Assembly: GCA_026415355.1 (NCBI GenBank)
Contig: JAOAHF010000017.1
Coordinates: 1-39,520, forward strand
Source of the DNA: Brevinematales bacterium
GTDB taxonomy: Bacteria; Spirochaetota; Brevinematia; DTOW01
Direction: 5' to 3'
DNA length: 39,520 nt
Part shown: one piece after another, positions 1 through 39,520 of the stretch
Position numbering within the stretch: the first letter of the stretch is position 1
Layout of the letters: the number at the start of each line of letters is the position of its first letter
Made by a program: the position numbers and the translations under genes
The notes under the pieces: model-generated
Seen by the model: the letters and a program-made list of their open reading frames with translations, nothing else
Database searches by the model: none
What the model was told of the DNA's origin: nothing

Positions 1-1
1 T

Positions 2-166
2 TTGAACCATCGAATAGAACGAATTCATGATAAAATTTATTATCCCAAAAACTACTATAAAAACTATCAAAGATATCACAAAAGCACTCTTCAACGCAAA
101 ACTTATCCTGACCCTCATGTATACCCCCAAAAAGAACGAATACCAAACCTTATAATAACCCATTAA
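2..166 (+). other. Open frame running in from the left edge, possible gene end
   Basis: This frame is open from the first bases to a TAA at 164-166 and encodes 54 residues rich in Tyr, Lys and His, for example KNYYKNYQRYHKS. I recognise no family. It may be the true C-terminus of a gene that starts outside the window, or part of the decayed sequence that follows, because the next legible protein fragment on this strand is in the same frame. Chance openness cannot be excluded in AT-rich DNA. Confidence 0.2.
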
Positions 167-204
167 AGTATTAACCTTCAAGATCAATTTCATCAATAGC
201 GCTA

Positions 205-540
205 AATAAATTTGAATGGTTTGAAGAACAAGTTAAGAAAAAGAAAGTTTACAAACACGTATACAAACACCCTTACCTAGAAACAATTTTGGTCAGTCAT
301 CATACTTGATAATTATTTTCTACAACGTTACAACAAGACACTTAAGGTAACTATTAAGGATTACTCAAAGGCAAAGACGAATAAAAAGTACACTAATTAT
401 CTGATTGCATTAGTAAGCATTCTGATGAGATAAGAAAACTTCTCATATAGAAAAGCAAAAGAATTTACAAAGTATATCTAGAGATTACTGATTTTTTATT
501 TCGTAAGTAGTATAAGAAGGACGATAAGTAAGATCATAAC
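205..540 (+). pseudogene. Decayed coding sequence, possibly a transposase remnant
   Basis: Several protein-like fragments lie end to end in switching frames. Frame 1 gives KFEWFEEQVKKKKVYKHVYK (from about 208). Frame 2 then gives NYFLQRYNKTLKVTIKDYSK and on to YLIALVSILMR, a TAA at 431, and in the same frame ENFSYRKAKEFTKYI. Frame 1 resumes with YLEITDFLFRK followed by a TAG. The fragments have the lysine- and tyrosine-rich look of a real protein interrupted by two or more stops and two frame changes. A transposase-like origin is only a guess from the style of the fragments; no DDE or HUH motif is visible. The rest of 1-600 shows no other gene. Confidence 0.35.
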
Positions 541-607
541 TACAGACACTAATTAACTAACCATATCTCATTCTAAATGACTAAGAATTTCATAAAAAAC
601 CAAAAAT

Positions 608-637
608 TTTACATATGTTGTCATTATTGAATATAAT
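608..637 (+). promoter_or_regulatory. Promoter of the GspE/PilB gene, predicted leaderless
   Basis: TTTACA (608-613) and TATAAT (632-637) are separated by 18 bases. The expected start of transcription falls at 644 or 645, and the ATG used is at 645. No Shine-Dalgarno sequence precedes the ATG. Confidence 0.55.
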
Positions 638-644
638 CTTCTGT

Positions 645-2294
645 ATGGCACTAGGCGATATTTTAGTAGAAATGGGAGTAATATCCCCCGAGGAACTCAC
701 ATCATACTTACACAAACAAAAAACTACCAATAAAAAACTTGGCGAAATTCTTGTAGAAGAAGGAAAAATTGATGAATTAAAGTTATACGAGATACTTTCT
801 CTACAATTCAATATAAAATTCGAAACTTCACTAGAATTACCGACTGCTGAAAAAGCTCAAATACTACTTTCACTACTACCAATCGATTTTTGTAAGAAAA
901 AGATAGTAGCTCCAATTGACTTTAGGGACGATTTTATAGTTGTAGCTATTGACAATCCATCAGACTTCGATCTTATAAACGAAATAAGGTTTATAACAGG
1001 AAAACATGTTGAAACTAGATTCGCTACAACTTCGGCAATAAGAGAATACATAAATGATCTTCAAAGTTTATTATCAGGCAAAATTGTTGAAAAAAAGGAA
1101 ATTTTCGATAAAAAAAATAAAAATACTCAAATCAAAGAAGACTCAAAAGTTATATCAACGGTTAACAATATAATAATAGAAGGCATAAATCGCAAGGCAA
1201 GTGATATTCACCTAGAAATCTATGAAGATAAGGTTACTTTGAGATATAGGATAGATGGAAAACTATACAAAGCTGAGGGACCATCTTTACAAATTTATCC
1301 TGCTGTAGTTTCAAGAATAAAAATCATGTCGGGACTAGACATATCTGAAAGAAGGTTACCACAAGATGGAGCAATAAAGTTTGAATATATGGGAAAAGAT
1401 ATCGATATAAGAGTATCCGTAATTCCAGGAATATATGGCGAGAATGTGGTTTTAAGAATACTTTCAAAAGATGTTGCTATAATATCTGACTTATCTTCAA
1501 TAGGCATGACACTCGAAGAAGTTAAAGTGTTCAAAGAAGCATTACTCAAGCCTAACGGAATGATACTTGTTACAGGACCTACAGGTAGTGGCAAAACTAC
1601 CACACTTTACGCAGGACTCAATTTTCTAAAGAAGTTTGACAAAAAAATAATTACAGCAGAAGACCCTGTTGAATACCAAATAGAAGGTATTGAACAGATA
1701 CAAGTAAATCCTGATATAGGATTTACATTTGCTAATGCATTAAGAGCATTCCTAAGACATGACCCAGATGTAATAATGGTAGGAGAAATAAGAGATACTG
1801 AAACAGCAGAAATTGCCATAAGAGCAGCACTTACAGGACACCTTGTAATATCGACTCTACACACAAATGATGCTTCATCCTCTATCACAAGGTTAATTGA
1901 CATGGGAATTCCAACTTATCTTGTATCTTCAACACTAAACTTAGTGATTGCTCAAAGACTTGTAAGGAAACTATGTAATAACTGTAAATCAGAAGTAAGC
2001 ATAAAGTCTGTTAACTTAAGTGACGATATCAGAAACTATTTCACGCCAAACGAAAAGATATTCCAACCTGTAGGATGCAGTAAATGTAATAGAACAGGCT
2101 TCAGTGGAAGAATACCAATATTTGAAATGCTTCAAATAAACGAAGAGATAAAAAGTGCAATACTAAAAAACTTATCTTCATTTGAACTCAAACAAATTGC
2201 TCGAAAAAACGGAATGAAAACTCTAAGAGATTCAGGTATGGATAAAGTAAAGAAAGGACTAACAACCTTAGAAGAAGTACTAGCAGTGAGTTAA
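645..2294 (+). CDS. gspE: GspE/PilB-type secretion or type IV pilus assembly ATPase
   Basis: A cytoplasmic hexameric ATPase that powers pilin or pseudopilin assembly. Residues 3-25 and 32-54 are two copies of the MshEN-type motif (LGDILVEMGVISPEEL and LGEILVEEGKIDELKL), a fold that binds cyclic di-GMP in MshE. The catalytic half shows the Asp box (SDIHLE, about 186), Walker A GPTGSGKTTT (311-320), EDPVEY, Walker B DPDVIMVGEIRD (373-384), the His box TGHLVISTLHTND, and a CxxC...CxxC metal site (LCNNC, GCSKC). At 549 residues it is a normal length. I chose ATG 645 over the in-frame ATG 615 because the protein family begins at the first MshEN repeat and the promoter predicts transcription starting there. 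Inner-membrane partner PilC/GspF and pilins are not in the window, so pilus versus secretion cannot be decided. Start Arg of the canonical RLG motif is Ala and Lys here. Confidence 0.93.
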   Translation: MALGDILVEMGVISPEELTSYLHKQKTTNKKLGEILVEEGKIDELKLYEILSLQFNIKFETSLELPTAEKAQILLSLLPIDFCKKKIVAPIDFRDDFIVVAIDNPSDFDLINEIRFITGKHVETRFATTSAIREYINDLQSLLSGKIVEKKEIFDKKNKNTQIKEDSKVISTVNNIIIEGINRKASDIHLEIYEDKVTLRYRIDGKLYKAEGPSLQIYPAVVSRIKIMSGLDISERRLPQDGAIKFEYMGKDIDIRVSVIPGIYGENVVLRILSKDVAIISDLSSIGMTLEEVKVFKEALLKPNGMILVTGPTGSGKTTTLYAGLNFLKKFDKKIITAEDPVEYQIEGIEQIQVNPDIGFTFANALRAFLRHDPDVIMVGEIRDTETAEIAIRAALTGHLVISTLHTNDASSSITRLIDMGIPTYLVSSTLNLVIAQRLVRKLCNNCKSEVSIKSVNLSDDIRNYFTPNEKIFQPVGCSKCNRTGFSGRIPIFEMLQINEEIKSAILKNLSSFELKQIARKNGMKTLRDSGMDKVKKGLTTLEEVLAVS

Positions 2295-2296
2295 AT

Positions 2297-3277
2297 ATGT
2301 CTAAATTTCCATCACCAGAAAACTTCAAAAACCACAAAACCAAGCCTCAAGAGTTCATAGAAAATTTTATTCATTACCCTAACTACTTACTCTCAAAAAA
2401 TATATTACCTAGAAAGTTTAAGCGGTGCTATATCTACGACATAATGGAACAGAAATTCGTTGATTTCTTTCTTGATTACGGCAAATACTACTTAGGTTTC
2501 TCTGATAAATACTTAACAAAAATGACAAAAAACTATCTAAAAACCACCATACTATCTTATACAAACGGGATATTTACATATAGGTTTCTAAAGTTACTCA
2601 GAGAAATATTCGAATTCAACACAATAATGCTTACCAGAGATATTGAAAACTTGAATCATCTAATACAAGAAGTGATAAACGATGAAATCATCGTCAACTC
2701 AGAGTTCTTACTAACACAGATAAGAAAAAGCAAATTATCAAAGAAACCTAATGTATCTGAACCATTTGACGAAATCCTAAACTATTCGGAAATACCAAAA
2801 ACAACAAATTTACTATTCCTTGGTAGGGGTATCAGGTATCCACAAATTTTGAAAACCTTAAATAACCTAGACATCGAACATGTTGTACTAGGATTAGGTA
2901 GGTTTTTTATCTTACTATCTAGAACTAAAATACAAAATCATCCTCTATCCAGAATAACTGAATTTGACGCTATGTTTGGATATTACTACCTACTTAGAGA
3001 AAAATTTTTGATTGAAAATAAACTGAGTGAATTAAAAAAACTATCTAAAAGATGGTTATCAAAATTTGTTGAGCTAGGCACCGCTGATGATATATCTCCG
3101 TATTGTATCAAAATAAAAAACTCTGCTGAAGAATTAAACATAAAACTACTTCAAGAAGGCATAATAACTAAGGGTAACATTCTATTCTTTTCCTATCAGC
3201 ACGAAGAAAACGACTTCAGGAGGTTGAGAAGAAAACTAAATCATTTTTTAACATACACTAATTCTTCAAAATTCTAA
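2297..3277 (+). CDS. Shrunken class III aminotransferase-like protein, probably not catalytic
   Basis: Starts two bases after the upstream stop, so it is probably translationally coupled to the ATPase gene; no clear ribosome site. The 326-residue protein reads like glutamate-1-semialdehyde aminotransferase with the middle cut down. Residues 44-68 (CYIYDIMEQKFVDFFLDYGK and on) match the family's N-terminal 'Y-x-x-D-x-D-G-x-x-x-I-D-F' segment. FDEI at 157-160 matches the PLP-ring Asp motif FDEV. LGRGI at 175-179 sits where the family has LGK-x-I-G-G-G, so the PLP lysine appears as Arg177. QNHPL (213-217) matches SGNPL, and the C-terminus (GIITKGNILFFSYQHEEND) matches the family's last strand and helix. 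The phosphate-binding SGTEA segment is absent. The family is usually about 430 residues. The similarity was read by eye, and function is unknown. Confidence 0.6.
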   Translation: MSKFPSPENFKNHKTKPQEFIENFIHYPNYLLSKNILPRKFKRCYIYDIMEQKFVDFFLDYGKYYLGFSDKYLTKMTKNYLKTTILSYTNGIFTYRFLKLLREIFEFNTIMLTRDIENLNHLIQEVINDEIIVNSEFLLTQIRKSKLSKKPNVSEPFDEILNYSEIPKTTNLLFLGRGIRYPQILKTLNNLDIEHVVLGLGRFFILLSRTKIQNHPLSRITEFDAMFGYYYLLREKFLIENKLSELKKLSKRWLSKFVELGTADDISPYCIKIKNSAEELNIKLLQEGIITKGNILFFSYQHEENDFRRLRRKLNHFLTYTNSSKF

Positions 3278-3374
3278 TCACATTCCTAGTAAATTATGTA
3301 TTTACCTAATGATTTTACTAAATCTTGTGTTAATTTCATAAAGAAACAACTACTTATTTATCATTTATTTAAGT

Positions 3375-4706
3375 ATGTCTTTCTACAGGAATGTCTTACT
3401 TTTGATTTTTGTCATTTTTTTACATAGAATCGTAACAGGAGATAGTATTATGGATCTAAACCTCGAAGAATTTTACCTTGATAACGGGCTTAAAGTAGTT
3501 TTAGTTGAAAGGAACATCCTACCTACTGTTTCAATACAAATCTGGTATAAAGTAGGAGCAATTGACGAAGTCGACGGTAAATCAGGTGTAGCACATTTCC
3601 TTGAGCATATGGCATTCAAGGGAACAAAAAATCTAAAACCTGGTGAATTTTCCAAAATAATAAGAGCACTAGGTGGGAATGATAACGCAGCAACATCATG
3701 GGATTACACTATGTATTACGTAGATATACCATCTGAGCATACTATAAAAGTACTAAAAATGATGAAAGAAGTAATGTTTGATATAGTTTTTGATGAAAAG
3801 GAGTTCAATAGCGAAAAGAAAGTAATACTAGAAGAAAGAAGAATGAGATACGAAGATAATCCTTTTGGACAATTCTTCGAAGACTTTATAGCAAAATCAT
3901 TTAAGAAAATAAATTACAGAAGACCAATAATAGGATGGGAAGAAGACATAAAAAATCTCAAACTCAACGACCTAGTAGAGTTCTATAACATTTACTATTC
4001 ACCTAAAAATGCTATGCTCGTAGTAGTAGGAAATATCCAAAAGGAAGAACTAAAAAGACACATAAAAGAAATATTTAACGAAAGCTCAAAAAATCTTACA
4101 CAAGTCGAGAAAAAGGTTGAAAATATATCGGAGTTCAACACTGGAAAAGTTGAGTTTAAAACAACAATAAAAGAAGTGAAATCTAAAGCAGTAATAGTAG
4201 GTTTTAGAACCCCATCCTACAGATTATCTCCTAAAGAAATATCAGCACTTGAAATACTTTCCTACATTTTAACAGATGGAAGAACCTCAAGAATGTACAA
4301 AGAACTTGTAGTAAACAAAAAACTAGCATCAAACGTAAGTGGCGGCACAATCTTAGGTAAATACCCATTCTTAACATACTTCTTCGCAACCGCAAATCCT
4401 AACACAAAACCAGATAACTTAAAAGATGAAATAATATCCATACTAAACTCTATTATCAATACTCCACCAACTCAAGATGAAATAAAAGTCGTAAAGAAAA
4501 AAATAAAAGCCGAGAGAATATACGAGTTTGAGAAAAATCATGGAATAGCAGGAACTATCGGATGGAGCGAAGTAATACTAGGAAACTACAAAGAAATCGA
4601 CAACTTCATAAAAACAATAGAAGAAGTTAACCCTGACTTAATACTACAAACTTTCAAAAAATACTTCAGAGAAGATAACTTGATAATAGGTATCCTAGAA
4701 AACTAA
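3375..4706 (+). CDS. M16 family zinc metallopeptidase, probably exported
   Basis: A pitrilysin/processing-peptidase-type protease. The inverted zinc motif HFLEH is at residues 74-78 (GVAHFLEHMAFKGT), and a downstream Glu lies in the VILEERRMR segment, about the usual 70-80 residues later. The second M16 half (FRTPSYRLSPKEISALEILSY and beyond) follows, giving 443 residues, the normal length for the bacterial single-chain form. The N-terminus (VLLLIFVIFLHRIVTG) looks like a signal peptide or anchor, so it probably acts in the periplasm. No Shine-Dalgarno is visible before ATG 3375; an internal Met26 would give a cytoplasmic form. Same direction as the two upstream genes but separated from them by 97 bases. 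Confidence 0.9.
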   Translation: MSFYRNVLLLIFVIFLHRIVTGDSIMDLNLEEFYLDNGLKVVLVERNILPTVSIQIWYKVGAIDEVDGKSGVAHFLEHMAFKGTKNLKPGEFSKIIRALGGNDNAATSWDYTMYYVDIPSEHTIKVLKMMKEVMFDIVFDEKEFNSEKKVILEERRMRYEDNPFGQFFEDFIAKSFKKINYRRPIIGWEEDIKNLKLNDLVEFYNIYYSPKNAMLVVVGNIQKEELKRHIKEIFNESSKNLTQVEKKVENISEFNTGKVEFKTTIKEVKSKAVIVGFRTPSYRLSPKEISALEILSYILTDGRTSRMYKELVVNKKLASNVSGGTILGKYPFLTYFFATANPNTKPDNLKDEIISILNSIINTPPTQDEIKVVKKKIKAERIYEFEKNHGIAGTIGWSEVILGNYKEIDNFIKTIEEVNPDLILQTFKKYFREDNLIIGILEN

Positions 4707-4889
4707 TAACCACTAACCCCAATAAATCTACCCACTTAACCACAAAATGTTTTCCTAAATCCAATTAAAAAACTATAAACAACGCGAATAATCTACTACT
4801 ACTACTATTTAGAAAAACTATCAACACAAAATATCATAATACAATCTTCAAAAACCCAAATCCTCTCCAAAAATTATAGTAATACATTC

Positions 4890-4918
4890 TTGACAAAACC
4901 CTACTAAATAAGTATATT
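4890..4918 (+). promoter_or_regulatory. Promoter of tpx
   Basis: TTGACA (4890-4895), 17-base spacer, TATATT (4913-4918). It is followed by a strong ribosome site AAGGAGGT at 4929-4936. The rest of the 233-base gap after the M16 gene shows only a short run of CTA repeats (about 4791-4806) and no gene. Confidence 0.75.
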
Positions 4919-4939
4919 TTTAGAGTTTAAGGAGGTAAT

Positions 4940-5446
4940 ATGAAAGAAGTAAAAGGAATGATAACTTTTGAGGGAAATCCTTTGACGCTAGTTGGTGAGA
5001 ATTTTGTAGAGGTAGGTGACACAGCACCTGATTTTGTTACTTATGATCCATCACTTAACCCTGTAAAGTTAAGTGATTTTAAAGGTAGGAAGGTTATAAT
5101 ATCTTCAGTTCCGTCTTTAGACACTTCTGTCTGTAACATAGAGACAAAGAAGTTCAACGATATAGCAAAGAAGTTATCTTCTGATGTTGTCATACTCACA
5201 GTAAGTATGGATTTACCGTTTGCGCAAAGTAGATGGTGTGATGTTAGTGAAGTAAAACATGTAAAAACTGTTTCTGATTATAAGGACAGAGATTTTGGTG
5301 TAAAATACGGAGTTTACATAAAAGAACTTGGATTACTTGCTAGAGCCATTTTTATTATTGATGAAAATTGTAAAGTTAAGTACAAGCAAATTGTCAAGGA
5401 AATTGCTACTGAGCCTAATTATGACGATGTCTTAAGAAATCTCTAA
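4940..5446 (+). CDS. tpx: Thiol peroxidase (Tpx-type atypical 2-Cys peroxiredoxin)
   Basis: Reduces hydrogen and alkyl peroxides using thioredoxin-supplied electrons. The peroxidatic cysteine lies in PSLDTSVCNIETKKFN (Cys65). The resolving cysteine is Cys100 in SMDLPFAQSRWC, the same arrangement as Cys61/Cys95 of the E. coli enzyme. At 168 residues it is full length for the family. The start is fixed by AAGGAGGT seven to eight bases upstream and by the family's N-terminal TFEGNPLTL segment. It has its own strong promoter and is transcribed alone. Its last 32 bases overlap, tail to tail, the end of the P-type ATPase gene on the other strand. Tpx proteins are the main peroxide defence in many anaerobes and microaerophiles that lack catalase. 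Confidence 0.96.
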   Translation: MKEVKGMITFEGNPLTLVGENFVEVGDTAPDFVTYDPSLNPVKLSDFKGRKVIISSVPSLDTSVCNIETKKFNDIAKKLSSDVVILTVSMDLPFAQSRWCDVSEVKHVKTVSDYKDRDFGVKYGVYIKELGLLARAIFIIDENCKVKYKQIVKEIATEPNYDDVLRNL

Positions 5447-7481
5447 ATATACTATTTGCTATAGTTAGTAGTGCAACTCCAGTATCAGCAAGCACTGCTA
5501 ACCATAAATGAACTAATCCTACAACACCTAGCACCGTAACCAGTAACTTAACCAAAAGAGCAATAATTATATTCTGAATTACAATTTTTCTTGTGTTTTT
5601 AGCAACAACGAAAGCATCCACTATTCTATTAAGGTCCGGACTATTCACAATAACATCAGATGATGCAAGAAGCATTGAGTTTACGGGAGTATTGAACGAA
5701 AAACTAACATCAGATTTTAGCATTACTATACTATCATTTATACCATCACCAATGTAGGCAATAGGCTCTTTATAATTATTCTTGTATTCTTCTACTACTT
5801 TTACTTTGTCTTGAGGATTGGCACCAAAGAATAATCCATCTACACCGAGTACATTAGCAACTTTCTCAGAGTTTTCTTTGTTATCACCAGTTAGAATAAG
5901 TATTTTTTCTATTCCAAGTTTTCTAAGAGTACCAAATACACTTTTAGCTTCAAATCTGATATCATCATCAAACTCTATATACCCTATATACTTACCATCT
6001 ACTGCAACATTAACCACAGTTGAATTATTTACACAAGCATCATGTAGTATATTCTTCTCATGAAGCAACTTATCACTACCTATCAGTACCTCTTTACCAT
6101 TGACCAAACCAATTATACCATATCCTGGTATTTCTTTTACATCTTTTATATCTTCAAAACTCCTCTTAACACCAAAATTGTGAACTATTGCCTTTGAAAG
6201 TATATGATTTGAGTAGTTTGCTAATGAAACAGCGTATCTCGCAAATTCATCTTCACTTATTCCTTCTACAGTATTGATACTTTTTACTCTCACCTTACCC
6301 TTTGTAAGCGTACCTGTTTTATCGAAAAATATGGTTTTTATTTCTGTTAATTCATCTATTGCTGAGGTATTCTTGAATAGAATGTTTCTACTCGCTAATA
6401 CTCCTAAAGACCTAAAGTACGTCAAAGGTACACTTATAACTATAGCACAAGGACAAGATATAACTACAACAACAAGACCTTTGTAAATCCACTCTCTAAA
6501 ATCATAGCTTCCGAGTATTATCGGCATTCCAATAGCAACAAAAACTGATAATACAATTACAGAAGGAGTATATACCCTTGAAAGTTTTGATATAAACTTT
6601 TCAGTTTTTGTTCTTTGAGAATTATTCTCTATCTCTTCAAGCATCTTGTACATGATAGTATCTTTAAAAGTAGATGTAGCTTTTATTTCAAGTACCCCAT
6701 TAAGATTCACAGATCCTGACATAACATTGTGACCCACCGAAACACTCTCTGGTATAGGCTCTCCAGTTATACTTGATTTGTCTATGTAAGAACTTCCATT
6801 CACAACCTTTCCATCAATTAATATTCTTTCACCTGGTTTAACTAGCATTATATCACCAACTTTTACATCTTTAGCGTCCACAAACACACTATTACCAGAA
6901 TCTTTTAGTCTGACTTTACTAAAGTTTTCAGAAACAGTATCTTGAATCTTATTTCTAGCCTTTTTAACAGCCAAGTTTTCTAAAAATTCTCCTACATTGA
7001 ACAAGGTAATAAGCAATAATCCCTCAAAAGTCTCATGTAACGCTATAGCAGAAAACGTTGCTAATGATACTAGAAAATTTTCATCAAAAATCTCTCTACT
7101 TCTTATCTTCTTATATGCTTTGAGAAATGTTCTCCATCCACCAAAAGCAAGCAAAATAAAAATAATTACAAAATCAATTAACAGATTATGATGTATAGCT
7201 TCATGAAATATACCATAAATAATGGTAAAAATAAAAGGTAAAGAAACCAAAATCCCTCCCAAAAAATCGTTACTTTTATCATTATCATCCTTAACCTTCA
7301 AAACAACAACCTCACTCTCAACCTCACTCACCAATCTCTGAATTATACCAATATCTTTTTCATCAGTTATAAGTGAAAGGGTACCAAAATCTACTTTAGC
7401 ATTAATCCCTGATGATTGTAGTTTTTCCTCTATCTTCAAAGCACAATTTGGGCAATCTAGGTTCTTTAATATGTATTTCAT
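5415..7481 (-). CDS. cadA: Heavy-metal P1B-type ATPase, Zn/Cd/Pb exporter group
   Basis: An inner-membrane metal efflux pump of 688 residues. An N-terminal heavy-metal domain carries LDCPNCA (Cys10, Cys13). Then come the actuator loop with TGEP (239-242), the transport motif SCPCA (342-346), the phosphorylation motif DKTGT (387-391), TGDN (531-534) and GDGIND (578-583). The last membrane segment has ADTG, the Asp that marks the zinc/cadmium/lead subgroup in ZntA. The nucleotide-domain motif usually written HP appears as SNHILSKAI, so the proline is missing. No ribosome site precedes the ATG; its promoter predicts a leaderless message. Divergent from the arsC-like gene across a 353-base gap and overlapping tpx at the 3' end. 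Confidence 0.95.
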   Translation of the reverse strand: MKYILKNLDCPNCALKIEEKLQSSGINAKVDFGTLSLITDEKDIGIIQRLVSEVESEVVVLKVKDDNDKSNDFLGGILVSLPFIFTIIYGIFHEAIHHNLLIDFVIIFILLAFGGWRTFLKAYKKIRSREIFDENFLVSLATFSAIALHETFEGLLLITLFNVGEFLENLAVKKARNKIQDTVSENFSKVRLKDSGNSVFVDAKDVKVGDIMLVKPGERILIDGKVVNGSSYIDKSSITGEPIPESVSVGHNVMSGSVNLNGVLEIKATSTFKDTIMYKMLEEIENNSQRTKTEKFISKLSRVYTPSVIVLSVFVAIGMPIILGSYDFREWIYKGLVVVVISCPCAIVISVPLTYFRSLGVLASRNILFKNTSAIDELTEIKTIFFDKTGTLTKGKVRVKSINTVEGISEDEFARYAVSLANYSNHILSKAIVHNFGVKRSFEDIKDVKEIPGYGIIGLVNGKEVLIGSDKLLHEKNILHDACVNNSTVVNVAVDGKYIGYIEFDDDIRFEAKSVFGTLRKLGIEKILILTGDNKENSEKVANVLGVDGLFFGANPQDKVKVVEEYKNNYKEPIAYIGDGINDSIVMLKSDVSFSFNTPVNSMLLASSDVIVNSPDLNRIVDAFVVAKNTRKIVIQNIIIALLVKLLVTVLGVVGLVHLWLAVLADTGVALLTIANSIFRDFLRHRHN

Positions 7482-7487
7482 ACTAAA

Positions 7488-7516
7488 ATTATATTGTTTT
7501 ACTACTCCACAATCAA
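7488..7516 (-). promoter_or_regulatory. Promoter of the P-type ATPase gene, predicted leaderless
   Basis: On the minus strand, TTGATT (7516-7511), 17 bases, TATAAT (7493-7488), then six bases (TTTAGT) and the ATG at 7481. The expected transcription start coincides with the A of the ATG, and there is no Shine-Dalgarno sequence. I see no obvious metal-regulator operator in the rest of the 353-base gap (7482-7834), which otherwise only carries the promoter for the opposite gene. Confidence 0.65.
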
Positions 7517-7749
7517 AACTTTTTAAATTTTACTCTTATTATACCATATGCTAAGATTAAAACTCTCAAACTTTAAATTAAGGCTACCTCAAAATTTAAC
7601 AGAACTCAGAATAACCAAGAAGTCAACACTCAAACAACGTAACTAATTAACCTAAAGTAGCCTCTACAAAACCACTTTCTAGATAATCCATATCTTTGAA
7701 ATAGTATTTGTCAATTCCTTTGTCGATCTAAGAGTTTGTTTGAGATATG

Positions 7750-7777
7750 TTGAAAATCTTGATATAAATTGTATAAT
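7750..7777 (+). promoter_or_regulatory. Promoter of the arsenate-reductase-like gene
   Basis: TTGAAA (7750-7755), 16-base spacer, TATAAT (7772-7777), then a leader of about 50 bases ending in the ribosome site CAAGGAGG just before ATG 7835. Confidence 0.6.
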
Positions 7778-7834
7778 ATACCAAAGTCAAAGAATAGTTG
7801 ATTTTTATTCCTAAATATTGCTCAAGGAGGCACT

Positions 7835-8269
7835 ATGAAGTATAACGTACTATTTTTATGCATACAAAACGCTGGTAGAAGTCAGATGGCTGAAGCATTT
7901 GCTAGAGAACTTGGGAATCATATAATAGCTCCTCACAGTGCTGGATCTAACCCCGCTGATGAAATAAACCCAATAGTTAGGCAATGTATGGAAGAAGTAG
8001 GTATTAAAATTCTAAACAAAAAACCAAAAGGTTTTAACGATCTAGATGTGAAAACATTTGATTTCGTCGTAAATATGGGATGTGGGGACACTTGTCCTTA
8101 CTATCCTTCTAAAGAGTATATCAACTGGAACATACCCGACCCCAAAGGTAAGACAATAGAAGAAGTTAGAGAAATAAGAGATATCATAAAATCCAAGATA
8201 ATTGAACTCATAAACTACCTAGAAAACTATGATAAAAGTAAATCATCTTATAAGCCTTCTTTCAAGTAA
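7835..8269 (+). CDS. arsC: Arsenate reductase-like protein (low-molecular-weight phosphatase fold)
   Basis: A 144-residue protein of the LMW tyrosine phosphatase/ArsC superfamily. The phosphate-binding loop is LCIQNAGRSQMAEA with nucleophile Cys9. A second cysteine pair lies in VNMGCGDTCPYYPSKEYINW. The GCGDTCP form resembles the arsenate-mycothiol transferase-like ArsC group of actinobacteria rather than the CSHADNNCP-type thioredoxin-linked enzymes of Bacillus and Staphylococcus. Its usual reductant here is unknown, since mycothiol would not be expected in this organism. A strong ribosome site precedes the ATG. No arsB, acr3 or arsR is next to it, so a role in arsenate reduction is inferred from family only. 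The 3' end overlaps the ABC permease gene by 27 bases on the opposite strand. Confidence 0.85.
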   Translation: MKYNVLFLCIQNAGRSQMAEAFARELGNHIIAPHSAGSNPADEINPIVRQCMEEVGIKILNKKPKGFNDLDVKTFDFVVNMGCGDTCPYYPSKEYINWNIPDPKGKTIEEVREIRDIIKSKIIELINYLENYDKSKSSYKPSFK

Positions 8270-8980
8270 CTTTACACCTAGAATTACTGATATTCCTATA
8301 AACAATATCAGATAAACAACATTCTCTATGTTCACTGCTTGGGTCCTAAAAATAGTTAGGCTATGATACAGTGGTGATATTATAAACGCTACTTTTTCAA
8401 CAAAATTTGGGAAAACAGTTATTGGGAAGAATGTACCAGAAAGAAACATCACTGGACTCAAGTATATGTAGAAGACATAGTCAAAGAAATTCATGGATGG
8501 AGACACTGAAGTAAGAAGCATTCCTAAAGTCCCAAAACAAACTCCCATGACAAAGGCAAGTAACAGCAGCATAGTTATCTCAACTACATCAAGTTGCGTT
8601 AAACCCGATAAGACAACTATTACTAAACTTATCATTGAAGAGATCAAACCTCTTATCGCTCCCCAAGCAACCTCACCTATATAAATATCAATAGTTGTTG
8701 CAGGAGTATGTAAGTAAGAGTAAAACATTTTAGCATAGTACATCTTCGAAAACGAATTGTATGTTGTTTCAAAAAATGAATTATTCATAGCAGGTATAAT
8801 TACAATACTAGGGATTATAAACTCTATGTATCTAACTTGTCCCACCTGTCCTACAATTTTATCAAATCCAATACCAAATGCTAGAATTATAATGATAGTT
8901 TCTATTGAACTAAAAAGTATGCTATACCAATTTTTTCTCCATGCTATAAAGTTTCGCTTCAGTATTGGTACCCACTTCAT
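8243..8980 (-). CDS. ABC-2 type exporter permease (NodJ-like)
   Basis: A membrane permease of 245 residues with about six hydrophobic segments. The N-terminus KRNFIAWRKNWYS is the typical start of NodJ/DrrB-type ABC-2 permeases. It pairs with the ATPase encoded just upstream. The two genes overlap by 59 bases, and the permease ribosome site (GGAGG at about 8988-8992 on the minus strand) lies inside the ATPase coding region, which supports this start and points to coupled translation. The substrate is unknown; relatives export antibiotics, polysaccharide or lipo-oligosaccharide. Confidence 0.9.
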   Translation of the reverse strand: MKWVPILKRNFIAWRKNWYSILFSSIETIIIILAFGIGFDKIVGQVGQVRYIEFIIPSIVIIPAMNNSFFETTYNSFSKMYYAKMFYSYLHTPATTIDIYIGEVAWGAIRGLISSMISLVIVVLSGLTQLDVVEITMLLLLAFVMGVCFGTLGMLLTSVSPSMNFFDYVFYIYLSPVMFLSGTFFPITVFPNFVEKVAFIISPLYHSLTIFRTQAVNIENVVYLILFIGISVILGVKLLERRLIR

Positions 8981-9878
8981 CTTTATCCTCCAACCTTTTA
9001 CCCGTTAAGAATAAAAAAACATCTTCTAATGTAGTTAGTCTAACATGGATCTTTTTTGCACCTCTTGATCTAATCATATGTTTAATATAGTTTGGATCTT
9101 GGTGAAACAATATTAAGTAATTGACAAATTCTATCTTCTTAATACTTTGTAGCTCTTCTGGTAATTGTATCCTGGGAAATATTTCGATAGCGTATGCAGG
9201 CAAATGTCTAGATATGAGTTCTTCTGGACTACCGTTTTCAATTATTATTCCATTATCAATGATATATATTCTATCACACAAAGCCTGTGCTTCGTCTAGG
9301 TAATGAGTAGTTAGTAAAATTGTCTTACCTTTCTCTTTAAGGTGTATTATTTTATCCCATATACTTTTTCTGATTTCTGGATCAAGCCCCACAGTAGGTT
9401 CATCTAGGATTAAGATTTTCGGATCATTTATCAATGACCTTGCTATTATCAATTTTCGTTTCATACCTCCCGACAGATTTTCAACATTCTCATTCATTTT
9501 ATCTAACATCTTGAGTTCGTCTAAGAGTGAAAGAATGATAGGTTTTAACTTTTTTGGCTTAAGTCCGAAGATTTCGCCATATATTAGAAGATTTTCATAA
9601 ACGCTTATATCACTGTCAAGATTATTTTCTTGAGGTACAACTCCCACAAACATCTTAATAAGCTTTAGATCCTCAGGTACACTATACCCCATTACTCTGA
9701 TGTTACCTTCATCAAATTTAACAAGGCCTAGAATAGACTTAACAAGCGTGGTTTTTCCAGCACCATTAGGTCCTAGAAGCCCGACGGTTTCACCTTCATG
9801 TATTTGCATAGCAATTCCTTTAAGAGCTTCAACTCCAAAGTATTTCTTTTTCAAATTGGATATTTCAATTACCTGCAT
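8922..9878 (-). CDS. ABC exporter ATPase (NodI/DrrA-like)
   Basis: The 318-residue nucleotide-binding subunit of the exporter. Walker A is GPNGAGKTT, the signature LSGGMKRKLIIARSL, Walker B ILILDEPTVGLD, and the switch His lies in TTHYLDEA. After the ATPase core a C-terminal tail of about 90 residues contains the 'TTLEDVFLFLTGKRL' end typical of the DrrA/NodI group. The ribosome site AAAGGT is seen before ATG 9878. It is the first gene of a two-gene operon with the ABC-2 permease. The 139 bases upstream (9879-10017) show no gene. Confidence 0.92.
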   Translation of the reverse strand: MQVIEISNLKKKYFGVEALKGIAMQIHEGETVGLLGPNGAGKTTLVKSILGLVKFDEGNIRVMGYSVPEDLKLIKMFVGVVPQENNLDSDISVYENLLIYGEIFGLKPKKLKPIILSLLDELKMLDKMNENVENLSGGMKRKLIIARSLINDPKILILDEPTVGLDPEIRKSIWDKIIHLKEKGKTILLTTHYLDEAQALCDRIYIIDNGIIIENGSPEELISRHLPAYAIEIFPRIQLPEELQSIKKIEFVNYLILFHQDPNYIKHMIRSRGAKKIHVRLTTLEDVFLFLTGKRLEDKDEVGTNTEAKLYSMEKKLV

Positions 9879-10017
9879 ATCAACCTTTCAAAGGACATTT
9901 AAGAAATTGCGATTTAGAAAGTATGAATGGATACCAACAAAATCTTCTAATTAAACTCTTGATATGAACACTATTTGTATAGTAACCCTAAAAGCTTTAT
10001 TCAATCACAAATTGCTT

Positions 10018-11250
10018 TTACTTTTCTTCCACAATCTTTATCTCATCCCGGGTTAGTTCGTAGAGTTGATAGACAAGTTCGTCAATCTCCTCTTCATACT
10101 CTGATGTGCCTTTTAAAGGATTTTGAGATTTGAGCTTTGAGATTTGATCAACTAGTTGTTGTAGTTTTATTATTTTATCGTCTTTAGACAAGATTAGTTT
10201 TGATATAGGAATTAGTTCAACATATTGTTTAATCCATCTGTAAGCATTTTTTGACAGAGAATATGCTATATGCTGAATATACCACCAAGAAATTTTTGAG
10301 TTTAGCACGGAAAGTATAACTTTTAGTCTATTGCCTGTCATCATATAAGCAGTTTGATTTACATAGAATTTGTCTTTGTCAAGACAGAATGAGGGTAGCT
10401 CACTCATTTCCTGCCATATAATCTTTTCTTTTTCAAATTCATCATAATAAGTGCAGTATCTTAATTCCCACCAATAATCTCCCTGATCATCTCTGCGTAT
10501 TAGTCCTTTCCCTTTACCTTTATCGCTTTTAGCAAACTGTATGAGATAGTTATAGAGAGATAAATTCAGTCTTAAAGAATTTTTCAGGAGATTGATTACC
10601 TCTGTTCTTATTACTCCAACCAGCAGGAATGACTATCATCCATAATTCATCCCATTTGTAGCAATATTTTCGTATGTTTCGTCCCCTCAAAACTGGTTTA
10701 ATAATTTCTTCAGTAAGTTTTCTCTACTTTTCAGTCTTACAACTATCAAGAATTACATCTCTAGTCTTAGTGTCAATTATAAATGCTTCGTTGTAACCTG
10801 TTAAGATACCACGATATATTTTAACATTCTACTCTTTGAGTGAATTACCTATTTTTTTCTATCTTTTCTTTTAGTTTTAATATTCTATCTTCAGATAAAA
10901 CAAAAACTTCTTTAGAGAGTTGGCTCTGTTTAGTTATTTGTTAGTTCTCCTTTATAAAAATTATTGCTTCTTTAGACTTTTGAGTGTTGACGGTACATTA
11001 GCAAAGTTAATATACGGTTCAGGCCGTAAAGGTTGTTTTTTCAGAAGAACTATACAAGTATCAACTCCTTGCTCAAACACATGGAAGTCTCCGAAATAAA
11101 TTATCCTTAAGATTGTTGTTTTATCTAAAAGAAATTCTCTCAATTTTTCACCGTAATCTACTCTCATCTATTTGTTTGATGAGATAAAGCACAGTATTCC
11201 AGAATCTTTGAGTATGTTGTATCCTTTTTCGTAGAAAAAAACGTAAGGTA
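10018..11250 (-). pseudogene. Remnant of Eco57I-like N6-adenine methylase/restriction enzyme
   Basis: Read on the minus strand with frame changes, this is the C-terminal two thirds of a TaqI/Eco57I-class DNA methylase-restriction protein. Legible pieces are YEKGYNILKDSGILCFISSN, then TAG at 11170-11168 where the family has Trp; MRVDYGEKLREFLLDKT; a frame change near 10967; KEAIIFIKEN and a TAA; a change in an A7 run near 10855; KE, then TAG at 10831-10829, NVKIYRGILTGYNEAFIID; TAG at 10726-10724; and finally an open stretch to the stop at 10018 with KPVLRGRNIRKY, WMIVIPAGW, DDQGDYWWELR and FEKEKIIWQE. At least two of the stops are single changes of TGG to TAG. The catalytic NPPY region and everything before it are gone. 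The last 390 bases remain open but cannot make a working enzyme. Confidence 0.85.
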
Positions 11251-11994
11251 AGCATAAGCTCTCAGAGGGTTTATTTTTCTAATAAATGTTTCTTTTTCAA
11301 ATTCAAAGGTTTTAACAACATCTTCTTGAGAAAGTTCTATAGATGATTCCCAAAGACTATCAAAATACTTCTCTGCTTCTTCAAATCCGTAATCTTTTAT
11401 TTCAACATTAAACTCATTTCGTGACTCAAGTCCTGCCCTAGTTAGATTACTACTACTACCTGTAATGAGTAAATTTGGTGTAATCTTGTTATTCAATTTG
11501 AATAGGTATAAATTCGCGCGATTTGGCTCCTTTGTTTTTCTTATTACGAGTTTGCGCTCCCGAAGAAGTTTAATAAAGAAGTCTATCTGTTCGTATATTT
11601 CCTTTCCATCCAGGTTTCCAGATGTGAAAGTAATTTTTAGAGGTTTTATAAAATCTTTTTCAGCAGAATCAATGTTGAATTCTTTTTCTAACTTTGCGAC
11701 TTTGTAGATACCGTAAGCATTTTTGTCTATATCAAGACTTACTAGTATCTTCAAGTGCTCTTCTTCTAGCTTGCCTTCATTTTAAAGTTTTTCAAGTTCC
11801 TTGTAGATTGCCTGAATACCGGAAAAGTAGAAAAATCCAACTAGAAACTTTAACTCCTTGCTTTCGAATACGAGATCTTTTAATCTTTGCTTTAAGCTTT
11901 TCCGGTTTTCATTTGTTATGAAACTGCTAATACTAACTACTCCGTATTCTAAATGATTAGAAATAAACCTTTTGTAATTGTAGTAGATCACCAA
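11250..11994 (-). pseudogene. Remnant of a helicase with N-terminal phospholipase D domain
   Basis: The opening part (SSFITNENRKSLKQRLKDL, FLVGFFYFSG) and the following segment (ILVSLDIDKNAYG, ITGSSSNLTRAGLESRNEFN) match the PLD-type N-terminal domain found on SNF2-family helicases near restriction-modification genes. The two segments are in one frame and separated by a single TAA at 11784-11782. The expected HxK of the PLD site is NRANLYLF here, so the His and Lys are both lost. After EFEKETFIRKINPLRAYAYL the sequence runs straight into the methylase remnant in another frame, so the whole helicase motor and the start of the methylase gene have been deleted. The junction is near 11250. This is dead DNA, not a gene. 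Confidence 0.75.
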
Positions 11995-12263
11995 ACTCTA
12001 AAACACCATCTGAGTGTCAACACCTTACCAATAGCATAAAAGTTCTCTACCTAAAAACGTTTACAAAAGTAGATTACTTTTTTTCTAATCTTTGCTGATA
12101 TCTCATATTACTCACTATCCCAACAGAATGTTTAACATGAATTGCCACCGTAAATACCACAAAACATAACATTCTCAAACATCACTACCAACCTTTCCAA
12201 CCTACCCAAATTATCTAGCCAATCCTTTACAGGTGTACACACTGTACACTACTAGTGTAGTAA
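11995..12263. other. Gap without genes, with a perfect palindrome
   Basis: I see no coding sequence here. TACACTA-C-TAGTGTA at 12245-12259 is a perfect 15-base palindrome. Just upstream, TGTACAC occurs twice in tandem (about 12235-12249). The palindrome lies right after the stop codon of the leftward gene at 12264 but has no T-tract, so it is not a standard terminator; it could be an operator or a processing site. Confidence 0.4.
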
Positions 12264-13010
12264 TTATTTTTTTATAAGGAAGTCAAGGTTAAAATACCTA
12301 CTTGGTATATCTCTCAGTATCATATCTAAGTAATTCATTACGGAATATCTGTTGGTAGATATGGAATCGTAGATTGTTATTTTGCTTATTCTCATACCTC
12401 CTCCCATTTCTTTCACGTCTGAATAGTATGCCTCCTTAAGCTTCCTTCCACTCAAAGAAAAAAACTCCGCTTTAACAGGCCTATAATCCTCCTTTCTAAC
12501 CAAGTAATTAATCCTGTAGTAGGTTACCCCATCTGTCTCCTTCGCAACTAGCTCAAGCAAATAACATTCATCCCCATTTATGTTTACTTCTCCTTTGAAG
12601 TTAGCTCTATAGTCCTCCGATAGGTTTATCTTTGCTATATCTCCGTTCGCTACCTCTCCCATAAGTCTCTGAGCCGGCGTTATCCTGATAGGCTTACTCG
12701 TATTCGGGAATATCATCCACATTTCATTCCCCAACATAAGCATCCTCCTGCCCCTCCAACTAGCCGGACCTGTGAACTCAACCATCACCGAGTTTATATC
12801 CCTAACGTAACTCCTAAGCTCCAACTCCTCCACCTTCTGGTTATCCCTGAAAGATGTTACCTTCATCAGAGCTTCAAAAGAAGAGGCAGGTGCCCTCCAT
12901 AAATCTGCCTTCTTTACTACATCACCAGCATCTACACCAAAAGAATCAGAAACAAAAAAAAGTATAATAACTGAAATAAAAAAGTAATTCCTTCTTATCC
13001 ATATCTCCAT
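12264..13010 (-). CDS. Outer-membrane lipoprotein-sorting family protein (LolA-like fold)
   Basis: A secreted 248-residue protein resembling the PF17131-type 'outer membrane lipoprotein-sorting protein' family, which has a LolA/LolB-like fold. The family core is visible: ASWRGRRMLMLGNEMWMIFP, then KPIRITPAQRLMGEVANGDIAK and the DYRA segment. Residues 1-25 (RRNYFFISVIILFFVSDSFG) are a signal peptide, which is why I start at ATG 13010 and not at the upstream in-frame ATG at 13073. No ribosome site is seen. The gene diverges from an operon encoding an Omp85-like barrel and a LolD/permease pair. In other bacteria this family is often next to RND or MacB/FtsX-type permeases, so a shared role in moving lipid or lipoprotein across the periplasm is likely. 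Confidence 0.8.
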   Translation of the reverse strand: MEIWIRRNYFFISVIILFFVSDSFGVDAGDVVKKADLWRAPASSFEALMKVTSFRDNQKVEELELRSYVRDINSVMVEFTGPASWRGRRMLMLGNEMWMIFPNTSKPIRITPAQRLMGEVANGDIAKINLSEDYRANFKGEVNINGDECYLLELVAKETDGVTYYRINYLVRKEDYRPVKAEFFSLSGRKLKEAYYSDVKEMGGGMRISKITIYDSISTNRYSVMNYLDMILRDIPSRYFNLDFLIKK

Positions 13011-13262
13011 ACTAAAACAGTATGTTAGAACTATTGAAATCATTTCAACAAAACCCATGTTTGTCAAAAGCAAATACCAAGCACCCTTTATACCAAAGAT
13101 TTTTATATAATCATATGCAAGACCTTAAAACAGAAGACTAATCCTAGAAAACATCTACTCAAGTAAGACATCGAAAAGTATGTAGCTAACTACTTATCTT
13201 TAAATCTTCAAATACGGATAATTTAAACTCTGTACTAAAGCAACTATAAGAGGAGGTAGCAC

Positions 13263-14447
13263 ATGGTACACTTAATTATAGTCATCATTTGCTCAATAAT
13301 ACAAAAGAATCTCTTCCCTATAGAGATCAACAAAATCAAGGTACTCGGTAACACTCACACAAAAGAAGAAACCATATTATCCATAGCTTCAGAGTTTAGG
13401 TCTGGAAAAGAATTTCCTGAAGCTGAACTAGAGAATATCGCTAATAGAGTTGAAGAGAGACTTAGAAGGACTACTTGGTTTTATTCATCTAAAGTTTATG
13501 TTGTTGAAAGCAGCAAAGGTAAAGAGTATAGGAATATTGTTATTGAAGTGGACGAGGGATTTCTACTAAGGTTTTCTGGTGGATATGCTTATGGAATGTT
13601 CGGTATAGATAACATCTGGGGTAGTGGTGAGAAACTTCTTTTGTACCTTGGATACAACAAGCAAGGAATTGAATTTGAAGTAGACAACCTACTGGAGAGA
13701 TTTTTTCTAAAGAGCAGAATTGGCAACTTCAATAGCTTTTATTATTCATCACATACAAAAAAGGTAGAGACACAGTTTGTTGGAGCTGAAGTAGATGCAG
13801 GGTACAAATTTAACTGGGACACAAGCTTTAGCATTCTAGGTGGATACGCTCTTGTATTTAGCGACAAATACGAGTTTTTGTTCAATCACTACTACTCAGG
13901 AGTGAGGTTTGAGGTTGACACAAGAGACGATGTATTCTCTGCTAACAAGGGATATTATTTTGCGTTAGCTACCAAAATATTGAGATTTGAAGAACCAACG
14001 TTTGGAGTAGATTTTAGGGCATTTGTATCAATTTTTGATGATTTAAGGATAGGGATAAGAGGTGTTGTTGAAGGAGGTAGAAAACTCTCACAGGAGTATA
14101 GGTTTAACGTAATAGGAATTGATGGTGTAAGAGGAATACCTGTTGAGAGTATGGTAGGTAACTTAAAAACTCTTATGAACCTTGAGCTTAGGAAAAACTT
14201 GGTAGATACCTCAATTTTAGGTTTTCTTAACTTGAAGTTTGAAGGAGTTGGATTTGTAGACGTAGGTAGATGTTTCAATAGCTTAGAAGAAGTAATTAAT
14301 TTACTTGAGTTTGATTATCCTACTGCTTTCGGACTAGGTTTGAGATTATATTTTCTAGAACCAGTTTTCTTACCCATTAGACTTGAGATTGGAGTTGATA
14401 AGAAGATGAATTATAACATACTATTTTCTGTTAGTGAGCCATTTTGA
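13263..14447 (+). CDS. Omp85-like outer-membrane barrel with one POTRA domain
   Basis: A 394-residue predicted outer-membrane protein. After a short hydrophobic start, residues 20-100 (INKIKVLGNTHTKEETILS ... IVIEVDEG) look like a POTRA domain, and the rest is beta-rich. The C-terminal barrel includes RFEVDTRDDVFSANKGYYF, common in the surface-antigen domain, and VIGIDGVRG, which resembles the VRG-F/Y motif of loop 6 in BamA and TpsB proteins. BamA has five POTRA domains, so this is a short accessory member rather than BamA itself. AGGAGG stands just before ATG 13263. First gene of a five-gene operon; the next gene begins 11 bases after its stop. The final residue is Phe, as usual for outer-membrane barrels. 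Confidence 0.82.
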   Translation: MVHLIIVIICSIIQKNLFPIEINKIKVLGNTHTKEETILSIASEFRSGKEFPEAELENIANRVEERLRRTTWFYSSKVYVVESSKGKEYRNIVIEVDEGFLLRFSGGYAYGMFGIDNIWGSGEKLLLYLGYNKQGIEFEVDNLLERFFLKSRIGNFNSFYYSSHTKKVETQFVGAEVDAGYKFNWDTSFSILGGYALVFSDKYEFLFNHYYSGVRFEVDTRDDVFSANKGYYFALATKILRFEEPTFGVDFRAFVSIFDDLRIGIRGVVEGGRKLSQEYRFNVIGIDGVRGIPVESMVGNLKTLMNLELRKNLVDTSILGFLNLKFEGVGFVDVGRCFNSLEEVINLLEFDYPTAFGLGLRLYFLEPVFLPIRLEIGVDKKMNYNILFSVSEPF

Positions 14448-14458
14448 GGAAGGTAAGT

Positions 14459-15799
14459 ATGAAGATACAAAAATCCTACATCACAGTTCTGTTTATTTTT
14501 GTAATCCTCACCAATCTATACGGAGAGGCTGATATAGGCTACTATTCTATTTACTCGTCTCCTTCCGACTCATATCTCAACCCTGCTAACATTCTTAATC
14601 TCAAAGACACTGTAAATCTACAAATCCAAATATTTCTAAGCCTAAAGTTTAGTTTTCTTAATGATGCTATCACCCTCAAGGTATCAGACAGACTTAACAT
14701 CCACCCAAACGGAGGAACAACAAGTGTAACAAATAAGATTAACGAACTGCTACTCTCTTTCTACCCCTATGAGTGGCTAATATTGAGCTTGGGGAAAGAG
14801 GTCGTAAGAAGCGGTGTCGGCTTCTTCAAAAATCCATCAGATTTTCTAATAAATAGAAAAACACTGGGATTTGAGAGCAAAGAGGATGCTGACAAATATC
14901 TAGAGGGTAGAATTATTGCCAGTTCTCATATTATTTCAGACATTTACTCATTCCAACTCGCCTTTTCACCTAGAATATTATGGGATAGTAGCAGTAATAA
15001 GATTCTAGATTACCTATCATCAAACCAGGAGGAATACAAAGTACTTGCTAAGTTTTCAGGAAACTTCTACGGTCTAGACGTTTCCCCTGTTTTCTGTTAT
15101 GATGAGAAGATAAATGGGGGAATGAATTTATCTTATGTCATCGGTGATAATCTTGAGATACACTTTGAGGGGAGTATAGTTGATAGAGATACCAAGAAGA
15201 TTATTGTTGACAGAGATGTTGTAAGTAACGGTATTAAGATAGGGACAACAAACGCTCTTGAGAGTTTTGAGATTAAGTGGATACCAAAAGTCATAATAGG
15301 AGGGCACTACACTTTCAGTGATATAAAATTCAACATTATGTTTGAATACTTCTACAATGGTATCGGCTTAGACGGCAAGGAATGGTTTTCGACGCTTGAC
15401 AAATTTGAGAAAAATTATAACGATATATCTTCTGGTTTTCCGATGCTGGCAAGTTTCTTCCTTGGAATACAAACTAACATTCCAAATCAGCTTCTTCTTT
15501 CTTTGTCTTCACTTAACACTGTAAAAGAGTTTATTGAACACTATGGTATTACAGGTATAGTTAAACATTACGGAATGTTAAGAGCTTACAAAGAATTTGA
15601 TATACCTCTTAGCCTAGAATTTATATTAGTTAAGAACCTTGTTGATTTAAGCGGATATGTCGTAAACAGGTTTTCCTACTCACTAGAGATCGGAAAAATC
15701 GAAGTTGGAATAGGATTTCCGTATGGCGGTAAAAAAAGCGAGTTTGGCTTGAGCTTAGATAGATTCGTTTTATTCTCCTCTTTCAAAATCATCATCTAG
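14459..15799 (+). CDS. Probable outer-membrane or periplasmic beta-rich protein, unknown function
   Basis: A 446-residue protein with a clear signal peptide (ITVLFIFVILTNLYG) followed by alternating polar and hydrophobic strands, as in outer-membrane barrels. I recognise no named family. The start is ATG 14459, placed by the ribosome site GAGGAAGG at about 14446-14453; the frame extends five codons upstream only to a TTG. It begins 11 bases after the Omp85-like gene and ends 10 bases before the next one, inside the same operon. The opening 'GYYSIYSSPSDSYLNPANI' is reminiscent of FadL/PorV-type proteins that begin with 'NPA', but this is a weak resemblance. Confidence 0.75.
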   Translation: MKIQKSYITVLFIFVILTNLYGEADIGYYSIYSSPSDSYLNPANILNLKDTVNLQIQIFLSLKFSFLNDAITLKVSDRLNIHPNGGTTSVTNKINELLLSFYPYEWLILSLGKEVVRSGVGFFKNPSDFLINRKTLGFESKEDADKYLEGRIIASSHIISDIYSFQLAFSPRILWDSSSNKILDYLSSNQEEYKVLAKFSGNFYGLDVSPVFCYDEKINGGMNLSYVIGDNLEIHFEGSIVDRDTKKIIVDRDVVSNGIKIGTTNALESFEIKWIPKVIIGGHYTFSDIKFNIMFEYFYNGIGLDGKEWFSTLDKFEKNYNDISSGFPMLASFFLGIQTNIPNQLLLSLSSLNTVKEFIEHYGITGIVKHYGMLRAYKEFDIPLSLEFILVKNLVDLSGYVVNRFSYSLEIGKIEVGIGFPYGGKKSEFGLSLDRFVLFSSFKIII

Positions 15800-15809
15800 G
15801 AGGCATATT

Positions 15810-16514
15810 ATGAGAATTTTTCCTACATCGTTGATACTTTTTTTGTTATTCTCAACTTCCTTCGGCATCAGTAGAAATGAGATTATGTCTATTAGCAGCT
15901 ATTTCAACTCAAATACTCAGGCAGTTTTAGATACAATCAAGAAAACTGATACTTCAAATGAGTTTGGAAAAACAAAAAAAGCAATACTTCTATCTGTGAT
16001 TGGAGTTAGAACAAATGATGGAAAGTCATACTACGAAGCAATTAGTCTACTCGAGGAAATACTTAAGAACAACAGAAATCCTATTCTGATTGCTTACCTA
16101 GGTATGAACTATGCACTAGTTGCTAGGTATGATCTAAACCCTTCTATCAAAACACTTTTTGGAAATAGAGCCATAAGCACTTTCAAAGAAGCAGTCAATA
16201 TGGATAGCAAAGATTGGTATATTAGGTATCTTAGGGGTAATGTGTTATTTGAGTTTCCAGAGTTTTTCAAAGTTGGTAATGTTGTGAAAGAAGACTTCCT
16301 ATACCTTGAGAGACTTATAGCAAATGGTGAGTTAAACGATCCTTCGGTTTTGGTGAGTATCTACTTTTTCATCGGTGAGATGTACAAACTCGACAGAAAA
16401 ATAAGCAAATCAATAGAGTATTGGAAAAAGTCCGTTGAAATAGGAGATGCTTACAAAATAAGAAGTGATGAATATACAAAATCTAAAAAGAGACTTGAGA
16501 TATTTCTAGATTAG
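15810..16514 (+). CDS. Secreted helical (TPR-like) protein
   Basis: A 234-residue protein with a signal peptide (FPTSLILFLLFSTSFG) and then mostly helical sequence. Segments such as AISLLEEILKNNRNPILIAY, AISTFKEAVNMDSKDWYIRY and SIEYWKKSVEIGDAYK have the spacing of tetratricopeptide repeats. Such repeats usually hold partner proteins together. The ribosome site AGGAGG precedes ATG 15810. It sits between a probable barrel gene and the ABC ATPase gene in one operon with gaps of 10 and 9 bases, so it may be a periplasmic adaptor of that machine. No catalytic motif is seen. Confidence 0.75.
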   Translation: MRIFPTSLILFLLFSTSFGISRNEIMSISSYFNSNTQAVLDTIKKTDTSNEFGKTKKAILLSVIGVRTNDGKSYYEAISLLEEILKNNRNPILIAYLGMNYALVARYDLNPSIKTLFGNRAISTFKEAVNMDSKDWYIRYLRGNVLFEFPEFFKVGNVVKEDFLYLERLIANGELNDPSVLVSIYFFIGEMYKLDRKISKSIEYWKKSVEIGDAYKIRSDEYTKSKKRLEIFLD

Positions 16515-16523
16515 GAGGAGGCT

Positions 16524-17192
16524 ATGGGAGCAATCGTAAGATGTGAGAATATTAGTAAGACTTACAAAATCGGAAAGGTTGAAGTTAAGGCACTACGAGG
16601 AATCAGTCTTGAGATCGAGGAGGGAGACGTAGTATGTATAATGGGACCTAGCGGCTCTGGTAAAACAACCTTGCTCAACCTAATTGGCTGTATAGATACT
16701 CCAACAGATGGAAAAGTCTTTATCGATGGAAGAGATACTGCAACTATGGCTGACAACCAACTATCAGAATTTAGAAACAAAACAATAGGTTTCGTATTTC
16801 AGAATTTTAACCTTATACCTGTACTTGATGTGTATGAAAATATAGAGTATCCCCTTATCCTTGGAGGACAAAAAATAGATAGGGACTGGATATATTACCT
16901 GATAGACAGAGTTGGTCTAAAAGATTTTATTAAGCATAAGCCAGATGAACTTTCCGGAGGACAAAAGCAGAGAGTTGCAATAGCTAGAGCACTGGCAACC
17001 AAACCAAAACTTGTGATCGCTGATGAACCAACAGCTAACCTGGATACTAAAACTGGTGAAGCAATTGTAGATTTGCTACTTGAGTTTAACAAAGAGAGGG
17101 GAACTACTTTTATCTTTTCTACTCACTCAGAACTACTTGCCAAGCACTCAAAAAGGATTATCAACTTGCTTGACGGTAGGATTGTAAATTAG
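16524..17192 (+). CDS. lolD: ABC transporter ATPase, LolD/MacB type
   Basis: A 222-residue ATPase of the LolD/FtsE/MacB group, which drives extraction or mechanotransmission rather than classical transport. Walker A is GPSGSGKTT (41-49), the Q-loop FVFQNFNLIP, the signature LSGGQKQRVAIARAL, Walker B LVIADEPTANLD and the switch His in FSTHSE. The start Met is preceded by AGGAGG. The next gene, 10 bases downstream, encodes its FtsX-type permease. Together with the nearby lipoprotein-sorting-like gene the likely job is moving lipoproteins or lipids to the outer membrane, but MacB-like efflux is possible. Confidence 0.92.
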   Translation: MGAIVRCENISKTYKIGKVEVKALRGISLEIEEGDVVCIMGPSGSGKTTLLNLIGCIDTPTDGKVFIDGRDTATMADNQLSEFRNKTIGFVFQNFNLIPVLDVYENIEYPLILGGQKIDRDWIYYLIDRVGLKDFIKHKPDELSGGQKQRVAIARALATKPKLVIADEPTANLDTKTGEAIVDLLLEFNKERGTTFIFSTHSELLAKHSKRIINLLDGRIVN

Positions 17193-17202
17193 GAGGTTAC
17201 GT

Positions 17203-18426
17203 ATGTTTATGTTTTTGAAGGTTGCTTTGAGGAATGTGTTTAGGAGTAAAGTTAGATCCATTCTGACTGTCCTATCAATAGTCGTTGGCGTTGTTTCGCT
17301 TATGATACTGAATGGCTACTTTGAGTATTCAAAGTGGGGACTCAGAGAATCTATGATAAGAGGTGGGATAGGTCATTTCCAGATATACCAGAAGGGCTTT
17401 ACAGAAGTTGCTGAGGAAGGAAGCTATGAGAAACTGATAGAGAATTACAAAAAACCGCTTAGAGAACTGTATGAAATAGGTGGGATATCTTCCGTTGCGC
17501 CAAGATTGAGGTTTCAAGGAATATTATCAAGTGGAGATGTTAGTACAATCACGATAGGATTTGGCGGATGGAGTGAGGAAGAGTTAAAACTTAACTCTTT
17601 TGGAAATCTCGTCGAGGGTAGCTTTATATCCGATGATGACAAGAGTGGCGTTATAATAGCCTCCGGGCTCGCAAGAAAACTCAGAGCAAAGGTTGGTGAT
17701 TACCTAACCCTTATGACTACAACTAAGGGAGGTGGAATAAATGCTATTGACGTTAGAGTGAAAGGTATAATGACATTAAGGATAGAGGAGTATAATAACA
17801 CTTTTATGATAGTTCCATTAGCGCTGGTACAGGAGGTTGCGAATGTTGGTGAGTCTGTCGATAGGCTTGTTGTAGTTCTTCAGAATACAGATGACACAGA
17901 GAAAGTAGAAAAAGAAGTTAAAAAGTTTTGTGACACTAGAGACTTTGAGTATAGAAGTTGGAAGGACCTTGCAGTGTTTTACTGGCAGGTTAGGGATATG
18001 TATCAATCTATTATTGGTATAGTGCTAACAGTAGTACTTTTTATCGTTATATTCGCTATTTCAAATACAATAACTATGAATGTATATGACAGATTTAGAG
18101 AGATTGGAACGATTAGAGCAATAGGAGCAAGAAGGATCGTTGTTGTAAAGCAATTTGTCTTAGAGAGTACCGTAATGGGAGGCATAGGGGTAATAGCTGG
18201 GCTAATTCTAGGAGGTGTTTTGGCATTGCTTATAAACGCAAGTGGCGGAATATATATACCACCTCCACCCGGTAATACAGAAGGCTACTACGCATTCATA
18301 ACCCCCAATCCAATTGATATTCTTGTATATTGTGTTTTATTTGTGATTGCATCAATACTCGCTTCTCTAATACCCTCCTACAGAGCTTCAAGGATGAATA
18401 TAGTTGATACATTGAGAAGTTTATAA
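17203..18426 (+). CDS. FtsX/MacB-type ABC permease (LolE-like)
   Basis: A 407-residue inner-membrane protein with the LolC/LolE/MacB layout: a first membrane segment at about 20-37 (SILTVLSIVVGVVSLMIL), a large periplasmic domain (MacB_PCD-like, about 40-260), and three C-terminal membrane segments. The FtsX signature is seen as FAISNTITMNVYDRFREIGT followed by IRAIGARR, and the end SYRASRMNIVDTLRSL matches the family's 'PAxRAAxLDPxEALR' terminus. AGGAGG precedes ATG 17203. It is the last gene of the envelope operon and pairs with the LolD-like ATPase. Confidence 0.9.
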   Translation: MFMFLKVALRNVFRSKVRSILTVLSIVVGVVSLMILNGYFEYSKWGLRESMIRGGIGHFQIYQKGFTEVAEEGSYEKLIENYKKPLRELYEIGGISSVAPRLRFQGILSSGDVSTITIGFGGWSEEELKLNSFGNLVEGSFISDDDKSGVIIASGLARKLRAKVGDYLTLMTTTKGGGINAIDVRVKGIMTLRIEEYNNTFMIVPLALVQEVANVGESVDRLVVVLQNTDDTEKVEKEVKKFCDTRDFEYRSWKDLAVFYWQVRDMYQSIIGIVLTVVLFIVIFAISNTITMNVYDRFREIGTIRAIGARRIVVVKQFVLESTVMGGIGVIAGLILGGVLALLINASGGIYIPPPPGNTEGYYAFITPNPIDILVYCVLFVIASILASLIPSYRASRMNIVDTLRSL

Positions 18427-18487
18427 GAGTAACAGTTAAATGTACTTTGAGTTGATTTCAAAAACACCTCAACAGAAGATTTGGTAT

Positions 18488-18509
18488 AAGCTACTTATAT
18501 TAGTAGCTT
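18488..18509. terminator. Perfect hairpin between converging genes
   Basis: AAGCTACT (18488-18495), six-base loop TATATT, AGTAGCTT (18502-18509): an 8-bp perfect stem between the end of the envelope operon (18426) and the end of the leftward gene (18624). It lacks a clean T-run on either side, so it may be a weak bidirectional terminator or an mRNA end-stabiliser. Confidence 0.4.
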
Positions 18510-18623
18510 GTAGTAAATTGTCCTACAATATTTCTACTTACATTCTCAATATATCCAAGAAACCCAGATAACCTTTCAAAGGAAATCACAAATTAAAGGT
18601 TACCTTATAAATCTCACAGAAAC

Positions 18624-19286
18624 CTAAAATGAAATTTCTTTGAGTTCTACGTACAAACTTATATTTCCAAAAGGAAACAAATAAAACACAGGTACACTTG
18701 CCCTACTAAAAATGTTCAAGCTATTTATGTTAGTAAATTCTACATAAGCACCTTTTATTTCTTTTATCAAAAACCTACCACCAACTTGATTCGAAAGAGT
18801 AATAAATCTAGTATTAGTTACTTCTAAAAAATTTACACTAAACTCGCTGGGCAGGGATCTTAAATCCATAGCTTTGTAAATCTCTGTGGCTAAATCGTTT
18901 ATACTGTCATTTGTATTATGTATGTAAATCTTACCAAAGAGTAAACTATCAATTAGTATATCCTGTCTATCTCTATAAAATACCGTAATGTTAGTGTCTC
19001 TGAGAGAATTTCCAACGCTAATAACCTCTCTCTTTAAAGTCCTCAATGTATTAGGCTCTATATATGAAACAACATTGTCATCGACATTGACGAATAATCT
19101 AACTCCTGAATATGTTTTAATTTTTGAACTTACTACCACATTAGTTTGAGTATTCCTAATACGAACTGTAGCTTCACCTGCTTTTACACCCAAAACAGAA
19201 AATTCATACTTCAAAAATTTAACTTGTCCATCTACACTACCCAAGAAAAACAAAACAAAAAACAAAACTACAAACAGCTGTTTCAT
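18624..19286 (-). CDS. Secreted DUF3108-like protein
   Basis: A 220-residue protein with a signal peptide (LFVVLFFVLFFLGSVDG). After it, FLKYEFSVLGVKAGEATVRI matches the opening of DUF3108 (the 'Y-x-V-x-W-x-G-I-x-A-G' segment), a family of periplasmic beta-sheet proteins related in fold to LolA-like proteins. The continuing alternation of strands supports this. Its role is unknown; members are thought to act in the envelope. There is no Shine-Dalgarno sequence before ATG 19286. It is transcribed towards the envelope operon and ends 198 bases from it. The 277 bases upstream (19287-19563) contain only the promoter of the GH13 gene. Confidence 0.7.
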   Translation of the reverse strand: MKQLFVVLFFVLFFLGSVDGQVKFLKYEFSVLGVKAGEATVRIRNTQTNVVVSSKIKTYSGVRLFVNVDDNVVSYIEPNTLRTLKREVISVGNSLRDTNITVFYRDRQDILIDSLLFGKIYIHNTNDSINDLATEIYKAMDLRSLPSEFSVNFLEVTNTRFITLSNQVGGRFLIKEIKGAYVEFTNINSLNIFSRASVPVFYLFPFGNISLYVELKEISF

Positions 19287-19513
19287 ACAAAACTAATTAT
19301 GAAAAAACAAAAATCTTCCTTAATAGTTAAATAATCATCTCCTCAGCAAAAATCCAACTTTCTCACCAATTCATGGTAATAAACAAGATAAACTATCCCA
19401 CATATTTGTCCCAAGTAGTACTTTTCTGAAAATAACCTAGTAAAACTAACCATAGTTATACTGTCTATCTTTAAAAGCTCAGATTTTATGGCTAACTTCA
19501 AGAAAAAACATAA

Positions 19514-19542
19514 TTGAAATCAACACAAGTAATATTTATAAT
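19514..19542 (+). promoter_or_regulatory. Promoter of the GH13 lipoprotein gene
   Basis: TTGAAA (19514-19519), exactly 17 bases, TATAAT (19537-19542). The predicted start is near 19549, leaving a leader of about 15 bases with a weak GGTGA ribosome site before ATG 19564. An earlier ATG at 19550 leads to a stop after five codons. Confidence 0.75.
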
Positions 19543-19563
19543 TCCAATTATGGTGAAACAACT

Positions 19564-21468
19564 ATGAGATTAATAATAGCTCTATTATTGGTTATAACTA
19601 CATTATTTCAATATGCTTGTAACAACAGTAGTACCTATGACACTGGTAAGGTAAATAATGCTCAATCAACACAAACTAGACCATTTCCTGAAGAACTCGG
19701 CACTGTTATATCAAACGATGGTAAAGTGTATTTTTACCTTTTTGCACCCTCTGCCAGTTCTGTAAGTCTATCTGGAAGTTTCAACGGATGGAGTCAATCA
19801 GGAAATCCTATGACAAAAATAGTCACATCCAACGGAGCAGTTTGGACGACTGCTTTACCCCTATCAGTAGTATATAATCAAAGCTACAAGTATATTATAA
19901 ATAGAACCACCTGGGTAGCAGATCCTTACTCAAAGCATGTTGAAAAAGATACAGGGGACGGGTTTAACTCTGTATTGAAAACAAACAATGTTATAAATTG
20001 GCATCCTTTCACACCACCTACTGTTGATAAACTTGTTATATATGAATTACATGTTGAAAGTTTTACAGCCAATGATCCATCAGTTCTACCATCAAGAAGA
20101 GGTAAGTTTCTAGGAATACTAGATAAAACAAACTACTTACTATCTCTAGGTATAAACGCTATAGAGATAATGCCTATACATGCGCAAGAATCGTATTCTG
20201 GATATAGTTGGGGATACAACCCTGTACTTTTCATGGCAATACATCCAGATTATGGCACTCCTGACGATTTCAAAATCATGGTAAATGAACTACACAAAGT
20301 GGGTATAGCAGTAATAGTCGACGTAGTTTTTAACCACGCTGGCAATAAAAACAACTATCTATGGGATATAGATAATAAATACTACTTTGACTTTGACGGA
20401 GATGGAAGAGTCGAAGCATCACCAGGCGGAGATGATTCAACACCTTGGGGAAACAAGTTTGCTCTTTGGAAACCAGTAGCTTCAAAACTGGTATATGATA
20501 CCCTTGAGTATTATATAAAGGAATTTAATGTTGATGGATTCAGATTTGACGGTACCTATGTTATGTCAGGGGGAAACCCGTTTAGAAATGCTCGTCCACA
20601 TCTAATAAACAACATAATAAATCCTCTAAGAGCAAAATATCCTAATAAAATATGGATCGTCGAACAATTACCAAATAATACCGACTTCAAAGGTACAGGA
20701 ATAGCACAGTGGGGCGAAGTATTCCACGACAAAATGAAAGCAATGCTAAGAAGAGACAATTTTGAAGGAGAGCAATATGACAACATTGACAGAGTAGGGA
20801 GAATGATCTACTATGATAAAGATAGTGGCCGTTTCACATCACCTCTAGAAGTAGTGAACTACTTTGAGTCACATGATGAAAATTCCGTATATACTGAGCT
20901 AGTTACCTACAGCGGGCTAACGGTTACGGATGCCACAAACGCCTCAAAAGTCGGTGCCATTGTTCTTTTCACCTCCATGGGTATACCGATGATCATGGCG
21001 GGGCAAGAGTTCGTAAGACCCAGAATAGGGCAGAACACACATAAGACTAATGGAGATATTGACTGGAGCTGGTTAACTACAAATACCAACATTTTCGAAT
21101 ACTATAGAGGATTGATAAAATTAAGAAAACAACATCCTGCACTTAGAATCACAGATCCAAATCCTGCTTCAAAAGGATGGTTTAAATGGGGTAATGAGTG
21201 GAATAACGAAAACTTCTCTTGGGGTACCAGTAAACATATAGTTTACGCTTTAAACTATAATGGCACAATGCCAGGAGAAACAAATAAATTCGTGGTAGCA
21301 GTAAACTTTAGTACAAATCCAGTAACAATATACCCATTTTTCGAGACGGGGACTTGGACAATAGTAGTTGATCCAAATACTAGTAGCGGGAGTAATACAG
21401 TTAACATAACATCAAATACAACGTCTTGGGTAATACCACCTATAACCGGGTTCATATTTAGAAAATAA
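19564..21468 (+). CDS. GH13 alpha-glucan enzyme with N-terminal CBM48, surface lipoprotein
   Basis: A 634-residue glycoside hydrolase family 13 enzyme acting on starch- or glycogen-type glucans. The N-terminus (LIIALLLVITTLFQYAC) is a signal peptide ending at Cys19; the lipobox QYAC is loose, as in spirochaetes, so lipid attachment is probable. Residues 45-125 form a CBM48-like domain (VSLSGSFNGWSQ). The barrel shows DVVFNH (253-258), GFRFDG with nucleophile Asp329, the acid Glu367 in WIVEQLP and ESHDE with Asp438, so all three catalytic acids are present. A short C-terminal beta domain ends the protein. The order resembles branching-enzyme/GlgX/trehalohydrolase relatives; the exact reaction cannot be fixed. 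It is transcribed alone. Confidence 0.9.
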   Translation: MRLIIALLLVITTLFQYACNNSSTYDTGKVNNAQSTQTRPFPEELGTVISNDGKVYFYLFAPSASSVSLSGSFNGWSQSGNPMTKIVTSNGAVWTTALPLSVVYNQSYKYIINRTTWVADPYSKHVEKDTGDGFNSVLKTNNVINWHPFTPPTVDKLVIYELHVESFTANDPSVLPSRRGKFLGILDKTNYLLSLGINAIEIMPIHAQESYSGYSWGYNPVLFMAIHPDYGTPDDFKIMVNELHKVGIAVIVDVVFNHAGNKNNYLWDIDNKYYFDFDGDGRVEASPGGDDSTPWGNKFALWKPVASKLVYDTLEYYIKEFNVDGFRFDGTYVMSGGNPFRNARPHLINNIINPLRAKYPNKIWIVEQLPNNTDFKGTGIAQWGEVFHDKMKAMLRRDNFEGEQYDNIDRVGRMIYYDKDSGRFTSPLEVVNYFESHDENSVYTELVTYSGLTVTDATNASKVGAIVLFTSMGIPMIMAGQEFVRPRIGQNTHKTNGDIDWSWLTTNTNIFEYYRGLIKLRKQHPALRITDPNPASKGWFKWGNEWNNENFSWGTSKHIVYALNYNGTMPGETNKFVVAVNFSTNPVTIYPFFETGTWTIVVDPNTSSGSNTVNITSNTTSWVIPPITGFIFRK

Positions 21469-21544
21469 TAAAACACTCCCCAGAATCTCTCAAAACAAAT
21501 ATTTCTGAAACTTATTTAGGTTAATATCAAACTATTTATGGTTT

Positions 21545-21554
21545 TTCGTACGAA
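21545..21554. repeat. Short palindrome TTCGTACGAA
   Basis: A perfect 10-base palindrome in the 250-base gap between the GH13 gene and rpsF. A looser inverted pair, GTTTTTCGT (from 21541) and ACGGAAAAAC (about 21576-21585), surrounds it. It could be an operator or the end of the upstream transcript. Confidence 0.25.
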
Positions 21555-21615
21555 GCTATTACGAACTAATAACAAACGGAAAAACACTTTAGAATATCAT
21601 TAAATTAAATTTAAC

Positions 21616-21645
21616 TTGCCATTTACACTAAAATATCTATAAAAT
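21616..21645 (+). promoter_or_regulatory. Probable promoter of the rpsF operon
   Basis: TTGCCA (21616-21621) with TATAAA (21638-21643, spacer 16) or TAAAAT (21640-21645, spacer 18). Transcription would start near 21651, leaving a leader of about 75 bases that contains the two hairpins described next. Confidence 0.45.
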
Positions 21646-21666
21646 TAAGTTAAACTATGTCCCATG

Positions 21667-21715
21667 ACCGAGGGGGCAAACAAATTCTCGGTTTTGGTGT
21701 ATATTAAGTCACCAA
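21667..21715 (+). promoter_or_regulatory. Two-hairpin leader before rpsF, candidate S6:S18 control element
   Basis: ACCGAG (21667-21672) pairs with CTCGGT (21687-21692), and right after it TTGGTG (21694-21699) pairs with CACCAA (21710-21715), ending 11 bases before the rpsF ATG. In several bacteria the S6:S18 complex binds a leader structure with an exposed CCG in the rpsF mRNA and represses it. A CCG is present at 21668-21670, although here it could be in a stem. No Shine-Dalgarno sequence is visible before the ATG, so the structure could govern ribosome access. Confidence 0.45.
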
Positions 21716-21726
21716 TTAGATAGTAT

Positions 21727-22080
21727 ATGAATGTATCAAAGATAAGAGAGCTAATCCAAAAATCACAAGAAACTCAGAAGAAAACTTACGAAATAGGGTT
21801 CATAATTGAACCAAATGAGCAGTTAGTACCTAAAGTAATGGAAAGTGTCAAAAGTATAATAACCCAGCATGGTGGTAATATACTAAGTGAATCTGAACTT
21901 GGTAGAAGAACACTAGCATACCCTATCAGAAAGAATAGAAAAAAATACCTTGAAGGAATCTACAAATTCATAGTATTTGAAGGTACTTATTCAACTGTCG
22001 AAAACCTAGACAGATTAGTCAAAATAAATGAAAATATCATAAGACACATAATACTAAGGGTAAAGCTAAAAAAACAGTAA
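21727..22080 (+). CDS. rpsF: Ribosomal protein S6
   Basis: Small-subunit protein that binds S18 and helix 22-23 of 16S rRNA. The 117-residue sequence has the S6 core: KTYEIGFIIEPNEQLVPKV, then GELGRR-like ESELGRRTLAYPIRKNRKK and YLEGIYKFIVFEG, with the end VKINENIIRHIILRVKLKK. It carries about 15 extra N-terminal residues before the usual first strand. ATG 21727 lacks a ribosome site but sits just after the leader hairpins. Operon order rpsF-ssb-rpsR is the classical arrangement. Confidence 0.95.
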   Translation: MNVSKIRELIQKSQETQKKTYEIGFIIEPNEQLVPKVMESVKSIITQHGGNILSESELGRRTLAYPIRKNRKKYLEGIYKFIVFEGTYSTVENLDRLVKINENIIRHIILRVKLKKQ

Positions 22081-22089
22081 GGTAGATAT

Positions 22090-22662
22090 ATGTCCAAAAG
22101 CCTAAACAAAGTAATACTTGTAGGTAATCTAGCAAGAGATAACGATCAAAAAGTTTCCGCGCAATCTGGTAAGATTATTGTAAAAAATGTAATAGCAGTA
22201 GAAGATAAAAAAGCCAAGAAAACTTATTACTTCGATGTTGTTTTTTGGGACAAGATAGGAGAAATAATATCAAGATATACAAAGAAAGGATCAAAAATAT
22301 TAGTTGAAGGAAGGTTAATTCAATCATCTTGGGAGACAAAAGAAACTGATAAAAATGGTAAACCATTAAAACGTTCAAAAGTAGAAGTAGTAGCAGAAAA
22401 CATAATACTTTTATCACCAAAGCAACAAGAAATATCTTCTCAACCAAATCAAATCTCAGAACACGAAAACGATGACATAAGTTCAAAGGAAGTAGAAAAT
22501 TACGATGATATAGAATACTCAAAGGGCGAAGATTACTATGAAGGAGAAGAATTTGAAAACTTAGGTAATGATGAAGTCTTCAATGTAGAAGAATCAACTT
22601 CTTATTCTCAACTTGATGAAAATGAAGATATAAAAGATATAAATACAAAAAATGAACTTTAG
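22090..22662 (+). CDS. ssb: Single-stranded DNA-binding protein
   Basis: Coats single-stranded DNA during replication and repair. Residues 1-105 form the OB fold: SLNKVILVGNLARDND, KNVIAVED, YFDVVFWDKIGEII, KKGSKILVEGRLIQSSWETK. The rest (about 85 residues) is an acidic, disordered tail. The tail ends DINTKNEL, without the D-D-x-P-F tip through which most bacterial SSBs recruit partner proteins. AAGGTAG precedes ATG 22090. It lies between rpsF and rpsR, the position of the main housekeeping SSB. Confidence 0.95.
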   Translation: MSKSLNKVILVGNLARDNDQKVSAQSGKIIVKNVIAVEDKKAKKTYYFDVVFWDKIGEIISRYTKKGSKILVEGRLIQSSWETKETDKNGKPLKRSKVEVVAENIILLSPKQQEISSQPNQISEHENDDISSKEVENYDDIEYSKGEDYYEGEEFENLGNDEVFNVEESTSYSQLDENEDIKDINTKNEL

Positions 22663-22671
22663 GAGGTTACT

Positions 22672-22965
22672 ATGGATAACGTTGAGTCACTAAATTCAAA
22701 AAACGTAGAAGAATCTCAAGTCGGTGAAGAAAAATCTCAAGAACCTCAAAAAGGTTTTGCAATAAAGAAGAAAAAGAGAAGTTGCTCTGAAAAACTATTA
22801 AACATCACATACAAAGATGTTGATATTCTGTCTCAATACCTAACTATAACTGGAAAAATAAGGTCCTCAAAAGTAACAAGAATGTGCAAAAAAGTTCAGA
22901 AGAAGTTGACAAGAGAAATAAAAATTGCAAGAATAATGGCACTTCTACCCTTTACCGACAGATGA
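22672..22965 (+). CDS. rpsR: Ribosomal protein S18
   Basis: Small-subunit protein, partner of S6. The core is clear: ITYKDVDILSQYLTITGKI, then VTRMCKKVQKKLTREIKIAR and the end MALLPFTDR. A 37-residue Glu/Lys-rich N-terminal extension precedes it. Two cysteines (RSCSEK and RMCKK) sit where zinc-binding S18 proteins have ligands, but the other ligands are missing, so zinc binding is probably lost. AGGAGG precedes ATG 22672. rplI, often next in this operon, does not follow; a tRNA gene does. Confidence 0.94.
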   Translation: MDNVESLNSKNVEESQVGEEKSQEPQKGFAIKKKKRSCSEKLLNITYKDVDILSQYLTITGKIRSSKVTRMCKKVQKKLTREIKIARIMALLPFTDR

Positions 22966-23002
22966 CAAAAATTCAGTAAGAAAACTTTTACTATCTAAAT
23001 GT

Positions 23003-23092
23003 GGAGAGGTGTCCGAGCGGACTAAGGAGCAGCACTGGAAATGCTGTGTACGGATTAACTCCGTACCGAGGGTTCGAATCCCTCCCTCTCCG
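23003..23092 (+). tRNA. tRNA-Ser (anticodon GGA)
   Basis: Acceptor stem GGAGAGG (23003-23009) pairs with CCTCTCC (23085-23091), with discriminator G at 23092. The anticodon arm is CAGCA-CTGGAAA-TGCTG, giving anticodon GGA (reads UCC and UCU). A long variable arm, TACGGA/TCCGTA, marks it as class II serine tRNA. The T arm is GAGGG-TTCGAAT-CCCTC. The 3' CCA is not encoded, so a CCA-adding enzyme is required. Lies 37 bases after rpsR and may share its transcript. Confidence 0.97.
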
Positions 23093-23421
23093 CATAATCA
23101 CTATTAACATTAGGACATTTCTGCTAATCAAATGAATCTGTACTTGAAAGTCTCAACTTTACACTAACAATTCATTAAAAGTAATGCTCAACTTTCAAAC
23201 CATAATTAACACCATTAGTAAATTTTTACCCTTCCTAAAATTAAAACTTTAATTGGTTTGTACAAATACAACGTTTCAAAGAACTAGACTTTTGAATAAA
23301 CCTATAAGAGTTTTGAAATCCATCAAGACTGAAAATTTTTGTAATATAATACTCACGTTATTTAAAATAACTTAGCATTCTTCCTAAAACTTAACAAGTA
23401 AATAGTAAGGAGGTAAAGATT
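23093..23421. other. Gap without genes between tRNA-Ser and the esterase gene
   Basis: No coding sequence is seen. It holds a 9-base direct repeat CTCAACTTT (23152-23160 and 23187-23195), an 8-base inverted pair TTGAAAGT/ACTTTCAA (23144-23151 and 23191-23198), a -10-like TATAAT (23345-23350), and a perfect palindrome GTTATTT-A-AAATAAC (23357-23371) lying where transcription from that -10 would start. No good -35 was found. Confidence 0.4.
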
Positions 23422-24795
23422 ATGATATTGTTAGTGTTAACAATTTTCATACTATCAAATCCAGTTAACAATTTATACTCTCAGACGTTTAGGACAAATG
23501 AGAGTTTTATCATAATACAAAACTTTGAGTCGAAGTACCTTGAAAATAAGAGAACAATCAGGGTATTCTTACCAGATGAGTATTTCACATCCACGAACTA
23601 TTATCCTGTACTTTATGCTCATGACGGGCAAAATATATACTATGACGAAAAAAATAGATCCAAATGGGATATCGATAAAACAATAAAAGAACTCGTAAAA
23701 CAAGGTAAAATAAAAGAAGTAATAGTTGTAGGGATAGACAACACAGGAATAGACAGAATAAAAGAATACACTCCATTTGCATACGAAACATACGGAGGAG
23801 GTAGAGGTGAAAAATATGGGAAATTTATAGTCGAAGAACTCAAACCATTTATTGAAGCTAACTTTAGAGTCAAAACAAACAAAGAAAGTGTAGGCGTATT
23901 TGGATCATCATTAGGTGGATTGATATCACTATATTTAGGAATATGGTATCCAGAAGTATTTGGCACAATCGGATGCATATCACCCTCCTTTTGGTGGGGA
24001 CTCGAAACAAACAAAATTAACATTACAAAAAACATTGACAAACTAAAAACACTAAAAATATACATAGACATGGGATACAATGAAAGCAGAGATGTTAACT
24101 CAGAAAGTAATATAGTATATACAACAAGAGAGATAAATAATACATTACTTACAAAAATCGATTACCCACAGTTACTATATATAGAAGACCCAAAAGGAAT
24201 ACATAACGAAATATCTTGGAAAGAGAGAATAAGCAATTTCTTGATATTCGCGTTAAGCCCGAAAACTCTATCAGAAGAAATAACTTCCATCGAGTTACAC
24301 ACATATCCTGAAGAATGGGGAATAGGAGATAAAGGTTTTGTACTAATAAACACAACAACAAAAGACGGTATAGTCAGAACAATATACGATACACCCTTAC
24401 AACTAGAAAAATTTACTAACCTAGGTAATGGAATTATACAAGCAGTTCAAAGTGGAAGTGGTAAAATAACAGTATCTGTCGGTAACATGTCATATTCAAA
24501 AACTATAAACATTGATATACTATCAAGAAAAGTTGGTGTTGCTAACATAAACGTTCTATCAAAAGCATCAAAAGTTGAATTTATCGTTGAAAACGAGGAC
24601 AATCGAAAAACAAATTATACAATACCACTAGAAAAAATAGGTAACAAAGAAGATAACACTATATTCTTCACATCAATTACAAATGTAAGAGGTAAAACTC
24701 TTAAAGGTAGGTTCGTACTTGATGGAGTACAAAATGAAGAAATCAAACAAATAATCATAAACAAACGACAAAAAGACTATAGGTTCAAATTTTAA
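23422..24795 (+). CDS. Secreted esterase, Esterase D/enterochelin-esterase-like alpha/beta hydrolase
   Basis: A 457-residue secreted protein with signal peptide ILLVLTIFILSNPVNNLYS. Residues 45-275 are a PF00756-type esterase domain: YYPVLYAHDGQNIYYDE, the nucleophile elbow GSSLGG with Ser163, FWWG and the catalytic His261 in KGIHNEISW. The Asp is probably in the DMGYNESRD segment. The remaining 180 residues are beta-rich, perhaps one or two Ig-like or carbohydrate-binding domains. Family members cleave siderophore, acetyl-sugar, feruloyl or thioester bonds, so the substrate is open; polysaccharide de-esterification would suit a secreted form. AAGGAGGT precedes the ATG. It is transcribed alone. 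Confidence 0.85.
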   Translation: MILLVLTIFILSNPVNNLYSQTFRTNESFIIIQNFESKYLENKRTIRVFLPDEYFTSTNYYPVLYAHDGQNIYYDEKNRSKWDIDKTIKELVKQGKIKEVIVVGIDNTGIDRIKEYTPFAYETYGGGRGEKYGKFIVEELKPFIEANFRVKTNKESVGVFGSSLGGLISLYLGIWYPEVFGTIGCISPSFWWGLETNKINITKNIDKLKTLKIYIDMGYNESRDVNSESNIVYTTREINNTLLTKIDYPQLLYIEDPKGIHNEISWKERISNFLIFALSPKTLSEEITSIELHTYPEEWGIGDKGFVLINTTTKDGIVRTIYDTPLQLEKFTNLGNGIIQAVQSGSGKITVSVGNMSYSKTINIDILSRKVGVANINVLSKASKVEFIVENEDNRKTNYTIPLEKIGNKEDNTIFFTSITNVRGKTLKGRFVLDGVQNEEIKQIIINKRQKDYRFKF

Positions 24796-24965
24796 ATACA
24801 CCAAAGAAGTGTATAAAAATTAATCTTTCAGTAAAATTCAAAAAACTACATTTACAGTCTGTTTGTAATATTGCTTCCTTGCTATTCTATTAGTTAGAAT
24901 ATAGATATTAAAAACATAAACACAGGGTTATATGAAACGATAATTTTTAAGTGGGGGATATATTT

Positions 24966-26330
24966 ATGAATAAGGTATTCTTTGTAGGTATAGGCGGAAT
25001 TGGAATGAGTGGTCTTGCTTTAATACTCAAATCAAAGGGTATCCAAGTAGTTGGATCAGATAGAAATGAAAGCGATAAAACAAAAGAACTTGAAAGAATA
25101 GGTATAAAGGTTTATATAGGACACGATAAGAGGAATATAACTGACGACATAGATCTAGTAGTTTATACTAATGCTGTAAGCGACGACAACCCAGAAATTC
25201 AAGAAGCAAGACTAAAAGGAATAAGGACTATATCAAGAGCAGAACTCTTAGCGGACATAGAGAAAAATTATTTCTCAATAGGTATTTCTGGAACGCATGG
25301 AAAAACTACCACAACTTCCATGGTATCAAAAATTCTACTTGATGCTGGTCTTGATCCAACTGTTTCTAATGGCGGTAACTTAGCATATATTGGGGGTAAC
25401 GCAAGAGTAGGAAATAGTAAGTATTTCGTTTACGAAGCCTGTGAAGCTTTTGGTAGTTTTCTTCATTTTAGACCAGATATAGGAGTAATAACAAGTGTTG
25501 ACAACGATCACATTGCTGAATATTATAAAACAATGGATAATGTAATAAAAGCATTTGCAACCTACATAAACAATGTCAAACCAGATGGAATAGTAATCTT
25601 AAACGGTGATGATCCAAATACCGTAAATGCTTTACTCCTATCTGAAAGAGTAGGTTGTATAACTTATGGTGTGAGAGAAGGAAATCATATAATAGCAGAC
25701 AAGATAAAACTCAAAAGTAAAACAACAGAGTTCGATGTATACTTTAAAGAGAAGTATATTACAACATTATCAATAAACATACCTGGAATGCATAATGTAT
25801 ACAATTCTCTAGCAGCATTTGGAGTAGCAATATCTCTAGGAATATCACCAGAGATAATAGTAAATAGTCTAAGAACATTCAAAAACGCCGAAAGAAGATT
25901 CGAAGTAAAGTATGAAAACGAACATATAACTATAATTGACGACTATGGACATCATCCTGCAGAGATAAAAGCTACATTAACTTCAGCAAAGAATCTAGGA
26001 AAAGAAGAAGTAATAGCAATTTTCCAACCGCACCTTTGGTCACGAACATATTACCTATATAGAGATTTTGCATTAGCATTAAACATAGCAGACAAAATAA
26101 TAATAACAGAAGTCTATGGAGCAAGAGAAAAACAAATAGACGGTGTTTCAGCAAAAATGATAGCAGACGAACTTATAAAACTAGGAAGAGAAAAGGATAC
26201 TTTCTTTGTCAATACTAAAAATGAAGCAGCAGAAATAGTATCAAAAATAACAAAACATAACTCAGTTGTTGTCATACTAGGAGCAGGAGATATAAATAAA
26301 ATATTCTCACTACTCCTAGAAAAAGTTTAA
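24966..26330 (+). CDS. murC: UDP-N-acetylmuramate-L-alanine ligase
   Basis: Adds the first amino acid of the peptidoglycan stem peptide in the cytoplasm. The N-terminal Rossmann motif is VGIGGIGMSGLA, the ATP loop GTHGKTTTT, and the C-terminal domain has IDDYGHHPAEI, all typical of MurC rather than MurD/E/F. The central acidic motif reads YEACEAFGSFL where many MurC have EADESDGSFL, and IExDH is VDNDH. I start at ATG 24966, preceded by GGGGGA, not at the in-frame GTG 24951 that overlaps that ribosome site. Length 454 residues is normal. The PgpH-like gene begins two bases after the stop. Other mur and fts genes are absent nearby. Confidence 0.95.
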   Translation: MNKVFFVGIGGIGMSGLALILKSKGIQVVGSDRNESDKTKELERIGIKVYIGHDKRNITDDIDLVVYTNAVSDDNPEIQEARLKGIRTISRAELLADIEKNYFSIGISGTHGKTTTTSMVSKILLDAGLDPTVSNGGNLAYIGGNARVGNSKYFVYEACEAFGSFLHFRPDIGVITSVDNDHIAEYYKTMDNVIKAFATYINNVKPDGIVILNGDDPNTVNALLLSERVGCITYGVREGNHIIADKIKLKSKTTEFDVYFKEKYITTLSINIPGMHNVYNSLAAFGVAISLGISPEIIVNSLRTFKNAERRFEVKYENEHITIIDDYGHHPAEIKATLTSAKNLGKEEVIAIFQPHLWSRTYYLYRDFALALNIADKIIITEVYGAREKQIDGVSAKMIADELIKLGREKDTFFVNTKNEAAEIVSKITKHNSVVVILGAGDINKIFSLLLEKV

Positions 26331-26332
26331 TT

Positions 26333-28396
26333 ATGGTTGATGATAGTAATCATAGAAAAATATCAAAGCTTATAAAAAAATACAAATTCTTATTCCTGAT
26401 TCTGTTTCTACCTGTAACTCCTTTGCCAATTATATCATATTTTCAAAACATTCAAAATATAAACTTCCTCATAGACAGTGTTAAAAAAGACAGCGTTTTA
26501 ACAAAAAGTATCATATCAGAAATAGATGTATCACTTACAAATATACTCTATATAAGAAACATAAAAACAAAACTACCTATAATACTAAAAAGAACTATAT
26601 CACCTGAAGAAGAAGCAAACAATATAATCAACTTGATTGATGTAATATCACAAGAACCAAACCAAGAGATAAGATTTATAAGATTACTTCCAAAACCGTT
26701 TCTCACAAACATAATACTGAGATTTTTAAAAAGCATTGTAGTAATAGAAACAAACCAGTTATCCAACTTAAGTCCAACAACAAATATAATAGCAATATAT
26801 AACGGAAATAAATACTATCCCAAGAAAATAATACCCTTTCCTATAGAAACAGATGAAGAACTGAGAAAAGCATTTGAAATTGTATTTGGTAGATCCATAG
26901 TAAATCAGGTAAAGGAAGAAATTATAAGCATATTTTTTCATGCCCTATCTCCAAATGCAACTTTTGAAAAGGAATTCCAGCAACTAGAATTAGAAAAACA
27001 TAATTCATCACAGAATAAAACTATAGAAGTAATCATAAAAAAAGGATCCCCCATAATAAGAGAAGGTACTATTATCACAGAAGAACACATACAAATACTC
27101 AAGGAGTATTTAGAAGAACTCAGATCAAAACTCCTATTAAGTACCATACTTACTGAAATTCTGGTACTCATTATAGCAATATTTTCTATAATACTACTTT
27201 CTATACTCAAAGAAGTTAAGAACGTAAATATAATGTCCATAAATGCTCTAGTACTAATGGTATCAGTTTATCTACAACTATATTTAAAGGATTGGCTTGG
27301 ATACATTACAATATTTACATCTCTTCTAGTGTGGTTTAGTCTAATAAATAGCCTAATTTCAGGTAGAAAAACAACACTAGTTATAGGTATATACTACTCT
27401 CTCATAGTACTATTAACATTATACAAGAGTTATCTAATAATAATATACTGGTCTATTCTCACAATAGTAGGATTCGTAATGTCCCACAAAATCAAAAGAA
27501 GATCATCGTTTATATTCATAGCAGTAGTTATATTTTCTTTAAATTTTCTATTATACCTAGTCATAAACTTTATTGAAAATTTTGAAATTGGTAACATACC
27601 AATTGCCTCTTTGATATCTTTTGCGAGTGTTTTTGGAAATGTTTTACTAGTATTTTTAGTACTACCTGTATACGAATACTTTTTCAGGATAGCAACACCT
27701 TTCAAATTATATGAGCTGTCATCACTTGATAATGAACTTCTCAAAATGTTAAGAGAAAAAGCACCTGGAACATACTATCACTCTCTAAATGTAAGTATCC
27801 TTGCGGAAGCAGCAGCAGAAGCAATAAACGCAAACTCACTTCTAGCCAAGGTAGGAGCATTATACCACGATATAGGAAAGATAGAGAAACCTGATTACTT
27901 TACTGAGAACATCGGTGGAAAAACTAGAGAAGATGTAAACATATATGAATACGCACAAATTATAAAGCAACATCCTAAGATAGGAACAGAAATAGCTAGA
28001 AAGTATAATCTACCAATTGAAATTGAACTAATCATAAAAGAACATCACGGAGGATCAGTCATATACTATTTTTACAATAAAGCACTTAAAGAAAATCCTA
28101 ATGTTGATATAAACCTATTCAAATACGAAAACTACAAACCAACATTCAAAGAATCAGGAATAGTATACCTATGTGACAAATTGGAAGCAAAGATACGATC
28201 ACTTGCTTCAAATCAGTCAGTAAACATCCAAACAATTCAAGAAGTAATTGATGATTCAATACAACAAGAAGTATTGAAAGAAGAATTAAGCAAAAGTGAT
28301 CTTACTTTACAAGATGTTAATAACATAAAGAAAGCAATAAAAGACACTTTTAGGTACATACTTCACCAAAGAATAGAATATCCAAAAAGTACTTAA
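26333..28396 (+). CDS. pgpH: PgpH-like membrane HD-domain c-di-AMP phosphodiesterase
   Basis: A 687-residue membrane protein of the 7TMR-HDED family. One membrane segment near residues 18-37 precedes an extracytoplasmic domain (about 40-260). A block of about seven membrane segments (265-460) follows, then a cytoplasmic HD domain. The HD part is unmistakable: LREKAPGTYYHSLNVSILAE, KVGALYHDIGKIEKPDYF, IIKQHPKIGTEIA and KEHHGGSVIYYFYNKA. PgpH of Listeria degrades cyclic di-AMP and so affects cell-wall and osmotic balance. It starts two bases after the murC stop without its own ribosome site, suggesting coupled expression. Its stop overlaps the stop of the opposite-strand gene by four bases. Confidence 0.9.
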   Translation: MVDDSNHRKISKLIKKYKFLFLILFLPVTPLPIISYFQNIQNINFLIDSVKKDSVLTKSIISEIDVSLTNILYIRNIKTKLPIILKRTISPEEEANNIINLIDVISQEPNQEIRFIRLLPKPFLTNIILRFLKSIVVIETNQLSNLSPTTNIIAIYNGNKYYPKKIIPFPIETDEELRKAFEIVFGRSIVNQVKEEIISIFFHALSPNATFEKEFQQLELEKHNSSQNKTIEVIIKKGSPIIREGTIITEEHIQILKEYLEELRSKLLLSTILTEILVLIIAIFSIILLSILKEVKNVNIMSINALVLMVSVYLQLYLKDWLGYITIFTSLLVWFSLINSLISGRKTTLVIGIYYSLIVLLTLYKSYLIIIYWSILTIVGFVMSHKIKRRSSFIFIAVVIFSLNFLLYLVINFIENFEIGNIPIASLISFASVFGNVLLVFLVLPVYEYFFRIATPFKLYELSSLDNELLKMLREKAPGTYYHSLNVSILAEAAAEAINANSLLAKVGALYHDIGKIEKPDYFTENIGGKTREDVNIYEYAQIIKQHPKIGTEIARKYNLPIEIELIIKEHHGGSVIYYFYNKALKENPNVDINLFKYENYKPTFKESGIVYLCDKLEAKIRSLASNQSVNIQTIQEVIDDSIQQEVLKEELSKSDLTLQDVNNIKKAIKDTFRYILHQRIEYPKST

Positions 28397-29559
28397 AGTG
28401 CCGCTTGAAGTATAGTATTTATGTCATTTCTACTTGCCACTCTTGGTAACTGAGACATAAACTCATATCTGGATGCTATATCAGAGATCTTATCTATCTT
28501 TTTTTCATCAAAGTATTCTATTTCTGAAAGTCTTAATGGTATGTTAAGATCCAACAAAAGTTTTCTAATAGATTCTGCGGATTTTATAGCAGCTTCTATG
28601 ACTGTAATATCCTGTATTTTTTCACCCAAAGCCATAGCAGTTTGAATTAATTTCCCTGGTACTGAAGTAAGATTATAGTCAATTATATGTGGGAATATCA
28701 CAGACGATATTCTTTCAGAAGGTATATCTAATATCGAATTAACAGCTTGTGCAATAGCACTCGATAGACCTGGTGAGCTCAACGCAACTGATATACTTGC
28801 CATCACACCAGCATAACATAGATTATGAAGTATGTTTATATTACTTGGTTCATTTATAAATTTCTTTATGTTTATGTAGAAGGTTTCTATAGCTTTGTAT
28901 GAAAGAGCATCAGAAATTGGAGTAGAATTCCTGGATATAAAAGCATCAAAAGCTAAAGCCATAGCATCAACAGCCAATATACCAATATAATAAGGAGGTA
29001 AAAAAGATATGAGAGAAGTATCAAAAATTATCGCATCCGCATAAGAATATATATCACTGTACAAAGTCTTATAACCTGAATCTCTATCATAAGTAAAACA
29101 AAAACTAGAAAGTCCTGGAACAATACCAAAAGTTATAGGTACTTCAACATAAGAAACTCTTTTCCTTCTAAACTGAGTATACCTTTTCTTAAAGACATCA
29201 TCAGAAGATAAAATCTTATCATACATTGAAGCGATCATCTTAGCAACACTCAAAACATGATATCCTCCTACACCAACTATTACATCAGGTCTGGCCACTT
29301 GAACTATTTCTTTTAAATTATCTATCTTCACATCATTATTAGCACTTCGTTCTAATTCATCATATACTATTATATCACTTGTAAAAACACCTATACTGCT
29401 CTCAACAATTTCTCCAATCTTGTTATCAACTATATACTTTGAATTCTCTAAAACCACAATAACTTTATCACCATACTTACTACAAAACTCACCTATTCTA
29501 TTATCAACATCATTCCCTATTATTACATTAGGTGGAATATGAAATTCAAACAAAGGCAT
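28393..29559 (-). CDS. Iron-alcohol-dehydrogenase-like protein lacking the metal ligands
   Basis: A 388-residue protein with the fold and length of iron-containing alcohol dehydrogenases. The first metal ligand is kept (Asp198 in VDAMALAFDAF), but aligned without gaps to FucO the three metal or active-site histidines plus the fourth are replaced: Leu202, Ser267, Gln271 and Ser281 (GLSSAIAQAVNSILDIPSER against the family's GLxHxMAHPLGAxxxxPHGx). The nucleotide loop GGGS is GGYH (98-101) and the TTAGTGSE loop is ITFGIVPG. FPHIIDYN is intact, so the fold is probably real. The gene is open, with good codons and ribosome site GGTAGGTAG before ATG 29559. It follows the membrane-protein gene by two bases and is very likely co-transcribed. 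I infer a non-catalytic, binding or structural role. Confidence 0.8.
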   Translation of the reverse strand: MPLFEFHIPPNVIIGNDVDNRIGEFCSKYGDKVIVVLENSKYIVDNKIGEIVESSIGVFTSDIIVYDELERSANNDVKIDNLKEIVQVARPDVIVGVGGYHVLSVAKMIASMYDKILSSDDVFKKRYTQFRRKRVSYVEVPITFGIVPGLSSFCFTYDRDSGYKTLYSDIYSYADAIIFDTSLISFLPPYYIGILAVDAMALAFDAFISRNSTPISDALSYKAIETFYINIKKFINEPSNINILHNLCYAGVMASISVALSSPGLSSAIAQAVNSILDIPSERISSVIFPHIIDYNLTSVPGKLIQTAMALGEKIQDITVIEAAIKSAESIRKLLLDLNIPLRLSEIEYFDEKKIDKISDIASRYEFMSQLPRVASRNDINTILQAAL

Positions 29560-29561
29560 CT

Positions 29562-30686
29562 CTACCTACCCAAAAGAGAAGTTTTCTTTTTACTAATACT
29601 TTCAGTCTTTTTATCATTTTCAACTAACGCTTCAAAGTATTTCAAATTTTCTTCAGTAGCCTTAACAAGCAAATTCGATATTGCCATATCGGAAGGCTTT
29701 GATAAAGAAGAAACCGCTTTTTTCAAATCTTTTATCATCCTATACCTTATATCTCTTTCTCTTTTCAATTTATCTCTTATACTAATGTTTATTCTAAACA
29801 AAATAAATAAAAATGCTAAAAATACCAAAATCTTAAATCCAACATACAAAAACCGAGTCCAACTAGGATTAGGTATAACAAAACCTATGATCATTCCATC
29901 ATACTTAAAAGTCCTCTGAGCAAATATATTACCAAACAACTCAATTTTCTGAGAATCAATATTTCTCAAAACATAATCTATAGAAACATCTCTTGATAAA
30001 TAAACAATATTCCCTCCATAGTAGAAATAAACCATTTCAAACTCTCTCTTAGAATCCCCCAAAACATAATCAAAAAACTTTTTCTTATCAATATACAAAA
30101 CAAAATATCCATCTATAAGATCTAAATCCCTTGACAATTTCCTGTACTTCAGTATATAGTCTTTATGAAAACTAAATCCATCAAAAGAGACCAGAAATTG
30201 TTTAACATCATCACTTTCAGGAACACCAAGAGAAAAAATCTGTATAAACTTTGATGAATATATAGAAAAACCCGTGTAAAAATCCTCTGAAAAATAATTC
30301 CTAAATGTTTCCTTAAGTATTCCTTGTGGAAAAGTATTAGGTATTATCCAAGTTTCAAATAATGGATTATTAAGAAAAAGGTTAATAGAGTTATTTATAG
30401 CATCAAACTCAGAAGATAGTCTATCAACTATTGCTTTAGGCAAAAGCGAATACTTGTAAGAATACCCATCATCAGCTAAAAAATCAAAAAAAGATTGAAA
30501 AACACTAAAAACAACACTAAAAGTATCATAACTTAGAAGATAGTCACTAAAATCTATTAATGTATTCCTAACATCATCTGGTATAAACCTTGGAAGCCTA
30601 TCAGTTTTCGAAAGGTAAATAAAAAATATAAACAGCACAAAGAATACAAAAGTATATTTAGCAACCTGATAGAGAGTATACTTCAT
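29562..30686 (-). CDS. Membrane protein with large extracytoplasmic domain, unknown
   Basis: A 374-residue protein. A membrane segment at about 11-26 (YTFVFFVLFIFFIYL) is followed by roughly 250 residues outside. A second membrane segment at about 280-300 (GFKILVFLAFLFILFRI) leads to a charged cytoplasmic tail of about 75 residues (DKLKRERDIRYRMIKDLKKA onward) that looks like a coiled coil. This is the layout of a receptor with a Cache-like sensor domain but no HAMP, kinase, methyl-accepting or GGDEF output domain. No family was recognised with confidence. It is encoded with the iron-ADH-like protein two bases downstream, which may be its partner. The ATG has no ribosome site; its promoter predicts a leaderless message. 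Confidence 0.7.
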   Translation of the reverse strand: MKYTLYQVAKYTFVFFVLFIFFIYLSKTDRLPRFIPDDVRNTLIDFSDYLLSYDTFSVVFSVFQSFFDFLADDGYSYKYSLLPKAIVDRLSSEFDAINNSINLFLNNPLFETWIIPNTFPQGILKETFRNYFSEDFYTGFSIYSSKFIQIFSLGVPESDDVKQFLVSFDGFSFHKDYILKYRKLSRDLDLIDGYFVLYIDKKKFFDYVLGDSKREFEMVYFYYGGNIVYLSRDVSIDYVLRNIDSQKIELFGNIFAQRTFKYDGMIIGFVIPNPSWTRFLYVGFKILVFLAFLFILFRINISIRDKLKRERDIRYRMIKDLKKAVSSLSKPSDMAISNLLVKATEENLKYFEALVENDKKTESISKKKTSLLGR

Positions 30687-30692
30687 ACATAT

Positions 30693-30721
30693 ATGATAAT
30701 CGGAAAAATAACATTTTTCAA
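30693..30721 (-). promoter_or_regulatory. Promoter of the membrane-protein/ADH-like operon, predicted leaderless
   Basis: On the minus strand TTGAAA (30721-30716), 17 bases, TATCAT (30698-30693), then six bases (ATATGT) and ATG 30686. The expected transcription start is the A of the start codon and no ribosome site is present. Confidence 0.6.
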
Positions 30722-30803
30722 AAGCTAATACCTAAACCAATACGCTCTTACCTTTGTCTAAACCTTTCAAAAGATCTGTCACCTGACTTTAGTTAGAGTA
30801 GAT

Positions 30804-32060
30804 TTAGTGAATTCTATTCACAAAAACCTTTATACCTGCTCTAGGAACTACAATTTCATAGAACTTAGGGACTACTACATTGTCAATAACATCAATAACG
30901 TCATAATACCCCATAATCTGAGTAAAATCAACATATCTACGGACAGAACTTTGTGTATTTCTATTGACAACGAAAAGCGCAACTTGATCCGTAAATTTAC
31001 CTCTTTTTACAAACATACTAACATCGTTATCAATGTTAACGATTTCAACAGACTTACCTTCTTCTCTCAGTATCTGGTGTTTTGATTTTAGCTCTATTAT
31101 ATACTTTATAAAAGCCGATATATCATACGAAGGTATTTCCCAATCATCAGGAGAAGTTTTGACAACATCTAATTTCTTTTTAAACCCGAATTCAAAACCA
31201 ACTGGTATCATAACACCTTCACTTATGAAAGATACAAACACAAACCTTTGCTTTATCCTAGCAACATCTTCTTCATACTCTTCAGATATTCTAGGAGTAT
31301 CATGAGATTCAGGAAAAGATATCGAAGAAGAATACTTGGAAAACACAGGATACTGCTCTAAAAACCACGGATCAACATAATTCCACCATTTGGAACTACT
31401 AAAAACATAATCGAATCCAGCTTTAGCTATTTCAACATTTTTTTCGAAAGGACCACCAAGTATTTCTGCCATAAATTTTATATCAGGTTTCTTTGATTTA
31501 GCGGAGTTTATCAAAAACTTCCACAACTCAACTGGTACATTATAAGCATAATCGCACCTAAACCCATCGACACCTAGTTCAATATACCATTCAACAAGAT
31601 CTCTCCAGTAATTCCATAGATTCCTTTTATCGGGTGAAGATTCATTGTCAATTTCTGCTAGATCACCCCACTCAACCCAAACACCATTATCCCAAGCACC
31701 AGGTCTTTTAATATCACCATCTTCACTGAGTTTATACCAATTTTGATGCTTCTCAATTAATACTGAATCAATAGCTGTATGGTTTATAATCAAATCAACA
31801 GCTACCTTTATACCTCTAACTTTACATTCTTTTATAAAATTCTTAAACTGTTCCTCGGGAGTATCCTTTGAACCTTTATCCAAAAACAACGGATTAAACT
31901 TATAATGATCCTTTATTGAGTACAAACTACCTGAAAAACCTGGATAAGAAATAGGATTTATGTATATCCAGTCAACACCTAAACCCTTTATCCTATCAAG
32001 GTCATCTATCCACCTACTAAAAGGACCATATATTCTAGGAAACAAGTTATAAATAAACAT
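30804..32060 (-). CDS. GH13 alpha-amylase family enzyme, cytoplasmic
   Basis: A 418-residue GH13 enzyme without signal peptide. The barrel begins almost at once (LFPRIYGPFSRWIDDL). Conserved parts are DLIINH (89-94), GFRCDYAY with nucleophile Asp170, MAEILGG with acid Glu199 and ESHD with Asp254; the pre-nucleophile segment is VWVEWGDLAEIDNE. The compact length and missing N-terminal domain suggest an amylase or glucosyl-transfer enzyme acting on cytoplasmic maltodextrin or glycogen, perhaps distantly akin to GlgE-type proteins; the product is not certain. GAGGGG lies 9 bases before ATG 32060. It starts 35 bases after tsf and probably shares its transcript. Confidence 0.85.
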   Translation of the reverse strand: MFIYNLFPRIYGPFSRWIDDLDRIKGLGVDWIYINPISYPGFSGSLYSIKDHYKFNPLFLDKGSKDTPEEQFKNFIKECKVRGIKVAVDLIINHTAIDSVLIEKHQNWYKLSEDGDIKRPGAWDNGVWVEWGDLAEIDNESSPDKRNLWNYWRDLVEWYIELGVDGFRCDYAYNVPVELWKFLINSAKSKKPDIKFMAEILGGPFEKNVEIAKAGFDYVFSSSKWWNYVDPWFLEQYPVFSKYSSSISFPESHDTPRISEEYEEDVARIKQRFVFVSFISEGVMIPVGFEFGFKKKLDVVKTSPDDWEIPSYDISAFIKYIIELKSKHQILREEGKSVEIVNIDNDVSMFVKRGKFTDQVALFVVNRNTQSSVRRYVDFTQIMGYYDVIDVIDNVVVPKFYEIVVPRAGIKVFVNRIH

Positions 32061-32095
32061 TGTAACAACCCCTCAAAAAACAACTTTTACCACTA

Positions 32096-32917
32096 CTAGA
32101 TTTGAAATCGATAGAATCTTATTATATCAAAATCCTTACCACTCTTCTTCTTGTATTCACTTATAACGTCCTTTACTTTTTTCTCTCCTTTTTCATCTTT
32201 TATAAAAGGCTGCTCATAAAGACATATTTCAGCAAAAAGTTTAGCTAACTTACCTTCAGCAGCTTTCTGAGCTATATTTTCTGGCTTACCTAATTCCACA
32301 AATTCCTTAATGAACTCCTTTCTTTTCTCATCCACAAAAGACTTATCAAGATCATCAACTCTCACAACCTGCGGAGCCATAGCAGCAACTTGCAGTGAAA
32401 TATCATGAAGTAGCGATGATGCTTCACTATCAGATACATCAATTTTACCTTCTACCACTACTCCCAACTTATCACCATGTTGGTAAGTATCAAAAACATT
32501 TCCTGATGTAAGAGACAATATCTCCCATCTTTTCACAACTACGTTCTCCCCAAACTTCATAACTGCTTCTTTTCTGAGATTTTCAATCTCATCATTCACA
32601 GAAGTTAATTTCTTTGAGTATATGATCTGTGAAAGATTTTTCACAAAGTTTCTAAACTCTTCGTTTCTAGAAACAAAATCTGTTTCACAGTTAACTTCTA
32701 GCATAATACCACTACCATCCTTGATATCAATAAGAATAAGGCCCTCTTTTGTTTCTCTCTCAGCTTTCTTTTCAGCAGCAGCAAATCCCTTCTCTCTCAA
32801 GATTCTTACAGCCTTTTCAACATCTCCTCCCGTCTCCTCTAGAGCCTTTTTACAATCCATCAATCCAGCACCTGTCTTTTCTTTGAGTTGCTTTACAAGC
32901 TCCATACTAATACCCAT
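32096..32917 (-). CDS. tsf: Translation elongation factor Ts
   Basis: Nucleotide-exchange factor for EF-Tu. The N-terminal helix MELVKQLKEKTGAGLMDCKK and the EF-Tu contact region TDFVSRNEEFRNFV are typical, with the C-terminal dimer domain following; 273 residues. Start ATG 32917 is supported by GGGAGGT about ten bases upstream; the in-frame ATG 32935 would add six residues and lie on top of that site. rpsB, almost always directly upstream of tsf, is absent: the next gene upstream is rseP on the other strand. The gene has its own promoter and continues into a GH13 gene. Confidence 0.95.
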   Translation of the reverse strand: MGISMELVKQLKEKTGAGLMDCKKALEETGGDVEKAVRILREKGFAAAEKKAERETKEGLILIDIKDGSGIMLEVNCETDFVSRNEEFRNFVKNLSQIIYSKKLTSVNDEIENLRKEAVMKFGENVVVKRWEILSLTSGNVFDTYQHGDKLGVVVEGKIDVSDSEASSLLHDISLQVAAMAPQVVRVDDLDKSFVDEKRKEFIKEFVELGKPENIAQKAAEGKLAKLFAEICLYEQPFIKDEKGEKKVKDVISEYKKKSGKDFDIIRFYRFQI

Positions 32918-32947
32918 AACACCAAAACCTCCCAAAGCTAGATCTTG

Positions 32948-32977
32948 ATTATAAACTATAGTTCAAAATCCTTTCAA
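32948..32977 (-). promoter_or_regulatory. Promoter of tsf
   Basis: On the minus strand TTGAAA (32977-32972), 18 bases, TATAAT (32953-32948), leading to the tsf ATG 31 bases downstream. The remainder of the 338-base gap to rseP (up to 33255) holds no gene, only a TATAAT (33226-33231) that probably belongs to rseP. Confidence 0.65.
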
Positions 32978-33255
32978 AAACAAGCAACTAACTTCTTGAC
33001 TTACTAGTCCTATTTCTGGGTTTCCTCAAAAAATCCTATTAAACTACGTACTAAAAAACTAGTTACCCAACTTCCTAAGTAATACCAAAGAAAAAGTAAT
33101 AGCTCCTATAACCAGTAATCTAACAAGTTTTAAAACACCAAAACCTTAGTAAATACTAGATAATTTCATTCAAAAGTTCGTTTCAAACAAACTTAAACTC
33201 GAAATTTCTAGAAAATAGTGATCTATATAATTTATCATTTACTTAGGAGCATGTT

Positions 33256-34608
33256 ATGACAACTTTTTTATCTATCCTTCTAGGAATACTATTCCTAGGT
33301 ATAATAGTCTTAGTACATGAGCTTGGACATTTTATAGCCGCTAGATTAAGAAAAGTTGATGTTGAAATATTTTCAATAGGTTTAGGGCCTAGAATCTGGG
33401 GTAAGAATATAAATGGAATAGACTTTAGGATAAGTGCAATACCTTTTGGCGGATATGTAAAGATGAAAGGAGATACACCATCAGATCTAAACACTGAAGC
33501 ACCAAACACATTTTACGGCACAAAACCTGTAAATAGAATTCTTATAGCATTCGCAGGACCTTTTTTCAACTATCTTTTTGCAGTAATAGTTATAAGCATC
33601 ATATTCATAGTAGGTTTTAAAACCGTAGGATTCTTACCAAAAATCTATGTAGACACTTCAAAAGGTATTAACTACTTCAGTCTAGCAGGAATAAGATCGG
33701 GAGATACTATAAAAAGCATAGATGGTATTCAAATAAAAACTTTCCAAGAAATAGATTTAATACTGATATACAAAATGGATAAAAACGTTGAAATTGAATA
33801 CATAAGAGACAATAAAGTATACAAAACAATAGTGTATATACCTAAAAATTATATAAACAACGAAGGTGGGCTTGGAATATCATATGCAGCCGAACCTGTA
33901 ATAGGATCAATAATCAAAGGATCACCTTCAGAACAAGCAGGATTAAAAGAAAATGACATCATACTATCTATAGACGGAAGAAAAATAAACTTTTTCAACG
34001 AAATAGGTGAAATTCTATCGGAGGTAGGTAATAAAGAAGTCAATATAGAAGTACTAAGAGATGGTAAAAGAATGGTAATCAAAGTAAAACCATCCTATGA
34101 TGAAAAAAACAAAAGATATGTTATTGGCATAGTACCAAAAATCTCATCAAATGAAATTGTAATAAACGAAAAGAAAGAAACTAATCCCTTATTAGCATTC
34201 TATAAAAGTTTTAACTACGCAAACGAAAAACTAGTAGAAGTAATAAAAGGTATCCAACTTCTCATAACAGGTAAAGTAGATGTACAATCCTCCATAGCAG
34301 GCCCTATAAGATTAACCTACTTCTTAAGCACAGCAATAGAAAACCAAATAGCATTTCAGAATTTGCTCATACTAGTCTCAATAATAAGCATGGCAATAGG
34401 TATATTTAATCTGATACCATTCCCAGGACTCGATGGATGGCATATAGTTCTATCATCTGTAGAAGCCATAACTAAGAAAAAACCTAGTTCATCAATAATA
34501 ACTATAATCGAAACCGTAGGATTCGTAGCAATAATAACACTAATTATACTAGTACTTTTCAACGATATATTCAATCTACTAGTGAGAGACTTAAAAATAT
34601 TTAGATAA
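33256..34608 (+). CDS. rseP: Site-2 intramembrane metalloprotease RseP
   Basis: A 450-residue inner-membrane zinc protease that cleaves membrane-spanning substrates, such as anti-sigma factors and leftover signal peptides. The first membrane segment holds HELGH (21-25). Two PDZ domains follow, one near residues 115-180 and one near 205-280 (VIGSIIKGSPSEQAGLKEND). The third zinc ligand is in LIPFPGLDGWH near 395, with Trp-His where LDGGH is usual. The last segment is membrane-embedded. AGGAG precedes ATG 33256. dxr, cdsA and bamA, common neighbours elsewhere, are absent. Confidence 0.95.
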   Translation: MTTFLSILLGILFLGIIVLVHELGHFIAARLRKVDVEIFSIGLGPRIWGKNINGIDFRISAIPFGGYVKMKGDTPSDLNTEAPNTFYGTKPVNRILIAFAGPFFNYLFAVIVISIIFIVGFKTVGFLPKIYVDTSKGINYFSLAGIRSGDTIKSIDGIQIKTFQEIDLILIYKMDKNVEIEYIRDNKVYKTIVYIPKNYINNEGGLGISYAAEPVIGSIIKGSPSEQAGLKENDIILSIDGRKINFFNEIGEILSEVGNKEVNIEVLRDGKRMVIKVKPSYDEKNKRYVIGIVPKISSNEIVINEKKETNPLLAFYKSFNYANEKLVEVIKGIQLLITGKVDVQSSIAGPIRLTYFLSTAIENQIAFQNLLILVSIISMAIGIFNLIPFPGLDGWHIVLSSVEAITKKKPSSSIITIIETVGFVAIITLIILVLFNDIFNLLVRDLKIFR

Positions 34609-34810
34609 CCAATATACACCAAAACAACAATTTGGTATACTTCCTTACAAATATTTATCAAGTTATTCTATAAACGATCCTTAAGATATCTTCAAAAATT
34701 TAACTTTATTTCAACTTAGAAAAAAGGCAATTATCAACAGACTGAAGCTTAAACTTAGTAAAAATAAGATTATTTTAGGTCATACTCTTATTTAAAATTA
34801 CAAGTAAATT

Positions 34811-35551
34811 ATGAAAGTAATTTTCCTAACCATATTTCCAAACATTATAGAAACATATCTTTCAACAAGCATGATGGATAAAGCAACACAAAAAGGTATT
34901 ATTGAATATCAAGTACTAAATATACGAGATTTTGCAAAAGACAAACACAAAAAAGTAGATGATTACACATACGGTGGTGGCAAAGGAATGATTTTCAAGC
35001 CAGACGTAGTCTATGAAGCAATTACACACTCAAAATCTAAACTACCATCTTCAAAAGTTATCTACATGTCAGCCAAAGGAAGACTACTCTCAAAAGATAT
35101 CCTAAATGAATACTTAAACTGCAATGAACTAGTAATACTATGCGGCAGATACGAAGGAGTCGATGAGAGAATAGTCGACAATTTTGTTGACGACGAAATA
35201 TGTATAGGAGACTTTGTTATAACAGGTGGAGAATTACCAGCACTTATATTCATTGATGCTCTAACAAGATTAAAAGGTCTCGTAGATAAAGGTTCAATAA
35301 TTAGAGACAGCTTCTATTACGAAGGTGGATTACTCGAGTACGATCAATTTACAAGACCAAAAGAGTTTCTAGGTTTTTCCGTACCCGAAACATTAACAAG
35401 AGGAAACCACAAAGAAATAGAAAAATGGAGACATTTATCATCTCTCAAAAATACTTATGAAAAACGTCCAGACCTACTTAAACGAGTAAAATTATCAAAA
35501 GAAGATATCTTATTCTTAAACTCTCTTTACAAACCAGCATCTACTAAATGA
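34811..35551 (+). CDS. trmD: tRNA (guanine-N1)-methyltransferase
   Basis: Makes m1G37 in tRNAs, preventing +1 frameshifting. The SPOUT knot is clear: YGGGKGMIFKPD, LCGRYEGVDERI, DFVITGGELPALIFID and then the linker and C-terminal domain with RPKEFLGFSVPETL, RGNHKEIEKWR; 246 residues. It is not with rpsP, rimM and rplS, its usual operon partners. No ribosome site is visible before ATG 34811. The 202-base gap from rseP holds no gene. Confidence 0.96.
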   Translation: MKVIFLTIFPNIIETYLSTSMMDKATQKGIIEYQVLNIRDFAKDKHKKVDDYTYGGGKGMIFKPDVVYEAITHSKSKLPSSKVIYMSAKGRLLSKDILNEYLNCNELVILCGRYEGVDERIVDNFVDDEICIGDFVITGGELPALIFIDALTRLKGLVDKGSIIRDSFYYEGGLLEYDQFTRPKEFLGFSVPETLTRGNHKEIEKWRHLSSLKNTYEKRPDLLKRVKLSKEDILFLNSLYKPASTK

Positions 35552-35603
35552 GTATTGATAGATTTCAGATAAAATCCCACCAATAACCAAGCTACTTTTT
35601 ATA

Positions 35604-36062
35604 TTATCTTTCTTGTATAGCGGCCATCATTTCAGCTTCAGCACATACCTTATCTCCAACTTTAGCTATACCTTTGAACTTACCAAACTTATTAGTTATC
35701 TTAATAATCTCTACTTCATAGACCAGTTTATCACCTGGTAAAACAGGATTTCTAAACTTAACTCCATCAATTGCAGCAAAGAATATTAAAGGTGGATTTT
35801 GTGAATTATATCCTATTGCTTTAAGAGCCAAAACACCAGCACACTGTGCAAGTCCTTCAATTATCAAAACTCCTGGCATTATAGGATACCCTGGAAAATG
35901 TCCTTCAAAAAACCATTCATTAATAGTAACATTCTTATAACCAATCACCTTATTATTACTCATTTTCTCAACTCTATCAACCAATAGAAAAGGAAACCTA
36001 TGTGGTAATATTTTTTGTATTTCAACAACATCAATATTTACATCCTTAAGTTCTTCTTCCAT
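35604..36062 (-). CDS. fabZ: 3-hydroxyacyl-ACP dehydratase
   Basis: Dehydrates 3-hydroxyacyl-ACP in fatty-acid elongation; hot-dog fold, 152 residues. The N-terminus ILPHRFPFLLVDRV and the active site FFEGHFPGYPIMPGVLIIEG with His55 and Glu69 identify FabZ. GGGGGT lies before ATG 36062. It follows uppP by 22 bases in one operon. In many diderms FabZ is near lipid A genes; none are here. Confidence 0.96.
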   Translation of the reverse strand: MEEELKDVNIDVVEIQKILPHRFPFLLVDRVEKMSNNKVIGYKNVTINEWFFEGHFPGYPIMPGVLIIEGLAQCAGVLALKAIGYNSQNPPLIFFAAIDGVKFRNPVLPGDKLVYEVEIIKITNKFGKFKGIAKVGDKVCAEAEMMAAIQER

Positions 36063-36084
36063 AATCTACCCCCTTCAAAAACAT

Positions 36085-36891
36085 TTATAAAATTAAAGCA
36101 AGCAAACCAACTACAAACGTGTAGATAGAAAATACATAAAACTTACCTTCTCTAAGTAGTTTCATAAGCAACCATAGAGCAATGTATCCAACAACTAGAG
36201 CTACAACAAACCCTACCAAATAAGACCACTCAAACTTAAATTGTATATCACTGACTTTAAACGACCTGTAGGTCTCGTAAACAAAGGCACCAATAGTCGA
36301 AGGTATGAATATAAGAAAACTGAAAATTCCAGCCGTAGCCCTATCAAGTCCAACAACTAATCCAGTTGATATGGTAATACCAGACCTAGATATTCCCGGT
36401 AGTACACCCACACCTTGAGATATTCCTATAATAATACTTTCAAAAATACCTATATTCTCAAGGTTTTTTTGTTGAGTACCAAAATGAATAATATAAGGTA
36501 CCAAAAGGATAAAAGAGTTTATTATCAAGAAAATTCCAACAATCTTGTAATTACTCTCAACAGTATCTCTTAAGACAGGTTCAAGTATTAGAGCAACTAT
36601 CACAGTAAACACAGTAGCTAAAACTACCAACCAGAAAAGTTTACTCTCGTTATCTCCAAAAAACTTATAAAACTTCAAACTACCTCTCACCAAAATTAAA
36701 AACTCATTAAAAAAGAATGTTATAACTACTATAAGAGTAGCAATATGTAAAAGTACATCAAACCAAAGTGTTGTTTTACCCATATTCCTAAGGTAATGAT
36801 CCGCTAAAACCAAATGTCCTGAACTACTAATAGGCAAAAATTCTGCTACTCCCTGAATAAATCCCATTACCACCGCTTTTAATATATCCAT
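36085..36891 (-). CDS. uppP: Undecaprenyl-diphosphatase UppP (BacA)
   Basis: Recycles the undecaprenyl carrier lipid used for peptidoglycan and other surface polymers. An inner-membrane protein of 268 residues with about eight hydrophobic segments. The two active-site repeats are seen: GVAEFLPISSSGHLVLADH near the start, and VGVLPGISRSGITIS in the middle. AGGGGG stands before ATG 36891. First gene of the uppP-fabZ pair. The 158 bases upstream to the fabH stop contain no gene. Confidence 0.96.
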   Translation of the reverse strand: MDILKAVVMGFIQGVAEFLPISSSGHLVLADHYLRNMGKTTLWFDVLLHIATLIVVITFFFNEFLILVRGSLKFYKFFGDNESKLFWLVVLATVFTVIVALILEPVLRDTVESNYKIVGIFLIINSFILLVPYIIHFGTQQKNLENIGIFESIIIGISQGVGVLPGISRSGITISTGLVVGLDRATAGIFSFLIFIPSTIGAFVYETYRSFKVSDIQFKFEWSYLVGFVVALVVGYIALWLLMKLLREGKFYVFSIYTFVVGLLALIL

Positions 36892-37049
36892 CCAAAACCC
36901 CCTAGATACAACATGTAAAACACCTATAATAAATCAAATATTATCAAACCAAAATATCCGTTTTCATAATAGCAATCTAAACTAACTCTCGAAAAGCGCT
37001 TTAGTAGAGCAAATCCTAATCTTCTTCTACACTCATCAATATCAAGTCC

Positions 37050-38027
37050 CTAATATCGCAAGGCAATAGCACCCCAAGAAAAACCACCACCAAATGCAAC
37101 TAGTATTAGTATATCTCCTCTTTGTAATTTTCCCTGCTGTACTGCCTCTGCTAGGGCAATTGGTATTGACGCTGCTGATGTATTTCCATATTTGTCGAGA
37201 TTTACAAATACCTTCTCTTCTCTTTCAACTCCTAGGTATTCTGCTATAGAGTCAATTATTCTTATGTTTGCTTGATGTGGTATAACAAGCTTAACATCTT
37301 CTTTGGATATACCTGCTTTTTGTATAACTTTTTCAACAGATTCTGTCATCATCCTAACAGCCATTTTGAATGTTTCTCTTCCATTCATTTTTATGAAGTG
37401 TAACCTATTTTTAACGGTTTCTTCTGTTGCTGGTAATCTTGAACCACCAGCAGGCATGTAAAGCAAATCAGCACATCCCCCATCTCCCCCTAATTCAACT
37501 GATATGATATCCGATGAGCTATCATCTACAGTCAATACCATAGCACCCGCACCATCACCAAAAAGTACACAGGTATTTCTATCCTGCCAATCAGTTATCC
37601 TAGAAAGTGTCTCCGCACCAATAACTAGTATATTCTTGTAAATACCTGTTTTTAGCAACGAATAAGAAAGAACTGTAGAATAAACAAACCCTGAGCAAGC
37701 AGCATTTATATCAAATCCCGGTTTCTTAACACCTAATTTCTCAGCTATCAGATACGCAGTAGCTGGGAAAACCATATCAGGTGTTATAGTAGCACAAACT
37801 ATTAAATCTATATCTTCTGGCCTAAGTCCAGCATTCTGTATCGCTATCTTGCTTGCTTCAACCGCCAAGTCAGAAGTAGCAATATTATTCTCTGCTATTC
37901 TCCTTTCAACAATTCCTGTCCTAGTCCTAATCCACTCATCACTAGTTTCAACCATCTTCTCAAGATCAAAGTTTGTCAACACTTTAGGTGGAACATACAT
38001 TCCAACACCAGCAATCTTCACTCCCAT
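37050..38027 (-). CDS. fabH: 3-oxoacyl-ACP synthase III
   Basis: Starts each fatty acid by joining acetyl-CoA to malonyl-ACP. A 325-residue thiolase-fold enzyme with catalytic triad Cys111 (NAACSGF), His251 (VIPHQANIR) and Asn282 (YGNTSAASI). The C-terminus FGGGFSWGAIALRY is typical. I choose ATG 38027, preceded by TTGGAGG, because the family starts at VKIAGVGMYVPP; the frame extends 16 codons further upstream to 38075 without support. Other fab genes are absent nearby except fabZ. Confidence 0.96.
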   Translation of the reverse strand: MGVKIAGVGMYVPPKVLTNFDLEKMVETSDEWIRTRTGIVERRIAENNIATSDLAVEASKIAIQNAGLRPEDIDLIVCATITPDMVFPATAYLIAEKLGVKKPGFDINAACSGFVYSTVLSYSLLKTGIYKNILVIGAETLSRITDWQDRNTCVLFGDGAGAMVLTVDDSSSDIISVELGGDGGCADLLYMPAGGSRLPATEETVKNRLHFIKMNGRETFKMAVRMMTESVEKVIQKAGISKEDVKLVIPHQANIRIIDSIAEYLGVEREEKVFVNLDKYGNTSAASIPIALAEAVQQGKLQRGDILILVAFGGGFSWGAIALRY

Positions 38028-38221
38028 TAACTGCCTCCAAAAAGTTATTAGTATTTTATTCATAAGGTTTACCAAATTACAATTAAACCCTTTACTAGAA
38101 ATCTAAAATTGCTTATCGAAAATAAAGTTAAACACTCGCTAAATCGACGTATATAAACCCACAAAACAAACTGAGAAGTATGAAGACTTCATGTAATAAA
38201 CTGACAAAAGAGAAGATAAAC

Positions 38222-38245
38222 AAAAAAGGGAGCCTCTCGGCTCCC
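38222..38245 (-). terminator. Strong intrinsic terminator of the lipoprotein gene
   Basis: GGGAGCC (38228-38234), loop of four, GGCTCCC (38239-38245), a 7-bp GC-rich stem. On the minus strand it is followed by six T residues (38227-38222). It lies 24 bases after the lipoprotein stop codon. It is by far the most GC-rich hairpin in the window. Confidence 0.9.
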
Positions 38246-38268
38246 TAGTAACTATACCATCACTTAAT

Positions 38269-39240
38269 CTAGAAATCAACATCTCTTGAAGAGTAATTTG
38301 TGTATTTTGTTACATTTTTAGGGATTAAAATAAGCATATTCTCCCCTGTAGCCCATTGCCAATCAGCACCTACCCTACCTCTTACTTTATACTCAACTTT
38401 AGCAGAACCAGTATAATTAGCAGTAGCAATTATATTAACTCTTCCGTTTGCATTTGTTGATAGAATACTAGCTACCAAAGGACCACCCCATCCATTGAAA
38501 CTACCAGAGTACCCGTACTCAACAACAAAACTACCACTATAATTAGTTGAAACATTAGAAGTTATGAGAACAAGTTCAACATTAGTAACAGTATAAGGTA
38601 AATGAATACTCCAACCACCATGTGCACCGACATCTATTGTTACCGTTTTACCATCAGGTGATATTGTTATACCTTTGTCGCTTTGTCCTGGTTTAACAGG
38701 AGAGTCATCACCTGGCTTGTAAGCCTCAATTACCTGTTTGTTGCTAATAACTATCTTTTCATTATTCATACCAGTTAGCTGATTCCCAATAGTACCCCAA
38801 AAATTATCCACAACACTATCCCAATCAGATGGATTATAATTAGCAGCTTTAAACTGAACAGCTGTAGGAGTATCTGGATCTAATAAAATATCCGAATCAG
38901 GTATAAATAATTTCCATTTTGCAGCATCTATTTTTGACAATACATGTGATCCTGTACCATCCTGTTTTATACCATTATTAACTACACCATCCCAAGCGTA
39001 AAACTTATTAGGATTTATCTGATCCAAGCTACCAACTATAAATGGAACTACCTCATAATTTTCAGGCAAGAAAGTACCTCCAAAATCAAAAATAATTGTT
39101 ATACCTGCTGGACCTCCTGTATCACCACCTCCTCCATCAATATTATTATCCTGAGGAGCCGGAGCACAAGACACTAGGCTCATACTCAGAGCCACAGCTG
39201 CAACTAAAAGCAGCGATAAAAATATCTTAGCGTACTTCAT
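38269..39240 (-). CDS. Lipoprotein of unknown function
   Basis: A 323-residue exported lipoprotein. The signal peptide is KIFLSLLLVAAVALSMSLVS with the lipid-bearing cysteine in LVSC at residue 25. A Gly/Asp-rich linker (DNNIDGGGGDTGG) follows, then a beta-rich body. Near the C-terminus GYSGSFNGWGG resembles the GSFNGW core of CBM48-type glucan-binding modules, also found in the GH13 lipoprotein at 19564; this is a short match. The start at ATG 39240 is fixed by ATGGAGG and the signal peptide; an upstream ATG would add 25 residues of nonsense. It has a promoter and a strong terminator of its own. Confidence 0.85.
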   Translation of the reverse strand: MKYAKIFLSLLLVAAVALSMSLVSCAPAPQDNNIDGGGGDTGGPAGITIIFDFGGTFLPENYEVVPFIVGSLDQINPNKFYAWDGVVNNGIKQDGTGSHVLSKIDAAKWKLFIPDSDILLDPDTPTAVQFKAANYNPSDWDSVVDNFWGTIGNQLTGMNNEKIVISNKQVIEAYKPGDDSPVKPGQSDKGITISPDGKTVTIDVGAHGGWSIHLPYTVTNVELVLITSNVSTNYSGSFVVEYGYSGSFNGWGGPLVASILSTNANGRVNIIATANYTGSAKVEYKVRGRVGADWQWATGENMLILIPKNVTKYTNYSSRDVDF

Positions 39241-39259
39241 ACATACCTCCATAATTGCA

Positions 39260-39288
39260 ATTATAAAACAAAAATTTTTATCTTTCAA
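39260..39288 (-). promoter_or_regulatory. Promoter of the lipoprotein gene
   Basis: On the minus strand TTGAAA (39288-39283), 17 bases, TATAAT (39265-39260), then a short leader with a GGAGG ribosome site before ATG 39240. Both hexamers are near consensus. Confidence 0.75.
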
Positions 39289-39318
39289 CTGTCTACCATA
39301 AATAATATACCTCAATTT

Positions 39319-39340
39319 AAAAAAACCATAAAATCTATGG
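39319..39340 (-). terminator. Terminator of the gene at the right edge, overlapping its stop codon
   Basis: CCATA/TATGG (39340-39336 with 39330-39326 on the minus strand) form a 5-bp stem with a five-base loop, followed by seven T residues (39325-39319). The TAG stop at 39337-39335 lies inside the stem. Confidence 0.55.
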
Positions 39341-39520
39341 TAAAGTTATAACAATCATGTCAGATGCATCTATTATTTTGTTGTATATGATGTTAGACTG
39401 TCTAGAAGGAGTACTAATTACCATATCAACAAATTTAGCAACATTTACATTACCATCTTTAGCTCTAAAATTGTAAGGAGATCCATAAGGTTCAATTTCT
39501 CTCAAGTGACCGTTGTATGT
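39335..39520 (-). CDS. C-terminal end of a gene cut by the window edge
   Basis: The minus strand is open from the right edge to TAG at 39337-39335, giving 61 residues: it begins YNGHLREIEPYGSP, contains VNVAKFVDMVISTPSR and ends DASDMIVITLP. Codon use is like its neighbours, and a terminator follows at once, so this is a real gene end. I do not recognise the family. Confidence 0.6.
   Translation of the reverse strand, partial: TYNGHLREIEPYGSPYNFRAKDGNVNVAKFVDMVISTPSRQSNIIYNKIIDASDMIVITLP

Follow-up and report, generated by a model that had tools for sequence, protein, structure and literature searches.

The six neighbouring genes located between positions 12264 and 18426 of the window (the entire 39.5-kb contig; the genome, that of a spirochaete, amounts to 1.76 Mb in 80 contigs) very probably form one machine that moves a greasy cargo across the envelope, from inner membrane to outer membrane. 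In our judgement the chance is slightly better than even that they constitute one trans-envelope exporter for acylated or amphipathic cargo, serving a specialised product and not bulk lipoproteins. The identities of the genes, the fold of the barrel C and, weakly, that of the barrel B, the conservation of the gene set and the families of the neighbouring genes were all obtained with computational tools. The features of the locus are:

12264..13073, minus strand: A, LolA-fold carrier of the periplasm (PF17131), transcribed divergently from the operon, start at 13010 or 13073
13074..13262, no strand: A/B divergent intergenic region, probable shared control region
13263..14447, plus strand: B, Omp85-superfamily barrel with a single POTRA, heading the operon behind a strong Shine-Dalgarno sequence (GAGGAGG)
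14459..15799, plus strand: C, AlgE-like outer-membrane barrel (18 strands and two long helices in the AlphaFold2 model)
15810..16514, plus strand: D, TPR-like helical protein, secreted, probably an adaptor in the periplasm (signal-like N-terminus, weak TPR)
16524..17192, plus strand: E, LolD-like ABC ATPase (ABC_tran; NCBIfam TIGR02211)
17203..18426, plus strand: F, FtsX/LolE-type permease (MacB_PCD and FtsX; PDB profile matches)

All six open reading frames are present as listed, that of C spanning 14444-15799, and the envelope cluster described in the initial annotation was confirmed in each of its parts: POTRA domain, LolA fold, LolD-like ATPase, FtsX/LolE-type permease, TPR-like protein and two barrels. 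The frame of C opens at a TTG (14444); the ATG at 14459, placed behind AGGAAGG, is the more likely start. The start of A is uncertain between ATG 13010 and TTG 13073. Since A is divergent from the other five genes, the window contains one five-gene operon and one divergent gene. A consensus scan of the A/B intergenic region gave promoter-like sites that were not in excess over shuffled sequences, and terminators likewise did not exceed shuffles. The DUF3108 gene (18624-19286) was left out of the cluster, its relatives not being found beside the cassette in other loci.

The carrier A matched the Pfam family PF17131 (LolA_like) with 148.8 bits, the cut-off being 30, and its family profile recognised the solved LolA-superfamily protein 3buu (E=1.4e-71). 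PF17131 is its sole LolA-family match in Pfam; PF03548 was not matched. Gene D encodes a protein with a signal-like stretch at the N-terminus and a TPR match that is weak in the window and clearer in an orthologue. The ATPase E contains ABC_tran (126.8 bits, Pfam) and has as its best NCBIfam match LolD (TIGR02211), at 239.8 bits, which is below the curated cut-off of 307.75. The permease F combines MacB_PCD (74.2 bits) and FtsX (69.7 bits) domains in Pfam; its best NCBIfam match, LolCE (TIGR02212), reached 119.7 bits where the curated cut-off is 362.45, and its best PDB profile matches were LolE (7arh, 2.7e-33) and LolF (9w35, 2.4e-32). As F is encoded by a single gene, the permease is presumably a homodimer. 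The MacB_PCD domain could recall a MacB-type drug or peptide efflux pump. We consider this very improbable, given that the ATPase gene is separate from the permease and not fused to it, that no MacA or TolC homologue and no adaptor family is encoded among the six genes, and that the best structural relatives of F are LolE and LolF.

Protein B has 394 residues and one POTRA domain (PF07244, 30.6 bits, cut-off 21.3). For the Omp85 barrel family PF01103 the window protein fell below the cut-off, while members of its family at loci L133 and L196 were above it. A VRG motif ahead of the last five strands is an expected feature of the Omp85 superfamily, and it is visible in the sequence of B. All PDB fold matches listed for a low-confidence model of B (pLDDT 47) were TamA, BamA or SAM proteins. 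A joint profile of B and other small Omp85 proteins matched the genome's own BamA at 94.9% (E 4e-8); with only its two closest relatives included the figure was 47.5%. B is not itself a BamA: against TIGR03303 it scored 27.5 bits (cut-off 297.15), and the genome contains a true BamA with 414.5 bits. It resembles BamA, TamA and SAM50 in its POTRA, probable barrel, VRG-type motif and fold matches, and differs from them in its single POTRA, its length and its being encoded together with an ABC exporter. No relatives of B were found in plasmids by tblastn.

The second barrel, C, was modelled with AlphaFold2 from 32 relatives as an 18-strand barrel with two long helices (pLDDT 87.8, pTM 0.85), and the best fold match in the PDB was the alginate exporter AlgE (E 6e-11, TM about 0.52). 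The likeness is one of barrel fold, with a TM of about 0.5; a sequence relation to AlgE was not detected, the cluster contains no polysaccharide genes and the two long helices belong to C. Membership in a known porin family was also considered and was rejected, since C matched no Pfam family and no PDB protein at the sequence level.

When genome contigs were scanned with the permease profile, 80 loci were recovered, from Spirochaetota, Bacillota, Bacteroidota, Acidobacteriota, Nitrospinota, Pseudomonadota and others; 95 loci were studied, a few contigs being counted twice. Profiles matched A in 80 of these 95, C in 79, E in 72 and D in 46, and C directly follows A in 66 of the 80 C matches. 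These counts, together with the order of A and C, define D-E-F-A-C as the core, which is found in dozens of loci from many phyla. Of 393 Spirochaetota genomes, 141 have a C-type barrel and 18 were found with the B profile. C is the constant outer-membrane part, present in nearly every relative, and the Omp85 protein is a recurrent addition present in few. The proposal of the initial annotation, a lipoprotein or lipid exporter with an outer-membrane exit of its own, stands in so far as the genes make up a single machine for envelope export that brings its own outer-membrane components, but the constant exit is the AlgE-like barrel and not the Omp85 protein.

The complete set recurs in other arrangements. 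In Ch60, another Brevinematales genome, the six genes are in one operon in the order B-A-D-E-F-C, and in a Bacillota MAG (L133) the order is B-D-E-F-A-C; these two were the loci in the permease scan where B accompanied the core. Elsewhere we found B-D-D-E-F-A-C-F (L199 and L195), B-D-E-F-F-A-C (L194) and, without D, B-A-F-F-E-C (L196). Among the 18 genomes found with the B profile, G268, G299, G305 and G056 have B in front of the same genes (G056 without D), and in fact B heads its gene set in all loci of the six-gene type that carry it. In G001, of the same genus as the window's genome, B and F each lie at the end of a contig, as would be seen if the cluster were split, while G003, also of that genus, has neither B nor C. 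The absence of B from most relatives and from G003 indicates that it is not obligatory for the core. Mapped on the tree of A, the B partner calls for six changes, of which well-supported branches force no fewer than three; in this setting B has thus been repeatedly acquired or lost.

The occurrence of the six-gene set in distant genomes, and in rearranged order, is more than chance would produce and indicates that the genes belong together. The expected conservation in relatives was thus borne out in Ch60, L133 and three or four other spirochaete genomes; the genes are not scattered, as they should be if the cluster were fortuitous, and the gene set is conserved in several lineages. That unrelated envelope genes lie together here by accident might be argued from the divergent orientation of A and from G003. 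We nevertheless rejected this scarcely credible reading on conserved synteny, since the six genes are found reordered in a Brevinematales genome, in the Bacillota MAG and in other spirochaete families.

The genome has separate genes of these kinds. Besides the BamA, a PF03548 LolA gene is placed on another contig, and another permease is far closer to LolC/E (273.3 bits for TIGR02212 vs 119.7 for F). Two further PF17131 genes are also present, each followed by a barrel of the C family (98.3% and 89% profile probability). The separate BamA, LolA and LolC/E-type permease make the window cluster a second, dedicated route. It had been suggested that a complete separate Lol/Bam set could explain the six genes as unrelated neighbours; such genes do exist, but the conserved synteny excludes that explanation.

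If B is an insertase, it could be a private BamA that assembles C and is no partner of the cargo, C alone being the exit. B does have a POTRA and belongs to the Omp85 superfamily, whose members insert barrels, and in no module found with B does it take the place of C. We regard this division of labour as fairly unlikely, however, as most C barrels do without B and the genome has a normal BamA. Moreover, in three Brevinematales genomes (L036:5826-8865, L037:6555-9510, L041:6999-9808) a small single-POTRA Omp85 protein, related to B with a 99.7% profile match, directly follows an ABC-2 ATPase/permease pair, and neither a LolA-like gene nor a C barrel was detected in the surroundings. Other contexts of such proteins were also observed. 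At L197:6297-10629 a B-type Omp85 protein adjoins a 1049-residue AcrB-family RND pump, and at L198:6220-9123, L200:5197-8127 and L038:7962-10835 a larger B-like Omp85 protein recurs next to genes for a TPR-like protein and for a membrane protein of the DsbD_2 type.

The initial annotation remarked that canonical Lol systems encode no Omp85 barrel together with LolD. An Omp85 barrel encoded with a LolD-like pair is no longer without precedent, as Nixon et al. 2026 described the Borrelia BBJ23-29 genes with the same roles (PMC13078400) and BBJ25-28 provide the precedent. Both clusters combine TPR-type protein, an Omp85-superfamily barrel, a LolD-like ATPase, an FtsX/LolE-type homodimer permease and a LolA-like protein. 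Homology links BBJ28 to A (99.3%, E 1e-20) and, probably, BBJ23/24 to D (80.7%). The barrels are another matter: with five Borrelia sequences, hhalign gave 5.3% for BBJ25 against B and 2% for BBJ29 against C, so that no relation is detectable in sequence, although BBJ29 follows the LolA-like gene as C does. BBJ25, as described in that paper, has no POTRA, whereas B has one. Judged from the sequences, the window holds the same kind of system as BBJ23-29, in which, however, the Omp85 barrel carries a POTRA and an AlgE-like barrel is present in addition. Homologues of BBJ25 were reported absent from Brevinematales and the full cluster was reported only in Borrelia (PMC13078400); the window cluster, being in Brevinematales, extends the type to a lineage said to be without it. 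Our literature search found the Borrelia paper, and no account of the wider five-gene cassette was found in the literature covered.

Genes adjoining the core in other genomes point to the cargo. Among 96 operonic neighbour genes scanned, carrier proteins were found 7 times and FeeM N-acyl amino acid synthases 5 times (raw counts), accompanied by ketosynthases (KS), FabA, reductases (SDR), a halogenase family and acyltransferases. Counted by locus, also raw, an ACP is beside 6, a FeeM-like gene is in about 10 and YcaO and/or SagB are in 4. In E. coli, where the core cassette is present in 2 of 5426 complete genomes, it was found on an IncK2/Z plasmid (L091, NZ_CP060058) within a carrier-protein/ketosynthase/FeeM cluster. 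In two Brevinematales loci (L086:1019-12150, L088:1423-12646) an ABC-2 pair, a C-type barrel, a related LolD/TPR/permease/LolA set, and YcaO and SagB-like genes stand in succession, with a weak ThiF-like match near the YcaO/SagB-like genes of L086, suggesting a modified-peptide cluster plus its exporter. In Borrelia valaisiana lp28-8 (L205:7462-11774) and Borrelia sp. RT5S (L206:5740-10723) the LolA-like cluster is followed by annotated SagB and SagC, with YcaO in RT5S; the 2026 paper makes no mention of these SagB/SagC genes (PMC13078400). Twelve module loci (L131, L138, L126, L115 and others) contain a gene of the ThiF family, often together with a FeeM-like gene.

LolA-like proteins with special cargo are not without precedent. 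One serves, together with the RND protein ApeM, an aryl polyene lipid product (PMC8253772), and others occur in flexirubin loci (PMC11885536). The ApeL/ApeM/ApeN system is alike in having a dedicated LolA-like carrier beside genes for an outer-membrane lipid product, and differs in using an RND pump and a LolB-like receptor where the window has an ABC transporter and barrels (PMC8253772). The biosynthetic neighbours and these precedents favour a specialised amphipathic product over general lipoproteins, and we hold with moderate confidence that the cargo would be such a product: lipids, acylated amino acids or modified peptides. The lipoproteins proposed in the initial annotation accordingly lose ground to these as the cargo to which neighbours elsewhere point. 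The window itself contains no biosynthetic cluster, so here the cargo is not indicated by the neighbours.

A second Lol system seems to us unlikely; it would be a dedicated exporter taking certain lipoproteins to the outer membrane or the surface, where B and C would let them through to the outer leaflet. Lipoprotein export is one option in the Borrelia paper (PMC13078400). The best matches of E and F are LolD and LolCE/LolF, A belongs to the LolA superfamily, many surface lipoproteins are displayed by spirochaetes, and the downstream amylase-like gene (19564-21468) has a lipobox-like LFQYAC start. On the other hand, E and F are far short of the curated cut-offs, the genome already has a LolA of PF03548 and another permease that fits LolC/E better, the relatives are located in small-molecule gene clusters, and the amylase gene is not kept next to the cluster in Ch60. 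Compared with canonical Lol (LolCDE, LolA and LolB, or the LolF variant), the window shares the ATPase, the LolE/LolF-type permease and the LolA-fold carrier, but that carrier is of PF17131 and not PF03548, and two barrels and a TPR-like protein are encoded with it.

For the exporter of a specialised amphipathic product, which we prefer, each transport step, the exit route and the role of B are inferred, as is the cargo. A homodimeric LolF/LolE-type ABC transporter (E2F2) would take the cargo, likely an unusual lipid, an N-acyl amino acid or a modified peptide, from the outer leaflet of the inner membrane and pass it to the carrier A, which the TPR-like D may guide or dock. The AlgE-like barrel C would receive or pass the cargo at the outer membrane, and the Omp85 protein B, as a recurrent accessory, may either open the membrane laterally for cargo insertion or assemble C.

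More broadly, we tentatively propose, with somewhat less than even confidence, a widespread and apparently undescribed class of exporters in which a LolF-type ABC transporter, a PF17131 carrier, a TPR-like adaptor and an AlgE-like barrel deliver the products of biosynthetic clusters to or through the outer membrane, and for which a single-POTRA Omp85 protein was recruited more than once as membrane-opening partner. The set reported in Borrelia would then be part of a much more widespread machine, often adjoining genes for lipid-like products or modified peptides. If this is true, amphipathic products have a general way across the Gram-negative envelope that is driven by an ABC transporter, BBJ23-29 can be placed in a larger family with a predicted cargo class, PF17131 proteins annotated as 'outer membrane lipoprotein-sorting protein' often serve other cargo, and B offers a natural case of an Omp85 protein working with an ABC exporter.

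Some further genes were observed around the cluster. An ABC-2 ATPase/permease pair (8243-9878) is placed 2.4 kb from it, and its ATPase is 41% identical to the ATPases beside the small Omp85 proteins of L036, L037 and L041. Between the two transporters (10018-11754) there are short ORFs, in which a TaqI-type specificity domain and, weakly, a PLD-like domain were recognised; they look like remnants of restriction or mobile genes. The amylase-like gene, the next downstream of the cluster, encodes CBM48 and alpha-amylase domains and its product is possibly a surface lipoprotein. Elsewhere in the window's genome (L015:7417-10338) a 973-residue protein has a TolB-like propeller match and, at its C-terminus, resembles Omp85.
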